Shown here piece by piece: positions 1 to 64,000 of a DNA stretch of 64,000 nt (positions within the stretch are counted from its first letter, which is position 1; every line of letters begins with the position of its first letter). Made by a program: the position numbers and the translations under genes. The DNA is from Planctomycetota bacterium (GTDB taxonomy: Bacteria; Planctomycetota; Phycisphaerae; Phycisphaerales; UBA1924): NCBI GenBank assembly GCA_033763975.1, contig JANRJM010000014.1:62001-126000 (forward strand), read 5' to 3'. The notes beneath the pieces are model-generated. The model saw nothing but the letters and a program-made list of their open reading frames with translations, ran no database searches and had not been told where the DNA came from.

Positions 1-39
1 GCGAGGGCGGCGGCGAGTGAACGGGGAGTACGCCGGCTG

Positions 40-1713
40 ATGGACGGGGTGTTCGACCAGCGGCGGTACCTCATCCCGTTCCGATCGGGGCTGCTGCCCC
101 AGATCTTCACGGACACGCTGATCATCGGCGGGGGCGTGGCCGGGCTGCGCGCGGCGCTGGCCGCGGGCGCGCACGGCGAGGTCATCGTGCTCCTCAAGGG
201 TGACGCGCGGGGCACGAACACCGCGTGGGCGGCCGGGGGCGTCGCGGGCGTGCTGAGCGACACCGACACGCCCGAGTCGCACGTGCACGACACGCTGGTC
301 GCCGGCGCGGGCGGGTGCGACGACGCGGCGGTGCGCCTGCTCGTCGAGCGGGGCCCTCGCCGCCTGCAGGAACTGATCGACTGGGGCATGAAGGTCGATC
401 GCGGCGCCGAGGGCGAGCTCTCGCTGGGTCGCGAGGGCGGGCACGCGCACGCGCGGATCCTGCACGCCGGGGGCGACGAGACCGGGCGCGAGCTGCAGCG
501 GGTGCTGCTGGAGCGGACGCGCGAGGCGAGCTCGGTGCGGGTGTTCGAGCGGTGCTTCGCCCTGGACCTCATCACCCCCAGCACCGAGGTGGGTTCGCCG
601 GTGATGGGGGCGATCACGCACCACCCCAAGTTCGGGCTGCAGGTGATCTGGGCGCGCTCGACGATCCTGGGCTCGGGCGGGGCGGGCATGGTCTATCGCG
701 AGACGACGAACCCCCCGGGCGCGACGGCCGACGGGCTGGCGATGGCCTATCGCGCGGGCGCGACGCTCGCGGACATGGCGTACGTGCAGTTCCACCCGAC
801 GACGCTGTACCTGCCCGGGGCAAGCCGCTCGCTGATCACCGAGGCGGTGCGCGGCGCGGGGGCGCACCTGCTCGACGCGTCGGGGCGTCGGTTCATGGTC
901 GACGTGCACCCGCTGGCCGAGCTCGCGCCGCGCGACATCGTGGCGCGGGAGATCGTCCGCACCATCCACCGCCAGGGCACCAGCCACGTGCGCCTCGACT
1001 GCCGGCACGTGCCGGACTTTCCCCGCCAGTTCCCGGGCATCGCCGCCCTGCTCCGCAAGTTCTCGCTCGACGCGACGCGCGACCTCATCCCCGTGCACCC
1101 GGCGGCCCACTACATGATCGGGGGCGTGCGCACCGACCTCGAAGGGCGCACCGACGTGCCCGGGCTCTTCGCGATCGGCGAGGCGGCGAGCACGGGCGTG
1201 CACGGCGCCAACCGCCTCGCGAGCAACTCGCTGCTCGAGGGGCTCGTGTTCGGCGAGATCGCGGGGCGTCTGGCGGGCGAGGCCGGGCGCCTGTCGCCGT
1301 CGAACGGGCGGGCGCCGGTGCCCATCGTGTCGGACATCCGCCCCAGCGATCTGGGCGAGCTCGACCTGTCCGACGTGCGCTCGAGCCTGCGCTCGGCGAT
1401 GTGGAAGAACGTGGGGATCGAGCGCTCCGGGCAGCGCCTGGCGAGCGTCGTCGAGATGATCGACTTCTGGGCGCGGTACACCCTCGACAAGATCTTCGAC
1501 GACCCCGAGGGCTGGGAGACGCAGAACATGCTGCTGGCCGGCGCGGTGATCGCCCGGGCCGCCGCGTGGCGCAAGGAAAGCCGCGGGTGCCACTGGCGGG
1601 CCGATTGCCCGGAACCGAACGCCGCGTTGCGCGTCCACGATCTGTGGCGCCGCGGGCGATCGAGCGTCGAGACCGCGCCGGTCGCGTCGCGGGCACAGGA
1701 GACGCCGGCATGA
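40..1713 (+). CDS. nadB: L-aspartate oxidase
   Basis: Flavoprotein that oxidises L-aspartate to iminoaspartate, the first step of de novo NAD synthesis; NadA then makes quinolinate. The 557-residue protein has the FAD-binding GGGVAG at 30-35, the NTAWAAGGVAG segment near 60-70, the HPTTLY substrate-site stretch, and HGANRLASNSLLEGLVFG near 388-405, which is characteristic of NadB and the related succinate dehydrogenase flavoproteins. NadB is preferred because no SdhB or SdhC gene is present and the C-terminal helical domain matches. Length is slightly above the usual 530-540. The ATG at 40 has GGGGAG at 23-28. A TGA at 18-20 may end an upstream gene. The stop overlaps the next start (ATGA), so the two are probably co-translated. 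Confidence 0.93.
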   Translation: MDGVFDQRRYLIPFRSGLLPQIFTDTLIIGGGVAGLRAALAAGAHGEVIVLLKGDARGTNTAWAAGGVAGVLSDTDTPESHVHDTLVAGAGGCDDAAVRLLVERGPRRLQELIDWGMKVDRGAEGELSLGREGGHAHARILHAGGDETGRELQRVLLERTREASSVRVFERCFALDLITPSTEVGSPVMGAITHHPKFGLQVIWARSTILGSGGAGMVYRETTNPPGATADGLAMAYRAGATLADMAYVQFHPTTLYLPGASRSLITEAVRGAGAHLLDASGRRFMVDVHPLAELAPRDIVAREIVRTIHRQGTSHVRLDCRHVPDFPRQFPGIAALLRKFSLDATRDLIPVHPAAHYMIGGVRTDLEGRTDVPGLFAIGEAASTGVHGANRLASNSLLEGLVFGEIAGRLAGEAGRLSPSNGRAPVPIVSDIRPSDLGELDLSDVRSSLRSAMWKNVGIERSGQRLASVVEMIDFWARYTLDKIFDDPEGWETQNMLLAGAVIARAAAWRKESRGCHWRADCPEPNAALRVHDLWRRGRSSVETAPVASRAQETPA

Positions 1714-2315
1714 CCTTCGCGCCCGGCCAGCATCGAACGCGCCGGCGCGCGCTGCTCGCCCGCCTGGGCCTGCCCGGACTCGTGCTGCTCGCGGGCGGGT
1801 GCGTCGAGACGCGCGTCATCCGCTACGAGCCGTTCCTGGGCGGGCTTCCCGGGGCGCAGAGCAACACGCCCGTGCGGCGTGATTTCGGCGACTACGTCGA
1901 CCCCGCCGCCATCCCGGTGGAGCAACTGGAGCGCGAGGTCGAGCCCGGCAAGAAGGTGCTCGTGGCGCGCAGCGCCCGCCACCTCATGATCCACATCCAC
2001 AACACGCTGGACCGGGGCGAGAAGGAACTCTTCGTCGAGCAGGTGCTCTCGGGCGCCACCCGCGCGGAGTGCGCCGAGCGGGGCGTCGACCCCGGCGACG
2101 CGTTCGACTACCTGCTCACGCGACGCGACGACATCGCCAGCCTGTTCAACCTCATGCCCGACGGCGAACGCACGCCCGGGCTGTACCTGCGTCCCATCGG
2201 CGGCTCGGCCTACCGCCTGCAGATCAAGGGCGTGGGCGCGACCGACCTCTACTGGACCGGCTTCGACATGGTGATGGAAAAGGGCAACTACCGCCTGCGC
2301 TGGTTCGTGCGGTAG
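1710..2315 (+). CDS. Tat-like lipoprotein of unknown function
   Basis: A 201-residue exported protein of unrecognised family. The N-terminus has a run of arginines (RTRRRALLARLG) followed by a hydrophobic stretch and LLAGGC, so Cys31 is the likely lipidated residue; the arginine pair suggests Tat export. The mature part has no motif I recognise and looks globular, with a YRLQIKGVGATDLYWTGF stretch near the end. The ATG overlaps the nadB stop by ATGA, so translation is probably coupled, although a functional link to NAD synthesis is not obvious. The stop codon (TAG at 2313) lies inside the first unit of a 20-base tandem repeat. Confidence 0.75.
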   Translation: MTFAPGQHRTRRRALLARLGLPGLVLLAGGCVETRVIRYEPFLGGLPGAQSNTPVRRDFGDYVDPAAIPVEQLEREVEPGKKVLVARSARHLMIHIHNTLDRGEKELFVEQVLSGATRAECAERGVDPGDAFDYLLTRRDDIASLFNLMPDGERTPGLYLRPIGGSAYRLQIKGVGATDLYWTGFDMVMEKGNYRLRWFVR

Positions 2316-2386
2316 GAACCAGCGTCGTGCGGTAGGGGCCACCTTCGTGCGGTAGGGCCCAGCTTCGTGCGAGAGGGACCGGGATC
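2307..2386. repeat. 20-base tandem repeat across a stop codon
   Basis: Four units start at 2307, 2327, 2347 and 2367. The first three all begin GTGCGGTAGG; the fourth is GTGCGAGAGG. The first unit is the last two codons and stop of the lipoprotein gene. Because the period is 20, the three TAG triplets fall in three different frames. The array lies between convergent genes. Confidence 0.9.
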
Positions 2387-2419
2387 TCGCGTCCGAGCGC
2401 GCGAGTTTCGGCCGCCCCG

Positions 2420-4357
2420 CTACTGCGGGCGCGGGCGCCCGCCCGCGACGAGCGTCGCCTTGGTCGTCTGCTCCGCGCCCTCGCGCACGAACACGATCTC
2501 GACCACGTCGCCCGGGTTGTTCTTCGCCATCAGGCCCATCCACTGCTCGATGGTCGTGACCTTCTCGCCGTTCCAACGGGTGATGCGGTCGCCGGCCTTG
2601 AGCCCGGCCTTGGCGGCCGGGGTGTCCGGCCCGGTCGTGTCGCCCACGAGCACGCCGTCCTCGCCCGCGTAGTCGCCCGGCATGATCCCGAACCGCACGC
2701 GCAGGCCCGTGCGCGGCGCGGGCGGGGGCTCGTCCGCGTCGGCGGCCCGCTCACGCCCCGAGTCGAACTCGAACTTCTCCGGGCGTTGGGCCGCGTCGAG
2801 CGCGACGCGCGACACCAGGTCCGCGATCTGCACCGCGCCCTCGACATTCACCAGCTCCGCGACATCGGCGGGCGTGTGATACTCGCGGTGCAGGCCCGTG
2901 AAGAAGAACAGGTTGGGCACGTCCTTCAGGTGGAACGCGAAGTGGTCGGAGTTCGACGCGCCCATGCGGATGGGCTTGACCTCCAGCCCCGACGAATCCC
3001 AGTACGGCTGGAGCCACTCCTGCAGCCCCACGCCCGTGCCCACGCCCCCGACCTCGACGCGGCGCTCCCGCAGGCGGCCGATCATGTCCATGTTCAGCAT
3101 GAGCGAGACCTTGCGCAGGTCCATGATCGGGTTGTCGGCGAAGTGGCGGGCGCCCTCCAGGCCCGACTCCTCCGCGCTGAACCACAGGAACAGGATCGAG
3201 CGGGCGTCGCCCTCGCCCTGCGCGTACGCGTCGGTGAGGCGGGCCGCCGCGAGCAGGTTGCCCGTGGTGCCCGAGGCGTTGTCGTCGGCCCCCGGGTGGA
3301 TCTTGCCGTTGTTCTCGGGGCGCGCGCCCACCTGCCCGTACCCCACATGGTCGTAGTGCGAGCCGATGATGATCCACTCGTCGGCGAGCGCGCCGCGACC
3401 GGGGAGGATCGCCCCGACGTTGTCCGTGCGCGTCGACGCGCGCTCGACCTTCACGTCCAGCGTCACCGGCGCCTTGGGCAGGTCGATCACGCCCCCGTCC
3501 GCGTCGGCCAGCGCCCGCAGGTCTGCGAGCGAACGCCCCTGCGCGTCGGCCGCCTTCACCAGCGCGTCCGCCGCGTCCTGCGTCATCATCACCACCGGCA
3601 CCCGCAGCGGCCTCGTCCCCAGTTCCAGCCCCGCCACCTCGCCCACGCGCGGGTCCTGCGCGCCGGGCGGGTTCACCAGGATGATCGCCGTCGCGCCGGC
3701 CTCGGCGGCGGCCCGCAGCTTGGGATCCAGCGCCGCGCTCACCGTCCAGCCCGTCTCCGCCCACTTGCTCCGCCCCTCCGCGGTCATCGGCTCGAACCGC
3801 AGCACGATCGCGACCTTGCCCTCCAGCATCTTGCCGCGGGGGTACGACGTGTAGTCGTCCTCGCCCTCTTCGATCGAGTACCCCGCGAACGCGAGCGGCC
3901 CGGTCACCGCCCCGTCGCCCGAGTAGCCCAGGATCTTGAAGTCCGTCCCGTGCGTGAGCGACACCCGCGCGTCGCCTTCGCCATACTCAAACGCCTTGCG
4001 CGGGAGCTTGGCACGCCCCACGGGCGCGCGGGCCCCGCGCGGGTCGAACGCCTGGCGATACGTGGTGCGCGGCGAGCCCGGCTCGGCGCCCTCGGCCGGG
4101 AACGCCGGCTCGAGCCCCAGGCGGCGCAGTTCCAGTTCGAGGTACGACGCCGCGACCCGGTTGCCCAACGTCCCGGGTGCGCGGCCCTCGAAGAGCGGGT
4201 CGGCGAGCGTGAAGAGGTGCTGGCGATAGACCTCGGCCTCACGCCGCAGGACGCCCTCGTCGGTCGGGGCGAGGTGCTGGTCGAGGAGGAGCGACTGCCC
4301 GCTCGCCCCCGCCGCGAGGCAGAGGGCGCCGAGCACACCGAGGAGACGCTGACGCAT
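2420..4357 (-). CDS. Secreted M28 zinc aminopeptidase with PA and PDZ domains
   Basis: A 645-residue secreted peptidase of the M28 family. It has an N-terminal signal peptide (about 1-20), a protease-associated domain insert around 130-300, the M28 catalytic core around 315-530, and a C-terminal PDZ-like domain around 550-640. Expected metal ligands of the cocatalytic site are visible: His334 in SHYDH, bridging Asp358 in GADDNASG, Glu396/Glu397 in SAEESG, Asp424 in NMDMIGR and His494 in YHTPAD. The family cleaves N-terminal residues from peptides, probably in the periplasm here. It is monocistronic, convergent with the nadB unit and divergent from gcvP. The PDZ addition is common in M28 proteins of environmental bacteria. 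Confidence 0.9.
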   Translation of the reverse strand: MRQRLLGVLGALCLAAGASGQSLLLDQHLAPTDEGVLRREAEVYRQHLFTLADPLFEGRAPGTLGNRVAASYLELELRRLGLEPAFPAEGAEPGSPRTTYRQAFDPRGARAPVGRAKLPRKAFEYGEGDARVSLTHGTDFKILGYSGDGAVTGPLAFAGYSIEEGEDDYTSYPRGKMLEGKVAIVLRFEPMTAEGRSKWAETGWTVSAALDPKLRAAAEAGATAIILVNPPGAQDPRVGEVAGLELGTRPLRVPVVMMTQDAADALVKAADAQGRSLADLRALADADGGVIDLPKAPVTLDVKVERASTRTDNVGAILPGRGALADEWIIIGSHYDHVGYGQVGARPENNGKIHPGADDNASGTTGNLLAAARLTDAYAQGEGDARSILFLWFSAEESGLEGARHFADNPIMDLRKVSLMLNMDMIGRLRERRVEVGGVGTGVGLQEWLQPYWDSSGLEVKPIRMGASNSDHFAFHLKDVPNLFFFTGLHREYHTPADVAELVNVEGAVQIADLVSRVALDAAQRPEKFEFDSGRERAADADEPPPAPRTGLRVRFGIMPGDYAGEDGVLVGDTTGPDTPAAKAGLKAGDRITRWNGEKVTTIEQWMGLMAKNNPGDVVEIVFVREGAEQTTKATLVAGGRPRPQ

Positions 4358-4566
4358 GGGAAGAGCCTTTCGCGAACCGCCGGTGGCTCGTGTCGCACGA
4401 GCCTTCCCGGGGACAAGGGGAGTGTACCGGCGGGGCGAGATCGCCGGAACGAGCGCGGTCGGGCGGCGAGGGGTGAATCGCCGGGGCCACGAGCCCCGAA
4501 CCTACAGTCGGCGGTCGCGGGCGGGCGTTCGATCCCGCGACGCCCCGCCGCCTCTCGAGCACACAG

Positions 4567-7527
<2,961 letters not shown>

Positions 7528-7572
7528 GCGGCCCGCGCGCCGCGTTGCATGGCTGGTGCTCGTTGAAGTTCC

Positions 7573-7668
7573 GCTACGAGCCCCCAGCGCCAGCGAGGGG
7601 TCTGGTGTCTCGACGAGGGTCCTGGCGCCGACGGGACAGAGACCCTCGCTTGCGCGTCGGGCTCGTAC
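7573..7668. repeat. Imperfect inverted repeat with 26-base arms
   Basis: The left arm (7573-7598) and the reverse complement of the right arm (7643-7668) match at about 21 of 26 bases around a 44-base spacer. It lies between the convergent stops of gcvP and the next gene, so it could act as a bidirectional terminator. The right arm, starting CCCTCGCTTGCGCGTCGGGC, recurs with one mismatch on the opposite strand at 17826-17852, so it is a dispersed family rather than a simple terminator. Confidence 0.8.
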
Positions 7669-7670
7669 CG

Positions 7671-8792
7671 CTACTTCTTGTCGTCCTTCTTGGGCGCGTC
7701 GGCGTTCGGGTCGGCCTTCGGGTCAGCCGGCTTCTTCTCGTCGCCGGGCTTCTGGCCGGCCGGCTTTTCGCCGGGCTTGGCCGCGGGCTTCTGCTCGCCC
7801 GGCTTCGCACCCGGCTGGGCCGCGGGCTTGCCGCCCGGTGCTGTCGAGCCGCCCGGGCCGCCGGGGTTGCTGGTGACGATCTCGCCCGAGCCGGTGACGG
7901 CCGTTACGGGCACGTTCGTGAATCCCGCGATCTTCGCGATCGAACTGTCGACGCCCAGGGTGACCCACCGCCGCCCCTTTACCTGCGCGACGCGCGTGGC
8001 CGTGGCGGGCCAGTACGGGTAGCCGTTGATCTGGCGGTGCACGTAATCGGGCGCGTTGACGATGAGGTTGCCCTGGAAGCCCCGCAGCGAAGCGCCGTCG
8101 CCGCCGTTGTCGACCCACTGCTCGGGCTCGACGAGGGTGGTGAGGAGGCTGATGAGGTCGTTGAGGCGGTCCTCGTAGGGGCGCTTGGTCGGGCCGTTGC
8201 CTTCGTTGTTCTCCTGGAAGGGCGACTGCCCGCCGCCGCCCTGCCCGGTGTTCTGCAGGACGGACTGGAGGTCGAAATCGGGAACCTCGTTCCAGTCGGG
8301 CAGTTCGAGGAGCAGGTCCTGCACGTTGTACAGCTCGACGCGCTTGTACTTGTTGAGGCGGTCCTTGGGCCCGATCTGGAGCGTGCCGGACTCGGACATC
8401 TGCCACGTGCTGCCGCCGGGCTGGTCGGCCGAGGCGCGCTCCAGCACCTTCTCGATGAGCGCGAGCGTGGTGGCGTTGCGCACCTTCAGCGTGATGAGCA
8501 TTTCCTTGTCGAGGCCGACGCTGTTGCGGTCGTCCATCCAGAACACGTCGATGTCGGCCTGGGAGATCTCGGCGATGTACCGCATCACGTCTTCCAGGCG
8601 CGTGTCGGTGAACTCGATCTCCACCTGGCGCATCACCTTCACCAGCGTGTCGCGCTGGGGCGAGCCCGTGGACCGGACCCGCACGGGCGTGCCGCCCGCG
8701 GGCGCCGCGACCTGGGCCGCGGCGTGGGCGCCGAACATCCCGGCGGCGAGGACCAGACCCACGACCGAAACGCGATGCGTGACACGCTGCAT
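7671..8792 (-). CDS. Exported protein with secretin N-domain-like region
   Basis: A 373-residue exported protein. The ATG at 8792 gives a clean signal peptide ending near AHAAAQ (about residue 25); longer frames upstream run through non-coding sequence. Residues about 40-115 (DVMRYIAEISQADIDVFW) resemble the small N-domains that precede secretin pores, in which short-lived strands hold a helix against a sheet. No secretin pore domain follows. The C-terminal 80 residues are a low-complexity tail rich in Lys, Pro, Gly and Ala with PGKPAAQPGAKPG-type repeats ending in KKDDKK. A role in type II or IV systems is only an inference. The upstream region has an inverted repeat and a possible promoter. 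Confidence 0.65.
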   Translation of the reverse strand: MQRVTHRVSVVGLVLAAGMFGAHAAAQVAAPAGGTPVRVRSTGSPQRDTLVKVMRQVEIEFTDTRLEDVMRYIAEISQADIDVFWMDDRNSVGLDKEMLITLKVRNATTLALIEKVLERASADQPGGSTWQMSESGTLQIGPKDRLNKYKRVELYNVQDLLLELPDWNEVPDFDLQSVLQNTGQGGGGQSPFQENNEGNGPTKRPYEDRLNDLISLLTTLVEPEQWVDNGGDGASLRGFQGNLIVNAPDYVHRQINGYPYWPATATRVAQVKGRRWVTLGVDSSIAKIAGFTNVPVTAVTGSGEIVTSNPGGPGGSTAPGGKPAAQPGAKPGEQKPAAKPGEKPAGQKPGDEKKPADPKADPNADAPKKDDKK

Positions 8793-8811
8793 GGCAAGCC
8801 TCCGCGGGACC

Positions 8812-8864
8812 CTCGGTTCCAGGAACGCCGTTCGAACCGAGCCACCCGCCCGACGCAGATGATA
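8812..8864 (-). promoter_or_regulatory. Possible promoter and leader inverted repeat
   Basis: On the minus strand a TATCAT box (8864-8859) lies upstream of the secretin-like gene, without a convincing -35. Between it and the start codon is a perfect 8-base inverted repeat, CTCGGTTC...GAACCGAG (8841-8834 with 8819-8812), 20 bases from the ATG. It could be an operator or an RNA hairpin affecting translation. Identified by eye only. Confidence 0.3.
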
Positions 8865-9051
8865 TCGGCTCCGAACCCGACCCCCTCTTGGACGCGTTCC
8901 CCGCCGGTGTGGTTCCCGCGCCCGCGCCCACGCGCGCGTGCCATGCCGCACCGCGGGGGCGCCCGGAGGCCCCGCCCGGCGCGGAGGGCGCGAGCAAAAT
9001 GGGCTCGTTGCGGGCCCCAAACCCGGTAGCATGTCGGGCAAGGAGCCTCCC

Positions 9052-9843
9052 ATGACCTGCACGCTCAAGGCCTTCCGCGTCGGGAACACCCACGGCTGGG
9101 AGATCGAGCCCGCGGGCGGAAAACGCGACTGGATGGACCAGACCGTCGACAAGTTCGCGTACCGCTGCCTCCCGCTCGTCATGGCCAACCAGGCCGGCTG
9201 GATCGTCAAATCGCCCCTCGATTGCGTCGCGACCTGGAACGGCAAGCCCGACCCCACCAGCACCACCGTCCGCTTTCCGCAGGGCGAGGGCGACCTCAAG
9301 GGGCACATCACCGGGCACTTCGGGCACGGCGTGCTCACCTTCTCCCTCCCCTGGCTCTTCCGCACCAGCCCGGGCTACGGCCTGTGGGTCCGGGGCCCCT
9401 CCAACGCCCCCAAGGACAACATCGTCGCCCTCGACGGCATCGTCGAGACCGACTGGGCCCCGTACACCTTCACGATGAACTGGAAGATCATGCGCCGCAA
9501 CGTCGACGTCTTCTTCCGCAAGGGCGAGCCCGTCTGCATGCTCGTGCCCTTCCCCCTCGCCCTCCTCGAGAGCGTCACCCCCGAGTTCCACGAACTCGAC
9601 GAAGACCCCGTCCTCAAGCAGGATTTCTACTACTTCACCTCGCGCCGCAGCACGAACATCCGCCGCCTGCACAAAACTGGCGAGAACGAATGGGCTATGG
9701 ACTACATGCGCGGCCACCGGCCCGACGGCACCCCCGTCTCCGACCACCGCAAGGCGTTCAAACTCAAAGAGTTCGCCCCCGCCCCACCCAGCGACGCCCG
9801 CCCCGAGCCCCTGCCCGAGGTCCGCCTGCCCCCCCCGGACTGA
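9052..9843 (+). CDS. Conserved protein, DUF6065-like
   Basis: A 263-residue soluble protein without signal peptide or membrane segment. The sequence, rich in Trp, Phe and His (for example WAPYTFTMNWKIMR and LVPFPLALLESV), matches my recollection of the uncharacterised DUF6065 group, which is found as single genes in diverse bacteria; that match is from memory. The start at 9052 is chosen because AAGGAGCC (9040-9047) precedes it; an in-frame ATG at 9031 has no such site. The function is unknown. The stop codon lies in the first unit of a 12-base tandem repeat with five in-frame TGA codons. Confidence 0.7.
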   Translation: MTCTLKAFRVGNTHGWEIEPAGGKRDWMDQTVDKFAYRCLPLVMANQAGWIVKSPLDCVATWNGKPDPTSTTVRFPQGEGDLKGHITGHFGHGVLTFSLPWLFRTSPGYGLWVRGPSNAPKDNIVALDGIVETDWAPYTFTMNWKIMRRNVDVFFRKGEPVCMLVPFPLALLESVTPEFHELDEDPVLKQDFYYFTSRRSTNIRRLHKTGENEWAMDYMRGHRPDGTPVSDHRKAFKLKEFAPAPPSDARPEPLPEVRLPPPD

Positions 9844-9897
9844 CGCCCCGACTGAAGGCCCGACTGACGCACAGACTGATGCCTGGACTGACGCCCG
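9838..9897. repeat. 12-base tandem repeat with five in-frame stops
   Basis: Five units of 12 bases start at 9838, 9850, 9862, 9874 and 9886, each beginning GACTGA. The first contains the stop codon of the preceding gene; because 12 is a multiple of three, all five TGA triplets are in the gene's frame. The last six bases vary between units (for example CGCCCC, AGGCCC, TGCCTG). Confidence 0.9.
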
Positions 9898-9963
9898 GCG
9901 GCCCGCGACGGCACGCCGCCGCGACCCGACGCCGCCCGCCCCGACGAAACGCCCCCGCCGCAG

Positions 9964-9992
9964 TGGACACGTCGCCCCGGGAGGGCGATACT
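9964..9992 (+). promoter_or_regulatory. Sigma-70-type promoter for tRNA-Thr
   Basis: TGGACA (9964-9969) and GATACT (9987-9992) are separated by 17 bases. They match the consensus at 5 and 4 of 6 positions. Transcription would start near 9999, about 23 bases before the tRNA, which fits a short tRNA leader. Confidence 0.6.
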
Positions 9993-10021
9993 TCCACCCC
10001 GGGCTCCAAACGGCCCGGCAC

Positions 10022-10093
10022 GCCACTTTAGCTCAGCGGTAGAGCGACGCTTTCGTAAAGCGTAGGTCCGGGGTTCAAATCCCCGAAGTGGCT
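10022..10093 (+). tRNA. tRNA-Thr (CGU)
   Basis: A full cloverleaf can be drawn: acceptor GCCACTT paired with AAGTGGC (10086-10092), D arm GCTCAGCGGTAGAGC, anticodon stem ACGCT/AGCGT around loop TTCGTAA, giving anticodon CGT (reads ACG), and T arm with GGTTCAAATCC. CCA is not encoded; the discriminator is T. It shares amino acid specificity with the tRNA-Thr(UGU) at 32651-32723. Confidence 0.95.
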
Positions 10094-10194
10094 TTTTCCG
10101 CCGCATTTCTCGGCGTTTTGGCGCACCCGAGCCCGCGCGGACCGCCCGGCCGGCGCTCGGCCTTCGCAGCGACCTTCGGCAGCGCACGCGTCCA

Positions 10195-11193
10195 TCACAC
10201 CACCCGGTTCGGCGGCTCGCGTCCTTCCAAGATCGCCCGCGCGTTCGCGCACGCCATCTCCGTCATGAGCGCCCGATACTTCGCCGCCCCGCTGCCCACG
10301 TGCGGCGTCAGCACGCAGTTATCGAGCCCGAGCAGATCCGGGTGCACCACGGGCTCGCGCTCGAAGACATCCAGCCCCGCGCCGTAGATGCGTCGGGCCT
10401 TCAAGTGGGCCGCCAGGGCGCTTTCGTCGACGATCGGCCCCCGGGCGGTGTTCAGCAGGATCGCGTCGGGCTTCATGAGCGCGAGCTTGTCCGCGTTGAT
10501 CAGCCCGCGCGTTTCGGGCGTCAGCGGCGTGTGCAGGCTCACGACGTCGGCCTCGCGCAGGGCCTCCTCCAGCGTCACGCGCCGTGCCGCGAGCGGCGCG
10601 AGCTCGAAGTTCCAGTGGCGCGAGCGCGCGACGTACAGCACGCGCATGCCCCAGCCGATGGAGCGCAACGCCGTCGCGTAGCCGATCCGCCCCGCGCCGA
10701 CGATCGCCAGCGTCCGACCCGTGAGGTGCACGCCCAGGAACTCGCTCGGCCCCAAGGGCCCGCGGGCGGCGTACTCGGGCGAGCGCGCAAACCGGTCGCC
10801 CTCCACCACCCGGCGCGCCACCGCCAGCAGTAGCGCCCAGGCGATGTCGGCGGTGCCCTCGGTCACGGCGTCGGGCGTGTTCGTGACGATCACGCCCTTG
10901 GCCTTGCACGCCGCCAGGTCGATGTTGTCGGTGCCCACCGCGAAGTTGCACACGCCCCGCAGGTTCGGTCCCGCGGCCTCGAGCACCTCGGCGTTCACCT
11001 TTTCCGACACCCACGTGATCAGCACGCTCGCGCCGCGCACGAACTCCAGCAGCTCCGGGCGCGTCAGCGCGCGTTCCTCGCTGTTCTGGCGGGACGCGCC
11101 CGGGCCGAGGTCGATCTCGCCGGGCAGACGCCGGCAGATCGCGACCAGCGGCGGCGCGAACGGGGCGGACGAGGTCGTTGGTCCGGAGGTCAT
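10195..11193 (-). CDS. D-2-hydroxyacid dehydrogenase (glyoxylate/hydroxypyruvate reductase type)
   Basis: A 332-residue cytosolic NAD(P)-dependent dehydrogenase of the D-isomer-specific family. The Rossmann motif GAGRIG is at 166-171, and the catalytic set is Arg251 (NTARG), Glu280 (DVFEREP) and His298 (LTPHVGS). The subtype is closest by eye to glyoxylate or hydroxypyruvate reductases; the absence of a C-terminal ACT domain argues against full-length SerA. It probably reduces hydroxypyruvate to D-glycerate or glyoxylate to glycolate, but the substrate cannot be fixed from sequence. It starts back-to-back with the M61 peptidase, 57 bases away. Confidence 0.88.
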   Translation of the reverse strand: MTSGPTTSSAPFAPPLVAICRRLPGEIDLGPGASRQNSEERALTRPELLEFVRGASVLITWVSEKVNAEVLEAAGPNLRGVCNFAVGTDNIDLAACKAKGVIVTNTPDAVTEGTADIAWALLLAVARRVVEGDRFARSPEYAARGPLGPSEFLGVHLTGRTLAIVGAGRIGYATALRSIGWGMRVLYVARSRHWNFELAPLAARRVTLEEALREADVVSLHTPLTPETRGLINADKLALMKPDAILLNTARGPIVDESALAAHLKARRIYGAGLDVFEREPVVHPDLLGLDNCVLTPHVGSGAAKYRALMTEMACANARAILEGREPPNRVV

Positions 11194-11250
11194 GGCTCAG
11201 AGTAGGATCAGCCCGCGGCGGGTTGCCGCGCAGCTATCCACGGAGGCCGC

Positions 11251-13158
11251 ATGGTGTGTGGTGTTCCTTCCCGCGTCCTGCACGGCGCGACGCTCGCGCT
11301 CCTGGTGCTTGTGACCACGCTGGCCCGGGGGGCCGATCCCACCGACTACCGCGTCGACCTGTCACGCGCGAACGCGCAGCTCGTCACCATCACCATGACC
11401 GTGCCCGCGTGGGACCGCCCGGAGATGGACGTGCACCTGCCGGTGTGGCGCCCGGGGCGGTACGGGCTGCTCGATCTCGCCGCGGGCGTGCGGACGCTGA
11501 ACGCGACTGACGCCTCCGGCGCCGAGCTCCCCGTCGAGAAGTTCGAGAAGGCCTCGTGGCGCATCAGCGCCATCCCCGCGGGCGACGTCCGCGTCACGTA
11601 CGAGATCTACGCGAACTCGCTGGGCGAACGCACCCGCCACGCCGACGCGACGCACGCGTACCTCAGCGGGTCGGCGGTGTTCCTCTACCTGCACGAGCGC
11701 CGCGCCGAGCCCGCCGCCGTCCGCATCGACCTGCCCGGCGGCTGGCGCATCGCCAGCGGGCTCGAGACGCGCGACGGCGCGCTCTGGGCCCCGAACTACG
11801 ACGTGCTCGTCGACAGCCCCATCGAGGTCGGCCTGCACGAGCACGCCGCCCGCAGCGTGCGGGGCGTCGAGTTCGAGGTCGCCGTCTGGGGCGAGACCGC
11901 CTGGACCCAGCGCCCCAGCGGCATCAACATGGCCCGCCTGCTCGACGACATCGAGAAGATGGCCCACGAGCAGATCGAACTCTTCGGCTCGTTCCCCGCC
12001 TCGCGCTACGTGTTCTTCATCCATGTGGCGCCGGGCATCGGGGGCGGCACCGAACACCTTAACTCCACCGTCTGCCAGGCCCGCCCCGAGACCTTCGACG
12101 ACGAGAAGACCTACACCCGCTTCCTGGGCCTGCTGCACCACGAGCTGTTCCACACGTGGAACGTCAAGGCCTTCCGCCCCGCCGACCTCGTGCCCTACGA
12201 GTACCAGCGCGAGGACTACACCCGCCACCTCTGGCTCGCCGAGGGCGTGACGTCGTACTACGACGGGCTGCTGCCCGTGCGCGCCGGGCAGGTGAAGCCC
12301 AAGGCCTACCTCGAACACCTCGGCACGACCCTGCGCGACGAAATGGAACGCCCGGGCGGCAAGGTCCAGAGCCTCGAAGACTCCAGCTTCGACGCCTGGA
12401 TCAAGTTCTTCGGCCGCCCCAGCCCGGACCTTCCCAACAGCACCGTCTCGTTCTACTCGCGGGGCGAGGTCATCGCGCTCGCGCTCGACCTCGCCATCCG
12501 GCGCGCCACCAGCGATGCTCGCAGCCTCGACGACGTGATGCGCACGCTCTACGCCCGCTTCCCCGACGCCTCGCGCGGCTACACGGTGCAGGACGTGCTC
12601 GACGCGATGCGCGACGCCGCGGGCGCCGACATGACCGCGTTCTACGACGCGCACGTCCGCGGGCGCGAACTGCCGGACTACGCCCCGCTGCTCGCGCACG
12701 TCGGGCTCGAACTGCACCGCAAGCGTGCCGACACCGACCCCGCGCGCGTCGCGTACACCGGGCTGCGCCTGCGCGACGAAGGAGCCTTCGCGCTCGTGAC
12801 CGGCGTCATGCAGGACGGGCCCGCGCACGCCGCCGGACTCATCGCCGACGATCTCGTCCTCGCGCTCGACGGGCGGCGTCTCAAGGCCGCAGACCTCGAC
12901 ACCCGCCTGCGATCGCTCGCCGAGGGCACGCCCGTGCGCCTCTCGATCATGCGGCGCGACCGGCTGATGGACATCGATTTCACCCCCGAATGGCGCGAGG
13001 GCGGCACGCTCGAAGTCCGCCCGATGAAAGACCGCACCGACGCGCAGCGCGCCGCGTACCAGGCGTGGCTGGGCATCGAGCCCGACGCGGAGCCCGCCGC
13101 ACGCCCCAACGAGAACGCCGACGCCCCGGACGCCGAATCGCCCGCCGCCGGCTCGTAA
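11251..13158 (+). CDS. Exported M61 family aminopeptidase with PDZ domain
   Basis: A 635-residue exported metallopeptidase of the M61 (glycyl aminopeptidase) family. It has a signal peptide to about residue 27, a beta-rich N-domain, the zinc-binding HELFH at 297-301 with the third ligand Glu331 in WLAEGVTSYY, and a PDZ-like domain near 510-590 (GVMQDGPAHAAGLIADD). The tail is rich in Pro, Ala and Asp. It probably releases N-terminal residues from peptides outside the cytoplasm. Together with the M28 and S9 enzymes it gives the window three exported peptidases. An upstream TAGGAT at 11203 may be the -10 element, but no clear -35 was found. Confidence 0.88.
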   Translation: MVCGVPSRVLHGATLALLVLVTTLARGADPTDYRVDLSRANAQLVTITMTVPAWDRPEMDVHLPVWRPGRYGLLDLAAGVRTLNATDASGAELPVEKFEKASWRISAIPAGDVRVTYEIYANSLGERTRHADATHAYLSGSAVFLYLHERRAEPAAVRIDLPGGWRIASGLETRDGALWAPNYDVLVDSPIEVGLHEHAARSVRGVEFEVAVWGETAWTQRPSGINMARLLDDIEKMAHEQIELFGSFPASRYVFFIHVAPGIGGGTEHLNSTVCQARPETFDDEKTYTRFLGLLHHELFHTWNVKAFRPADLVPYEYQREDYTRHLWLAEGVTSYYDGLLPVRAGQVKPKAYLEHLGTTLRDEMERPGGKVQSLEDSSFDAWIKFFGRPSPDLPNSTVSFYSRGEVIALALDLAIRRATSDARSLDDVMRTLYARFPDASRGYTVQDVLDAMRDAAGADMTAFYDAHVRGRELPDYAPLLAHVGLELHRKRADTDPARVAYTGLRLRDEGAFALVTGVMQDGPAHAAGLIADDLVLALDGRRLKAADLDTRLRSLAEGTPVRLSIMRRDRLMDIDFTPEWREGGTLEVRPMKDRTDAQRAAYQAWLGIEPDAEPAARPNENADAPDAESPAAGS

Positions 13159-13233
13159 CCTCGTGTTCGAATCCGCGGGTTCGGTGCCGCAGGCCCGCAG
13201 CACTCCGATCCGCAGCCGCTCGCGCCGGGTCGG

Positions 13234-13830
13234 TCAGGGCGAGCGTTCCAGCACAAGCACGCCCCGCCCCGCGTCGGCCCGCTCGCGGCGTGCGTGCTCG
13301 ATCCGCGCGCCCACCGCCTCGCGCCACGGGCCCGGCCCGGGCAGCACCAGGCCCCACAGTCGCTCGTGCTCGCCCAGCGCGTCGAAGACGCGCGACAGGT
13401 GGTCGGGCGCGTCCGCCAGCATCGCGGGCGTCAGCAGCGCCAGCGGGTCGAGCAGCAGCCACCACCGCTCGCGCGCGCGGAGCATCGTGCGCGTCGACGG
13501 CACGTCGGAGATCACGCCCTCGGCGTGCGGCAGGACCACGAGCACGCCGTCGGTCACTCGCGCCTCGAGGGCGTCCAGGCGCTCCGCCATGGCGCCACGC
13601 GCCCCGGGGAGCCACGCCGGCCCGTCGTCGATGCCCGGCGTTGTCCGCACGATGACCGTGCCGGCCCGTGGAATGTGCTCGAGCGCGTCCCACCAGCCGT
13701 CGCGGAGCAGCACGCCCTGCCCGTCGGTCGGGGCGTCGCCAGCGACGCGGGCGGCGATGACCGGATGGTCGGCGACGGCGAGCAATCGGAGCGCGGGCAC
13801 GGGGCGTGTGGGGTCGAGGTCGTGTGGCAT
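13234..13830 (-). CDS. Hypothetical protein
   Basis: A 198-residue soluble protein starting MPHDLDPTRPVPAL at 13830. I do not recognise a family. The alternating hydrophobic strands and helices (VIVRTTPGIDDG, GVLVVLPHAEGV, LWGLVLPGPGPWREAV) suggest an alpha/beta barrel or a sugar-isomerase-like fold, but no catalytic motif is clear. A longer frame extends to 14031, but that extension overlaps the divergent small gene and reads like non-coding sequence. It is convergent with the M61 gene and divergent from the 93-residue protein. Confidence 0.6.
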   Translation of the reverse strand: MPHDLDPTRPVPALRLLAVADHPVIAARVAGDAPTDGQGVLLRDGWWDALEHIPRAGTVIVRTTPGIDDGPAWLPGARGAMAERLDALEARVTDGVLVVLPHAEGVISDVPSTRTMLRARERWWLLLDPLALLTPAMLADAPDHLSRVFDALGEHERLWGLVLPGPGPWREAVGARIEHARRERADAGRGVLVLERSP

Positions 13831-13840
13831 GCGAGTTGCG

Positions 13841-13868
13841 GAACGTCCGAGATCCGAACGTCCGGACG
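13841..13868. promoter_or_regulatory. Direct repeats and palindrome in a divergent spacer
   Basis: GAACGTCCG occurs at 13841-13849 and 13856-13864, fifteen bases apart, and the second copy merges into the palindrome CGTCCGGACG (13859-13868). The site lies between two divergent genes, just upstream of a TATAGC sequence, which is where an operator would be expected. No regulator is identified. Confidence 0.35.
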
Positions 13869-13977
13869 AGTTATAGCGTGGGGCACGCCGCGGGGACGTG
13901 TCGATGGAACGGAACGGACCACGCACCGAGGCAGGATGCCGCTCGCTCCCGGGTAGAACCCGGCATGGAGGCCGCTC

Positions 13978-14259
13978 ATGGCTTTCAGCGCCACCGCGCT
14001 GCCTGCTCGCCCTGTCCACGTTGAGTTTCACTTCGAAGAACCGGCGTCACCCGCGCGGCTCACGCCCGCGCAACTGGTGGAGCGGATCATCGATCTGAAC
14101 CCGACGGCCGCCCCCGAGTTCCTCGCGACCTTTCGGGCCGAGGCGCTCGCGGAGTACCTGGATCACCTCAGCGCAACGCTCGAGCCGCGGGGCGTCTCCC
14201 CCGGGCGGGTGCGTCGGGCCGGGCGCCCGGCGATCACCCAGCGCCAGTCCATGCTCTGA
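13978..14259 (+). CDS. Small hypothetical protein
   Basis: A 93-residue soluble protein with a GGAG site at 13966-13969 ahead of the ATG. It has a leucine-rich helical centre (LTPAQLVERIIDLNPTAAP, then EFLATFRAEALAEYLDHL) and a basic tail. The family is not recognised. The helical pattern could mediate protein-protein contacts. It precedes the TolB-like lipoprotein by 111 bases. Confidence 0.6.
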   Translation: MAFSATALPARPVHVEFHFEEPASPARLTPAQLVERIIDLNPTAAPEFLATFRAEALAEYLDHLSATLEPRGVSPGRVRRAGRPAITQRQSML

Positions 14260-14370
14260 CGCCCCGAGCGCGCGGGCCGGACTGGGGTCGGGTCGACTTC
14301 GGGTCGATATCTGTCCGAGCGTGGCGCGCCGGTCGCGCCCGCCGACGTGTTCTGCGCCGGAGGTCCGTTC

Positions 14371-15738
14371 ATGACATTCTCCCGATCGTTCGCCCGCGCC
14401 GCCTGCCTGCTCGCCCTGCCCGCCCTTCCCGCGGCGTGCGGCACGCTGGGCCTCACGTCATCCGCCGACACGCCCCCCACCACCCCCAACGCCACGCGTT
14501 CGGGCGTGCGCGTCGCCACGGCGCCGCACGCCGACCACCCCGCCCCCGGGCACGTCACCCGCCCCGTCGCCGACGCCGGGCACGGGGCCACGCCTTCGCA
14601 CGACACATCTTCGCACGACACGTCTTCGCACGACACGTCTTCGCACGCCGCCGGGCATGGAACCTCGGGCGCGGGCGCGCCCGACGAGCCGCCGAGCCAG
14701 GTGAGCGTCTCGCGCGTGTCGTTCGCGGAGGAAGGCGCGGACTTTGACCCGAGCGTCTCGAAGGACGGCACGCGCCTGTTCTTCGCGAGCACGCAGCACC
14801 GCGCGACCAGCGACATCTACGCCAAGCGCGTCGACAGCCGCGTCGTCACGCAACTGACCAACGACCCCGGCGACGACGAGATGCCCGCCCTGAGCCCCGA
14901 CGGGGAGTGGGTCGCGTTCACGTCGAACCGGGCCGGAAACTGGGACATCTACGTCATGCCCGCGACCGGCGGGCAGGCGATGCTGATCACGGGCGAGGCC
15001 GAAGACGAGATCGCCCCCAGTTGGTCTCCGGACGGCTCGCGCCTGGTGTTCTCTCGTCGCGGGGCGGGCAGCGGGCGCTGGGAGATGTGGGCCGCCGAGG
15101 TAGCCAACCCCACGACGCCGGTCTTCCTCGGCTACGGGCTGTTCCCCAAGTGGTGCCCCGCCGCGGGCACGGGGGCCGACGGCGCCGACCGGATCCTGTT
15201 CCAACTGTCACGTGAGCGCGGGCGACGCGGGTTCGGGCTGTGGACCATCGACTTCAAGGAAGGCGTCGCCACCCACGCCACCGAGATCGCCGGCAGCGCG
15301 ACCCGCGCGTTCATCAACCCCGCGTGGAGCACCGACGGGCAGTGGATCGTCTTCGCCGAGATCGACGCCCCCGCCGACGGGCAGTGGCGCCGTGCCGCGC
15401 GCCCCGCCGGGGCTTCGCTCTGGATGGTCCGGGCCGACGGCGAGGGCAAGGTCCGCCTGACCTCTGGCAAGGGCGTCAACCTCAGCCCGTCCTGGGGCGC
15501 CTCCGACCGGCTGTTCTTCGTCTCCGACCGGGCGGGCTCGGACAACATCTGGGTCATGGACCTCGCCCCGGCCATCCGCGCCGCCGCGGCGGGCCTGCCG
15601 CCCTCCGACCGCCGGCACGCGGGGCACGCGGCCACCGATGCGCATCCCGCCGGGACGACTCAACCCCCGAAGGGCGATCATGCCGATAACAGTGCCGTCG
15701 CGAACGTGGACGAGCATGGGACCGCCGCCCCGCACTGA
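14371..15738 (+). CDS. TolB-like beta-propeller lipoprotein
   Basis: A 455-residue lipoprotein with LPAAC near residue 18, then a low-complexity linker of His, Asp, Thr and Ser (repeats of HDTSS), followed by PD40/TolB-type propeller blades. Typical blade motifs are visible: DEMPALSPDGEWVAFTSN, then IYVMPATGGQ, SWSPDGSRLVFSRRG and WVMDLAP. TolB proteins work with the Tol-Pal envelope system, but similar propellers are widespread in exported proteins, and no tol genes are adjacent. The ATG at 14371 has GGAGG near 14360. The tail is rich in His, Ala and Asp. Confidence 0.75.
   Translation: MTFSRSFARAACLLALPALPAACGTLGLTSSADTPPTTPNATRSGVRVATAPHADHPAPGHVTRPVADAGHGATPSHDTSSHDTSSHDTSSHAAGHGTSGAGAPDEPPSQVSVSRVSFAEEGADFDPSVSKDGTRLFFASTQHRATSDIYAKRVDSRVVTQLTNDPGDDEMPALSPDGEWVAFTSNRAGNWDIYVMPATGGQAMLITGEAEDEIAPSWSPDGSRLVFSRRGAGSGRWEMWAAEVANPTTPVFLGYGLFPKWCPAAGTGADGADRILFQLSRERGRRGFGLWTIDFKEGVATHATEIAGSATRAFINPAWSTDGQWIVFAEIDAPADGQWRRAARPAGASLWMVRADGEGKVRLTSGKGVNLSPSWGASDRLFFVSDRAGSDNIWVMDLAPAIRAAAAGLPPSDRRHAGHAATDAHPAGTTQPPKGDHADNSAVANVDEHGTAAPH
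14594..14653. repeat. 15-base coding tandem repeat (HDTSS)
   Basis: Three complete units of CTTCGCACGACACGT (the first ends AT) and a degenerate fourth lie in the linker of the TolB-like lipoprotein. The 15-base period adds five residues per unit, so copy number can change without a frameshift. Confidence 0.85.
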
Positions 15739-15800
15739 GGTGTGACTGGGGGAGGGCCTTCGCCGTCGGCGGATCGTGCCGCGCGACGGAGATGGGGCCG

Positions 15801-16622
15801 ATGGGCGACTCGGGCGGAACGGGCAGATCGGGTCGACACAGAGAGATACGGCGGCGGTTGCCCTTGGCGGCGCTCGCCCTCCTGACGCTGTGCGCCGGAT
15901 GCGCAAATCCTGCACGCGATGTGCTCGTCGCCCCGCGCACGCTTACGTCCCCGTATTCACCGCAGGGCGCAGAGGTGGTCTGGGCCGTCGCACCCTTGCG
16001 CAACGAGAGCGGCGTGTCGATCGCCGACACGCAGGCGATCTCCGACAAACTTGTCGCCGCGGCCGAGCAGGTCGAGGGCGTGCGTGCCGTCCCCCTGAAC
16101 CGAACGATCGCGGCGATGCGGGCCCTGGAGATGAAGGCTGTTGCCTCCCCCGCCGACGCCCGCCGCCTGGCGCAGGCGCTGGGTGTGGACGCCATCGTCG
16201 TCGGGACGCTGACGGCCTACGACCCCTACACGCCCACGGTGGGCATGGCGATCGCGCTCTTCCCGCGTCCCGGAGCGATGAGCGGGCCCGCCGCGGCCCT
16301 CCGCCCGCGAGAACTCGGCGTCTCGCCCACGGACGGCTCTCGCGCCCCCGGCCCCAGCGCCGCCCCGACACACCCCGACGCGCCCTGGGCCACGGCCTCG
16401 CTGCACTTGGACGCCAAGAACCACCAGGTGCAGATGGACGTGCAGTCGTACGCGCAAGGACGGCACGAGGGCGAGTCCGCGCTCGGCTGGCGACGCTACC
16501 TGGCGAGCATCGACCTGTACAGCGAGTTCGCGGCGTTCCGCGCGGTCGAGGACCTCGTCCGCCAGGAATGGGTGCGCGAGGCCCGGGTGCACGCCTCGCC
16601 CCCCCGGGAGCGGACGCCATGA
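15801..16622 (+). CDS. Lipoprotein, LpoB/CsgG-like fold possible
   Basis: A 273-residue lipoprotein with a basic N-terminus, a hydrophobic stretch and LCAGC. The part after the lipobox (WAVAPLRNESGV, then VGTLTAYDPY) has the strand-helix order of small envelope lipoproteins that sense or assemble other components (LpoB, CsgG and DUF799 types), which is only a structural guess. The ATG at 15801 has GGAG nine bases upstream; the ATG at 15792 sits directly on it. Residues about 150-200 are Pro/Ala-rich. It lies just upstream of the Xer recombinase, but with 139 bases between them. Confidence 0.65.
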   Translation: MGDSGGTGRSGRHREIRRRLPLAALALLTLCAGCANPARDVLVAPRTLTSPYSPQGAEVVWAVAPLRNESGVSIADTQAISDKLVAAAEQVEGVRAVPLNRTIAAMRALEMKAVASPADARRLAQALGVDAIVVGTLTAYDPYTPTVGMAIALFPRPGAMSGPAAALRPRELGVSPTDGSRAPGPSAAPTHPDAPWATASLHLDAKNHQVQMDVQSYAQGRHEGESALGWRRYLASIDLYSEFAAFRAVEDLVRQEWVREARVHASPPRERTP

Positions 16623-16761
16623 GCGCGTGTGCCGAGCGTGAATTCGAGGGTGCCGGACACATTCGGGCTGAAGGCGGGCCCGAGAAACTCCGACGATTGG
16701 GTTATCGCCCGGGCTGCGCCTGCGACGCAGCCACGCCCGAGGGCACGCAGGAGTTGCATCG

Positions 16762-17790
16762 ATGACGACCCTCCCGATCACCGACGCGTTCACGGCGTAC
16801 CTCGCCAACGAACGTCATTTCAGCCCCTACACGGCGCGCTGCTACGGCGCCGACCTCCGCCAGTTCGTGGAGTTCCTCGCGTCGGAGTACGGCATCGAGG
16901 TGGACCCTGCGCGCGAATCGAAGGCCATGGAGGCCGCCCTCGCCCGAAAGGCCGGCGGCGCCGCCTTCGCGCCCAACGCGCCGATCGATCCGGCCTTCCG
17001 CCCCGAGACCGTCACCGAGCCGATCCTGATGGCCAGCGCCGAGATCGTGCGCCAGTTCCTCGCGCACCTGGGCGAGCAGAGCTACTCCGCCGCCACCATG
17101 GCGCGCAAGATCGCCACGCTGCGCTCGTTCTACAAGTGGGCCGACCGGCGCGGCTTCGCCATGGGCAACCCCATGACGGTCATCCGCACCCCGCGCCAGG
17201 CGAAGCGACTCCCCAAGGCCATCACCATCGAGCAGATCGAACGCCTGCTCTCGACGCCCTCGGACTCCGACGTGCTCGGACGCCGTGACCGCGCGATGCT
17301 CGAGACGCTCTACTCGACCGGCATCCGCGTGAGTGAGCTCGTGGGCCTGCAGATCACGGACCTCGACCTCGTGGGCGAAGCCCTGAAGGTCCGCGGCAAG
17401 GGCAGCAAGGAACGCATCGTGCCCCTGGGCAGCCACGCCATCGGCGCGATCCAGCGGTACATCGAGATGCTCAAGGGCGACCCGCGCCTCGCCGGCCGCG
17501 AGACCGGGCCGCTGTTCGTGAACAAGCACGGCGGGCGCCTCTCCAGCCGCTCGGTGCGCCGCAAGCTCGACAAGTACCTGAAGCAGTGCGGGCTCGACCC
17601 GACCATCAGCCCCCACACCCTCCGCCACAGCTTCGCGACGCACCTCCTGGACAACGGCGCCGACCTCCGCAGCGTGCAGGAACTCCTGGGGCACCAGAGC
17701 CTCAGCACCACGCAGGTCTACACGCACCTGACGGCCCAGCGCCTGCAGGACGCGTACCAGAAGGCCCACCCGCGGGCGCAGGCGAGCTGA
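16762..17790 (+). CDS. xerD: Tyrosine recombinase XerC/XerD
   Basis: A 342-residue site-specific tyrosine recombinase of the Xer type, which resolves chromosome dimers at dif. The catalytic set is complete: Arg189 (TGIRVSEL), Lys near 214 (GKGSKE), His285 and Arg288 (HTLRHSFATH), His311 (LGHQS) and nucleophile Tyr320 (TTQVYTH). XerC and XerD cannot be told apart by eye, so the symbol is tentative. The N-terminal core-binding domain has about 45 extra residues (near 40-90, DPARESKAMEAALARKAGG) compared with the usual 295-300-residue proteins. AGGAG precedes the ATG. No integron or phage genes are nearby, which favours a housekeeping Xer. Confidence 0.9.
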   Translation: MTTLPITDAFTAYLANERHFSPYTARCYGADLRQFVEFLASEYGIEVDPARESKAMEAALARKAGGAAFAPNAPIDPAFRPETVTEPILMASAEIVRQFLAHLGEQSYSAATMARKIATLRSFYKWADRRGFAMGNPMTVIRTPRQAKRLPKAITIEQIERLLSTPSDSDVLGRRDRAMLETLYSTGIRVSELVGLQITDLDLVGEALKVRGKGSKERIVPLGSHAIGAIQRYIEMLKGDPRLAGRETGPLFVNKHGGRLSSRSVRRKLDKYLKQCGLDPTISPHTLRHSFATHLLDNGADLRSVQELLGHQSLSTTQVYTHLTAQRLQDAYQKAHPRAQAS

Positions 17791-17825
17791 ACGCGGGCTG
17801 GCCGGTACGCTGTTGCACGACGCCC

Positions 17826-17931
17826 GGTACGAGCCCGACGCGCGAGCGAGGGCGCCGCGAAGCGGCACCCCCGGAAAGGTCGCCCCCGAGGGACGACCCC
17901 CGGCTATTCACCCACGCCGCGTCGCGGCGAG
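17826..17931. repeat. Dispersed repeat composite (copy 1 of palindromic element)
   Basis: Bases 17826-17852 match, on the opposite strand, the right arm of the inverted repeat at 7643-7669 with one mismatch. Bases 17852-17931 hold the first copy of a palindromic element also found at 48856 and 54082: GCCGCGAAGCGGCACCCCCG, then GACCCCCGGCTATT and a CGCCGCGTCGCGGCG end. Here the two halves are separated by a short insert. It lies between xerD and yajQ, which converge. Confidence 0.75.
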
Positions 17932-17982
17932 AACAAGGATGCCGCACGCGGGATACCGGATGCCACCGGCCATAGGCCGACG

Positions 17983-18041
17983 CCGAACGCGGAACGCGGA
18001 ACGCCCCATGCCTAATGCCGAATGCCTAATGCCTAATGCCT
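17983..18041. repeat. Heptamer tandem array (degenerate)
   Basis: Units of seven bases: GAACGCG repeated, then AATGCCT/AATGCCG repeated about five times. The AATGCCG unit is the reverse complement of the CGGCATT unit that makes the perfect array at 48541-48624. The array sits between the palindromic element and the yajQ stop. Confidence 0.85.
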
Positions 18042-18062
18042 GCCGAACGCCGTCCCTTCCCC

Positions 18063-18554
18063 CTAGCTCTTCATGTTCACGAACTGGAACGGCACGCCGA
18101 AGCCGCCGGCGTTCACCATCTTCATGACGGCCTGCAGGTCGTCGATCTGCTTGCCCGTCACGCGGACCTCCTCGCCCTGGATCGACGCCTGCACCTTCAG
18201 CTTCGATTCCTTGACCAGCTTGACGATCTGCTTGGACAGGTCCTGTTCCAGCCCGTCGCGCAGCTTCACCTCGCACTTGACCTTGCCGGCGACGGTCGGC
18301 TCGGGCTCCTGCCAGTCGAACGTCGCCGGCACGAGCCCGCGCTTGAACGCGGCGGACTCGAACATCTCGCGCAGCCCTCGCAGTTTCGTCGCGTCGTCCA
18401 CGACGAACTTCATCTTCTTTTCCTTGCGGTCCACGCTGATCTCGGCCGTCGCGCCGCGGAAATCAAACCGGGCGGCGACGGCCTTGTGCGTGTTGTTGAT
18501 CGCGTTGTCGAGCTCGGCGAAGTCGACGCGCGAGACGATGTCGAAGCTTGGCAT
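18063..18554 (-). CDS. yajQ: YajQ family nucleotide-binding protein
   Basis: A 163-residue cytosolic protein of the YajQ family, typical length. It begins MPSFDIVSRVDFAELDNAIN, the signature start, and contains the two ferredoxin-like domains with EVRVTGKQIDDLQAVM near the end. Members bind nucleotides; in some bacteria a YajQ protein binds cyclic di-GMP and acts as a co-regulator. A direct role here is unknown. It ends next to the heptamer array and is followed on the minus strand by the glycosyltransferase upstream at 18654. Confidence 0.92.
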   Translation of the reverse strand: MPSFDIVSRVDFAELDNAINNTHKAVAARFDFRGATAEISVDRKEKKMKFVVDDATKLRGLREMFESAAFKRGLVPATFDWQEPEPTVAGKVKCEVKLRDGLEQDLSKQIVKLVKESKLKVQASIQGEEVRVTGKQIDDLQAVMKMVNAGGFGVPFQFVNMKS

Positions 18555-18653
18555 AGCCGGATTCTTGGCGGGCCGACGCGCCGGGCAACCACGCGCGCCG
18601 GGCGTGCGCTCGGCGGGCTTCTGCCGCCGGGCGTGCTCCCGGCCCCGGCCGGC

Positions 18654-20093
18654 CTACGCCATCCCGTTGCGCTGCGCAAGCGCCAACTGGTACGACTCCA
18701 CGCATCGCTGGGCGGCCCCGTCCCACGTCAGGCGGTGCAGCTCCATCGTGCCGTGCTGGCGCAGGGTCTGCCCCAGCGGCGGGTGTCGCAGCACCGCGAC
18801 GATCTTGTTCGCCATCTCGTCGATGTCCCAGAAGTCGACCTTCAGCACGTGGGTCAGCACCTCGCTGGCGCCGCTGGTCTTGCTGAGGATGACGGGCACA
18901 TCGTGCGAGATCGCCTCCAGCGCCGCGATGCCGAAGGGCTCGCTCACGCTGGGCATGACGTAGCAGTCGGCCATCTTGAAGACGCGGTCGACGTCGCGCC
19001 CGCGCAGGAAGCCGGTGAAGAGCACCTTGTGCCCGATGCCCATGCCCGCCGCGAGCTCGATCATCCGCAGGGCCATGTCGCCCGAGCCGGCGAGGACGAA
19101 CTTGACGTTCGCGACCTTCTCGAGCACGCGCTTGGCGGCGGCGATGAAGTACTCCGGGCCCTTCTGCATCGTGATGCGCCCGAGGAAGAGCACGATCCGG
19201 TCGGTGCTCTCGATGCGCTCGCCCGCGCCGGGCTGCTGGGCCTCGCGCTCGATGCCGTTGTACACCACGTCGACGCGGTCGGGACGCACGCCGTACCGCC
19301 GCACGCAGATGCTCTTGGTCATCTGGCTCACGGCGATGACGCGGTCGGCCGCGTGCATCCCCGCGCGCTCGATGTCGTACACGCGCTGGTTGACGTTGTT
19401 GCCCGAACGGTCGAACTCGGTGCTGTGCACCTGCACCACGAGCGGCCTGCCGGTGACCTTCGCCAGCGCGATGCCCGCGGGGTACGTCAGCCAGTCGTGC
19501 GCGTGGACGACGTCGAACTGCTCGCGCGAGGCGAGGGCGACGACCAGGCGGGCGTACCGCTCCGAATCGCCCACGAGGTCCATGCCGTAGCCCGCGCCGG
19601 CGCCCCCGCCGCCCCCCACCACCGACGGCGCGGGCGCCCCCTGGCCCGACATCGCCATGTCGGACATCGTCGGCAGCGCCATGGCCTCGAGCTCTTCGGG
19701 CGAGAGGGCGGCCTGACCGCCGGCGACGCCCGACAGGCTCACGAACTTCGCCTGGTCGAACGCGGGGTACGGGCTGGTGAACGAGGCGGGCACGCCCTTG
19801 AAGACGGCGTGGCGGAAGCCGAAGAGCGGCATGCCGGATTCGTCGATGAGGTCGGTCAGTGCGGGCACCCCGCTCGGGGACGTACCGCCTCCTCCGCCGC
19901 CGCCGGGCACGCCCGCCAGGCGCGGCGCGAGCATCCGGACGTGGCTGGCCATGGAGGTGTCGACGGGCTTGGGCAGGATGAACACGACCTGGTGCCCCGC
20001 CTTGTCGAGGGCGCGCGTCAGGCCGAAGCACGCGACGCCGAGCCCGCCGGCGATGAAGGGCGGAAACTCCCACCCGAGCATCAGGATGCGCAT
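18654..20093 (-). CDS. Glycosyltransferase family 4/5 protein
   Basis: A 479-residue GT-B glycosyltransferase. The ATG at 20093 starts MRILMLGWEFPPFIAGGLG, the nucleotide-sugar-transferase and glycogen-synthase-like N-terminus, with GGAGG seven bases upstream. The acceptor domain has a glycine-rich insertion (around 65-140, including GGGGGG and APAPSVVGGGGGAGAGY) absent from standard members. The donor domain has FLGRITMQKGPEYFIAA, the E-x7-E segment (SVSEPFGIAALEAI) and Gly-rich loops. It probably transfers glucose or another hexose to a polysaccharide or glycolipid; specificity cannot be read. It is on the same strand as yajQ, about 100 bases apart. Confidence 0.85.
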   Translation of the reverse strand: MRILMLGWEFPPFIAGGLGVACFGLTRALDKAGHQVVFILPKPVDTSMASHVRMLAPRLAGVPGGGGGGGTSPSGVPALTDLIDESGMPLFGFRHAVFKGVPASFTSPYPAFDQAKFVSLSGVAGGQAALSPEELEAMALPTMSDMAMSGQGAPAPSVVGGGGGAGAGYGMDLVGDSERYARLVVALASREQFDVVHAHDWLTYPAGIALAKVTGRPLVVQVHSTEFDRSGNNVNQRVYDIERAGMHAADRVIAVSQMTKSICVRRYGVRPDRVDVVYNGIEREAQQPGAGERIESTDRIVLFLGRITMQKGPEYFIAAAKRVLEKVANVKFVLAGSGDMALRMIELAAGMGIGHKVLFTGFLRGRDVDRVFKMADCYVMPSVSEPFGIAALEAISHDVPVILSKTSGASEVLTHVLKVDFWDIDEMANKIVAVLRHPPLGQTLRQHGTMELHRLTWDGAAQRCVESYQLALAQRNGMA

Positions 20094-20204
20094 GCGCCGC
20101 CTCCGGGGCCCGACCCGCGCGTGCACGACGACGCGCCGATGGGACCGAGTTGTGTGCCTGGAGTGATCATGAGATGCCGGTCCGGGGCGAACGTTGACAC
20201 GCCC

Positions 20205-20708
20205 CTACTCGCCGCCCCCTTCCATGTCGCCCAGGCGCCGGAACGTCGCGTCGTACGCGCGCAGGGCGAGCACGCAGGCCCGCGCGGTGCGTTCGTCGAG
20301 CACAGCGGTTTCCCGGGGCAGGATCGTGCGGAACGTGAACAGCTTCGCCTCGTCGCGGAAATGCTCGACGGGCAGCGAGGGCGACAGCCCGGTCGCCTCG
20401 GCGAACCCCAGGTCTACGAGTTCCTCTTCGAGAAGTTCGCTCAGCGCGTCGCCCGTGTGCACCAGGTCCTGCTCGATCGACTGGCTGAGATAGCGGTCGG
20501 GCGTCACGAGCGACACGGCCGGAAGGGTCTTGACCGGGTCGAGCCGGTACCACGCCCGCGCCGACGCGCCGATCGCGTCCAGCACCACCCGGTCGCCCTC
20601 GACCCGCGCCCCCGCGCCCGGCATGGCCCCCGCCAGGCGGCCCGCAACGCCCGCGACGAACGCGCCCCAGCCGGGCGGCGTCGAATCGTGCGGCGTGGCG
20701 AGACCCAT
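20205..20708 (-). CDS. Hypothetical protein
   Basis: A 167-residue soluble protein with AAGGAG about ten bases before the ATG at 20708. It contains ARAWYRLDPVKTLPAVSLVT, then an acidic helical segment DALSELLEEELVDLGF and an Arg-rich end. The family is not recognised; the look is of a small regulatory or adaptor protein. A longer frame to 21119 would run through the tRNA-Leu locus and is rejected. It lies on the minus strand, 111 bases from the glycosyltransferase, so the two may share a transcript. Confidence 0.6.
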   Translation of the reverse strand: MGLATPHDSTPPGWGAFVAGVAGRLAGAMPGAGARVEGDRVVLDAIGASARAWYRLDPVKTLPAVSLVTPDRYLSQSIEQDLVHTGDALSELLEEELVDLGFAEATGLSPSLPVEHFRDEAKLFTFRTILPRETAVLDERTARACVLALRAYDATFRRLGDMEGGGE

Positions 20709-20833
20709 GGCGGCCCACTCCTTGCTCGGGAATGCGGGGCGGAACAGTGTGCGCGAGTTGCACGGACCCCCAACGTCCCGACGCGCGGACCGTGCGACGC
20801 GACGACGGGGGGGCACAATAGGCGCCGGGCTTC

Positions 20834-20862
20834 CTGCTTTCGTCCAACGCGGGGCGTATATT
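20834..20862 (+). promoter_or_regulatory. Candidate promoter for tRNA-Leu
   Basis: CTGCTT (20834-20839) and TATATT (20857-20862) are 17 bases apart. The -10 matches 5 of 6 consensus positions, the -35 only 2 or 3. Transcription would begin about 35 bases before the tRNA. Confidence 0.45.
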
Positions 20863-20902
20863 TCTCCCCATCCCGTGGCGGCGACGCCCCGGGGTGCAGC
20901 CA

Positions 20903-20986
20903 GCCCAGGTGGCGAAATTGGCAGACGCACTACCTTGAGGTGGTAGCGCCCGCAAGGGCATGGAGGTTCAAGTCCTCTCCTGGGCA
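20903..20986 (+). tRNA. tRNA-Leu (GAG)
   Basis: An 84-base class II tRNA. Acceptor GCCCAGG pairs with CCTGGGC (20979-20985), the anticodon loop TTGAGGT gives GAG (reads CTC), the long variable arm is GCGCCCGCAAGGGC and the T arm contains GGTTCAAGTCC. The discriminator is A, as expected for Leu; CCA is not encoded. Confidence 0.95.
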
Positions 20987-21198
20987 TTGTGCAGCGACGT
21001 GCGGCGACGAGGCCGCTTGAAGGCGGATCGGGGCGGGCGGCGGGATTCCCGCCACCCCGCCCGGAACGCGTCGACGCCTCGACCGTCACACACCCCGACG
21101 GGCTCCAGCGGCAGCGCACGACGGTGCGCCGGTTTCACCAATCACTCGGGCCCGCGTGCACGTCGAACCCGTGCCGTCGGCCTCGCGGAGAACTCCTG

Positions 21199-23361
21199 AT
21201 GCGTACGCGGATGTCGGCGTGTCTTCTGGCCACGGGTCTCGTTGTCGGTCTGACCTCGGGCGCGTTCGCCCAGATGGGGGGAGGCGTGAGCGCTCCGCAA
21301 GCCACCGGCGGGCAGTCCACGCCCCTCATCCCGCGCGACGTCCTCTTCGGCAACCCCGAACGCGCCGGCTCGCAGCTCAGCCACGACGGCAAGTGGCTCT
21401 CGTTCCTCGCGCCCCTCAACGGCGTGCTCAACGTCTGGGTCGCCCCCGCCGACGACGTCTCCAAGGCCCGCGCCATCACCTCCGACACGAAGCGCGGCAT
21501 CCGCCAGTACTTCTGGGCCTACGACAACGTCCACATCCTCTACCTCCAGGACGCGGGCGGGGACGAAAACTGGAAGGTCTACAGCGTCGAGGTCGCGTCC
21601 GGCAAGGCGCGGGACCTCACGCCCTTTGACTCCATCCCCGGGCCCGACGGGAACCCCATCCGCGTGCCGACCGGCAGGGGCCCCGACGGCCAGACGCAGT
21701 ACATGACGCTCCGCCCGGCCGCGCAGGTCCAGGGCGTCTCCGACCTCTTCCCCGGCGCGGTGCTCGTGGGGCTGAACAACCGCAACCCGTCGTACCACGA
21801 CCTTTACAAGGTCGACATCGCGACCGGCCAACTGACGCTGGTGATGGAGAACGACGAGTACGCCGCGATCATGGCCGACGACTCGTTCACCCCGCGCCTG
21901 GCGATGCGTCAGACCGCGGACGGCGGGCTGGAGTTCCTGAAGGCCGACGGCAAGGGCTCGTTCACGCCCTGGCAGACGGTGGCGCAGGCCGACGCGTTGA
22001 CGACCTCGCCCCAGGGCTTCACCAAGGACGGCTCGTCGGTGTACATGGTGGACAGCCGCGACGGCAACACCTCACGCCTCACGCTCGTCAACCTCAAGAC
22101 CGACGAGGTCAAGACGCTCGCCGCCGACCCCAAGGCGGACGCGGACGGCGTCCTCACGCACCCGAAGACCAACGAGGCGCAGGCGGTGTCGTTCGAGTTC
22201 GACCGGGTGCGCTGGCAGGTGCTGGACCCCTCGATCGAGCCCGACCTCGCGTACCTCAAGACCGTGGCGGACGGCGAGGTGAGCATCTCGAGCCGCACGC
22301 TCGATGACTCGCGCTGGCTGGTGAACTACCTGATGGACGACGGGCCTGTGCGGCTGTACCGGTACGACCGCGACCCCAAGTCCGGCAAGCCCGGCAAGGC
22401 GACGTTCCTGTACACCAACCGCCCGCGCCTGGAGGGCCAGCCGCTCGCGAAGATGCACCCCGTGGTCATCAAGAGCCGCGACGGGATGAACCTCGTGAGC
22501 TACCTCACGATCCCCGCGGGGACGGACACGAAGAAGGCCGGCCAGCCCGACAAGCCGCTGCCGATGGTGCTGATGGTGCACGGCGGGCCCTGGGCGCGTG
22601 ATTCCTGGGGCTTCAACCCCTACCACCAGTGGCTGGCCAACCGCGGGTACGCGGTGCTCAGCGTGAACTTCCGGGGCTCCACGGGCTTCGGCAAGGAGTT
22701 CGTGAACGCGGGCGACCGCGAGTGGGCCGCCGCGATGCACAACGACCTGCTCGACGCCGTCGACTGGGCCGTGTCCAAGGGCGTCGCCGACAAGAACAAG
22801 GTCGCGATCATGGGCGGCTCGTACGGCGGGTACGCCACGCTCGCCGGCCTCACCTTCACGCCCGACGTCTTCGCCTGCGGCGTGTCCATCGTCGGGCCCA
22901 GCAACCTCGTCACGCTGCTCAACTCCATCCCCATGCACTGGGCCCCGATGATCGAGATGATGACCTCGCGCGTGGGCGACCATCGCACCGAGGAAGGCCG
23001 CGCCTTCCTCGCTTCGCGCTCGCCCCTCACGCACGTCGACAAGATCACCCGCCCCCTGCTGATCGGCCAGGGCGCCAACGACCCGCGCGTGAAGCAGAAC
23101 GAGAGCGACCAGATCGTCTCCGCGATGGAACGCAAGGGCATCCCCGTGACGTACGTCGTCTTCCCCGACGAGGGGCACGGCTTCGCACGCCCCGAGAACA
23201 ACATGGCCTTCAACGCCATCGTCGAGGGCTTCCTCGCCCAGCACCTGGGCGGACGCGCCCAGCCCATCGGCGAGGACGTCCGCGCCAGCACGGCCCGCGT
23301 GCCCACCGGCGCCGCCGGCGTGCCGGGCCTCTCCGCAGCGACCCACACGCCCGGCAAGTAA
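21199..23361 (+). CDS. Exported S9 family peptidase (acylaminoacyl/dipeptidyl peptidase type)
   Basis: A 720-residue exported serine peptidase. It has a signal peptide ending near SGAFAQ (about residue 24), an N-terminal beta-propeller with WD-like blades, and a C-terminal alpha/beta-hydrolase domain (about 440-690). The catalytic triad is Ser541 (GGSYGGYATL), Asp628 (GANDPRV) and His660 (DEGHGF), and the oxyanion region is LMVHGGPWARDSWGF. It cleaves peptides, probably dipeptides or acylated residues from the N-terminus. The start at 21199 follows GGAG at 21187. It is the third exported peptidase of the window and lies 213 bases after tRNA-Leu. Confidence 0.92.
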   Translation: MRTRMSACLLATGLVVGLTSGAFAQMGGGVSAPQATGGQSTPLIPRDVLFGNPERAGSQLSHDGKWLSFLAPLNGVLNVWVAPADDVSKARAITSDTKRGIRQYFWAYDNVHILYLQDAGGDENWKVYSVEVASGKARDLTPFDSIPGPDGNPIRVPTGRGPDGQTQYMTLRPAAQVQGVSDLFPGAVLVGLNNRNPSYHDLYKVDIATGQLTLVMENDEYAAIMADDSFTPRLAMRQTADGGLEFLKADGKGSFTPWQTVAQADALTTSPQGFTKDGSSVYMVDSRDGNTSRLTLVNLKTDEVKTLAADPKADADGVLTHPKTNEAQAVSFEFDRVRWQVLDPSIEPDLAYLKTVADGEVSISSRTLDDSRWLVNYLMDDGPVRLYRYDRDPKSGKPGKATFLYTNRPRLEGQPLAKMHPVVIKSRDGMNLVSYLTIPAGTDTKKAGQPDKPLPMVLMVHGGPWARDSWGFNPYHQWLANRGYAVLSVNFRGSTGFGKEFVNAGDREWAAAMHNDLLDAVDWAVSKGVADKNKVAIMGGSYGGYATLAGLTFTPDVFACGVSIVGPSNLVTLLNSIPMHWAPMIEMMTSRVGDHRTEEGRAFLASRSPLTHVDKITRPLLIGQGANDPRVKQNESDQIVSAMERKGIPVTYVVFPDEGHGFARPENNMAFNAIVEGFLAQHLGGRAQPIGEDVRASTARVPTGAAGVPGLSAATHTPGK

Positions 23362-23435
23362 TCACGGCGGCTCGCGTCCGCGCGGGGGGCTTCCCCCCCG
23401 CGCCGGGCGCGGATCGCGCGAGGAGCGGCCGAACC

Positions 23436-24764
23436 GTGCAGCATCCACCCGGCCAACTCAACGCCCGACCGCGCGCCCGCGCACGCCGCACGCACCTCGC
23501 GCTCGCCGCGACGGCGTGCGCCGGGCTGCTGCTCGTCGGGGGTGCGCTGGGCTGGACAGCCCGGCAGCCCGACGCCGCCACCCCGCCGCCCGCGGCGCCC
23601 GACGCGTTCACGCCTATTCCCTCGGGCACAGAGGTCGAGCTGTTGCTCCGCGACGGTCGCCGCCTCACCGGGCTCATCGTCGAACATTCGCCCACGCGCG
23701 TCGTCCTCGCGATCAACGGCATCGCCACGCCCTTCGACGGCACGTCGGTCGCCAGCGTCGTCCCGCTTCCCAGCGTCGAGGAACGCTACCTCCAACTCAG
23801 AGCCACGATCGACGACGAGGACATCGACGGGCTGCTGCGCCTCGCCGAGTGGCTGCGCGCGCGCGGGCGGCTTGATCTCGCCCTCTGGGAGATCGACGGC
23901 GTGCTCCGCATCGAGCCCGCCAACCAGAACGCCAAAGACCTGCGCACGCTCGTGGTCGAGCAGCAGAAGATCCGCGACGCGCGGCGCAGCCCCGACGAGC
24001 CGGCCTCCGAACAGATCGGCCCCGGGGAAGCCGACCGCCCCGCCTTCCCACTCTTGACGCCCGCGCAGATCAACCTCGTGCGCCTGTACGAGGTCGATCT
24101 CAAGAACCCGCCCAAGCTGCTCATCCCCAAGCCCGTGGTCCGGCGGTTCCTTGACCGCTACGCCGGGCGCGACGTCGAAGGCCTGGGCACCGTGCCCGTC
24201 TCGCCCGAGGGGCGCGAGGTCTTCCTGCGTCAGAAGGCCGCCGACGTGCTGGCGTGGATGTTCGCCCTCCGCGCCCGCGAGTTCTACCCCGAGGTGCAGG
24301 TGCTGGAGAACCCGGCGTCGCTCCGCGTCTTCCGCGACGACGTCCATCGCACCTGGCTCATGAACACCTGCGCCACCACCCGCTGCCACGGCGGGGAAGA
24401 CGCCGGGCGCCTCTGGCTCTTCAACCAGCGCCACGGCAGCGACGCCTCCGCCCTCACCAACCTGCTCATCCTCTCCCGCTTCCGCACCCGCGACAACCTC
24501 GGGCTCATCGACTTCGAGCAGCCCGAGCGCAGCCCCCTGCTGGACTTCGGCCTGCCCCGCGAGCAGGCGCTCTTCAAGCACCCGGACGTCGCCGGCCTCG
24601 ACCGCGGGCGCTGGCGCCCGGCCTTCGTCGGGCGCGACGACGACCGCTACCTCCGCGCCGTCCAGTGGATCCGGATGATGTACCGCCCGCGCTCCGACTA
24701 CCCCGTCGACTACACCCCGCCCCGCCCGCGGGCCGAGCAGGCCCCGCCCGAAGGCCCCCGCTAG
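23436..24764 (+). CDS. Membrane-anchored protein with CX4CH motif
   Basis: A 442-residue protein with one N-terminal membrane segment (LALAATACAGLLLVGGAL). The GTG at 23436 has AGGAG eleven bases upstream. Residues about 60-105 look like a small beta domain (VELLLRDGRRLTGLIVEHS); the middle is helical and resembles a tetratricopeptide stretch. Near residue 311, NTCATTRCHGG gives a CX4CH motif, one residue pair longer than the classical c-type haem CXXCH; CX4CH attachment is known in a few cytochromes. Whether haem is bound here is untested. No cytochrome assembly genes are visible. Function unknown. Confidence 0.7.
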   Translation: MQHPPGQLNARPRARARRTHLALAATACAGLLLVGGALGWTARQPDAATPPPAAPDAFTPIPSGTEVELLLRDGRRLTGLIVEHSPTRVVLAINGIATPFDGTSVASVVPLPSVEERYLQLRATIDDEDIDGLLRLAEWLRARGRLDLALWEIDGVLRIEPANQNAKDLRTLVVEQQKIRDARRSPDEPASEQIGPGEADRPAFPLLTPAQINLVRLYEVDLKNPPKLLIPKPVVRRFLDRYAGRDVEGLGTVPVSPEGREVFLRQKAADVLAWMFALRAREFYPEVQVLENPASLRVFRDDVHRTWLMNTCATTRCHGGEDAGRLWLFNQRHGSDASALTNLLILSRFRTRDNLGLIDFEQPERSPLLDFGLPREQALFKHPDVAGLDRGRWRPAFVGRDDDRYLRAVQWIRMMYRPRSDYPVDYTPPRPRAEQAPPEGPR

Positions 24765-24808
24765 CGCGGCGGACGCCGATCCGGGGACGGCCCCCGGGCG
24801 TACAGAGA

Positions 24809-24837
24809 TAGATCACGATCCCGGTTTTTGCTACAGT
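24809..24837 (+). promoter_or_regulatory. Candidate extended -10 promoter
   Basis: TGC-TACAGT (24829-24837) is an extended -10 element matching 4 of 6 bases, with TAGATC 17 bases upstream. It lies 88 bases before the start of the coiled-coil lipoprotein. Confidence 0.4.
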
Positions 24838-24924
24838 GCCCGCTTCCCGGCGCGGCCTGTCCCTCGCACGGAGGGTCGCCGGCACGCCCCGGGAAGCCCA
24901 GTCGAACGCAGGAGTTCAGTGCGC

Positions 24925-26904
24925 ATGAAGATGATCATCCGGGCCTTGGGTCTCGCGAGCGTGTGCGGCCTGGCCCTCACCGCGTGCGATCGGGGCACCC
25001 CCGCGTCCCGCGCCGGCGACGACGCCGCCCGCGAACTGACGGCCATGAGCGCGGGCGGATCGGCCCCGGCCCCGGAGGCCGTCCGCCAGAAGGTCTACGC
25101 CGGCATCGCCTCCGACCTGCAGGGCGTCGCCGCCGACGCCGAGGGCGCCGACAAGGCGGCCCTCATGCTCATGCTCGCCAGCGCGCAGTCCGGCCTGGGC
25201 GAGATCCCCGCGGCCGAGGTCGAGCAGCACGAGACCACCGCCCGACTCCGCACCGCCCGCATCGACTCGCACCTCAACCGCTGGGCGCTCTCGAACGCGA
25301 CCGCCGCCGCCGCCGAGGCGTTCGACCCGTCCGCCGAACTCGCGCGCGTCGCCCGCGCCAAGGGCGAGAAGGACACGAAGATCACCGAGCAGAAGCAGCG
25401 CCTCGCCACCGTCGAGGCGCGCCTCGACTCGCTCCGCGAGCGGGCGTCGCGCACGCTCGCCGACGCGCAGCAGCGCCTGGCCGAGTACTCGCGCATGATG
25501 GACCAGGCCTCGCGCCTCAGCGCCACCGACGGCGAGGGGCTGGTCGTGCGTGCCAACGAGATCCGCCTCGAGGGCGAGCGGCTGCGCCTCGAGGGTGCGA
25601 AGCTCGAGGCCGAGGCCGACAGCGTGAAGCCCGTGTTCGACGAGGTCAGCGCGATCCTCGATCAGTTGTCGAACCAGCGGGCGGACCTGGACGAGGTCGA
25701 GGCGGCGTTGAATCGCCAGGCCGCCGAGGCGCGGCGCGAGGCCTCCGAGGCCCGGGCCGCCGGCGCCGCCGTGGGCGTCGAGATCGGCAACGAGGCCGAC
25801 GCGCTCGACGAGTTCCGCACGCAGACGCTGGCCCCGGCCTACGAGAAGACGGCCGCCGCGTACGACAAGGCGCTCAAGTCCGCGCGGGCGTCGTCCACGC
25901 AGGAGTCGCCCTCGGCGGGCAAGGCCGCCGTCATGAGCGCGAACCTCGCCCTCGCCGAGCTCTACTGGGCCCGCGCGTCCAGCGCCGACTCGTACGCCTC
26001 CATCCTCCGCACGCTCACGCGCCTCACGCCCGCCCTGCCGGGCAAGGCGCAGTACGAGTCGCGCCTCGCCGGCGCGACGCAGGAACGCAAGGACGCGCTG
26101 GCGAAGGCGAACGAGCACCTCGACGCGGCGATCAACGACGCCGGGGGCGTGCGGGCGCAGGGCCCGATCAAGGAGCGCCTCGAGGCGCTCCGCGCCATGC
26201 TCGAAGACGCCAAGAAGCTCGCGAACGACGAGCGCCTCGACGCCGCCTCCCCGCTCGCCCCGCCCCCGTGGCTCCAGGCGTCGCTGTCGCGGGCGGCGGG
26301 CTCGACCCCGGAGCGCGCGTTCGACGCCTTCCTCGGCGCCCTCCGCGCCGCGAACCCCGAGGCCGTCGTCGATTCTCTTGACCTCCCCAGCGATCGCGCG
26401 CGTCAGGGCCTGCTCCCGCTCGTCCGCGTCACGTTCGTGGCCCAGAAGAGCGACCGACTCTCGCGCGAGAAGTTCAGCAAGAGCCTCGGCGACCTTCTCG
26501 CCAGCGCGGGCGGCATGGGCCAGGCCATCGGCCCGATGCTCGCGCAGTTCGGCGGCAATGGCGTCGGCGGCATCTCGCCCGAGGCCCTCGCCACGCTGTC
26601 CAGTTCCTCGGTCACGTGGGAGATCGCCGGTGATCGCGCCACCGCCAGCGGCGAGGGACTCCCCGAACCCGTCGTCTTCGTGCAGCGCGACGGCACCTGG
26701 AAGCAGGACGTGCCGGCGGAGATCCGCCAGATCCTCCCCCAGGCCCCCATGATGGCCCCCATGCTCAAGGGCCTCACCGACGCCTTCGCCGCCTGGAACA
26801 CGGCGGTCGAAGCCGGCGAGTACGCCGACGAGTCCGCCGCGGCCTCCGGCCTGCTCGCGAAGCTCGAGCCCGTGCTCGGCGGAATCATGGGCGGCGGCAA
26901 CTGA
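24925..26904 (+). CDS. Coiled-coil lipoprotein
   Basis: A 659-residue lipoprotein, with LALTAC near residue 20. The ATG at 24925 is preferred to the GTG at 24919 because AGGAG then has ten-base spacing. Residues about 120-310 are rich in Ala, Glu, Arg and Leu with heptads (TEQKQRLATVEARLDSLRE), a long coiled coil; the C-terminal third (about 450-660) is a separate helical domain (FDAFLGALRAANPEAVV). The architecture resembles envelope scaffolds. Function unknown. The window has no neighbouring partner that explains it; FNR follows 61 bases downstream. Confidence 0.75.
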   Translation: MKMIIRALGLASVCGLALTACDRGTPASRAGDDAARELTAMSAGGSAPAPEAVRQKVYAGIASDLQGVAADAEGADKAALMLMLASAQSGLGEIPAAEVEQHETTARLRTARIDSHLNRWALSNATAAAAEAFDPSAELARVARAKGEKDTKITEQKQRLATVEARLDSLRERASRTLADAQQRLAEYSRMMDQASRLSATDGEGLVVRANEIRLEGERLRLEGAKLEAEADSVKPVFDEVSAILDQLSNQRADLDEVEAALNRQAAEARREASEARAAGAAVGVEIGNEADALDEFRTQTLAPAYEKTAAAYDKALKSARASSTQESPSAGKAAVMSANLALAELYWARASSADSYASILRTLTRLTPALPGKAQYESRLAGATQERKDALAKANEHLDAAINDAGGVRAQGPIKERLEALRAMLEDAKKLANDERLDAASPLAPPPWLQASLSRAAGSTPERAFDAFLGALRAANPEAVVDSLDLPSDRARQGLLPLVRVTFVAQKSDRLSREKFSKSLGDLLASAGGMGQAIGPMLAQFGGNGVGGISPEALATLSSSSVTWEIAGDRATASGEGLPEPVVFVQRDGTWKQDVPAEIRQILPQAPMMAPMLKGLTDAFAAWNTAVEAGEYADESAAASGLLAKLEPVLGGIMGGGN

Positions 26905-26965
26905 TTTCCCGGGCTGTCGGCGCGCAGCGCATTCGGCCCGGCCCGCCGCTGCCAAGAATCTCGCA

Positions 26966-27937
26966 ATGACCGAACGCACGGAACGCGACGACACGCCCGG
27001 CACGCCCGCGCTGCGTGAGTCCCGCATGCACCTGCTGACACCCGCCGCCCCGGGCGTCGGCGTCGTCGTCTCGAACGAGCGCTGCACCGCCTCGCGCAAG
27101 TCCACCGGCTTCGTGCGCCACCTCGCGCTCGACGTCTCCGCCACGCCCCTCGCACGCGCCTGGGTGAGCGGGCAGTCGTTCGGCGTGCTCCCGCCGGGGC
27201 TCGACCCGCAGGGACGCCCCCACCGCCTGCGGCTGTACTCGATCGCGAGCCCGACCGCGGGCGAAGACGGCGCGGGGAACATCATCGCCACCACCGTCAA
27301 GCGCACCATCGACGAGCACGTCGAGACCGGCAAGCTGTTCTTGGGCGTCGCGAGCAACTACCTGTGCGACCTCCAGCCCGGCGAGCAGGTCCGCCTCACG
27401 GGCCCCAACGGCAAACGCTTCGTGCTGCCGACCGACCCCGCGCAGCACGACTACGTGTTCATCGCCACCGGCACGGGCATCGCCCCCTTCCGGGGCATGA
27501 TCCGCGAACTGCTCGAAACGGGCGTGCGCTCGCGCGTCGTGCTGGTCATGGGCGTCCCCTACGCCGCCGACCTCCTCTACGACGCCGAACTGCGGGCCCT
27601 GGCGCAGGCGCACCCGAACTTCACGTACCTGACGGCTCTGAGCCGCGAGCCCCAGCCCGACGGCGCCCCGCCCATGTACGTCCACGCCCGCCTTGCGCAC
27701 GCGGCCGAACTCTTCGCCCCGCTGCTCGCGAGCGAACGCACGCTGCTCTACATGTGCGGCATCGCCGGCATGGAACTCGGCGTGCTGCAGACCCTCGCCC
27801 GCACGCTTCCCCCCGGCACCCTCGAGCAGTACCTCCGGGCCGACGCCCCGGTGCTCGCCGAGATCGACCGGTGGGAGCGCCGGCACCTGCACAAGGACGT
27901 CCGCCCCACCCGGCGCGTCTTCATGGAGGTCTACTGA
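26966..27937 (+). CDS. Ferredoxin-NADP+ reductase (plant type)
   Basis: A 323-residue FAD enzyme moving electrons between NADPH and ferredoxin or flavodoxin. FAD-binding RLYS is at 89-92, the second FAD segment GVASNYLCDLQPG at 127-139, and the NADP-binding GTGIAPFRG at 169-177. The chain ends FMEVY, with a terminal aromatic Tyr323 as in plant and cyanobacterial reductases, where it stacks on the flavin. No ferredoxin gene is adjacent. The layout fits plant-type FNR rather than the bacterial Fpr type, which has a different C-terminus. Confidence 0.88.
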   Translation: MTERTERDDTPGTPALRESRMHLLTPAAPGVGVVVSNERCTASRKSTGFVRHLALDVSATPLARAWVSGQSFGVLPPGLDPQGRPHRLRLYSIASPTAGEDGAGNIIATTVKRTIDEHVETGKLFLGVASNYLCDLQPGEQVRLTGPNGKRFVLPTDPAQHDYVFIATGTGIAPFRGMIRELLETGVRSRVVLVMGVPYAADLLYDAELRALAQAHPNFTYLTALSREPQPDGAPPMYVHARLAHAAELFAPLLASERTLLYMCGIAGMELGVLQTLARTLPPGTLEQYLRADAPVLAEIDRWERRHLHKDVRPTRRVFMEVY

Positions 27938-27952
27938 CACCCCGCGCACCGT

Positions 27953-27981
27953 TTGACCACCCGGGCGGCCCTTGGTAGGGT
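27953..27981 (+). promoter_or_regulatory. Sigma-70-type promoter
   Basis: TTGACC (27953-27958) and TAGGGT (27976-27981) are 17 bases apart, matching 5 and 3 of 6 consensus bases. It lies 75 bases before the TTG start at 28056. Confidence 0.55.
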
Positions 27982-28055
27982 GATCGCCCCCGCAGGCCTC
28001 CAGCCCCTACGCTTGTGCCCCGCGCCGGCCAGCGGCGACACGAAGGAATACGGCG

Positions 28056-29192
28056 TTGATCGATCGAACATTCCGTCGAACGGTTGTCAGTTCGGGCTTT
28101 GGCCGCGCCGCGATCGTCATCGCGGGCATCGCCTGCGCCGGCGCTCCCGCGCTCGCGCAGCAGTGCACGATCCCCCCGGAGATCGTGACGGCGATCACCC
28201 TCACGCCCGACGCCGAGGCGCAGCTCCGCGCCTGCGCCCTGGAGAACGCGCGCGACCTCGACAGCCCGGACGCCCAGAAGCGCCGCGCCAGTCGCCAGGC
28301 GCTCACCCGCCCGCTCGAAGACCCCAACGTGTCCGCCGCGTTCCGCCTTCGATACAGCGCGGCCCTCGCCGAGCCCATCAACCGCGCCGTCGCCAGCACC
28401 GACGAGGTCGTCGCGGTCAACGCCCTGGTCTTCGCGGGCGAGCTCGCGACCGACCCCGGCCTCACCGTCCTGCTCGACCAGCTCGCCTCGCCCCGCCCGG
28501 CGCTGCGCTACCAGGCGGCGTACGGCATCCGGCGCACCTTCGGCGCTCTCCAGCGCTCCGCCCCCGCCATCCAGAACGAACAGATCGACCGCGCCATGCG
28601 CGCCGCTCGCCAGCGCATGGGTGTCGAGACCGACGGCCTGGTGCTCCAGGCGCTCACCGCCGCCCTGCTCGAGGGGGCCTCTCTCCCCACCGCCCAGTTC
28701 TCGCAGGCCCAGCCCTTGGCCGTCCGCTCCCTCTCCGACGGTCTCTCGGCCCACGTTGGCGGCGCGGGCGGAAAGATCGGCGAGCCTGGGATCATGGACG
28801 CCTACCTCCGCGGCGCCACCGGCGTGCGCGACATCATCGCCCAGCCGAACGTCACCATCGACGCGGAGACGGCCCGTGCCGTCGCGCAGCTCGGCGGGCG
28901 CCTCATCGCCTACGCCGTCCGCGTCGTGAAGGACAAGAACCTCCCCGCCGGCCCCGGCGCCACGCGCGAGCAGGTTTCCGACTCGGTCGCGCTCGGGCAG
29001 ACGCTCGTGCAGCTCGCCGGCCGATCGCTCAACCAGCAGGGCACGGGCGCCGCCCAGCTCGCCCCGCTCATCAAGGCCGGCGATGTCCAGAGCGAGGCCC
29101 GTTTCCTGCTCGACGCGCAGCAGACCATCGGCGCCAACGGCGTGCTCACCGCGGCGCCGTTCAACTTCCCCGACGACCACTTCGTCCCGTAG
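28056..29192 (+). CDS. Exported HEAT-like helical protein
   Basis: A 378-residue exported protein. The TTG start at 28056 has AAGGA at 28042-28046. A signal peptide ends near GAPALAQ (about residue 35). The mature part is almost all helix with repeated short helix pairs (AVNALVFAGELATDPGLTVL, RYQAAYGIRRTFGAL), like HEAT repeats that bind other proteins. No catalytic motif is seen and the family is not recognised. It has its own predicted promoter and is followed, after 74 bases, by the peptide-binding protein. Confidence 0.7.
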   Translation: MIDRTFRRTVVSSGFGRAAIVIAGIACAGAPALAQQCTIPPEIVTAITLTPDAEAQLRACALENARDLDSPDAQKRRASRQALTRPLEDPNVSAAFRLRYSAALAEPINRAVASTDEVVAVNALVFAGELATDPGLTVLLDQLASPRPALRYQAAYGIRRTFGALQRSAPAIQNEQIDRAMRAARQRMGVETDGLVLQALTAALLEGASLPTAQFSQAQPLAVRSLSDGLSAHVGGAGGKIGEPGIMDAYLRGATGVRDIIAQPNVTIDAETARAVAQLGGRLIAYAVRVVKDKNLPAGPGATREQVSDSVALGQTLVQLAGRSLNQQGTGAAQLAPLIKAGDVQSEARFLLDAQQTIGANGVLTAAPFNFPDDHFVP

Positions 29193-29266
29193 CCATCGGC
29201 CCGTCAGAACCGAGCCGCCGGCGCCCGCGGTGCGAACGCCGCGCGCGGGCGCGATACGCTGCGCCC

Positions 29267-31189
29267 GTGCTCCGACTGGCTCTCCCGCTGGTGCTGTTGG
29301 CGTCCGTCGCCCTCGCGGGCCTGCTCGCGGGCGGCGCGCCCCCCCGCGCCGACTTCGTCATGGTCAACCGGGGCGAGGTCAGCACGCTCGACCCCGTCCA
29401 GATGTCGTGGCTGCAAGACTTCCGCGCCGCGTCGCTCCTCTCCGAGGGCCTCACGCGCTGGGACGTCTTCAGCGAGTCGTTCGACCCCGTCCCCGGCGTC
29501 GCCGAGTCCTGGACGATCTCCGACGACGCCTGCGCGTACACCTTCCGCCTGCGCGAAGACGCCCGCTGGAGCGACGCCTCGCCCGTCACGGCCCACGACT
29601 TCGTGTACGCGTGGCGACGGCTCATCCTGCCCGACGGCGGGGGCGACTACGCCGCACTGCTCTCGTGCGTGCGGGGCGTGCGCGAGTTCGTCGAGTGGCG
29701 GTCGCGTCAACTCGCGGCGTACGCCGCGGCGTCAACCCGTGACTCCGCCCGGGCCGCGGCCCTGTGGGAGGAAACGGTCCGCGCGTTCGACGAGCGCGTC
29801 GGCGTGCACGCGCCCGACGACCGCACGCTCGTCGTCGAGCTCGAACGCCCGACGCCCTACTTCCTCGATCTCACGTCCTTCGGCCCGCTGGCGCCCGTAC
29901 ACCGCGCCACCCTCGAACGCCACGAGTCCATCGACCCGCGCACCGCCCTGCGCCGCACCGACCCCTCGTGGACGCGCCCCGGCACGCTCGTGTCCAACGG
30001 CCCGTTCCGTCTCACCGAGTGGCGCTTCAAGCGCCACATGCGCTTCGAACGCAGCGAGCACTACTGGGACCGCCAGCGCGTCAACGTCCGCAGCGTCGCC
30101 ATCCCCTCCATCGCCGACGGCAACGCCCAGGTCCTCGCCTTCCGCTCCGGCGCGGTCGACTGGACCAGCGACGTCACCCCGTTTTATCGCGGCGAGATCT
30201 TCGCCGCCAAGCAGGCCTTCCACGCGGCGCACGCCCCGGAGGTCGCGCGTCTGCGGGCCGCCGGGCTCGATCCCGTCGCGATCGACCGCGCCCTCCCGCG
30301 CGATCCGCGCGCGCACGTGCACGCGTTTCCCTCGTTCGGAACGTACTTCTACAACTTCAACTGTCGCCCGCGCCTGGGCGACGGCACGCCCAATCCCTTC
30401 GCCGACGCGCGCGTCCGCCGCGCATTCGCCCGCACGATCGACCGCGAGAGCGTGGCGCGCGACATCCTCCGGGGCGGCGAGCGCCCGACCCGCACGCTCA
30501 TCCCGCCCGGCTCGATCGGCGGGTACGCCTCGCCCCCGGGGCTCGAGCCCGACGTCGAGATCGCGCGCCGGGAACTGGCCGAGGCCGGCTTCCCCGGCGG
30601 CGCGGGCTTCCCCGCCATCGAGATCCTCGTGAACAGCGAGGGAAACCACGCGCTCATCGCGCAGGCCGTCGCGCGCGACTGGGGCTCGCGCCTGGGTGTG
30701 CGGGCGCGGGTGATCGTCAAGGAGACGCGTGCCTTCCGCGAGGACGTGAAGGGCGGGCGGTTCATGGTGAGCCGCGCGACGTGGTTCGGCGACTACGGCG
30801 ACCCGACCACGTTCCTGGACCTCAACCGCACCGGCAACGGCAACAACGACCGCGGCTATTCCAGCCCCGCGTACGACGAGCTGCTGGCCGAGGCCGAACG
30901 CGCCGCCGACCCCGCCGAGCGCCTCGCCATCCTCGCGCGCGCCGAGGCGCTGCTCGTCGAGCACGAACTGCCCTTCGCGCCGATCTACCAGTACGTGCAG
31001 CAGTACCTCTTCGACCCGCACCGCGTCGGGGGCATCTCGCCCCACCCGCGCCAGGCACAGGACCTCTCGCGCGTCGACATCCTCGGCGACGGCGTCGGCG
31101 CCGACGTCGCGCCCGCCATGCGCCCGGGGCGGGCCGGCGGCTCGCTCGCCCCGCCCGCACCCCCCGCCCCGCACGGAACCACGCCGTGA
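29267..31189 (+). CDS. Oligopeptide ABC transporter substrate-binding protein (OppA-like)
   Basis: A 640-residue exported solute-binding protein of the SBP_bac_5 family. The GTG start gives a membrane or signal segment (LALPLVLLASVALAGLLAGG). The typical N-terminus of this family, GEVSTLDPVQMSW and FRLREDARWSDASPVTAHDF, is followed by VSNGPFRLTEW, and DYGDPTTFLDL marks the C-terminal lobe. It binds oligopeptides outside the cytoplasm and delivers them to the permease. Its stop overlaps the next start by GTGA, so it is co-translated with the OppB-type permease. OppC and the two ATPases are not in the window. Confidence 0.88.
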   Translation: MLRLALPLVLLASVALAGLLAGGAPPRADFVMVNRGEVSTLDPVQMSWLQDFRAASLLSEGLTRWDVFSESFDPVPGVAESWTISDDACAYTFRLREDARWSDASPVTAHDFVYAWRRLILPDGGGDYAALLSCVRGVREFVEWRSRQLAAYAAASTRDSARAAALWEETVRAFDERVGVHAPDDRTLVVELERPTPYFLDLTSFGPLAPVHRATLERHESIDPRTALRRTDPSWTRPGTLVSNGPFRLTEWRFKRHMRFERSEHYWDRQRVNVRSVAIPSIADGNAQVLAFRSGAVDWTSDVTPFYRGEIFAAKQAFHAAHAPEVARLRAAGLDPVAIDRALPRDPRAHVHAFPSFGTYFYNFNCRPRLGDGTPNPFADARVRRAFARTIDRESVARDILRGGERPTRTLIPPGSIGGYASPPGLEPDVEIARRELAEAGFPGGAGFPAIEILVNSEGNHALIAQAVARDWGSRLGVRARVIVKETRAFREDVKGGRFMVSRATWFGDYGDPTTFLDLNRTGNGNNDRGYSSPAYDELLAEAERAADPAERLAILARAEALLVEHELPFAPIYQYVQQYLFDPHRVGGISPHPRQAQDLSRVDILGDGVGADVAPAMRPGRAGGSLAPPAPPAPHGTTP

Positions 31190-32151
31190 TCGCGCTCATC
31201 GCCCGGCGACTGCTGCAACTCCCGCTCATCCTGGGCGCCGTGCTGCTCCTCACCCTGGCGCTGGCGTGGGGCGTGCCGGGCAACCCGCTGGAGCGCGCGG
31301 AGCGCCGCCCGCCCGCGGAAGTCGAGGCCGCCATGCGCGCCCAGTACCGGCTCGACAGCTTCTGGTCGTTCGCGTGGTCGTACACGCTCCGCGCCAGCGG
31401 CGTGCGCTACGCCATCGACGCGCGGCGCGGCGAGCCGATGGACGGCCGCGACGTCTTCGACCTGGGCCCCTCGCTGCAGTACCGCGACCAGCGCGTGGCC
31501 GACATCATCGTCGACGCCCTCCCCGTCTCGGTCTCGCTCGGCGCCGCGGCCATCGCGCTCGCGCTCGTCATCGGCGTGGGCGCGGGGGTCGCCGGGGCCG
31601 TGCGCCCCGGGGGCGTGCTCGACGCGCTCACCCTCTCGCTGGCGCTCGTGGGCATCAGCCTGCCGACGTTCGTCGTCGGCACCGCGCTGCTCGCGCTGTT
31701 CGCGATCGTCTTCGGCTGGGCGCCCGTCGGCGGGTGGGGCTCGCTGCGCAGCATGCTGCTGCCCGCGGCGACCCTCAGCCTTCCCTACGCCGCGTACATC
31801 GCGAGACTCACGCGCGTGGGCATGATCGAGGCCCTGCGCGCCGACTACGTCCGCACGGCCCGGGCCAAGGGCCTGCCCGAACGCACCGTGATCTTCCGGC
31901 ACGCCCTCCGCAACGCGCTCGTGCCGACGGTCAGTTACCTCGGCCCGGCCTGCGCGGGGGCCATGACCGGCTCGTTCGTCGTCGAGACCGTCTTCAGCGT
32001 GCCCGGCATGGGCCAGCACTTCGTGAGCGCCGTGCAGAACAAGGACCTGTTCCTGCTGATGGGCGTCGTGCTGGTCTACGCCGTCGCGCTCGTGCTGCTG
32101 AACCTCGCCGCCGACGTGCTCGTCCGCGTGGTAGACCCGCGCGTGTCGTGA
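31186..32151 (+). CDS. Peptide ABC transporter permease, OppB type
   Basis: A 321-residue inner-membrane protein with about six transmembrane helices and the permease loop EALRADYVRTARAKGLPE (EAA motif region), which contacts the ATPase. A non-membrane insert sits between the first and second helices (about 40-115, RRPPAEVEAAMRAQYRLD), as in DppB/OppB proteins. It pairs with the binding protein upstream. The usual second permease and the ATP-binding genes do not follow: the next gene is a minus-strand hypothetical with only four bases between the stops. So the transporter is incomplete here and must be completed elsewhere, or is orphaned. Confidence 0.88.
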   Translation: MIALIARRLLQLPLILGAVLLLTLALAWGVPGNPLERAERRPPAEVEAAMRAQYRLDSFWSFAWSYTLRASGVRYAIDARRGEPMDGRDVFDLGPSLQYRDQRVADIIVDALPVSVSLGAAAIALALVIGVGAGVAGAVRPGGVLDALTLSLALVGISLPTFVVGTALLALFAIVFGWAPVGGWGSLRSMLLPAATLSLPYAAYIARLTRVGMIEALRADYVRTARAKGLPERTVIFRHALRNALVPTVSYLGPACAGAMTGSFVVETVFSVPGMGQHFVSAVQNKDLFLLMGVVLVYAVALVLLNLAADVLVRVVDPRVS

Positions 32152-32155
32152 CGGC

Positions 32156-32596
32156 TCAGGCGGTGCGGGGCGTGAAGGTCGCGCCGTCGAGCACGTCGCA
32201 CGACACGATGGCCCCGGGCTCAAAGTCCGCCGGGCCCTGGCGCGCGTCGCAGAGCAGCAGGTGGATCGGCACGCCCGCGTCGACGACCAGCGCCTCGCCG
32301 TCCATGCGCACGACGCGTCCCTGCACCCGGCGCGGGCGACCGGCGACCGGCTCGACGAAGCGCCCGCCGGTGTCCACCCGGTCCACCCGGCGCGCCTCGA
32401 CCCGGATCACCCCGATGAGCCGCTTGCCCACCGCGGGCGGCACCTCGCCCCCCGGACGCAGGTGCAGTTCGTACGACGTGTTCGGCACGCCGAACACGAG
32501 CATGGCGGGCTTGGTGGCGGTCTGGGCAAGCACGCCCAAGAGGACGCCCCGGGCCAGCGCGGGGTCGATCTCGGTGGTCGGCGACGGGGTGATCAT
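32156..32596 (-). CDS. Hypothetical protein
   Basis: A 146-residue soluble protein of beta-rich appearance (MLVFGVPNTSYELHL, RRVQGRVVRMDGEALVVDAG). The order resembles a single small-barrel domain, such as PilZ or an OB-like fold, but the RxxxR and DxSxxG motifs of PilZ are missing, so no family is claimed. Its stop lies four bases from that of the OppB-type permease. Confidence 0.55.
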   Translation of the reverse strand: MITPSPTTEIDPALARGVLLGVLAQTATKPAMLVFGVPNTSYELHLRPGGEVPPAVGKRLIGVIRVEARRVDRVDTGGRFVEPVAGRPRRVQGRVVRMDGEALVVDAGVPIHLLLCDARQGPADFEPGAIVSCDVLDGATFTPRTA

Positions 32597-32650
32597 GCGG
32601 TTATCGGCTCCGGTCTGGGCGCCCGCGGCGGGCCGCTCGCTGCTCGCAAG

Positions 32651-32723
32651 AGCCGCCTACAGGACTTGAACCTGCGACCCGCGCTTTACAAAAGCGCTGC
32701 TCTACCAACTGAGCTAAGGCGGC
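32651..32723 (-). tRNA. tRNA-Thr (UGU)
   Basis: Read on the minus strand: acceptor GCCGCCT (32723-32717) pairs with AGGCGGC (32658-32652), D arm GCTCAGTTGGTAGAGC, anticodon stem GCGCT/AGCGC around TTTGTAA, giving TGT (reads ACA), and T arm with GGTTCAAGTCC. The discriminator is T; no CCA is encoded. Confidence 0.95.
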
Positions 32724-32732
32724 GGCGGGGAC

Positions 32733-32738
32733 AGTATA
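32733..32738 (-). promoter_or_regulatory. Possible -10 element of tRNA-Thr(UGU)
   Basis: TATACT on the minus strand, ten bases before the tRNA, matches the -10 consensus at 5 of 6 positions. A matching -35 is not clear (TTAGGG lies 19 bases upstream), and the implied leader is only a few bases. Confidence 0.35.
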
Positions 32739-32879
32739 GGGGACGCCCGCGTCCGGGCCCTAAGCGCGGATTTCGCGCGGTAAGGTCTTGCGGCGTGGCG
32801 ACTCCGGAGTACCCTACGCCGTTGGGCGTCGGCCGCACCGGAGTTTCAGGCGGCCCGCCGAGGGTGAAGGGAGATTCGG

Positions 32880-33611
32880 ATGAATCGGACCACGTTCGTG
32901 TTCGGGGTGTTGGCCTGCGCAAGCCTCGCGAGCGCACAGCTCCAGTTCCAGGAAGGGTCGGGCAACTTCCAGGACATCGCGGGCCTGCCCGGCACCATCG
33001 AACTCTTCATCCCGTTCAACGGCTCGACCGTCGTCACCACCTCGATCGGTAACGACGTCTTCCCCGCGGGCGACATCAAGGTGAGCTACGGCTGCACCAT
33101 CGCCTCGAACGTCGGCGCGTCCGAGGCCGTCGGGGCGTACGAAACCCTTCCTTCGCCGAACCTCTACGACCAGAAGACGGCCATGGCGATCATCTGGGAC
33201 ACCCCGAATCCCGCCGTCGCCACCACCCAGTTCTTCTTCCGCGAGTTCACCAACGATCCGACGGACATCTACTACATCGTCCAGTGGAACAACGTGCCGA
33301 TGGGCGGGCTCGGCGGCACCGTCACCACCCAGGTCCGCGTGAACGACGTCGACGACTTCCGCACGAACATCTTCGCGGTCTTCTCCTACCAGGACGTGCA
33401 GGACGAGGGCGTCGAGGGCGGGCGATTCGCCTCCATCGGGTACCAGAGCGCGTCGCCCGAGTTCCCGACGGTGCAGTGGTCGTTCAATCAGCGCAACGCC
33501 GTCCGCAACCAGGGCGATCTGATCCTGACGAAGATCCCGGCGCCGGGCTCGCTGGGCGTGCTTGCCTTGGGCGCGCTGGCGTGCCGTCGTCGCCGCGCGA
33601 AGACTGTGTGA
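32880..33611 (+). CDS. PEP-CTERM-type exported protein
   Basis: A 243-residue secreted protein. It has a signal peptide ending near LASAQ (about residue 20), a beta-rich body (about 25-215) with a pattern like nidogen-type extracellular domains (NIFAVFSYQDVQDEG), and a sorting tail: IPAPG, a hydrophobic LGVLALGALAC and RRRR. The tail follows the PEP-CTERM plan with IPAP in place of PEP, a variant seen in Phycisphaerae proteins. It would be processed and anchored by an exosortase, none of which is in the window. Probable role is at the cell surface or in matrix. Confidence 0.8.
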   Translation: MNRTTFVFGVLACASLASAQLQFQEGSGNFQDIAGLPGTIELFIPFNGSTVVTTSIGNDVFPAGDIKVSYGCTIASNVGASEAVGAYETLPSPNLYDQKTAMAIIWDTPNPAVATTQFFFREFTNDPTDIYYIVQWNNVPMGGLGGTVTTQVRVNDVDDFRTNIFAVFSYQDVQDEGVEGGRFASIGYQSASPEFPTVQWSFNQRNAVRNQGDLILTKIPAPGSLGVLALGALACRRRRAKTV

Positions 33612-33682
33612 GGATCCGACCTCTCCGCACGGGTTCGTGACCCATCCCGCTACCTTTCGTCGTTGCACGAGAGGAATCAGTG

Positions 33683-35071
33683 ATGGCACACACTCGCCGT
33701 GAGTTTCTGAATCGGGGCACCGCGTTCACGCTCGGGTTTGCCGGGCTCAGTTCGCTCTACGCGCGTCACAAGACCCTCGCCTCGGCGCTCGAAGCCTCCG
33801 ACACCGGCTTTGGCCCGCTGATCCGCGACCCCCGTGGGATCATCGACCTTCCCGCCGGGTTCACGTACTCCACGTTCTCGCGCGCCGGCGAGGAGATGGA
33901 CGACGGGTTCCTCCTCCCCGGAAAGCACGACGGGATGGCCGCCTTCCGGGGCGAGAACAACCGCGTCATCCTGGTCCGCAACCACGAGATGGACGCGACC
34001 GATGTCGCGCTGGGCCCGTTCGGCGCCGACAACGCCCGCCTGTCGAAGCTGGCCCCCGACCGCATGTTCGACGCCGGCGGCGGGCGCGCCCCGGAACTGG
34101 GCGGCACCACCACCGTCGTCTACAACCAGCTCACCGGCAAGGTCGAGCGCCAGTTCATGAGCCTGTTCGGCACCGCGCGGAACTGCGCGGGTGGACCGAC
34201 GCCCTGGAACTCCTGGCTTACCTGCGAAGAGACCGCCCTCACCAAGGGCGAAGGCCGCGAGCACGACCACGGCTGGGTCTTCGAAGTCCCCGCCGGCGCC
34301 ACCGGCGCCGTCAAGCCCGAGCCGATCACCGCGATGGGCCGCTTCCGCCACGAGGCCGTCGCCTTCGACCCGCGCAGCGGCGCCGTCTATCAGACCGAGG
34401 ACGTCGCCGACGCCGGCCTCTACCGATACCTGCCGAAGGAACGCACCCGCCTGCTCGCCGGCGGGCGTCTGCAGGCGCTGTGCGTCGCCGATCGCGCCAC
34501 GCTCGACACGCGCAACTGGGACAAGGCGCACCAGACCGTGAAGGTCGGCGAGAAGCTCCGCGTGCGCTGGGTCGACCTCGTCAACGTCGAGGCACCCAAG
34601 GACGACCTCCGCACGCAGGCCCAGAGCAAGGGCGGGGCGATCTTCGCCCGCTGCGAAGGCATCTGGTACGGCGACTCGTGCGCCTACTTCGCCTCCACCA
34701 GCGGCGGCTCGTCGGAGATGGGCCAGCTCTGGAAGTACACGCCCAGCCAGGCCGAGGGCACGCCCGACGAAGAAAAGAACCCCGGCATCCTCGAACTCAT
34801 GCTCGAGGTCCACGACTCCAAGGTGCTCAACAACGCCGACAACCTGACCGTCGCCCCCTGGGGCGACCTCATCGTCTGCGAAGACGGCGACGGCGCGAAC
34901 GGGCTCGTCGGCGTCACGCCCGACGGCATCCCCTACCGCCTCGCCATGACCCGCGTGAACACCTCCGAAACCGCCGGCGCGTGCTTCTCGCCCGATGGCT
35001 CGACGCTCTTCATGAACATCCAGCACCCGGGCCTCACGCTCGCCATCCGCGGGCCGTGGAAGAAGCGGTAG
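33683..35071 (+). CDS. PhoX/DUF839 family exported protein
   Basis: A 462-residue protein with a Tat signal (HTRREFLNRG followed by a hydrophobic stretch). The ATG at 33683 has GAGGA seven bases upstream; an adjacent GTG at 33680 is the alternative. The body matches the DUF839/PhoX group, which includes calcium- and iron-dependent alkaline phosphatases: NRVILVRNHEMDATD near 95 and NSWLTCEETAL near 175-185, each with the expected acidic ligand residues, and WGDLIVCEDGDG near the end. Alkaline phosphatase activity is inferred from the family; many members are untested. Folded export is expected. Confidence 0.82.
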   Translation: MAHTRREFLNRGTAFTLGFAGLSSLYARHKTLASALEASDTGFGPLIRDPRGIIDLPAGFTYSTFSRAGEEMDDGFLLPGKHDGMAAFRGENNRVILVRNHEMDATDVALGPFGADNARLSKLAPDRMFDAGGGRAPELGGTTTVVYNQLTGKVERQFMSLFGTARNCAGGPTPWNSWLTCEETALTKGEGREHDHGWVFEVPAGATGAVKPEPITAMGRFRHEAVAFDPRSGAVYQTEDVADAGLYRYLPKERTRLLAGGRLQALCVADRATLDTRNWDKAHQTVKVGEKLRVRWVDLVNVEAPKDDLRTQAQSKGGAIFARCEGIWYGDSCAYFASTSGGSSEMGQLWKYTPSQAEGTPDEEKNPGILELMLEVHDSKVLNNADNLTVAPWGDLIVCEDGDGANGLVGVTPDGIPYRLAMTRVNTSETAGACFSPDGSTLFMNIQHPGLTLAIRGPWKKR

Positions 35072-35152
35072 AGAGAGCGAGAGAGCGAGACAGGCAAGCA
35101 GGACGAGCGCCGGCGCACCTTCCCGGTCACTGCGCCAAGTCACTGCGCCAAG
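35071..35152. repeat. Tandem duplications at two convergent stops
   Basis: GAGAGAGC is duplicated at 35071-35086, starting with the last base of the phoX stop. At 35127-35152 the 13-base unit TCACTGCGCCAAG occurs twice; read on the minus strand, the first copy holds the last codons and TGA of the amidotransferase. Both fall in the spacer of the convergent pair. Confidence 0.8.
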
Positions 35153-35790
35153 AAGTTCGCCAGCAGCCGCGGCCCTTCGAGCGTCAAGAAGCTCTCCGGG
35201 TGAAACTGCACGCCCTCGAGCGGGCGCTTCGTGCCGTCCGCCCACGCGCGGCGCAGGCCCATGACCACCCGCCGCTGGTCGCCCGCTTCAGTCCGCTCGA
35301 TCGTCCACGCCGAGACTTCCCAGCCGTCCTCGCCCGGGCGTCGCGCGGGGATCGTCTCGGGCAGCACCACGAGCGAGTGGTAGCGTGTCGCGTCGAACGG
35401 GCTGGGCAGCCCGGCGAAGACGCCGCGCCCGTCGTGGTGGATCGGGCTCGTCTTGCCGTGCACGGGCACCGCGTGGCGCGTCACGGTCATGCCGTTCATG
35501 TCGGCCATCGTCTGGTGCCCCAGGCACACGCCCAGCACGGGCACGCGCCCGGCGAACCGCTCGATGATCGCCGCCGAGCACCCGGCCTCCTTGGGCGTGC
35601 AAGGCCCGGGCGAGATGATCACGCGCGAGGGCCCGCGCCCCGCGTCGAGACCCGCGGCCTGGTCGGGCGTGATCTCGTCGTTGCGCACGACCAGCAGGTC
35701 GCGCCCGACGCGCAGCGACCGGTCGATCTCGCCCAGACGCTGGACGAGATTCCACGTGAACGAGTCGTAGTTGTCGATGAGCAGGATCAC
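35140..35790 (-). CDS. trpG: Anthranilate/aminodeoxychorismate synthase glutamine amidotransferase
   Basis: A 216-residue class I glutamine amidotransferase (TrpG/PabA). It begins with ILLIDNYDSFTWNLVQ, the family start. The nucleophile Cys lies in VLGVCLGHQTMAD, preceded by the oxyanion IISPGPCTPKEAG, and the His-Glu pair is in GVQFHPESFLT. It provides ammonia to TrpE or PabB for anthranilate or aminodeoxychorismate; one such protein often serves both. No trpE or pabB is next to it. The start is GTG at 35790 with only a weak ribosome site, so the N-terminus is firm but the codon choice is not certain. The stop is inside a 13-base tandem duplication. Confidence 0.9.
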   Translation of the reverse strand: MILLIDNYDSFTWNLVQRLGEIDRSLRVGRDLLVVRNDEITPDQAAGLDAGRGPSRVIISPGPCTPKEAGCSAAIIERFAGRVPVLGVCLGHQTMADMNGMTVTRHAVPVHGKTSPIHHDGRGVFAGLPSPFDATRYHSLVVLPETIPARRPGEDGWEVSAWTIERTEAGDQRRVVMGLRRAWADGTKRPLEGVQFHPESFLTLEGPRLLANFLAQ

Positions 35791-35852
35791 GCCGGAGGGT
35801 AGTGACGCGCCCGTGCCGGGCGCGGGGCTCGCGCCGCGAACCCGTCGCGTCC

Positions 35853-36668
35853 CTACGCCGCCTCGCCCTGGGCGCTCGTCTCGGGCTTGGTCCCGCACAC
35901 CCCGTCGCGCGTGACGAGGAAAAAGTCGGCGCAGATGGGGTACGGCAAGCGGCGGAAGTCGTGCTCGACGCGCTCGCGCAGGCGCGCGACGAACGGGTCC
36001 GGCCCGCACGAGAACCCCACGAACATGTCGCGCGCGGGCGTGGCGACGTAGAAGTTCCCGCCCAGCTGCGGCGCCAGCCGGTCGTACAGCCCGTCGAGCA
36101 GCAGCCGGGCCGCGTCGTACCCGTCGTGCTGCGACAGGATCGCGGCCTTCCCGCCCTCCTTCGATTCCACGACCTGCACTTCCAGCTCGGGCGCGTACTG
36201 GTTGAGATTCTCGCGCGCAATCTGCTCGGTCTCTTCGATGTCGAGGCGCCAGCGCACGAGCTGCTCGGTCGTGATGCTCACGGTCATGTGCGGGAGATCG
36301 GTGACGAAGACGATGACCGTGTCGTTGACGAACGGGACGTGCGCGACCTGCTCGCGCGAGAGGTGCCGGAAGATGCCCTCGGGCTGGATGCGGGGCATGA
36401 TCCGCGAGCGGGCGAAGTCGAGCGACATCGAGACGAGCTGGAGGGCGTCGCCGGCGAAGAGCTGCTCGAGGTAGTGCGAGACGATCTCGGTGCCGCGGGC
36501 GGGCTCGTGGTTGACCATGCGGAAGAGGTTCTCGAGGTCGAGCCGCCGCCCGTTGACGATGAGCTCGCGCGGGCCGATGAAGTCGACCGCGTAGGCCGGC
36601 TGCAGTTGGCGCAGCATGGACGCGACGGTTTCGGCGAACGCTTCGGGTTCTCGCGGCATCGAGCCCAT
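35853..36668 (-). CDS. DUF1444 family protein
   Basis: A 271-residue soluble protein that matches the DUF1444 (YtpQ-like) group by its LFRMVNHEPARGTEIVSHYL and VNDTVIVFVTDLPHMTVSIT segments. The ATG at 36668 has GAGGAG five bases upstream. The role of the family is unknown. It lies on the minus strand, opposite to acpP, with the 404-base spacer upstream. The family assignment rests on my recall of the pattern. Confidence 0.65.
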   Translation of the reverse strand: MGSMPREPEAFAETVASMLRQLQPAYAVDFIGPRELIVNGRRLDLENLFRMVNHEPARGTEIVSHYLEQLFAGDALQLVSMSLDFARSRIMPRIQPEGIFRHLSREQVAHVPFVNDTVIVFVTDLPHMTVSITTEQLVRWRLDIEETEQIARENLNQYAPELEVQVVESKEGGKAAILSQHDGYDAARLLLDGLYDRLAPQLGGNFYVATPARDMFVGFSCGPDPFVARLRERVEHDFRRLPYPICADFFLVTRDGVCGTKPETSAQGEAA

Positions 36669-37072
36669 GGGACTCCTCTCATCCTCCGGGCAGGGGGCGG
36701 AATCGCCCGCGTCCCGAAGGCCGGGCGAGACGCCCGGGGTTGAACCTTCGGGAGAGACCATCGTCCTTCGATTCGCCCGAGGTCAGAATCGGTTCGGACA
36801 ATCCACCCCCGGGGACTGCGCATGACGCCGTCCGCCTTGCCGGGGCGCAGACCTTGCGTGCTCGGTTCGCGCCACGGGTCGGGATGGAAGGATCATGTCG
36901 TCTGCGCCGGGGAGGGGGAGGGGTGTATAATCCCGCCCCCCTAGAAGCCCGGCAGGGTTCGCGGGCGACGGACACGTCGGCGGGAAAGGGGTAGAGTCGT
37001 GTTCCCCGGGGGCCGGTGGTCTCCGGGGGGCGTGTGGGCCGGCCCCTGGGTCGATCGAAACGGAGAACGCAC
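36669..37072. other. Divergent spacer upstream of acpP
   Basis: This 404-base gap separates the DUF1444 gene from acpP. I see no gene in it. It contains a perfect TATAAT at 36926-36931 and a better-paired promoter at 36969-36997, plus poly-purine and GC-rich stretches. The half nearest the DUF1444 gene shows no recognisable element. Confidence 0.5.
36969..36997 (+). promoter_or_regulatory. Candidate acpP promoter
   Basis: CGGACA (36969-36974) and TAGAGT (36992-36997) have 17-base spacing, each matching 4 of 6 consensus bases. Transcription would start near 37004, 69 bases before the GTG start of acpP. The perfect TATAAT at 36926-36931 has no convincing -35 and may be a second start. Confidence 0.5.
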
Positions 37073-37318
37073 GTGACCGAGCAGGAGATCGAAGCGAAAG
37101 TGATCGAAATCGTGGCCCAGCAGATGGGGCACGACAAGTCAAAGATCTCGCGCACGTCGAGCTTCATCGACGATCTGAACGCCGACAGCCTCGACCAGGT
37201 CGAACTGGTCATGGAACTGGAGGAAGCGTTCGAGACCGAGATCCCCGACGATCAGGCCGAGAAGATCAAGACCGTCGGCGACGCGATCGACTTCATCAAG
37301 CAGCACCACGCCGCCTGA
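37073..37318 (+). CDS. acpP: Acyl carrier protein
   Basis: An 81-residue acidic carrier that holds growing fatty acids on a phosphopantetheine arm. The attachment site is Ser39 in [13 protein letters not shown], and the conserved [19 protein letters not shown] follows, so it is a standard type II ACP of normal length. The GTG start at 37073 has CGGAG at 37061-37065. It is followed 110 bases later by fabF, the usual pair in fatty-acid gene clusters. Confidence 0.95.
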
Positions 37319-37427
37319 TCCGTCCTGATTCCCGGATCGCCGACGCTCGCGGGTCGAGTGACGGAAACATCGGGGCGCACGCGCGGCACACCGCTCGGGC
37401 GGCCCGCGGACGGCGCAGGAGCAATTC

Positions 37428-38705
37428 ATGCGGAGCGCGGGACACAGGGTGGTCATCACCGGTATCGGCGCGGTGACAAACCTGGGAACGGACGCCGCCT
37501 CGACGTGGGCGGCCATGCGCGAAGGGCGCAGCGGCATCAGCGAGATCGAGGGCGAGGACTTCCAGACCTTCGCCGATCACTGGGACGTCCGCATCGCCGG
37601 GCAGGTCAAGAACTGGGACGTCTCGTCCTTCCTCGACTTCAAAGAAGCCAAGCGCCTTGACCGCTTCAGCCAGCTCGGAATGGCCGCGGCCGCCGAGGCC
37701 GTCCGACACTCCGGCATCGATCTTGCCAAGGAAAACCCCGAGCGTTGCGGCGTCATCGTCGGCTCCGGCATCGGCGGGATCAAGACGATCGAGGACGGGG
37801 TGCTTGTCATGAAGGGGCGCGGCCCGGACCGCCTCAACCCCTTCACCGTTCCGCGTCTGATGGCCAACGCCGCCGCGGGGAACATCTCCATCAAGTTCGG
37901 CCTGCAAGGGCCGGCCTCGTGCCATGCCACCGCCTGCGCCAGCAGCGGGCACGCCATCGGCGACGCGACGCAGTACCTGCACCGCGGCCTGGCCGACGTG
38001 ATGGTGGTCGGCGGCGCCGAAGCCGCCTGCACGCCCCTGTGCGTCGGCGCGTTCATGGTCATGCGGGCGCTCTCGACGCGGAACAACGAGCCGACCAAGG
38101 CCAGCCGCCCGTTCGACCGCACCCGCGACGGCTTCGTGCTCGCCGAGGGCGCGGCCATGATGGTGCTCGAGACCGAGGAGCACGCCCGGTCCCGCGGTGC
38201 GATCATCCTGGGCGAGATACTCGGATTCGGCAACTGCGGGGACGCCACGCACATCACCGCCCCCGACGCCGAGGGAGGCGGCGCGGCGCGCTCGATGAAG
38301 ATGGCTCTTCGCGACGCCGGCCTCAACCACGAGCAGATCGACTACGTCAACGCCCACGGCACGAGCACGCCCCTGGGCGACAAGGCCGAGGTGGCCGCCG
38401 TTCTGAGTCTGTTCGGAAATCACGCCCGCAGATCCGCCGGCGGCAAGCTGCTCATGAGTTCGACCAAGTCGATGCACGGGCATTGTCTGGGCGCCAGCGG
38501 CGCGGTCGAGATGATCGCCTGCCTGCACGCCGTGCGAGACGGCGTCATCGCCCCGACCATCAACCTGGAAGAGCCCGACGACGGGTTCGACGTCGACTTC
38601 GTGCCCGGGCACGCGCGCGAACGCCGCGTGCGGTACGCGATGAACAACACGTTCGGGTTCGGCGGGCACAACGTGACGCTGATCCTGGGCGCGTACGCCG
38701 GATGA
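37428..38705 (+). CDS. fabF: 3-oxoacyl-ACP synthase II
   Basis: A 425-residue condensing enzyme that elongates acyl-ACP with malonyl-ACP. The active-site triad is Cys170 (HATACASSG), His310 (VNAHGTSTP) and His352 (KSMHGHCLGASGA), the Cys-His-His pattern of FabF/FabB. The N-terminus is RVVITGIGAVTNLG. Together with acpP it forms a short fatty-acid unit without fabD or fabG. The length and FGFGGHNVTL near the C-terminus match typical FabF. Confidence 0.95.
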   Translation: MRSAGHRVVITGIGAVTNLGTDAASTWAAMREGRSGISEIEGEDFQTFADHWDVRIAGQVKNWDVSSFLDFKEAKRLDRFSQLGMAAAAEAVRHSGIDLAKENPERCGVIVGSGIGGIKTIEDGVLVMKGRGPDRLNPFTVPRLMANAAAGNISIKFGLQGPASCHATACASSGHAIGDATQYLHRGLADVMVVGGAEAACTPLCVGAFMVMRALSTRNNEPTKASRPFDRTRDGFVLAEGAAMMVLETEEHARSRGAIILGEILGFGNCGDATHITAPDAEGGGAARSMKMALRDAGLNHEQIDYVNAHGTSTPLGDKAEVAAVLSLFGNHARRSAGGKLLMSSTKSMHGHCLGASGAVEMIACLHAVRDGVIAPTINLEEPDDGFDVDFVPGHARERRVRYAMNNTFGFGGHNVTLILGAYAG

Positions 38706-38796
38706 ACGACGCGGGACGGGGCGCCCGAGGGCGTCGAGCGTCCGGCACGCGGGTTGCGGTAACTCCGTCGCGACGATCCGCCGATGGAGGCTCCCG

Positions 38797-39081
38797 GTGC
38801 GCCATCCGACCGACCCCAACTCGCTGTCTCGTGCGCTGCGCCTCGAGGTGCCGGTGATCGTGCTCCTCGGAGAGCGGCTGCTGCGGACCAACGAGGTGCT
38901 GGCGCTCGTGCCGGGCTCGATCATCGAGCTCGCGAAGGACGCGGAGAGCGACCTCGACCTCCAGGTGAACAACCGCAAGGTGGGGCGTGGCCGCGCGGTG
39001 AAGGTGGGCGAGAACTTCGGCCTGCGGATCACCGAGATCGGGCACCCGGTCGAGCGGATCGACGCCGCGGTGTCCGGCTGA
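38797..39081 (+). CDS. SpoA-domain protein (FliN-like)
   Basis: A 94-residue protein that is essentially one SpoA domain, as at the C-terminus of the flagellar switch proteins FliN and FliM and of type III secretion YscQ: LEVPVIVLLGERLLRTNEVL, then VPGSIIELAKDAESDLDLQV and VNNRKVGRGRAVKVGENFGL. The GTG at 38797 has GGAGG at 38787-38791. There are no flagellar or secretion genes in the window, so it is an orphan. Known FliN proteins are longer (about 130 residues) because of an N-terminal segment missing here. Confidence 0.75.
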   Translation: MRHPTDPNSLSRALRLEVPVIVLLGERLLRTNEVLALVPGSIIELAKDAESDLDLQVNNRKVGRGRAVKVGENFGLRITEIGHPVERIDAAVSG

Positions 39082-39189
39082 CGACACACCCTTGGGGCGG
39101 GAAGCCCGATACGGTTGGCGTCGTGCGTGCCGACGGGCCGCACGCGGCACCCCGAGAACTCCGACCGCGCCCGGCGCGTTGAGCACCAC

Positions 39190-41253
39190 ATGCCCCGAGA
39201 CATCCCCGTCGGCAACGGCGACCTGCTTGTGACATTCGACCGGTTGTACCGGGTGCGGGACATCCACTACCCGCACGTGGGCCGGTACAACCACACGGAC
39301 GGGCACGTGCAGCGCTTCGGGGTGTGGGTCGACGGGCGGTTCGCGTGGATCGAAGAGGGCGGGTGGGAGCGGAGCCTGCGTTACCGCAAGGACACGCTCG
39401 TCACCGACGTGCGCCTGCGCCACGCCGACCTGGGCCTGGAGGTCGAGTGCAGCGACGCCGTGGACTTCCACGAGCCGGCGTACTTCCGGCGCTGCGTCGT
39501 GCGCGACCTCACGGGGCGCGACCGCGACGTCCGCCTCTTCAGCCACTGGGACCTCTCCGTGCGCGGGTCGCCCGTGGGCGACACCGCCAACTACGACCCC
39601 GCGACCAGCGCGGTCGTCGTGTACAAGGACGACGCCTACTTCCTCTTCAACGCCTGCGACGAGAACAAGTGCGGCATCGACAACTGGGCCATCGGCACCA
39701 AGCGCGTCCGCGGCGCCGAGGGCACCTGGCGCGACGCCGAGGACGGACAGTTGGGGCGCAACGCCATCAGCCAGGGCAGCGTCGACGCCACCATCGGCTA
39801 CAACCTCCAGGTCCCCGCCGGCGGCACGGCGTACGTCACGCAGTGGCTCGCCTGCGGGAGTTCCTACTCCGAGGTCAAGGCCCTCAACCAGCGGATCCTC
39901 GAGACCGGGCCCGACCGCATGATCGAGCGGACCGCGTCGTACTGGAACCTCTGGGTCCGCAAGGAGCCCCTCGACGAGCGCTCGCTTCCGCCGGCGGTGT
40001 GCGACCTCTTCCGGCGCAGCCAGCTCGTGATGCGGACTCAGATCGACAACGGCGGGGCCATCATCGCCGCCAACGACAGCGACATCACGCAGTTCGGGGG
40101 CGATCACTACTCGTACTGCTGGCCACGCGACGGCGCGCTCGTCGCCTACGCGCTCACCCTCACCGGGCAGAGCGAGCTCTCGCGCAACTTCTTCCGCTAC
40201 GCGGCCCGCTGTCTGCGGGGCGATTCGTACTTCCTGCATAAGTACACGCCCGCGGCGGAACTGGCCAGCTCGTGGCACCCCTGGATGCTCGAGGGCCAGC
40301 GCGTGCTGCCCATCCAGCAGGATGAAACGAGCCTCGTGATGTGGGCGCTCCGCAAGCACTTCGAGACGTTCCGCGACGTCGAGTTCGTCAAGCCCCTCTA
40401 CCAGTCGCTCATCGTCCGCCCCGCCGACTGGACGCTCAAGTACCGCGACACGCACGGCCTTCCCCACCCTTCCTGGGACCTGTGGGAGGAACGCCGCGGC
40501 GTGCACCTCTTCACCGTCGCGTGCACCATCGGCGCGCTGCGGGCGGCGGCGGCGTTCGCCACCGACTTCGGCGAGTTCGACCGGGCAGCCCTCTACCGCG
40601 AGGGCGCCGAACGCATGATCGGCGCCATGCGCCGGCACATGTGGAACCCGCAGGCCAAGCGGTTCGCACGCCTCGTGACCCCGCAGGCGGGCAACGGCTA
40701 CAAGATGGAAATGACGGCGGATTCCGCGAGTTTCGCGCTCTTCGCCATCGCGGGCCTCTCCCCCACCGACGAGATGGTCGCCCAGGAGATCGCGCACATG
40801 CGCGAGCTCGTCATGGTGCGCACCCCCATCGGCGGGTACGCCCGCTACCAGCACGACTACTACCACCAGGTCGAGCGCGACGACATCACCAAGGTGCCCG
40901 GCAACCCCTGGGTCATCTGCACCCTCTGGCGCGCCCAGTACATCATCGCCCTGGCGCGCACCGAGGCCGACCTCCAGGAAGCCCTCGACATCCTCAACTG
41001 GTGCGTCGCCCGCGCCGAGCCCAGCGGCGTGCTCGCCGAGCAGTTTCACCCCTTCACGGGCGAGGCCATCTCCGTCAGCCCGCTCACGTGGAGCCACGCG
41101 ACGTACGTGATGGTCGTGCTCGAGTACCTCGCGAAACTGCGCGACATCCGGACGCGCGAGGCCCCGCGCCCGGCGCACGCCCCGCCCCACCCGGCGACGC
41201 CCGCGAACCCCGCGGCCTCGTCCGACGAGGACCACGAGGCCGCCGCGCGATGA
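39190..41253 (+). CDS. Glycoside hydrolase family 15 (glucoamylase-like)
   Basis: A 687-residue cytosolic enzyme with an N-terminal beta-sandwich domain (about 1-265) and a C-terminal alpha6/alpha6 barrel (about 285-660), the bacterial GH15 plan. Expected catalytic glutamates are in WDLWEERRG near residue 430 and in LAEQFHPFTGEAISVSPLTW near 617. Substrates in the family include maltodextrins, trehalose and isomaltose; which one applies here is unclear. No signal peptide is seen. The stop overlaps the next start by ATGA, so it is co-translated with the methyltransferase. Confidence 0.88.
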   Translation: MPRDIPVGNGDLLVTFDRLYRVRDIHYPHVGRYNHTDGHVQRFGVWVDGRFAWIEEGGWERSLRYRKDTLVTDVRLRHADLGLEVECSDAVDFHEPAYFRRCVVRDLTGRDRDVRLFSHWDLSVRGSPVGDTANYDPATSAVVVYKDDAYFLFNACDENKCGIDNWAIGTKRVRGAEGTWRDAEDGQLGRNAISQGSVDATIGYNLQVPAGGTAYVTQWLACGSSYSEVKALNQRILETGPDRMIERTASYWNLWVRKEPLDERSLPPAVCDLFRRSQLVMRTQIDNGGAIIAANDSDITQFGGDHYSYCWPRDGALVAYALTLTGQSELSRNFFRYAARCLRGDSYFLHKYTPAAELASSWHPWMLEGQRVLPIQQDETSLVMWALRKHFETFRDVEFVKPLYQSLIVRPADWTLKYRDTHGLPHPSWDLWEERRGVHLFTVACTIGALRAAAAFATDFGEFDRAALYREGAERMIGAMRRHMWNPQAKRFARLVTPQAGNGYKMEMTADSASFALFAIAGLSPTDEMVAQEIAHMRELVMVRTPIGGYARYQHDYYHQVERDDITKVPGNPWVICTLWRAQYIIALARTEADLQEALDILNWCVARAEPSGVLAEQFHPFTGEAISVSPLTWSHATYVMVVLEYLAKLRDIRTREAPRPAHAPPHPATPANPAASSDEDHEAAAR

Positions 41254-42062
41254 GCGTGCTCGCCTGGTCGCTGCTGGGCCTGAGCGCGGTCCTGCTGGTC
41301 GCCGCGGGCGTGCGCCTCGCGCAGATGCGCGCGAAGTACGAGCAGCGGGGTTTGCTCACGCGCTGGCCCATCCGCACCGTCCGCCTCGACCAGGTCGACC
41401 CCGTCTTCGCGACCACGCCCCTGGGCCCGTCGCGCGACACCGAGGTCGCCTTTGTCGGGGCCGTCGGCGTGCCCGGGGGCATCAGCGACCTCGAGACCTG
41501 GGTGCTCTGCACGCTCGCGAAACGCCGACGCGCGATCTTCGAACTCGGCACCTGCACCGGCAAGACAACCTACCTGCTGGCGCGCAACTGCCCGGCCGAC
41601 GGCGTCGTCACCACCATCACGCTCTCGCCCGAGCAGGCGGCGGCGTACGCACGCGCGCCGGGCGACGCGGCGCACGACGGGCGTGCGGCCGTGCGCGAGT
41701 CGGCCTTCACGACCTTCTACTACACCGGGACCGAGGTCGAGCCCAAGGTGCGCCAACTCTTCGGCGACAGCAAGCAGTTCGACCCGGCCCCGTACGAACG
41801 GGCCTTCGACCTCATCTTCATCGACGGCTCGCACGCGCGCTCGTACGTCGAGAACGACTCGCGCCTCGCCCTGCGGATGGCCGCCCCGGGCGCGATCATC
41901 CTGTGGCACGACTACCGCGGGCCTCGCCGCGCCCAGGGTGTCTTCCGCGCGCTCAACGCGCTGGCGCGCGAACTGCCCCTGCGCCACATCGCGGGCACCA
42001 GCCTCGTCTTCCATCGCGTGCCGCACGGCACAGGCGCGGGCGATCCAGCCCACGCCCGCTAG
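41250..42062 (+). CDS. Membrane-anchored class I methyltransferase
   Basis: A 270-residue protein with one N-terminal membrane helix (WSLLGLSAVLLVAAGVRLA) and a SAM-dependent methyltransferase domain: SAM-binding FELGTCTGKTTYLLA, then FDLIFIDGSHARSYVEND and PGAIILWHDYRG, the pattern of Methyltransf_24-type proteins. The target is unknown. The ATGA overlap with the GH15 gene makes them a translational pair. The stop codon overlaps that of purM on the other strand: the four bases CTAG (42059-42062) contain both TAG stops. Confidence 0.78.
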   Translation: MSVLAWSLLGLSAVLLVAAGVRLAQMRAKYEQRGLLTRWPIRTVRLDQVDPVFATTPLGPSRDTEVAFVGAVGVPGGISDLETWVLCTLAKRRRAIFELGTCTGKTTYLLARNCPADGVVTTITLSPEQAAAYARAPGDAAHDGRAAVRESAFTTFYYTGTEVEPKVRQLFGDSKQFDPAPYERAFDLIFIDGSHARSYVENDSRLALRMAAPGAIILWHDYRGPRRAQGVFRALNALARELPLRHIAGTSLVFHRVPHGTGAGDPAHAR

Positions 42063-43177
42063 CGCAGCCGGACCTGCCCGCTGCCCTTCGCGATCGTGCC
42101 GACCTTGAACACACGCTCGCCGAACTTCTCGAGCTGCTCGCGGACGGACTCGGCGAACGCGGGCCGCACGATGAGGCAGTACCCCAGCCCCATGTTGAAC
42201 ACGCGCTCCATTTCCTCGTTCTCGATCTTCCCGTGCGCCTGCAGGAACGTGAACACCGGCGGCACGGGCCACGAGCCCCGCTCGACCACCGCGTCCAGCG
42301 TCGGGGGCAGCGCCCGGCACAGATTCCCGCCCAGCCCCGAGCCCGTGATGTGCGCCATGCCCGTCACCACGTTCTTCACCGCGTACGAGCGCAGCAGCCG
42401 CACGATCGGCGAGGCGTACAGCCGCGTCGGGGTGAGCAGCACCTGCCCGAGCGTGCGGGGCTCGGCGGCGGCGGCCTTCGACCGGCGCCGGGCCGGCGCG
42501 GGCGGGTTCAACTCCGTGTAGACGCGCGCGAGATCCAGCCCCGCGCTCTCGACCACTTTGCGCACGAGCGTGTAGCCGTTGCTATGGATGCCGTCGCTCG
42601 CGAGCCCCAGGACGATGTCGCCAGAGCGCACGCGCGCCGGGCGCTGCACGCGTTTGAGCTCCACGACGCCCACGCAGAACCCGGCGAGGTCGAAGTCGCC
42701 GGTGCGGTACAGATCCGGCATGTGGGCCGTCTCGCCCCCGAGCAGCGCGCAGCCGGAACGCCGGCACCCCTCGGCGATGCCGCGCACGAGGTCGTGCAGG
42801 AAGGCACGGTCGATGACGGGCGTGGCGATGTAGTCGAGAAAGAACAGCGGCTCGGCGCCCTGGACAATCAGGTCGTTCACGTTCATCGCGACCAGATCGA
42901 TGCCGACGGTATCGAACACGCCGAGCTGGGCCGCGAGCTTCACCTTCGTGCCGACCCCGTCGCAGCACGCGACGAGCACCGGGTCCTTGTAGTTGCGGGC
43001 GAACAGCCGGGCCTTGTAGTCCAGGCGGAACAGCCCGGCGAAGCCGCCCGGGTTGGGGATGACGCGGTCGGTGTGCGTGCGTCGGAGCACGCGGTCGAGC
43101 GACTCCGTGAACGAGTCTTTCTCGTCGATGTCGACGCCCGAGTCGGCGTACGTCAATCCGCGTGCACGGCCGGCCAT
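42059..43177 (-). CDS. purM: Phosphoribosylformylglycinamidine cyclo-ligase (AIR synthetase)
   Basis: A 372-residue PurM of the purine pathway; it closes the imidazole ring using ATP. It begins GLTYADSGVDIDEKDSF, with the ATP- and Mg-binding VACCDGVGTKVKLA, NVNDLIVQGAEPLFFLDY, ALLGGETAHMPDLY and ASDGIHSNGYTLVRK. The ATG at 43177 has a GGGAG site. The region near 245-270 has an unusual Ala/Arg-rich insertion (APARRRSKAAAAEPRTLGQV). The symbol is firm. It is on its own, without other pur genes. Confidence 0.95.
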   Translation of the reverse strand: MAGRARGLTYADSGVDIDEKDSFTESLDRVLRRTHTDRVIPNPGGFAGLFRLDYKARLFARNYKDPVLVACCDGVGTKVKLAAQLGVFDTVGIDLVAMNVNDLIVQGAEPLFFLDYIATPVIDRAFLHDLVRGIAEGCRRSGCALLGGETAHMPDLYRTGDFDLAGFCVGVVELKRVQRPARVRSGDIVLGLASDGIHSNGYTLVRKVVESAGLDLARVYTELNPPAPARRRSKAAAAEPRTLGQVLLTPTRLYASPIVRLLRSYAVKNVVTGMAHITGSGLGGNLCRALPPTLDAVVERGSWPVPPVFTFLQAHGKIENEEMERVFNMGLGYCLIVRPAFAESVREQLEKFGERVFKVGTIAKGSGQVRLR

Positions 43178-43262
43178 CGTGGTCTCCCGGGTGGAGCCAA
43201 CGATAGCGACACGACCCGCGGACGGGCCTGTCGGCACGTGGTGCGCGGGCCGCACCGGGGTT

Positions 43263-43829
43263 TCAGGCCCGCAGGGCGAGCATTGTCACGACAACGATGG
43301 TCACGACCATCGCGAGGAAGCCCGCGGCGCTGGTGATGACGCCCGCCACCGCCAGGCGCCGGTTCGGGGCACGGGTCGAGAGGGCGACGATGCCGAGCAC
43401 CGCGCCCCCCAGCCACAGCGGTGCGGAGAAGATCCCGACGAGCGGGCCCAGGACAATGCTCGCGGCCCCCAGCCCGAGCGACACCCCGCCCATCCACGCG
43501 TTGCCCGGCGCACCAACCGCGACGGCCCCGGTCGCCCGCGCCACGCCCGCGGGCTGGGGCGTGCCCGAGCCGCCGCCCCCACCGCCCCCCGCACCGCCGC
43601 CGCTCGCGCGCAGGTGCTCGGCCCGCGCGACCAGGTACAGCGGGAACGCGATCGCCCACAGCAGCAGGCATCCGATGAACCACGTCGCGGGCGAGTTGCT
43701 CAGCATGTTGCGCTCGGTCCGCCGCATGCCCAGGCGCCGGGCGTCGATGAGCACCCAGACCGACGTGCCGACGACGACCAGTCCCACGCCCAGCGGGAAC
43801 GCGATCTGCACGACCTGCACGAGGTTCAT
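43263..43829 (-). CDS. Membrane protein, DUF4190-like
   Basis: A 188-residue integral membrane protein with about four helices: two near the N-terminus, a glycine-rich linker (GGGAGGGGGGGSG) and a C-terminal pair (VSLGLGAASIVLGPLVGI and AGVITSAAGFLAMVVTIVVV) that looks like DUF4190. The ATG at 43829 has GGGGAG upstream and is preferred to two earlier in-frame ATGs. Function unknown. It starts back-to-back with the phosphoesterase gene, about 320 bases away. Confidence 0.65.
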   Translation of the reverse strand: MNLVQVVQIAFPLGVGLVVVGTSVWVLIDARRLGMRRTERNMLSNSPATWFIGCLLLWAIAFPLYLVARAEHLRASGGGAGGGGGGGSGTPQPAGVARATGAVAVGAPGNAWMGGVSLGLGAASIVLGPLVGIFSAPLWLGGAVLGIVALSTRAPNRRLAVAGVITSAAGFLAMVVTIVVVTMLALRA

Positions 43830-44148
43830 CGGTGCACTCCCCATTTCGAAGCGCGGCACGCCGCACCGTCCCAGAGATCCGTGCCCGCCCCCGTGGAGAC
43901 TACCAGAACGCCCGACCGCTCCTCCGGCGAACTTTCACCCGTCCTGCACACGACGCCAACACGCCCCGCCCCCAAAGCCCCACAATGCGCACGCCGTCCA
44001 AACACCTTCGCCGCCCTCACCCGCCTCATCTCTTCACTCTGCCACCGTTCCACTCTGCCTCTTCACCACACCTTTCCACTCTGCCACTTCCCCCTCCCCA
44101 CTTGCCATTTGCATCTTTGCCGTTTGTCCATTTCCTCCGGAGACTCCC
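43830..44148. other. Divergent spacer holding a decayed octamer array
   Basis: A 319-base gap with no gene seen. Bases 44030-44120 contain CACTCTGCCAC-type pieces at 44035, 44050 and 44076, which match the reverse complement of the AGTGGCAG octamer array at 54156-54291 but with decayed spacing. The rest shows no recognisable element apart from a GGAG site at 44139. Confidence 0.55.
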
Positions 44149-45867
44149 ATGCGCACGACGACCTGGCTCGCGGCGGCGATCACCCTGACCTCCGGCGGCA
44201 CCGCGGCCCTCGCCTTCCAGCCCCACGCCGACGAGAACGACGCCAACGCGCCCTTCGGCGCCAACTCCCCCACCTTTCAGTTCGTCGCCCTCCCCGACAC
44301 CCAGAACTACAGCGAGTTCTACCCCGAGATCTTCGACGCCCAGACCCGCTGGGTCGTCGACAACGCCCGCGCCAACAACATCCGCTACGTCAGCCACGTC
44401 GGTGACGTCGTCAATCACGGCGACCGGCGCAACGAGTGGAACAACGCCCGCGCCGCCATGGACCGCATCCACTACGCCGACATCCCCTACGGCGTCACCG
44501 CCGGCAATCACGACATCACGCCCTCGGGCTCCGCGGGAACCGCCTACATCCCGCAGTACTTCCGCGAGTATTTCGGCCCGCAGACCTTCGCCGGAAAGGA
44601 CTTCTTCAAGGGCGCCTCGCCCAGCGGCATGAGCAGCTTCCAGACCTTCACCGGGGCCGGCAAAGAGTGGCTCGTCGTCAACATCGAGTGCGACACCCCG
44701 TACCGCGAGCTCGAGTGGGCCCAGGGCGTGCTCGCGGCCAACCGCGACAAGGCCGCCATCATCACCACCCACCGCTACCTCCAGGACGCGCAGGACTACA
44801 CCGGGGGCGTGCCGCTCGTGCCCAGCGGGCGCTACCCGAGCATCTGGTACGGCGTCGAGGGCACCTACACGCCCGACGGCATCCAGAGCAACGCCTTCTT
44901 CGACGAGTTCGTCCGGCGCCAGTCCAACGTGTTCATGGTCCACTGCGGACACTTCCACGAGGAGTACCGCCAGACGAGCACCAACGTCTTCGGCCGCCCC
45001 GTGCACGAGGTGCTGCACGACTACCAGGACGACCCCAACGGGGGCGACGGCTGGCTGCGCCAACTCAACTTCGACACCGCCGCCAACCGCATCAATGTCG
45101 AGAGCTACTCGGTGACGCGCAACGAGTACCGCGCCGCCGACGAAAGCCGCTTCTCGCTGAACGTCGACTTCGACGCGTATCGCGCGCGGGGCTCCGCGTT
45201 CTTCCAGAACGGCGTCAACGCCTACGCCGGCACGCAGGACACCTGGGTGAGCCAGGCCAACCCCGGCACGTCGTACGGCGGGAGCGATGGCATCGTCGTC
45301 GACGACGACGTGAACAACAGCCCCTTCAACGACCGGCGAGGCCAGGGCCTCCTGCGGTTCGACGGCATGTTCACGTCGACCGGCGAGGACGGCAAGGTGC
45401 CGCTCGGCGCGTCGATCTCGCAGGCCACGCTCAGCCTCTTCGTGCCCGACGACATCGACAACCCCCTCGCCGACCCCGACATGTACGTCTTTCTCATGAC
45501 CCGCCCGTGGGACGAATCCAGCACGTGGGACAGCCTCGGGGGCGGGCTCACGCCCGGCAACGACTACGCCCAGCTCATCGCGACGTTCCTGGGCGACAAC
45601 GACCCCGATGACGACACGCTCCGCACCGTCGACGTCACCGCCGCGGTCGCGGCGTGGGCCTCGGGCACGCCCAACTACGGCTTCGCGATCATCTCCGAGA
45701 TCATCTCGGGCAACGACGACGGCATCGAGATGCACGCGTCGGAGTTCAGCGTCACGATCCTCCGCCCCTCGCTGGAGGTCTTCTGGACGACCACTATCCC
45801 GGCCCCGGGCGCCACAACCGTGCTCGCGCTGGGCCTGATGCTCGGCGCCCGCCGGCGCCGGGCCTGA
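44149..45867 (+). CDS. Exported metallophosphoesterase with DNRLRE-like and sorting domains
   Basis: A 572-residue secreted protein. A signal peptide (about 1-23) is followed by a calcineurin-like phosphoesterase domain (about 40-300): ALPDTQNYS, SHVGDVVNHGDRRNEW, VTAGNHDITP and VHCGHFHEE, all metal-binding motifs. Next comes a DNRLRE-like beta domain (about 355-540, AGTQDTWVSQANPGTSYGG) typical of surface proteins, and then IPAPG, a hydrophobic stretch and RRRR, the same PEP-CTERM-like tail as in the protein at 32880. It probably hydrolyses phosphate esters at the cell surface. Expression may be influenced by the repeats in its leader. Confidence 0.88.
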   Translation: MRTTTWLAAAITLTSGGTAALAFQPHADENDANAPFGANSPTFQFVALPDTQNYSEFYPEIFDAQTRWVVDNARANNIRYVSHVGDVVNHGDRRNEWNNARAAMDRIHYADIPYGVTAGNHDITPSGSAGTAYIPQYFREYFGPQTFAGKDFFKGASPSGMSSFQTFTGAGKEWLVVNIECDTPYRELEWAQGVLAANRDKAAIITTHRYLQDAQDYTGGVPLVPSGRYPSIWYGVEGTYTPDGIQSNAFFDEFVRRQSNVFMVHCGHFHEEYRQTSTNVFGRPVHEVLHDYQDDPNGGDGWLRQLNFDTAANRINVESYSVTRNEYRAADESRFSLNVDFDAYRARGSAFFQNGVNAYAGTQDTWVSQANPGTSYGGSDGIVVDDDVNNSPFNDRRGQGLLRFDGMFTSTGEDGKVPLGASISQATLSLFVPDDIDNPLADPDMYVFLMTRPWDESSTWDSLGGGLTPGNDYAQLIATFLGDNDPDDDTLRTVDVTAAVAAWASGTPNYGFAIISEIISGNDDGIEMHASEFSVTILRPSLEVFWTTTIPAPGATTVLALGLMLGARRRRA

Positions 45868-45877
45868 AGCCTGGGGC

Positions 45878-47089
45878 TCAGTGATTGCCCAGCACGGCCT
45901 GCTCGAGGCGCTCGGGCGCGTCGTACCCCAGCCCGAACGGCGTCGCGCTGAACTCCGCCAGCGAGACCTCTTCCTGGCGCACGAACCCCGTGGCCCGCGG
46001 CAGCTTGCCCCGCCGGTGCAGGTCGAGGAACCCGCACACGCCCGCGGCGGTGGTCAGTTCGATCGCCGGCCACACCCGCCCGAACAGGCTCGTCGCACGC
46101 ACCGTGCGCTCGAAGTTCACCTGCCACAGCCGCCCGTCCTTCTCGCCCACCGCGTTCACGAAGATCACGACGACGTCCTGCAGCGTGCGCGCCAGCGAAT
46201 GGTCGAACAGGTCGATCAGCAGCCACCGGTCGAACTTCTGCCCGCGCGCGTTGGGCTCGGCGTGCTCGACGCTCAGGCCGAGATCGTGCAGCAGGCAGCG
46301 CATGAGATCTCGATGCCCCGGGTAGCGGATGGTCTTGTACGCCACGTTCGCGCCCGGCGAGAGGCGTTTCTCGTTCTGCAGCGTCTCGATCAGGCTGCCC
46401 ACGCCCCCCGAGGTGTAGAACGCCTCGTACTCCACGCCCTCGAACGAGAACCGCTCGAGCCCTTCCAGCGCGGGCACCTTGACGGCGTGCCCGTTCAGCA
46501 TGACGTTGCACGGCTCGCAGTACTCGTTGATCACGCCCGCGGCCGACCACGTGACGTTGTACTTCAACTGGTTCGTCGGGTACTGGGGGAGCGCCCCCAC
46601 CCGCAGCGTGAGGTCGTGCACGCGCTCGAACTGGCGCGCCACGTCGTACGCCGCCACCGCGATGTACCCCGGCGCCAGCCCGCACTGCGGCACGAGCGCG
46701 ACCTTCGCCCGCCCGGACGCGTCGATCTGACGCACCTGCTCGGTCGTCGCCACGTCCTCGGTCACGTCGAAGTAGTGCACGCCCAGGTCGTTCGCCGCCT
46801 CCGCGATGCCCTGCACGAAGTTGAACGGCAGCATGCACACGACATAGTCGTGCCCCGTGAGCGCGCTGCGCACCTGCGCGTCGTCCGACACGTCCAGGCG
46901 GCGTGCGTCGAACGCCACCTGGTGGCGCACGCTCGCGCGCAGGCGCGCCAGGTTGGCGGTTGCCTCCTCGAGCGGCGCCTGCTCGCGATCCGCGAGCGTG
47001 ACGTGGTAGTTCCCCTCGCCGCACATCAGCAGCAGTTCGCCGACGGATTTGCCGACCTTGCCGGCACCCAGCACCAGGACCTTCTTCAT
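45878..47089 (-). CDS. Saccharopine/lysine dehydrogenase family protein
   Basis: A 403-residue NAD(P)-dependent protein with [20 protein letters not shown] at the N-terminus and the saccharopine-dehydrogenase-like catalytic domain. The family includes saccharopine dehydrogenases, L-lysine 6-dehydrogenase and carboxynorspermidine synthase, which cannot be separated by eye; no lysine or spermidine genes are next to it. Together with the ALDH7-type enzyme at 59179 it could act in lysine catabolism, but the two are 12 kb apart. The stop lies ten bases from that of the phosphoesterase. It has an ATG at 47089 with a good N-terminal Rossmann start. Confidence 0.75.
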
Positions 47090-47316
47090 CGCGCGCTCCC
47101 CTCGTCAGGCCCCCCGCGGGGGGTCGAAATCTAGGCTGCGCACACTGCAGGCGGCCCGGAGACGGACCGATGTTTGGTCTCGGTGCGGGGACGGACATCC
47201 CACTGGGGGCGTGCGCCCCCTGCCAGCCCGATGGTCAAACCGGCGGCACGCACCCTACCGTACCCGCTTCGTCCGGCGGCCCGGCCCCCGGGAGAGAGAC
47301 TCAGGAGACGACTCGT

Positions 47317-48516
47317 ATGGCCCGCAGCATGCTCTTCACGTCTGAATCCGTGTCGATGGGGCACCCGGACAAGGTCGCCGATCAGATTTCCGACGCGATC
47401 CTCGACGCCATGATCGCCGACGACCCCATGAGCCGCGTCGCGTGCGAGACGCTCGTCGCCACCGGCCTGGTCGTCGTCGCGGGCGAGGTCACGACGAACA
47501 CGTACGTCGACATCCCCGAGCTCGTGCGTCAGACCATCCGCGAGATCGGGTACACGACCGCCGAGATGCGCTTCGACGCCGACTCGTGCGCCGTGCTGGT
47601 GGCCCTCAACCGCCAGAGCCAGGACATCGCGCTGGGCGTCGACAAGGAGGGCGCGGGCGACCAGGGCATGATGTTCGGCTACGCCTGCCGCGACACGCCC
47701 GAGTTCATGCCCCTCGCCATCGACCTCGCCCACCGCCTGGTCGAGCAGCAGGCCCACGTCCGCCGCGCCGCGATCGTGCCGGGCCTGCGCCCCGACGCCA
47801 AGAGCCAGGTCACCATCGAGTACGAGAACGCCAAGCCCGTGCGCGTCGACACCGTGGTGCTCTCGACCCAGCACGAGCCGACGTGGAACGACCGCCAGGA
47901 CGCCCTCAAGCGCGAGGTGATCGAGCACATTCTCAAGCCCGTCCTCAAGGAGTGGTGGAACCCGGGCATCAAGGTGCACGTGAACCCCACCGGGCGCTTC
48001 GAGATCGGCGGGCCGCACGGCGACTCGGGCCTCACCGGGCGCAAGATCATCGTCGACACCTACGGCGGCATGGGCCGCCACGGCGGTGGCGCGTTCTCCG
48101 GCAAGGACCCGACCAAGGTCGATCGCTCCGCGGCGTATATGGCCCGGTACATCGCCAAGAACGTCGTCGCCGCCGGGCTCGCCGAGCGTTGCGAGATCCA
48201 GCTCTCGTACGCCATCGGCGTCGCCGACCCGACGAGCGTGCTCGTGGACACCTTCGGCACGAACTGCGTCGACGAGGACCGCATCTCCACCGCCGTGCGC
48301 GAGATCTTCGGGCTCACGCCGCGCAAGATCATCGAGACGCTCGGCCTGCGCACGCCGATCTACTCGCCCACCGCCCGGCACGGGCACTTCGGCCGCAAGC
48401 CCTACGAGGGGCAGTACACCGACCGCGTCAAGAACCTCACCCGCGGCCCGAAGCTCGGCTTCTTCTCGTGGGAACGCACCGACAAGGCCGACGCGCTCAA
48501 GAAGCTGTGCTCCTGA
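47317..48516 (+). CDS. metK: S-adenosylmethionine synthetase
   Basis: A 399-residue MetK that makes SAM from ATP and methionine. [16 protein letters not shown] is at the N-terminus, [12 protein letters not shown] at about 110 and [19 protein letters not shown] at about 260, the signatures of all three repeated subdomains. AGGAG (47303-47307) precedes the ATG by nine bases. The 227-base leader has a hairpin (47205-47220) but no SAM riboswitch that I recognise. The gene is followed by heptamer and octamer arrays in a spacer shared with the convergent kynB. Confidence 0.96.
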
Positions 48517-48540
48517 GAGAAGGGACTGGGGAACAGCGAT

Positions 48541-48624
48541 CGGCATTCGGCATTCGGCATTCGGCATTCGGCATTCGGCATTCGGCATTCGGCATTCGGC
48601 ATTCGGCATTCGGCATTCGGCATT
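48541..48624. repeat. Perfect heptamer array, 12 x CGGCATT
   Basis: Twelve exact copies of CGGCATT begin 25 bases after the metK stop. The same unit in the other orientation (AATGCCG) makes the degenerate array at 17983-18041. The absence of any change between copies suggests recent expansion by slippage. Confidence 0.97.
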
Positions 48625-48686
48625 GGGGTCGCCCCTTCGCCCTCTCACCCCTTCACCACGTCACCACTTCACTTCTTCGCCCCCCT

Positions 48687-48850
48687 CCACCACTCCACCA
48701 CTCCACCACTCCACCACACACTCCACCACTCCACCACGCCACCACGCCACCACGCCACCACTCCACCACTCCACCACTCCACCACTCCACCACTCCACCA
48801 CTCCACCACTCCACCACTCCACCACTTCACCACTCCACCACTTCACTTCT
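48687..48850. repeat. Octamer array of CACTCCAC type
   Basis: About 20 copies of an eight-base unit, ACTCCACC or its variants (ACGCCACC, ACTTCACC), with one phase break near 48715. On the minus strand the units read GGTGGAGT. It follows the heptamer array in the 456-base spacer 48517-48972, which otherwise holds the palindromic element and a hairpin and no gene. Confidence 0.9.
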
Positions 48851-48855
48851 TCTTC

Positions 48856-48913
48856 CCCGCCGCGACGCGGCGACGGCCAATAGCCGGGGGTCGCCGCGCA
48901 GCGGCACCCCCGG
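48856..48913. repeat. Palindromic element, copy 2
   Basis: Read on the minus strand it begins CCGGGGGTGCCGC, has loop TGC and then GCGGCGACCCCCGGCTATT, and ends with a CGCCGCGTCGCGGCG stretch. The same order and loop position occur at 54082-54140 with loop TTC, and in interrupted form at 17852-17931. Confidence 0.85.
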
Positions 48914-48934
48914 ACAACCGCGCCCCACACCCGT

Positions 48935-48955
48935 CCGCACCGCGTAGCGGTGCGG
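48935..48955. terminator. Perfect nine-base hairpin
   Basis: CCGCACCGC, loop GTA, GCGGTGCGG (48935-48955). It lies 18 bases beyond the kynB stop on that gene's strand and could end the kyn transcript; there is no T-run, so a palindromic repeat is the alternative. Confidence 0.45.
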
Positions 48956-48972
48956 GCAACGCAGCCCGCCCG

Positions 48973-49629
48973 CTACAACTCCCGCAGTACCGCGCGCACC
49001 GGGCTCGCGTCGAACCCCATCAGCCGCAGCGGGAGCGCGATCAGCTCGTACGCGCCCGGCGTGACGGCGTCGAGCGCGAGCCCCTCGAGGATCGAGATGT
49101 CGTGCCTCGCGCACGCGGCGTGCGCCGGCAGGTCCTTGGATGTCTGCAGGTCGACGCTGGGCGTGTCGACGCCGATCGTGATGACCCCCCGGGCCGCGAG
49201 CGCGTCGACGAGCGCCGGCTCGAGCCCGGCGAAGTCGTCGTTCCACGCCTGAAAATCCGGGAACGTGCCGGTGCGGATGAGGACGCGCGGAGCGGCGATG
49301 GCTGCCAGGCCGCCGGCCGTCCCCCCCGGCAGGTGGCGGGCGACGTCCTCGACCCGGACGCGCGAGCCGCGGGCGACGGGCGCGTCCACGACCATGCACA
49401 GCCCGAGGTAGTACGAGAGATCGCGCTCGCCGATGCCGACACCCGACGGCGTGTAGTGGTTGGGCCCGTCGGCGTGCGCGCCCAGGTGCACGGTGGCGCG
49501 GATGGTGCTGAGCGTGACGCTGTCGCCCTTCGCGAGTTCGCACAGCACCTCGCGGGTCATCGGCGTATCGCCTGGCCACACGCCCAGCCGCGCCGTGAGC
49601 GGCGGCGTGATGTCGTACACGCGCGTCAT
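48973..49629 (-). CDS. kynB: Kynurenine formamidase (arylformamidase)
   Basis: A 218-residue cyclase-family hydrolase that converts N-formylkynurenine to kynurenine and formate. It starts MTRVYDITPPLTARLGVWPG and has the metal-binding HLGAHADGPNHY near residues 50-61. Length and pattern match bacterial KynB; the related cyclase family is excluded by the flanking kmo and kynU. It is last in a four-gene chain; its start overlaps the kmo stop by four bases. Confidence 0.9.
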   Translation of the reverse strand: MTRVYDITPPLTARLGVWPGDTPMTREVLCELAKGDSVTLSTIRATVHLGAHADGPNHYTPSGVGIGERDLSYYLGLCMVVDAPVARGSRVRVEDVARHLPGGTAGGLAAIAAPRVLIRTGTFPDFQAWNDDFAGLEPALVDALAARGVITIGVDTPSVDLQTSKDLPAHAACARHDISILEGLALDAVTPGAYELIALPLRLMGFDASPVRAVLREL

Positions 49630-51041
49630 CGGTGGTCACTCCGTGCGGAAGCCCGGCCCTCGCCCGGCGCGAGCGGCGTGATCGTGCGCAGGTGCGGACG
49701 GGCGGCGTCGAGCACGTGCGCGTCCCACGCCGGGTGCCCCCACGCGCTCGCCGGCACGTCGCCCGCAATCGCGTACAGCAACGCGTTCATCTCGCGTCCC
49801 CGCCGCTGCGCTACGGCGTACGGCACCGTCGAAAAGCTCACCAGGTTGTACTGCGGCGTCACGTCGTCGCCGCGCAGGCGGTGCAGCGTCTGCTCGATCC
49901 GCTTGCGGTGCTGGAAGTCCTCCCGCCCCGCGAGGTCGCGCATCTCCACGAAGTTCTCGATCGCCATGTCGGCGATGGCATCGGCGTTCGGCTTGCGGGC
50001 GCGCTCGAACGCGGGCAGCGCCGTCCCGAAGTCGCCGGCGTGCGCGTCGAGCAGCTCGGCCAGCACGCGGACGTCCTCGAACCCGCAGTTCATCCCCTGG
50101 CCGTAGAACGGCACGATCGCGTGCGCCGCGTCTCCCAACACCGCGACGGTGCCCGCGTGCTGCCAGGGCCAGCAGCGCACGGTGACGAGCGAGCCGACGG
50201 GGTTGTGGGCGTAGTCGTAGGGCAGGGTGGGCATCAGCGGGAGCGCGTCGGGGTAGTGCTGCCCGAAGAACGCCTCGACGCGCGTTGGCTCCCCCGGCGG
50301 GAGGGCGGCGAAGGAGTGCTCGCCCTCGAAGGGCCAGAACAGCGTGCAGGTGAACGATCCGTCGCGGTTGGGCAGGGCGATCATCATCGAGCCGCCGCGG
50401 GGCCAGATGTGCAGCGCGTGCTGTTCCATGGCGTGCTCGACGCCCGCGCGCGCGGGGATGTGCAGTTCCTTGTACCCGTGCGCGAGGTACGACTGGCTGT
50501 ACTCGAAGCGGTCGGTCTTCTGGAGGCGTCCGCGCACGGGCGAGAACGCGCCGTCCGCGCCGAGGACGACGTCGGCGTCGATGCGCCGCGCGGCGCCGTC
50601 GGGCGTGCGGAACACGCCCGCGGGCGCGTCGAGATCGACGTCCTCGCACGCGTGGTCGAAGGTGAGTTCGACGTTGGGCTCGGCCGCGGCGGCCCGCAGC
50701 AGCGTGAGGTTGAGATCGCCCCGCGAGACGGAGTTGATCGCGTCGGCGGGGTTGGCGCTGTAGGGCTGGAAGGCGGTGCGCCCGGCGACGTCGTGCAGCA
50801 TCCGCCCGGGCATGGCGATCGCGTCGCGCTCCATGACGACCGAATCCAGCCCGACGCCGGCCAGCCCCCACAGCCCGCGCACCGAGAGCGCGAGGTTGAT
50901 CGAGCGCCCGCCGGCGTAGCCCCGCACGCGCGGGTCGGAGCGGCGTTCGACGACGTACACGCGCATGCCGCGCCGCGCGAGGTACACCGCCAGCAGCGAC
51001 CCGCAGAGCCCGGCGCCCACGATCAGCACGCGCGTCGTCAT
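49626..51041 (-). CDS. kmo: Kynurenine 3-monooxygenase
   Basis: A 471-residue FAD monooxygenase making 3-hydroxykynurenine from kynurenine with NADPH and oxygen. FAD-binding GAGLCGSLLAVYLARRG is at the N-terminus, YAGGRSINLALSVRGL follows (the conserved Kmo segment), and GDAAHAIVPFYGQGMNCGFED is near residue 305. The C-terminal membrane-anchor helix of the animal enzyme is not seen. It overlaps kynU upstream and kynB downstream by four bases each. Confidence 0.93.
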   Translation of the reverse strand: MTTRVLIVGAGLCGSLLAVYLARRGMRVYVVERRSDPRVRGYAGGRSINLALSVRGLWGLAGVGLDSVVMERDAIAMPGRMLHDVAGRTAFQPYSANPADAINSVSRGDLNLTLLRAAAAEPNVELTFDHACEDVDLDAPAGVFRTPDGAARRIDADVVLGADGAFSPVRGRLQKTDRFEYSQSYLAHGYKELHIPARAGVEHAMEQHALHIWPRGGSMMIALPNRDGSFTCTLFWPFEGEHSFAALPPGEPTRVEAFFGQHYPDALPLMPTLPYDYAHNPVGSLVTVRCWPWQHAGTVAVLGDAAHAIVPFYGQGMNCGFEDVRVLAELLDAHAGDFGTALPAFERARKPNADAIADMAIENFVEMRDLAGREDFQHRKRIEQTLHRLRGDDVTPQYNLVSFSTVPYAVAQRRGREMNALLYAIAGDVPASAWGHPAWDAHVLDAARPHLRTITPLAPGEGRASARSDHR

Positions 51042-52510
51042 GCGCCGGCTCCGTTCGCGCCCGGCGTGAGCACCTCGCCGAGGATCGCGGCGAACGCGCG
51101 CACGTCGGCGAACGTGGTGTACAGCGGGACGGGCGCGGCGCGGATGACGTCGGGCTCGCGGAAGTCGCAGACCACGCCCCTGGCCTGCAGGCGCCGGAAG
51201 GCGGCGCGGGCGTCGCCCGGCAGGCGCAGCGAGAGCTGGCAGCCGCGCTGCGCGGGGTCGCGGGGCGTCAGCACGCGCACCGCCGCCCCGGGGTGCCGGC
51301 GGGCGTGCGCGTCGAGCAGGAACTCGAGGTAGGCGGTGAGACGTTCGCTCTTGGCGCGGAGCGCATCCATGCCGGCCTGCGCGAAGATCGCGAGCGAGAC
51401 GCGCAGCGGCGCGAGGGCGAGCACCGGCGGGTTGCTGAGCTGCCACGCGTCGGCGCTCGCGACGGGCACGAACTCGGGCGTCATGCGGAAGCGCGTGGCG
51501 GGGTCGTTGCCCCACCATCCGGCGAAGCGGGGGAGGGGACCCGCACGGAGTGCGGGGGTACCCGGAGCGGGGGGTCTCGGAGAAGACCCCGCACGGAGTG
51601 CGGGGGTACCCGGGGGAAGGTGACGTTCGTGCACGAACGCGCCGGCGACCGCGCCCGGGCCGCTGTTGAGGTACTTGTACGAGCACCACGCCGCGAAGTC
51701 GGGGGCGTCGTCGTGGAGTCGCAGGCGGAGGTTCCCCGCGGCGTGGGCGAGGTCCCACCCGACGACGACGCCGCGCTCGCGGGCGAAGCGCGTGATGGCG
51801 GGGATGTCGAACGCCTGGCCCGAGAGGTAGTTCACGCCCCCGAGCAGCACGAGGGCGATCGAGGCGCGCTCGCGGTCGATGGCGGCGAGGATGTCGTCGG
51901 TGCGGAGCGTGGCCTCGCCCGCGCGCGGGCGCAGACGCAGGACCGCGCCCGCGGCGTCGAAGCCCGCGCGGCTGGCGTGGAAGTCGGCCTGGCTCTGCAC
52001 CGCGTACGAGTCGCTGGGAAACGCCTGGTCCTCGATGACGATCTTGTATCGCTCGCGCGTGGGGCGGTAGAACGAGACCATCAGCAGGTGCAGGTTCGTC
52101 GTGAGCGAGTTCATCGCGACGACCTCACGCGGGAGCGCTCCCACGACCGAGGCGAGCGCATCGCGGACTTCTTCGTGCGCGGGGTACCACGGGTGGGCCG
52201 CCTTGAAGTGCCCCTCGACGCCCAGGCGCGCCCAATCGTCGAGTTCCTGCTCGAGTGCGCCCCGCGTGGCGCGCGGCATCAGCCCGAGCGAGTTGCCCAC
52301 GAGGTAGATGCACTCGGCGTCCCCGCCGCCCCGCGGGGCGACGGCCTGCGGCGCGTCGTGGTTCGTGCGCGGTGCGGCGTTGCCGGCGTGCGCGACGTCC
52401 GCGGCGCGCGGCACGTGGAAGAGCGATCGGTACTCGCGCAGCGGGTCGGCCGCGTCCAGCTCGCGGGCGGACGCGTCGTCCTCGCGGAACTGCCCGTCGG
52501 CTGGCGTCAC
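51038..52510 (-). CDS. kynU: Kynureninase with repeat-derived insertion
   Basis: A 490-residue PLP enzyme cleaving 3-hydroxykynurenine to 3-hydroxyanthranilate and alanine. The PLP lysine is Lys279 in CSYKYLNSGPGAV. It is longer than the usual 410-430 residues for two reasons: a loop of about 30 residues near 35-65 (VPRAADVAHAGNAAPR) and a block at about 300-325 that falls between HERH and FAGWWG. That block, containing PGTPALRAG twice, is encoded by two palindromic repeats of a genomic family. The GTG start overlaps the stop of the ThuA gene (GTGA), and the kynU stop overlaps kmo. The active-site residues look intact. Confidence 0.92.
   Translation of the reverse strand: MTPADGQFREDDASARELDAADPLREYRSLFHVPRAADVAHAGNAAPRTNHDAPQAVAPRGGGDAECIYLVGNSLGLMPRATRGALEQELDDWARLGVEGHFKAAHPWYPAHEEVRDALASVVGALPREVVAMNSLTTNLHLLMVSFYRPTRERYKIVIEDQAFPSDSYAVQSQADFHASRAGFDAAGAVLRLRPRAGEATLRTDDILAAIDRERASIALVLLGGVNYLSGQAFDIPAITRFARERGVVVGWDLAHAAGNLRLRLHDDAPDFAAWCSYKYLNSGPGAVAGAFVHERHLPPGTPALRAGSSPRPPAPGTPALRAGPLPRFAGWWGNDPATRFRMTPEFVPVASADAWQLSNPPVLALAPLRVSLAIFAQAGMDALRAKSERLTAYLEFLLDAHARRHPGAAVRVLTPRDPAQRGCQLSLRLPGDARAAFRRLQARGVVCDFREPDVIRAAPVPLYTTFADVRAFAAILGEVLTPGANGAGA
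51536..51613. repeat. GGA-loop palindromes inside kynU
   Basis: Two copies (51536-51565 and 51585-51613) of a hairpin with arm CCCCGCAC, loop GGA and arm GTGCGGGG, followed by GTACCCGG. The first has one base fewer in the left arm. The same plan with different arms is found at 56867-57015. The insert keeps the kynU frame. Confidence 0.9.
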
Positions 52511-53988
52511 TCGCTCGCCTCGCGCGCGGGGGCAGCGCCCGTCCCGGGGCCCAGTCGCCGGAGCTTGATGTTGCGGTACCAGACGGGGTCGCCGTGGTCC
52601 TGCAGGGTGATGCGCCCGGTCGTGGGCTCGCCGAAGCCGGGCATCGTCGCGAACTTGCTGTTCTTCATGGCCTCGGCGTAGGCGGGGCTCGCGGTGTCGA
52701 TATCGACGACCTTGAACCCGTTGAGCCAGTGCTCGATGCGCGTGCCGACCGCGACGATGCGCGCGTGGTTCCACTCGCCCGCGGGGCGGGCGGTGTCGTG
52801 CGCGAGCGCGAAGAGGTCGTACATGCAGCCGGCGCGGGTCTTGGGCTTCTTGCCGTCGACGTGGCGGAGATCGTCGAGCACCTGGAACTCGCGCCCGGTG
52901 CGCCAGGGGTAGTCGTGCCCTTCGGCGGCGCGATACATGATCCCGCTGTTGCCGCCGGGGCCCACTTTCCACTCGATCGAGAGTTCGAAGTCGGCGTAGT
53001 CGGCGTCGGTGGCGATGTCGCCCCCGCCGTTGCCGGGGGTGAAGCAGAGCGTGCCGCCCTGCACGCTCCAGCCGGCCTTGGGGAATCCCTCCTGCCGCCA
53101 CGCGTGCCAGCCGGCGGTGGTGCTGCCGTCGAAGAGCAACGTCCAGCCGGCGGCCTGCTCTTCCGGCGTCAGCGCATTGTGCGGGCGCGTGTCCGACCAC
53201 TGCGGGTCGAGGGTCACCTTGCCGGTGGCGGCCCACTCGGCCCCGCGCACCAGGAGCGCCCGGAAGCCCGGGTTCACCACGCTCACCTTGGTCGCGTCCT
53301 GCTTTTCCCAGGTATGTCCCAAGGGCGTGGCGAAGACGCGGCCCTGGCCCCAGGTGCGGGTGAGGGCCATGGGCTCGTACTTGCCGCTGCCGCCGCTTTC
53401 CGTCGAGGACATGGCGCGGGCGAGGAGCGTGTACTCGGCGCCGTGGGGGTTCACCATGTTGTGGTAGAGCTCGTCGGGGGTGGTGAAGTCGGCGATGCCC
53501 TTGACGATCGGGTGGTCACGGTCGACGAACTCGACGGTGAACTCGTGGAACTTGCCGTGGGTGGTCTCGCCCTTGCGCCACATCAGCGCGTGCATGCGTT
53601 CGTAGTCTTCCCAGCCCCGGAAGGCGTTGTTGGAGGCGTGGATGGAGACGAGGCCGCAGCCGCGCCGGATGTGGTCGGAGAAGGCCTTCTCGATGTCTTC
53701 GGGCCAGCGCTCCTCGGCGTTGTAGTCGAGCACGATGAGCTGGTGCCGGGCGAGCATGCCCGGGCTGGCGAGGTCGCGCGCAGGATCATCGGTGATGGTG
53801 ACGTCGAACCGGCCGGTGGCCTCGAGCGTGTCGGCGTGGACGCGGCTCGTGTAGCGCCAGTTGTGGTTGTTCTTCCCGGTGATGAGCAGCGTGCGGATGG
53901 GCTGGGCGCCGGCGGGCGCGAGCAGGGAGAAGGGGTGCGTCCCGCAGCAGAAGACGAGGAACGTGAGGAGCGCGAGGTATCGGGTCAT
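52507..53988 (-). CDS. Exported ThuA-DUF1080 fusion protein
   Basis: A 493-residue exported protein with a signal peptide (about 1-28). The first domain (about 30-245) is ThuA-like, with LLITGKNNHNWRYTSRV and IHASNNAFRGWEDYERMH; the second (about 275-485) is DUF1080, a LamG-type fold recently linked to 3-keto-glycoside hydrolysis, with GWTLLFDGSTTAGWHAW and GNSGIMYRAAEG. Both domains occur in planctomycete carbohydrate genes. The GTGA overlap with kynU is surprising for this function and makes it the first gene of the kyn chain. Confidence 0.88.
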   Translation of the reverse strand: MTRYLALLTFLVFCCGTHPFSLLAPAGAQPIRTLLITGKNNHNWRYTSRVHADTLEATGRFDVTITDDPARDLASPGMLARHQLIVLDYNAEERWPEDIEKAFSDHIRRGCGLVSIHASNNAFRGWEDYERMHALMWRKGETTHGKFHEFTVEFVDRDHPIVKGIADFTTPDELYHNMVNPHGAEYTLLARAMSSTESGGSGKYEPMALTRTWGQGRVFATPLGHTWEKQDATKVSVVNPGFRALLVRGAEWAATGKVTLDPQWSDTRPHNALTPEEQAAGWTLLFDGSTTAGWHAWRQEGFPKAGWSVQGGTLCFTPGNGGGDIATDADYADFELSIEWKVGPGGNSGIMYRAAEGHDYPWRTGREFQVLDDLRHVDGKKPKTRAGCMYDLFALAHDTARPAGEWNHARIVAVGTRIEHWLNGFKVVDIDTASPAYAEAMKNSKFATMPGFGEPTTGRITLQDHGDPVWYRNIKLRRLGPGTGAAPAREASE

Positions 53989-54081
53989 GGGGACCTCCGG
54001 ATTGCGGGTCAGGATATCGCGCGCGGGGCGGAAGGGGGGGCCAGCACCGATGCGCGGTGCGCGGGTTGGGGGCGGCGCAAT

Positions 54082-54140
54082 CCGGGGGTGCCGCTTCGCG
54101 GCGACCCCCGGCTATTGAACGGCGCGGCTACGCCGCGGGG
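54082..54140. repeat. Palindromic element, copy 3
   Basis: CCGGGGGTGCCGC, loop TTC, GCGGCGACCCCCGGCTATT and then GGCGCGGCTACGCCGCG. This is the cleanest plus-strand copy. It is in the 312-base spacer 53989-54300, which also holds the octamer array; I see no gene there. The stretch 53989-54081 shows nothing recognisable. Confidence 0.85.
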
Positions 54141-54155
54141 AGGGGGGCGTGTAAG

Positions 54156-54299
54156 AGTGGCAAAGTGGCAAAGTGGCAAAGTGGCAAAGTGGCAAAGTGG
54201 CGGAGTGGCGGAGTGGCGGAGTGGCGGAGTGGCGGAGCGGCAGAGTGGCAGAGTGGCAGAGTGGCAGAGTGGCAGAGTGGCAGAGTGGCAGAGCGGATC
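54156..54299. repeat. Octamer array in homogeneous blocks
   Basis: Units of eight bases in order: AGTGGCAA five times, AGTGGCGG five times, AGCGGCAG once, AGTGGCAG six times, then a degenerate end. It abuts the stop of tag (54301). The blocks imply serial expansion of variants rather than one duplication. Confidence 0.95.
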
Positions 54300-54300
54300 G

Positions 54301-54867
54301 CTAGGCGCGTCGTTGCACAGCGTCGCGGCGCGGGCAGTCCGCCAGGTGGTCGTTCACCATGCCGACCGCCTGCATGAACGCGTACATGATCGTGGTGCCG
54401 ACGAACGAGAAGCCGCGGCGTTTCAGGTCCTTCGAGAAGACGTCGGAGACGGGCGAGCGGGGCGGGATGTCGGTGTGCACGCGCGGCGCGGGCGGGGGTT
54501 CTGCGCCCTCGACGAACGACCAGGCGTAGGCCGCGAACGAGCCGCGCTCTTCGGCGACCCGCAGGAACGCGCGGGCGTTGGCGATGGACGCGGCGACCTT
54601 CAGGCGGTTGCGGACGATGCCGGGATCGCCCAGCAGGCGGGCCTGGTCGCGGGACGTGAAGCGGGCGACGGCCTGGGGGTCGAAGCCCGCGTAGACCTCG
54701 CGGTAACGGGCGCGCTTCGCGAGGATGGTCTCCCATGAGAGCCCGGCCTGGGCGCCTTCGAGGATGAGAAACTCGAAGAGCGTGCGGTCGTCTCGCACCG
54801 GCACCCCCCACTCTTCGTCGTGGTACGCGATCGAGAGCGGGGTCTTGGCCCAGGGGCAGCGCGGCAT
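54301..54867 (-). CDS. tag: DNA-3-methyladenine glycosylase I
   Basis: A 188-residue base-excision repair enzyme removing 3-methyladenine. It begins MPRCPW and continues YHDEEWGVPVRDDRTLFEFL, typical of TagA. The structural zinc ligands are Cys4, the His of YHDEEW, and the His and Cys in NDHLADC near the end. The helix-hairpin segment EGAQAGLSWETILAKR is conserved. The stop lies one base beyond the octamer array. It starts 105 bases from the divergent haaO. Confidence 0.93.
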   Translation of the reverse strand: MPRCPWAKTPLSIAYHDEEWGVPVRDDRTLFEFLILEGAQAGLSWETILAKRARYREVYAGFDPQAVARFTSRDQARLLGDPGIVRNRLKVAASIANARAFLRVAEERGSFAAYAWSFVEGAEPPPAPRVHTDIPPRSPVSDVFSKDLKRRGFSFVGTTIMYAFMQAVGMVNDHLADCPRRDAVQRRA

Positions 54868-54972
54868 GCGGGAGCGTAGAAGCAATCGCGCGAGACGGGT
54901 CGGGGCGCGCGCGAGTGCGGTGCGCGGCGCGCGCGGTCGCGTCGACGGGGCACTTGCGGGTATTCTGCGCGC

Positions 54973-55611
54973 ATGAGCACCACGAGCACGCCGATCCTGC
55001 CCCCCCTGAACCTGCAGAAGTGGATCCGTCAGAACGCGAAGGATCTCCAGCCGCCGGTGAGCAACAAGCAGTTGTTCACCGATTCGCCGGACGTGATCCT
55101 GTTCGTGTCGGGCGGGCCGAACACGCGCAACGACTTTCACGTGAACCCGACGGAGGAGCTGTTCTACCAGTTGAAGGGCGACATCGCGGTGCGGCTGCGG
55201 CCTTTGGACGGGGGCAAGCCGTACGACCAGGTGATCCGCGAGGGCGAGTTGTTCCTGCTGCCGCGCTGGGTGCCCCACAGGCCGCAGAGGCCCAAGGGGA
55301 CGGTGGGGCTGATCGTGGAGTTCCCGCGCGGGAAGGACGCGCGGGGGCGGCCTCAGCAGGACGGGCTGCGGTGGTACTGCCCGGCGTGCGACGAACTGGT
55401 GTACGAGGCGCGCTGGGTGCTGAAGCGCGTGGACGAGGACCTCAAGGTCATCATGCACGACTTCTGGGACGGGCCGGAGAAGCGCCGGACGTGCAAGGCG
55501 TGCGGCACGGTGATCCAGCGGGCCGGGGCGATTGAGTTGAAGGCGGGGAAGGTGCGGGCGGCGGGGAAGTCGAAGGGCACGGGCGCGCGGGCGAGGGCGA
55601 AGAAGAAGTGA
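54973..55611 (+). CDS. haaO: 3-Hydroxyanthranilate 3,4-dioxygenase
   Basis: A 212-residue cupin dioxygenase opening the ring of 3-hydroxyanthranilate to 2-amino-3-carboxymuconate semialdehyde. Iron ligands lie in DFHVNPTEELFYQ (His and Glu) and WVPHRPQRP (His). The C-terminus has the rubredoxin-like second metal site of the bacterial form, WYCPACDEL and CKACGTV. The tail is basic (KKK) and variable. Its G-rich third codon positions differ from most neighbours. It pairs with the ACMSD gene on the same strand. Confidence 0.93.
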   Translation: MSTTSTPILPPLNLQKWIRQNAKDLQPPVSNKQLFTDSPDVILFVSGGPNTRNDFHVNPTEELFYQLKGDIAVRLRPLDGGKPYDQVIREGELFLLPRWVPHRPQRPKGTVGLIVEFPRGKDARGRPQQDGLRWYCPACDELVYEARWVLKRVDEDLKVIMHDFWDGPEKRRTCKACGTVIQRAGAIELKAGKVRAAGKSKGTGARARAKKK

Positions 55612-55615
55612 CGGC

Positions 55616-55645
55616 CTGCTCGGTGCGTGGCTGCTCGGTGCGTGC
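55616..55645. repeat. 15-base tandem duplication after haaO
   Basis: CTGCTCGGTGCGTGG and CTGCTCGGTGCGTGC begin four bases after the haaO stop. This is a further example of duplication next to a stop codon. Confidence 0.85.
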
Positions 55646-55712
55646 CCATGTGGTCTGGACTGCGGCGTGTCCGACGCCGCCGGCGTGGGCGTCGTAGGCT
55701 GATCGGCCGACC

Positions 55713-56831
55713 ATGTTGACGATCGACCTCCACACTCACATGCTGCCCGAGCGCTGGCCCGACTGGACGCAGCGCAGCGGCTATCCGGGCTGGATCGCGC
55801 TCGAGCGATTCGAGCGCGACGGCTGCCCCTGCGGACGCATGATCCGGCGCGAGGCGGGCGGGGGCGTCACAAACTTCCGCGAGGTGCGCGAGAACCTCTG
55901 GAGCCCCGCGGCCCGGCTGCGCGACATGGACGCGTGCGGCGTGCACGTCCAGGTGCTCAGCACCGTGCCGGTGATGTTCTCGTACTGGGCGCGCGCGACC
56001 GACGCGTACGACCTGGCGCGGCTGCTGAACGATCACATCGCGGAGGTCTGCCGCGCGGGGCCGCGGGTGGAGGTGGCGGAAGGTTCGCCGCGCGGGCCGG
56101 GGGTGGCGCGGCTTGTGGGGCTGGGGACGGTGCCGATGCAAGACCCCGGGCTGGCATGCCGCGAGGTGGAGCGGTGCGTGGGAGAACTGGGGCTGGCGGG
56201 GGTGCAGATCGGGACGAACGTGAACGGGGCGAACCTGGATGATCCGGGCGTGTTCGAGGTGCTGCGCGAGTGTGAGCGGGTGGGTGCGTGCGTGTTCGTG
56301 CACCCGTGGGACATGATGCGGAGCGCGGGCGGGAAGGACACCGGCGGGACGCCGGTGCCACCCATGCTCGGAGAGCGATACTCCAAGTACTGGGCGGCGT
56401 GGCTGGTGGGCATGCCGGTCGAGACGACGATGGCGATGATGGCGATGTTGTTCGGGGGCGTGCTGGATCGCCTGCCGCGGCTGCGGGTGTGCTTTGCGCA
56501 CGGGGGGGGCTCCTTCCCGGGCACGATCGGACGGATCGCGCACGGGTTCGAATGCCGCCGGGATTTGTTTGCGGAGGAGGCGCGGCATCCGCGCGAGTAT
56601 CTGGCGGGGGCGGGTGGGCCGGCGCGGATGTATGTTGATTCGCTGGTGCACGACGCCGACGCGCTGCGGCACGTGGTGCGGCTGTTCGGTGCCGCCCGCG
56701 TGGCGCTGGGGAGCGACTACCCGTTCCCGCTCGGCGAGGACCGCCCGGGGACGCTGGCGCGGGCGGTGCTCTCTGGAGACGAGCTGCGCGCGGTGCTGGG
56801 CGGCGCGGCGGCGGAGTTTCTGGGGATGTAG
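55713..56831 (+). CDS. Aminocarboxymuconate-semialdehyde decarboxylase with repeat-derived insertion
   Basis: A 372-residue amidohydrolase of the ACMSD group, which removes CO2 from ACMS and so keeps it from forming quinolinate. Zinc ligands are in IDLHTHMLPE, FVHPWDMM and LGSDYPFPLGE, and FAHGGGSFPGTIGRIAHGF is conserved. Between PWDMM and ERYSKYW there are about 12 extra residues (GGKDTGGTPVPPM) encoded by a GGA-loop palindrome. The gene follows haaO by 101 bases. Codon use shifts to G-ending triplets after about 56050. No symbol is used because the bacterial naming varies. Confidence 0.9.
   Translation: MLTIDLHTHMLPERWPDWTQRSGYPGWIALERFERDGCPCGRMIRREAGGGVTNFREVRENLWSPAARLRDMDACGVHVQVLSTVPVMFSYWARATDAYDLARLLNDHIAEVCRAGPRVEVAEGSPRGPGVARLVGLGTVPMQDPGLACREVERCVGELGLAGVQIGTNVNGANLDDPGVFEVLRECERVGACVFVHPWDMMRSAGGKDTGGTPVPPMLGERYSKYWAAWLVGMPVETTMAMMAMLFGGVLDRLPRLRVCFAHGGGSFPGTIGRIAHGFECRRDLFAEEARHPREYLAGAGGPARMYVDSLVHDADALRHVVRLFGAARVALGSDYPFPLGEDRPGTLARAVLSGDELRAVLGGAAAEFLGM
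56339..56357. repeat. GGA-loop palindrome inside the ACMSD gene
   Basis: CACCGGCG, loop GGA, CGCCGGTG (56339-56357), followed by CCACCC. A perfect eight-base stem inside the coding sequence, in frame. Confidence 0.9.
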
Positions 56832-56866
56832 GGTGGTCGGTCTTTGGGGGGATGTAGGGTGGGAAG

Positions 56867-57015
56867 GACTCCCCACGGAGTGGGGAGGTACCCGGAAGGT
56901 ACCCGGAAAAGACTCCCCGCGGAGCGGGGAGGTACGCAGGAGAAGACTCCCCGCGGAGCGGGGAGGTAGCCAGGAGGTATCCGGACAGGACTCCCCACGG
57001 AGTGGGGAGGTACCC
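56867..57015. repeat. Cluster of four GGA-loop palindromes
   Basis: Copies at 56867-56893, 56911-56935, 56945-56971 and 56989-57015. The first and fourth have CTCCCCAC/GTGGGGAG, the second and third CTCCCCGC/GCGGGGAG, so the base pair next to the loop changes on both sides at once. The loop is always GGA, and GGTA or GTACCC follows. It lies between the convergent ACMSD gene and the Gfo/Idh/MocA gene and contains no coding sequence. Confidence 0.95.
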
Positions 57016-57060
57016 AAGAGGTACCCAAGAGAGAATCAAGAGAAACCCGGAGCTATTCGA

Positions 57061-58374
<1,314 letters not shown>

Positions 58375-58463
58375 GGCGGCCTCCGACAGCGAGCGGCGCG
58401 GCACGCCGCCCGCCCGCGAACGCCGAGAGGGGAGGCCTGCCCGCGCCAGTCTACTGCGCGAGG

Positions 58464-59186
58464 CTACTGGGCGGGCGGGGTCAGCACCCGGATGTCGCCC
58501 TTCTTGCCCTCGATGAACACCTCGTCGGCCTCGGTCAGGAAGAACCCATGGTCCACCACGCCCGGGACGTGGTCGAGGGCGAGCGAGAGCTGCTCGACGT
58601 CGGCGGCCTCGGAGAATCGCATGTCGAACACCACGCCCCCGCCGTCGGAGACGAAGACCTCGCCGTCGAGCGTGCGCCGGAGCACGCCCGAGAGGCCCAT
58701 CTCGCGCAGGCGGTTGCGGGTGCTGGCGATGCCGAAGGGGATGATCGTGACCGCGAGCAGCGCCCGCGTGCCCAGGCGCTGCACGAGCTTCTCTTCGCTC
58801 GCGAGATACACGCAGCGGCGCGAGACGGCGGCCAGCAGGCGCTGGCGCGTGATGGCGCCGTGCCCGCCCTTGAGCATGCGGAGCTGGTGATCGACCTCGT
58901 CCGCGCCGTCGAACGTGTAGTCGAGCGCCTCGATCTCGTTGAACGAGACCAGCGGGAGCCCGAGCTCCTTGGCGAGCGACTCGGACGCGAGGCTGGAGCA
59001 CACGCAGTCGATGTCGAGCTTCTCGTCGCGCACGCGCCGGGCGAGGGCGCGGATCGCGCGGTTGGCCGTGCGCCCCGTGCCCAGGCCCACGATCATGCCC
59101 GACTGGATCGGCGCAACGGCCTCCAAGGCGAGGCGGTCGGTCCCGCCCGCGTGGTCGTGCACCCCGGGTTGGGAAGTTTCAGTCAA
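58464..59186 (-). CDS. rpiA: Ribose-5-phosphate isomerase A
   Basis: A 240-residue enzyme interconverting ribose 5-phosphate and ribulose 5-phosphate. Conserved motifs are VGLGTGRTANRAIRALA, DYTFDGADEVDH and LKGGHGAITRQRLLAAV (usual KGGGGA is KGGHGA here). The start is TTG at 59186, with AGGGGAT in front, and it overlaps the stop of the aldehyde dehydrogenase by eight bases; a GTG nine codons in is the alternative. Together with the PfkB kinase it suggests a small sugar-phosphate cluster. Confidence 0.92.
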   Translation of the reverse strand: MTETSQPGVHDHAGGTDRLALEAVAPIQSGMIVGLGTGRTANRAIRALARRVRDEKLDIDCVCSSLASESLAKELGLPLVSFNEIEALDYTFDGADEVDHQLRMLKGGHGAITRQRLLAAVSRRCVYLASEEKLVQRLGTRALLAVTIIPFGIASTRNRLREMGLSGVLRRTLDGEVFVSDGGGVVFDMRFSEAADVEQLSLALDHVPGVVDHGFFLTEADEVFIEGKKGDIRVLTPPAQ

Positions 59187-60681
59187 AGCGGATCCCCTGT
59201 GCGAGTTTGAGCTCGGTCCCGAAGTTCACAGTATTCGTCTGGCGGCGCATGTACGCCTTCCACGAGTCGCTGCCCGACTCGCGCCCGCCGCCGGTTTCCT
59301 TCTCGCCCCCGAAGGCCCCGCCGATCTCCGCGCCGCTGGTCCCGGCGTTGACGTTGGCGATGCCGCAGTCGCTGCCCGAGGCCGACAGGAACCGCTCGGC
59401 GCTGCGCACGCTGTCGGTGAAGATGGCGGACGACAGGCCCTGGGGCACGTCGTTCTGGAGCGCGATGGCCTGCTCGATCGCCTTGAACGTGAAGACGTAG
59501 AGGATGGGCGCGAACGTCTCCTCGCGCGAGATCGGGAGCAGGTTGCTCGCGGGCGCACGGACGATGGCCGGCGCCACGAAGTTGCCCCCCAGGCCCACGT
59601 CGGCGCGCGTGCCGCCGCAGAGCACGCGCCCGCCCTGGGTTGTGGCCGCGACGATGGCGTTGAGGAACATCTCGACGGCGTGCGCGTTGATGAGCGGGCC
59701 GACGAGCGTGCCTTCCTTCAGGGGGTCGCCCAGCCGGATCGTCTTGTACGCCGCGACCAGGCGGGCGCACACCTCGTCGGCGATCGACTCGTGCACGATG
59801 AGGCGGCGCGTCGTCGTGCAGCGCTGCCCCGCGGTGCCGACGGCGGCGAACACGATGGCGGGGATCGCGAGGTTGAGGTCGGCGGAGGCGTCCACGATCG
59901 CCGCGTTGTTCCCGCCCAACTCCAGGAGGCAGCGGCCCAGGCGCTCGGCGACGACCTGCCCGACGCGCTTGCCCATGCGGGTGGAGCCCGTGGCGGAGAT
60001 GAGCGGCAGACGCCGGTCGGCGACGAGGCGCTCGCCGATCACCGGGTCGGTGCCGATGACGAGCTCGAACACGCCCGGATGCCCGTGGCGCCGGGCCACA
60101 CGATCGGCGATGGCGTTGGTCGCGATGGCCGTAAGCGGGGCGAGCAGGCTGGGCTTCCAGACCACGGTGTCGCCGCAGACCGCCGCGAGCATGGCGTTCC
60201 ACGCCCAGACGGCGTTGGGGAAGTTGAACGCCGAGATGACGCCGATGGGCCCCAGCGGGTGCCACTGCTCCATCAGCCGGTGGCTCGGGCGCTCGCTGGG
60301 CATCGTCAGCCCGTACAACTGGCGGGAGAGCCCCACCGCGAAGTCCGCGATGTCGACCGTCTCCTGCACCTCGCCCAGCCCTTCCTGCAGGATCTTGCCG
60401 ACCTCGAGCGAGACAAGCGCGCCCAGGGCGGCCTTGTGCGCACGGAACTCGTCGCCGATCTCACGCACGATCTGCCCGCGCACCGGCGCCGGCACGTTCC
60501 GCCACTTCGGGAAAGCCTCGGTGGCGCGTCCGACGGCGGCCTCGTACGCCGCCTCGTCGTCGAGGCGCACCGTGGCGATCCGCTCGCCGGTCGCCGGGTT
60601 CGTAACGTGCACGCCCGCCCCTCCCGCGGCCAAGCGGGGGTCATCGGCGATGCCCAGTTGACGCAGAAGGTCGAGAGCCAT
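59179..60681 (-). CDS. Aldehyde dehydrogenase, ALDH7-like
   Basis: A 500-residue NAD-dependent aldehyde dehydrogenase. The catalytic Cys288 lies in GTAGQRCTTTRRL and the general base in LELGGNN; SAFNFPNAVWAWN is an N-terminal signature. This combination (GQRCTTTRRL, LELGGNN) is typical of the ALDH7 (alpha-aminoadipate semialdehyde) group rather than of 2-aminomuconate semialdehyde dehydrogenases. A role in lysine breakdown is thus likelier than one at the end of the kynurenine route, though the latter cannot be ruled out. It overlaps rpiA by eight bases and starts ten bases after the PfkB stop. Confidence 0.85.
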   Translation of the reverse strand: MALDLLRQLGIADDPRLAAGGAGVHVTNPATGERIATVRLDDEAAYEAAVGRATEAFPKWRNVPAPVRGQIVREIGDEFRAHKAALGALVSLEVGKILQEGLGEVQETVDIADFAVGLSRQLYGLTMPSERPSHRLMEQWHPLGPIGVISAFNFPNAVWAWNAMLAAVCGDTVVWKPSLLAPLTAIATNAIADRVARRHGHPGVFELVIGTDPVIGERLVADRRLPLISATGSTRMGKRVGQVVAERLGRCLLELGGNNAAIVDASADLNLAIPAIVFAAVGTAGQRCTTTRRLIVHESIADEVCARLVAAYKTIRLGDPLKEGTLVGPLINAHAVEMFLNAIVAATTQGGRVLCGGTRADVGLGGNFVAPAIVRAPASNLLPISREETFAPILYVFTFKAIEQAIALQNDVPQGLSSAIFTDSVRSAERFLSASGSDCGIANVNAGTSGAEIGGAFGGEKETGGGRESGSDSWKAYMRRQTNTVNFGTELKLAQGIRFD

Positions 60682-60690
60682 CGCCTCACT

Positions 60691-61872
60691 CTATGCGCCG
60701 CCGGATTCGCCGCGCGGGCGATCGTCCGGGGGCGGGAGGTTGTCGAGCAGGCCCGCCACCCGGTCTCGAGAGGGGCTCTCGCCGTCCCGGACGTACGCCC
60801 CGCTCGTCGCGCAGCCCAGGGCCAGGCACGCCGCCAGACCCAGGCCCATCGCCTGCCCGGCGGCGACACCCGCGTTGAAATGGTCCCCCGCGCCGGTCGA
60901 GAGCACCGGCGCGCGCGTGAAGGGCCCGTCGAACCACGCGACCTCGCCCCGCCACGCGCCGGCGGCGCCCTCGCGCGGGTGCACGATCACCGCGTCGAAC
61001 CCCAACGCCGCCCGCAGGTCCGACGCCAGCGCCGGCAGGCGTCGCGACGCCGGCGAGAGCGCGTCGGAGCGGACGGAGAACACAGCGGCGAGGCGCTCGG
61101 CCTCGGCCAGGTTCAGCCCCAGGGTGACGGACACCCCGGGCGTGTCCTCCAACTCCCGAAGCACTCGCATGGCGCGGCGGATGTCGTCGTCCACGCGCTT
61201 GGCCGGGTCCGACAGGTCGATGAACACGCGCCGTTCGCGCCCGTCGCCCGCCGGGCCCAGCACCTGCGTGCGAAGGCCGTCCCAGATGCCCTCGACCCCG
61301 CCCAGGAGCGACCAGTTCACCACGCCGATCACCGATGCGCCGCCGACAAACGCGCGCAGGCGGTCGATCCCCACGCGCTCCACGATCCGAGGCCACGTCA
61401 CGTCCTGCACGCGGCTCGTGTCGTTCATCATCACCTTACCGTCGTCGAACTCCAGGCAGAGCGTGTGCCCCGGGCGGGCGATCGGCACGCAGCGCGCACA
61501 CCGGGCCGCGAACGGCGCGAACACCGGGTCGATCGCGCCCGGGTCGCCCTCGACGCCGATCGCGCCGACGAACGACACCGGCGCGCCCAGCGCCATCAGC
61601 GCGTTCGCCATGAGCGGGCCGTTGCCCCCGAAGCGGTCCTCGAGCGTGACGCGCTCGATGTTCGTGCTGCGTCCGGCGGCGGCGGCGCACCGGGCCGCAA
61701 ACTCCGGGATCGTCCGCAACGCCTCGAAGTCGTCCGCGCGAGAGGACCGGCGCGTCGCGACCAGTCGCGTGATCGAGTCCACGAATCCGTCGAACCCCAC
61801 GAAGCACGCGGGCAGCTCGCCCCCGCGCAGGGCGGCGGCGGCGAGTCGCGCGATGGCCTGGCGATCGTTCAT
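60691..61872 (-). CDS. PfkB family carbohydrate kinase
   Basis: A 393-residue sugar or nucleoside kinase. Asp330 in LSTGAGDHFNAGVAAG is the catalytic base in the second PfkB signature, and GGNGPLMANALMALGAPVSF is the substrate-side signature. It is longer than the usual 300-330 residues. The substrate is not determined. The gene lies upstream of the aldehyde dehydrogenase with ten bases between, and rpiA follows, so the three probably form an operon. Confidence 0.85.
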   Translation of the reverse strand: MNDRQAIARLAAAALRGGELPACFVGFDGFVDSITRLVATRRSSRADDFEALRTIPEFAARCAAAAGRSTNIERVTLEDRFGGNGPLMANALMALGAPVSFVGAIGVEGDPGAIDPVFAPFAARCARCVPIARPGHTLCLEFDDGKVMMNDTSRVQDVTWPRIVERVGIDRLRAFVGGASVIGVVNWSLLGGVEGIWDGLRTQVLGPAGDGRERRVFIDLSDPAKRVDDDIRRAMRVLRELEDTPGVSVTLGLNLAEAERLAAVFSVRSDALSPASRRLPALASDLRAALGFDAVIVHPREGAAGAWRGEVAWFDGPFTRAPVLSTGAGDHFNAGVAAGQAMGLGLAACLALGCATSGAYVRDGESPSRDRVAGLLDNLPPPDDRPRGESGGA

Positions 61873-61975
61873 CGCGCGACGGTAGGACGACGCCCCGCGC
61901 TCGACGCGCCGGCCCTTGCGCGACGGCCCGTGCGCGCCGGTGCGACGCGTCTCCTCGCCCTCTACGCTCGGGGCC

Positions 61976-62683
61976 ATGGAGTTGGTCGTCGCGAGCACGA
62001 ACCCCGGCAAGGTCGCGGAGATCCGCGCGTTGCTGGCCGGCGCGTCGGACGAACGCGGGCGCGTGATCACCGTGCTGGGGCTGGACGATGTGCCCGGGGC
62101 GCCGTTCCCCGAGCCCGCCGAGACCGGCGCGACCTTTGAGGAGAACGCGCGGATCAAGGCGGAGGCCTACGCCGCGGCGACGGGGCGGCTCGTGCTCGCC
62201 GACGACTCAGGGCTGGAGATCGACGCGCTGGGCGGGCGGCCCGGGGTCATCTCCTCGCACTACTCGACCGACGGGCGCGAGACCGGCGCGACGCGTGCGC
62301 AGCGCGACGCGGCCAACATCGAACGCGTGCTGCAAGAGTTGGATGGCGTGCCCCCGCGGGCACGCACCGCGCGCTTCCGGTGCGTCATGGTGCTGGCGTC
62401 TGCGACGCTGCCTTCGGCGGGCCATTCAGGGCCCGCGCCTCGAGGAGCCAAACCCCGGGTGCTCTTTGTAACGTCGGGTACGTTCGAGGGTCGCATGGGC
62501 GTGCCGCCGGACGTGCCGCGGGGCGGCGGTGGGTTTGGGTACGACCCGGTCTTTCTGGTGGGGCCGGAGTACACGCGGACGAGCGCGGAGTTGACGGCGG
62601 AGGAGAAGAATGCGCGGAGCCACCGGGGTGCGGCACTGCGTGCGATGGCCGCGTTGCTGCGCGGCCAGGCCGGCGGGTTGTAA
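61976..62683 (+). CDS. rdgB: XTP/dITP pyrophosphatase
   Basis: A 235-residue enzyme of the Ham1/RdgB family that hydrolyses non-canonical purine nucleotides such as XTP and dITP. VVASTNPGKVAEIRALLAG, LADDSGLEIDALGG, GYDPVFLVG and KNARSHRGAALRAM are the typical motifs. About 16 extra residues at about 143-160 (TLPSAGHSGPAPRGAKP) separate the strand pair CVMVLAS and VLFVTSG; this DNA contains a seven-base palindrome (62417-62436). Usual length is about 200. It is divergent from the PfkB kinase. Confidence 0.92.
   Translation: MELVVASTNPGKVAEIRALLAGASDERGRVITVLGLDDVPGAPFPEPAETGATFEENARIKAEAYAAATGRLVLADDSGLEIDALGGRPGVISSHYSTDGRETGATRAQRDAANIERVLQELDGVPPRARTARFRCVMVLASATLPSAGHSGPAPRGAKPRVLFVTSGTFEGRMGVPPDVPRGGGGFGYDPVFLVGPEYTRTSAELTAEEKNARSHRGAALRAMAALLRGQAGGL
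62417..62436. repeat. Palindrome in rdgB insertion
   Basis: GCGGGCC (62417-62423), loop ATTCAG, GGCCCGC (62430-62436). It is in the extra block of rdgB. It lacks the GGA loop, so it may be a different repeat or chance in a GC-rich gene. Confidence 0.5.
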
Positions 62684-62865
62684 CACACGTCACGGCTTGA
62701 ACGGCGTGCGCGGCGGGGTGCCCCCCGGACCGGTCCGCTAGCCGCTGGTCATCATCCCCCGGACCGCCGGGCGAGAGCCCTCATTTCTTCGCACGCTCTG
62801 AGCGCCCGCACCTTGCGGGCTCGCCCGCGCGCCGGGTAATCTGCGGCGACTCGGAGATGCTCGCC

Positions 62866-63282
62866 ATGGCCACCACCCCGCCCGCCCCGACCACGCCCCC
62901 CGCACCGCCCACGCCCGAGCAGCAGGCGCAGCAGGTCATCGGCGCGATCTCGCAGGCGCTGCTCAGCGGAAAGAGCCAGTCGAGCGTCGTGAAGCAACTC
63001 GTGAAGTCGGGCATGCCCGAGCAGAACGCCACGCTGCTCGTCGCCGACGTCGCGCGCCAGGTCGATCAATACAAGACAACGCCCGAGTACCGCGCCGAAA
63101 AGCGTCGCAAGGCCAAGCGGCACGTCGTCATCGGCATGTGCTGGTGCGTCGGCGGCATTGCGTTCACCGTCATCACCATCATGGCCTCCAGCGGCGGCAA
63201 CGGCGGCATCCTCGCCTGGGGCGCCATCCTCTTCGGCGGCATCGAAGCGATCTACGGCCTGGTCACCTGGCTCGCCGCGTAA
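62866..63282 (+). CDS. Small membrane protein
   Basis: A 138-residue protein with a Pro/Thr-rich N-terminus, a helical middle (EQQAQQVIGAISQALLSGK, then SSVVKQLVKSGMPEQNATLL) and two C-terminal membrane helices (VVIGMCWCVGGIAFTVITIM and LAWGAILFGGIEAIYGLVTW). The CGGAG site precedes the ATG at 62866; a first ATG at 62857 is too close. Family not recognised. It converges with pgsA. Confidence 0.65.
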   Translation: MATTPPAPTTPPAPPTPEQQAQQVIGAISQALLSGKSQSSVVKQLVKSGMPEQNATLLVADVARQVDQYKTTPEYRAEKRRKAKRHVVIGMCWCVGGIAFTVITIMASSGGNGGILAWGAILFGGIEAIYGLVTWLAA

Positions 63283-63291
63283 GGCGGTGCG

Positions 63292-64000
63292 CTACCCGAG
63301 CACTTTCCTGGCGCGGACGATGTAGGGAACGGCGCTGACGATCGTCGCGATAAGCGTGGTCCAGACGGCGATGTCGATGGCCAGCCGCCCGGCGGTGCCC
63401 TTCTTCACCTCGGTCACGCCCAGCATGACGAGGATGAAGGGGATGACGCAGGCCTGCAGGATCATCTTGAGTTTGCCGGACCAGTCGGCGGAAAAGTCCT
63501 TGCCCGCGGATTCGGCCACCGCGCGGATGCTCGTCACCAGCAGTTCGCGCCCGAGGATGATGACGACCATCCACGGCTCGACGCCGCTGACCTGGAAGTA
63601 GGGGCGCCCGGGCTCTTCGACGGCGAACCGCGGGCCGGCGAGCATGATGAAGGCGCCGACGACGAGGACCTTGTCGGCGAAGGGGTCCATGACGCGCCCG
63701 AAAACGCTGACGACGTTCCAGCGTCGGGCGAGCGGGCCGTCGATCGCGTCGGTGAGCGCGGCCAGGCCGAAGAGGGCCGCCGCCACGAGATACGCCGACA
63801 CCGGGTGCCGGGGCGAGACGACCAACTCGCGGATGGGGTAGGTCCAGGTCGCGAGCAGGACGAAGAAGCCGGCGGCGATGACGAGGCGGAGGCAGGTGAG
63901 GAGGTTCGGCAGCGACTGCAGGAATGCGCCGACGCGCGGGGCCCCGCGCGACGGCTGTGCGGCGTGCGCGGCCGTCGCGGCGGCGTGGTCGTGCGATCCG
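63292..64000 (-). CDS. pgsA: CDP-diacylglycerol-glycerol-3-phosphate 3-phosphatidyltransferase (5' truncated by window)
   Basis: Phospholipid synthase making phosphatidylglycerophosphate. The CDP-alcohol phosphotransferase motif is complete: DGPLARR, then eight residues, G, three residues, MDPFADK (D-G-x2-A-R-x8-G-x3-D-x3-D). Several hydrophobic segments follow. Reading on past 63825 the same frame stays open to 64000, giving SLPNLLTCLRLVIAAGFFVL, the usual N-terminal helix, and no start codon within the window; a TTG at 63825 is an internal codon. The gene is probably incomplete by a short N-terminal stretch. Confidence 0.85.
   Translation of the reverse strand, partial: GSHDHAAATAAHAAQPSRGAPRVGAFLQSLPNLLTCLRLVIAAGFFVLLATWTYPIRELVVSPRHPVSAYLVAAALFGLAALTDAIDGPLARRWNVVSVFGRVMDPFADKVLVVGAFIMLAGPRFAVEEPGRPYFQVSGVEPWMVVIILGRELLVTSIRAVAESAGKDFSADWSGKLKMILQACVIPFILVMLGVTEVKKGTAGRLAIDIAVWTTLIATIVSAVPYIVRARKVLG

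Follow-up and report, generated by a model that had tools for sequence, protein, structure and literature searches.

The kynU gene of a planctomycete raises the question of how palindromic repeats come to lie in frame inside a gene for a conserved enzyme, and which element put them there. The window, that is the whole stretch of 64,000 nucleotides analysed here, belongs to contig JANRJM010000014.1 of a Planctomycetota bacterium. A first-pass annotation of it had reported a palindromic repeat in frame inside kynU, and this is confirmed: two identical 26-nt palindromes (51540-51565 and 51588-51613), with starts 48 nt apart, lie on the minus strand in a gene whose product is a kynureninase by TIGR01814 (E = 3.5e-125) and KYNU_C (Table 1). 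At up to three mismatches no third copy was found in the window, and shuffling gave 0 in 100. The sense strand of the unit is the minus strand, on which it reads GGGTAC-stem-TCC-stem. Of the two hairpin units proposed, both are present and code for GTPALRAG, but their stems differ, with 7 bp in the first and 8 bp in the second.

Table 1. Positions in the window of kynU and of the REP units in and near it.
Feature	Position	Strand	Description
kynU, kynureninase	51038..52507	-	TIGR01814, KYNU_C and alignment with 29 relatives; true start codon uncertain
REP unit 1 in kynU	51536..51563	-	GTAC foot, 7-bp stem, TCC loop; codes for GTPALRAG
REP unit 2 in kynU	51584..51611	-	GTAC foot, 8-bp stem, TCC loop; codes for GTPALRAG; oriented as unit 1
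REP of second type	56336..56363	-	GTGG foot; codes for GGTPVPP; in frame in ACMSD-like amidohydrolase 55713-56831 (+)
REP unit	56866..56893	-	Intergenic array between two convergent genes
REP unit	56910..56937	-	Stem variant CCCCGC/GCGGGG; same intergenic array
REP unit	56944..56971	-	CTAC foot; same intergenic array
REP unit	56988..57015	-	Same intergenic array

The insert amounts to about 22 residues between VHERH and PRFAGWWG, and the SYKYLN motif, with the lysine that had been annotated as intact, is present despite the block. As had been suggested, kynU seems to tolerate the insert. Human kynureninase (3e9k) lacks the block, showing a gap at about residue 300. A search for KynU gave some match in 39 of 61 genomes, weak ones to other aminotransferases included, and the 29 relatives with loci given were aligned. 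None of the 29 carries the block, and neither of the outcomes named in the annotation as refuting, a block conserved across distant kynureninases or a hairpin that does not recur, was observed; five proteins of the same genus (74-76% identical over the matched parts) run straight across the insert site. A kynureninase of another genus (L079, genome G015) has a different hairpin in the same loop, with a GGGTAC foot and a TCC loop, and several other relatives have other short inserts there, which points to a loop that tolerates insertions. The block can be read through in all six frames without a stop codon. This was rejected as remarkable by itself, since the window is GC-rich and 12% of its random 95-nt stretches are likewise open in six frames. 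Chance or low complexity as the origin of the block was also rejected, given the shuffles, the genome-wide recurrence and the absence in the 29 relatives.

The annotation had likened the block to the palindromic elements of Rickettsia. This is not the best analogy, because the same hairpins flank a REP-associated tyrosine transposase (RAYT) of this genome, which makes them REP elements. A genome-wide search for the hairpin, proposed together with the alignment as a check, found it at coding and non-coding sites. A count of the 20-nt pattern CACGGAGTGNGGNGGTACCC gave 18 in the own genome and 0 in 60 relatives; for its reversed form the count was 0. A pattern search of the own genome returned ten matches, and a looser one further matches with stems CGCAC/GTGCG, CACAC/GTGTG and CCCAC/GTGGG. 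As the looser search as a whole was not above its reversed control (22+25 versus 23+22), solely matches with hairpin and foot were kept. The regions fetched around the matches hold 23 REP units at 11 sites (27 rows, minus three presumed chance hairpins and one REP of another type), a lower bound for the genome in that these regions are not the whole of it.

Fifteen of the 23 units, at six of the 11 sites, lie inside genes with NCBIfam matches, namely kynU, serA, ligA (in two places), uvrA and leuS, and all of them are in frame. REPs are expected mostly outside genes; we see extragenic location as customary in the family without its defining membership. Across the host genes both strands of the unit are read, in three different ways. 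Five sites have no host gene, among them the array at 56866-57015. A location in genes was considered for the sites on C7, C9 (two) and C13 and rejected: at the three sites with long frames scanned no Pfam domain spans the site, the fourth site (C9:15.7 kb) has no frame of 150 aa, and all four were taken as intergenic. With a stem of 8 bp (7 in some) and a loop of 3 nt, the units fit the short palindromes (stems of 5-13 bp) of the GTAG superfamily; the copy number is low. Among 18 distinct units 98.6% of the stem cells are paired, and 18 cells carry changes in both partners, where shuffles give 4.3 and none of 500 is as high; the stem thus covaries. The foot is GTAC in 19 of the 23 units. A point against the REP-RAYT reading is that the kynU copies stand in tandem direct orientation, not as the inverted pairs usual for REPINs.

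Some related inserts were seen beside these. In serA (L045, contig C6 of the own genome) the REP units are repeated in tandem with a 39-bp period, possibly as a length-variable linker; we take this site to be the linker before the ACT domain. The GTGG-footed REP of the second type falls within a segment that human ACMSD (4igm) lacks. Allowing up to three mismatches, the genome has seven copies of it, and the reversed pattern gives 0. At 49626-57039 of the window, kynU and the ACMSD-like gene are near each other and both carry REP inserts; the gene adjoining kynU, by its sequence presumably a kynurenine monooxygenase, is the one of the three without such an insert.

Where the RAYT of this family resides was found with PF01797, which matched three Y1_Tnp places in the own genome. 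A REP of the kynU type stands beside one of the three, on contig C5; the Y1_Tnp genes on C6 and C1 were rejected as its source, as their flanks show other inverted repeats. On C5, leuS is a single open frame of 1244 codons in which a RAYT is in frame with leucyl-tRNA synthetase (LeuRS). The order is LeuRS to STGAEIEF, two REP peptides, the RAYT, two inverted REP peptides, RVFTTRPDTIFGATYM and the remaining LeuRS. The RAYT is thus flanked by two REP units per side in inverted order; one of these four has a stem mismatch and is outside the 23 counted. The 1244-aa protein matches both TIGR00396 (leuS) and NF047646 (REP-associated tyrosine transposase), the latter with 86 bits against a cut-off of 80. 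Not being a free-standing gene, this RAYT is regarded as a variant of its kind and not as excluded from it. It lies outside the coordinates of the first-pass annotation, and is a larger novelty than the kynU insert.

In an alignment of LeuRS the site is empty in seven relatives (G002, G003, G004, G005, G006, G008 and G037) and filled, at the same site, in G001, G013, G017, G030 and G034. G004, which belongs to the same genus, has a related RAYT in miaA (L213, BQMO01000005) with its leuS empty. In the arms of the leuS RAYTs of relatives, GTAG-footed and GTAC-footed hairpins are both present. About the first 560 nt of C5 (L044) have a GC content of 0.39-0.49, followed by about 0.69, and encode an unusual LeuRS N-terminus; this low-GC start is probably an assembly join or chimera. 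At the end of C13 (L297, 433020-434102) half of a second LeuRS, 59% identical and without RAYT, is cut by the contig end. Given the odd C5 start and this second half, the sole LeuRS copy of the own organism refers to one C-terminal half.

In the loci fetched from planctomycetes, verrucomicrobia and a few other bacteria, this RAYT lineage lies mostly in frame in housekeeping proteins. PF01797 gave at least 14 matches in frames of at least 1200 aa in 61 genomes (the own and 60 relatives). Among 20 regions picked for long frames, 17 have a RAYT in frame in LeuRS, valyl-tRNA synthetase (ValRS) or RdgB, 16 of them with both host halves; in L162 the contig ends inside RdgB, and L168, L169 and L180 show no RAYT in frame in these enzymes. 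A profile (A1) made from 14 embedded RAYT domains matched 98 of 301 genomes of the order at 1e-12, and because of its origin its best matches lean to embedded RAYTs. Frames of at least 399 aa contain 52 of 56 strong and 4 of 94 weaker A1 matches, although frame length alone is no proof. Across the phylum the profile finds a match at 1e-25 in 52 of 392 genomes, and here long frames occur side by side with short ones. From a scan of named genomes the best 80 of 532 relatives were taken. The resulting sets of 30 and 80 loci overlap, and without L283, whose domain is split, they make 109 loci with 91 distinct RAYT domains.

Seventy-nine of the 91 domains are embedded in frame and 12 stand alone. 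The hosts belong to fourteen families, several of them unrelated: ValRS (28), LeuRS (16), RecG (9), DNA methylases (5), RdgB, PurH and AlaRS (4 each), ThrRS and MetH (2 each), and HscA, IleRS, Kbl, MiaA and CarB (one each). NCBIfam matched examples on both sides of the RAYT, or in two or more stretches, for leuS, valS, rdgB, miaA, kbl, purH, hscA, recG, thrS (two), metH (two), ileS, carB and alaS, and Pfam in two stretches each for a type ISP methylase (L279) and a DNA methylase (L257); the host calls of the other rows rest on homology among loci. A single host half was recognised in five of the 79. DUF1156 is found on the N side only in L249 and L252, and the stretch after the RAYT in L249 is unlike its host; PurH is found on the N side only in L254 and L271 and on the C side only in L288, these three being near contig ends. 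By inspection, LeuRS is entered at two sites, the second in L209, L215 and L220. NF047646 scored at or above its cut-off of 80 in 9 of the 21 embedded proteins scanned and at 67-79 bits in the other 12. Nearly all named records, and most of the sequences, are metagenome bins; one exception is a one-contig genome (G093) with the RAYT in ValRS. In addition, the RAYT frame of L283, from a Lamprocystis bin, is itself broken by a REP-like peptide. A different Y1 transposase class, with motifs such as ITFTTYGTWLHGDERGSV, was seen in frame in valS of four genomes (L161 of G047, L164 of G004, L166 of G044 and L174 of G043), at about the same place as the RAYTs.

To test the frame, both host halves were sought in any frame through homology between loci. 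Such a pair was obtained for 78 loci (duplicates included), and in all 78 the RAYT shares the frame of the host before and after it; the 32 loci without a pair are 19 embedded ones with a rare host or short half, the 12 that stand alone, and L283. The two flanks of the RAYT form inverted arms that exceed those of all 40 shuffles in 82 of 96 embedded loci (duplicates included) and in 10 of the 12 standing alone. The embedded RAYT is under purifying selection, with dN/dS of 0.08-0.18 in 10 of 18 pairs, the other 8 being saturated; two standing-alone pairs gave 0.12. Copy number was judged from the C-terminal part of the host enzyme at E 1e-30. The LeuRS C-half occurs once per genome, in frame with the RAYT, in 11 of 11 genomes, and ValRS has a single, RAYT-bearing place in 22 of 26. 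In G047, G128, G271 and G282 the RAYT and ValRS pieces are on two contigs, perhaps because contigs broke at repeats or, for G282, because there is another, partial copy.

HVH is present in 14 of 14 embedded RAYT domains and the catalytic Tyr in 13 of 14, while in 11 LeuRS-RAYT proteins HxGH and KMSK of LeuRS and HVH and Tyr of the RAYT are all invariant. On a tree of the 91 domains, made with a quick method and having many weak forks, at least 22 label changes are needed, against a minimum of 15 for 16 labels ('standing alone' being one) and 58.6 in shuffles; the RAYTs cluster by host and also change host. In a structural model of RdgB-RAYT the RAYT domain folds well, and its best PDB match is 4er8, the structure of a RAYT with a bound REP hairpin. 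In the whole-protein models of RdgB-RAYT and LeuRS-RAYT the host parts are mostly poor, the RAYT domain is better, and the linkers beside it have low confidence in both. An ATG occurs within 70 codons upstream of 44 of the 79 embedded RAYTs; separate translation is thus possible, such internal starts not being decisive.

We read the kynU insert as two REPs of a RAYT-REP system whose RAYT itself lives in frame in leuS, and put the probability of this at about 0.8. The RAYT would cut single-stranded DNA near the hairpin foot and move or copy REPs to new sites. Since a unit has no stop codon in any of the six frames, an insert of fitting length that lands in a protein's surface loop would be translated and could survive. 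At times a whole REP-RAYT-REP unit may enter coding DNA, and in essential genes the survivors would be solely in-frame insertions in loops. The fusion proteins would then be translated through and fold, with the RAYT presumably active; an embedded RAYT would be expressed steadily with its host, and its deletion would be harmful unless exact, to the benefit of the element. TnpA-REP acts on single-stranded REP, which it cuts close to the structure in a way that involves the tetranucleotide (PMC8266576). The prevailing GTAC foot of the own units counts against the reading, as one tested RAYT left a hairpin with this foot uncut, though in a second system such a hairpin was cut at GA or GT instead (PMC8266576). 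A further-reaching view, which we favour by some margin over its negation, is that of a transposase lineage with the interiors of essential proteins as its main home, translated as a host domain, catalytically intact and moving between essential genes. Such a lineage could, with the same modest confidence, be called a transposon with the reading frame as its niche, intein-like but without splicing.

The REP peptides and embedded RAYTs might instead be no longer mobile and serve as useful parts of the host, for instance as a DNA-binding domain domesticated for regulating or localising the enzyme. Such a role would suit the spread of RAYTs in LeuRS and ValRS over many genera, their clustering by host, the purifying selection and the filling of the same loops in many genera. 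Nevertheless, the number of host families, several unrelated, and the close relatives that manage without a RAYT argue against it, and flanking REPs that are still palindromic and inverted, like the mostly intact catalytic residues, would be superfluous for a mere structural domain. Domestication is in our view unlikely, and would still come before the remaining alternatives. That the palindromes are selfish elements of other origin, as in Rickettsia, where short intragenic ones are known, with the RAYT adjacent by chance, draws on the fact that only one of the three own Y1_Tnp places has a kynU-type REP. The same hairpin inverted on either side of that RAYT, and the inverted arms at most embedded and standing-alone loci (82/96 and 10/12), make a chance neighbourhood very improbable.

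Removal of the inserts before the host protein works, by an IStron-like intron or an intein, has in its favour that many introns and inteins insert in essential genes. A frame kept in all testable loci would be superfluous for an intron, however; no group I or II intron was matched in Rfam at gathering scores in seven loci, and no intein model is among the NCBIfam hits listed for 24 proteins (the best 25 hits for two of them). We consider splicing highly improbable. Assembly artefacts or broken genes could be suspected from the metagenome bins among the named records and from the odd 5' end of the own leuS contig, and yet the finds are independent in dozens of genera and in the one-contig genome G093, the RAYT-bearing place is the host enzyme's sole one in most genomes tested, and there are no internal stop codons; this is the least credible account of all. 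The RAYT-REP system with its transposase in leuS is the preferred reading.

A transposase as a domain of an apparently sole LeuRS or ValRS runs counter to the usual view, in which such genes stand by themselves and essential genes are shunned by mobile DNA. This arrangement would account for short peptides such as GTGFQPV, RRDACAT and GTPALRAG, which recur in planctomycete and verrucomicrobial proteins and were also seen here. The embedded RAYTs provide natural examples of where aminoacyl-tRNA synthetases accept large domains, allow tests of how a mobile element may guard itself against deletion, and serve as a warning to annotators who discard RAYT-host fusions as errors.

RAYTs of the REPtron/TnpA-REP type are reportedly described as genes of their own, unlike the embedded ones. 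The present system resembles them (PMC8266576, PMC6006769) as a HUH-Tyr transposase flanked by its own REPs, with 4er8 as structural match. A survey of the RAYT family left out a few proteins of unexpected length, taking them for fused genes or mistakes of annotation (PMC6006769); embedded RAYTs would have this appearance. In-frame REPs within genes are documented from many bacteria, among the examples being uvrA and a DNA ligase gene in the verrucomicrobium Opitutus terrae; REP-coded peptides also occur in tRNA synthetase genes, and GTAG families in planctomycetes and verrucomicrobia (PMC3733652). Accordingly, the kynU insert alone is a further case of known intragenic REPs. The units here are like the GTAG-superfamily REPs in their short hairpin, small loop, unpaired terminal tetranucleotide and RAYT link, and unlike them in the GTAC foot, the few copies, the intragenic position of more than half of the sites and the tandem direct arrays (Di Nocera 2013, PMC3733652). 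The sections of that paper considered here make no mention of a RAYT inside another gene. No account of an embedded RAYT in a housekeeping gene was found in searches of open-licence PMC papers. As far as the literature was searched, the whole RAYT in frame in an essential enzyme is the new part.

For the palindromic elements of Rickettsia no dedicated transposase is known. By description, they are similar in being palindromes in frame in many genes (as cited in PMC3733652). As with inteins and homing introns in general, a DNA-processing enzyme is hidden inside conserved essential genes; unlike these, and with no splicing element among the NCBIfam hits listed or in the Rfam scan of seven loci, the insert here appears to stay in the protein.
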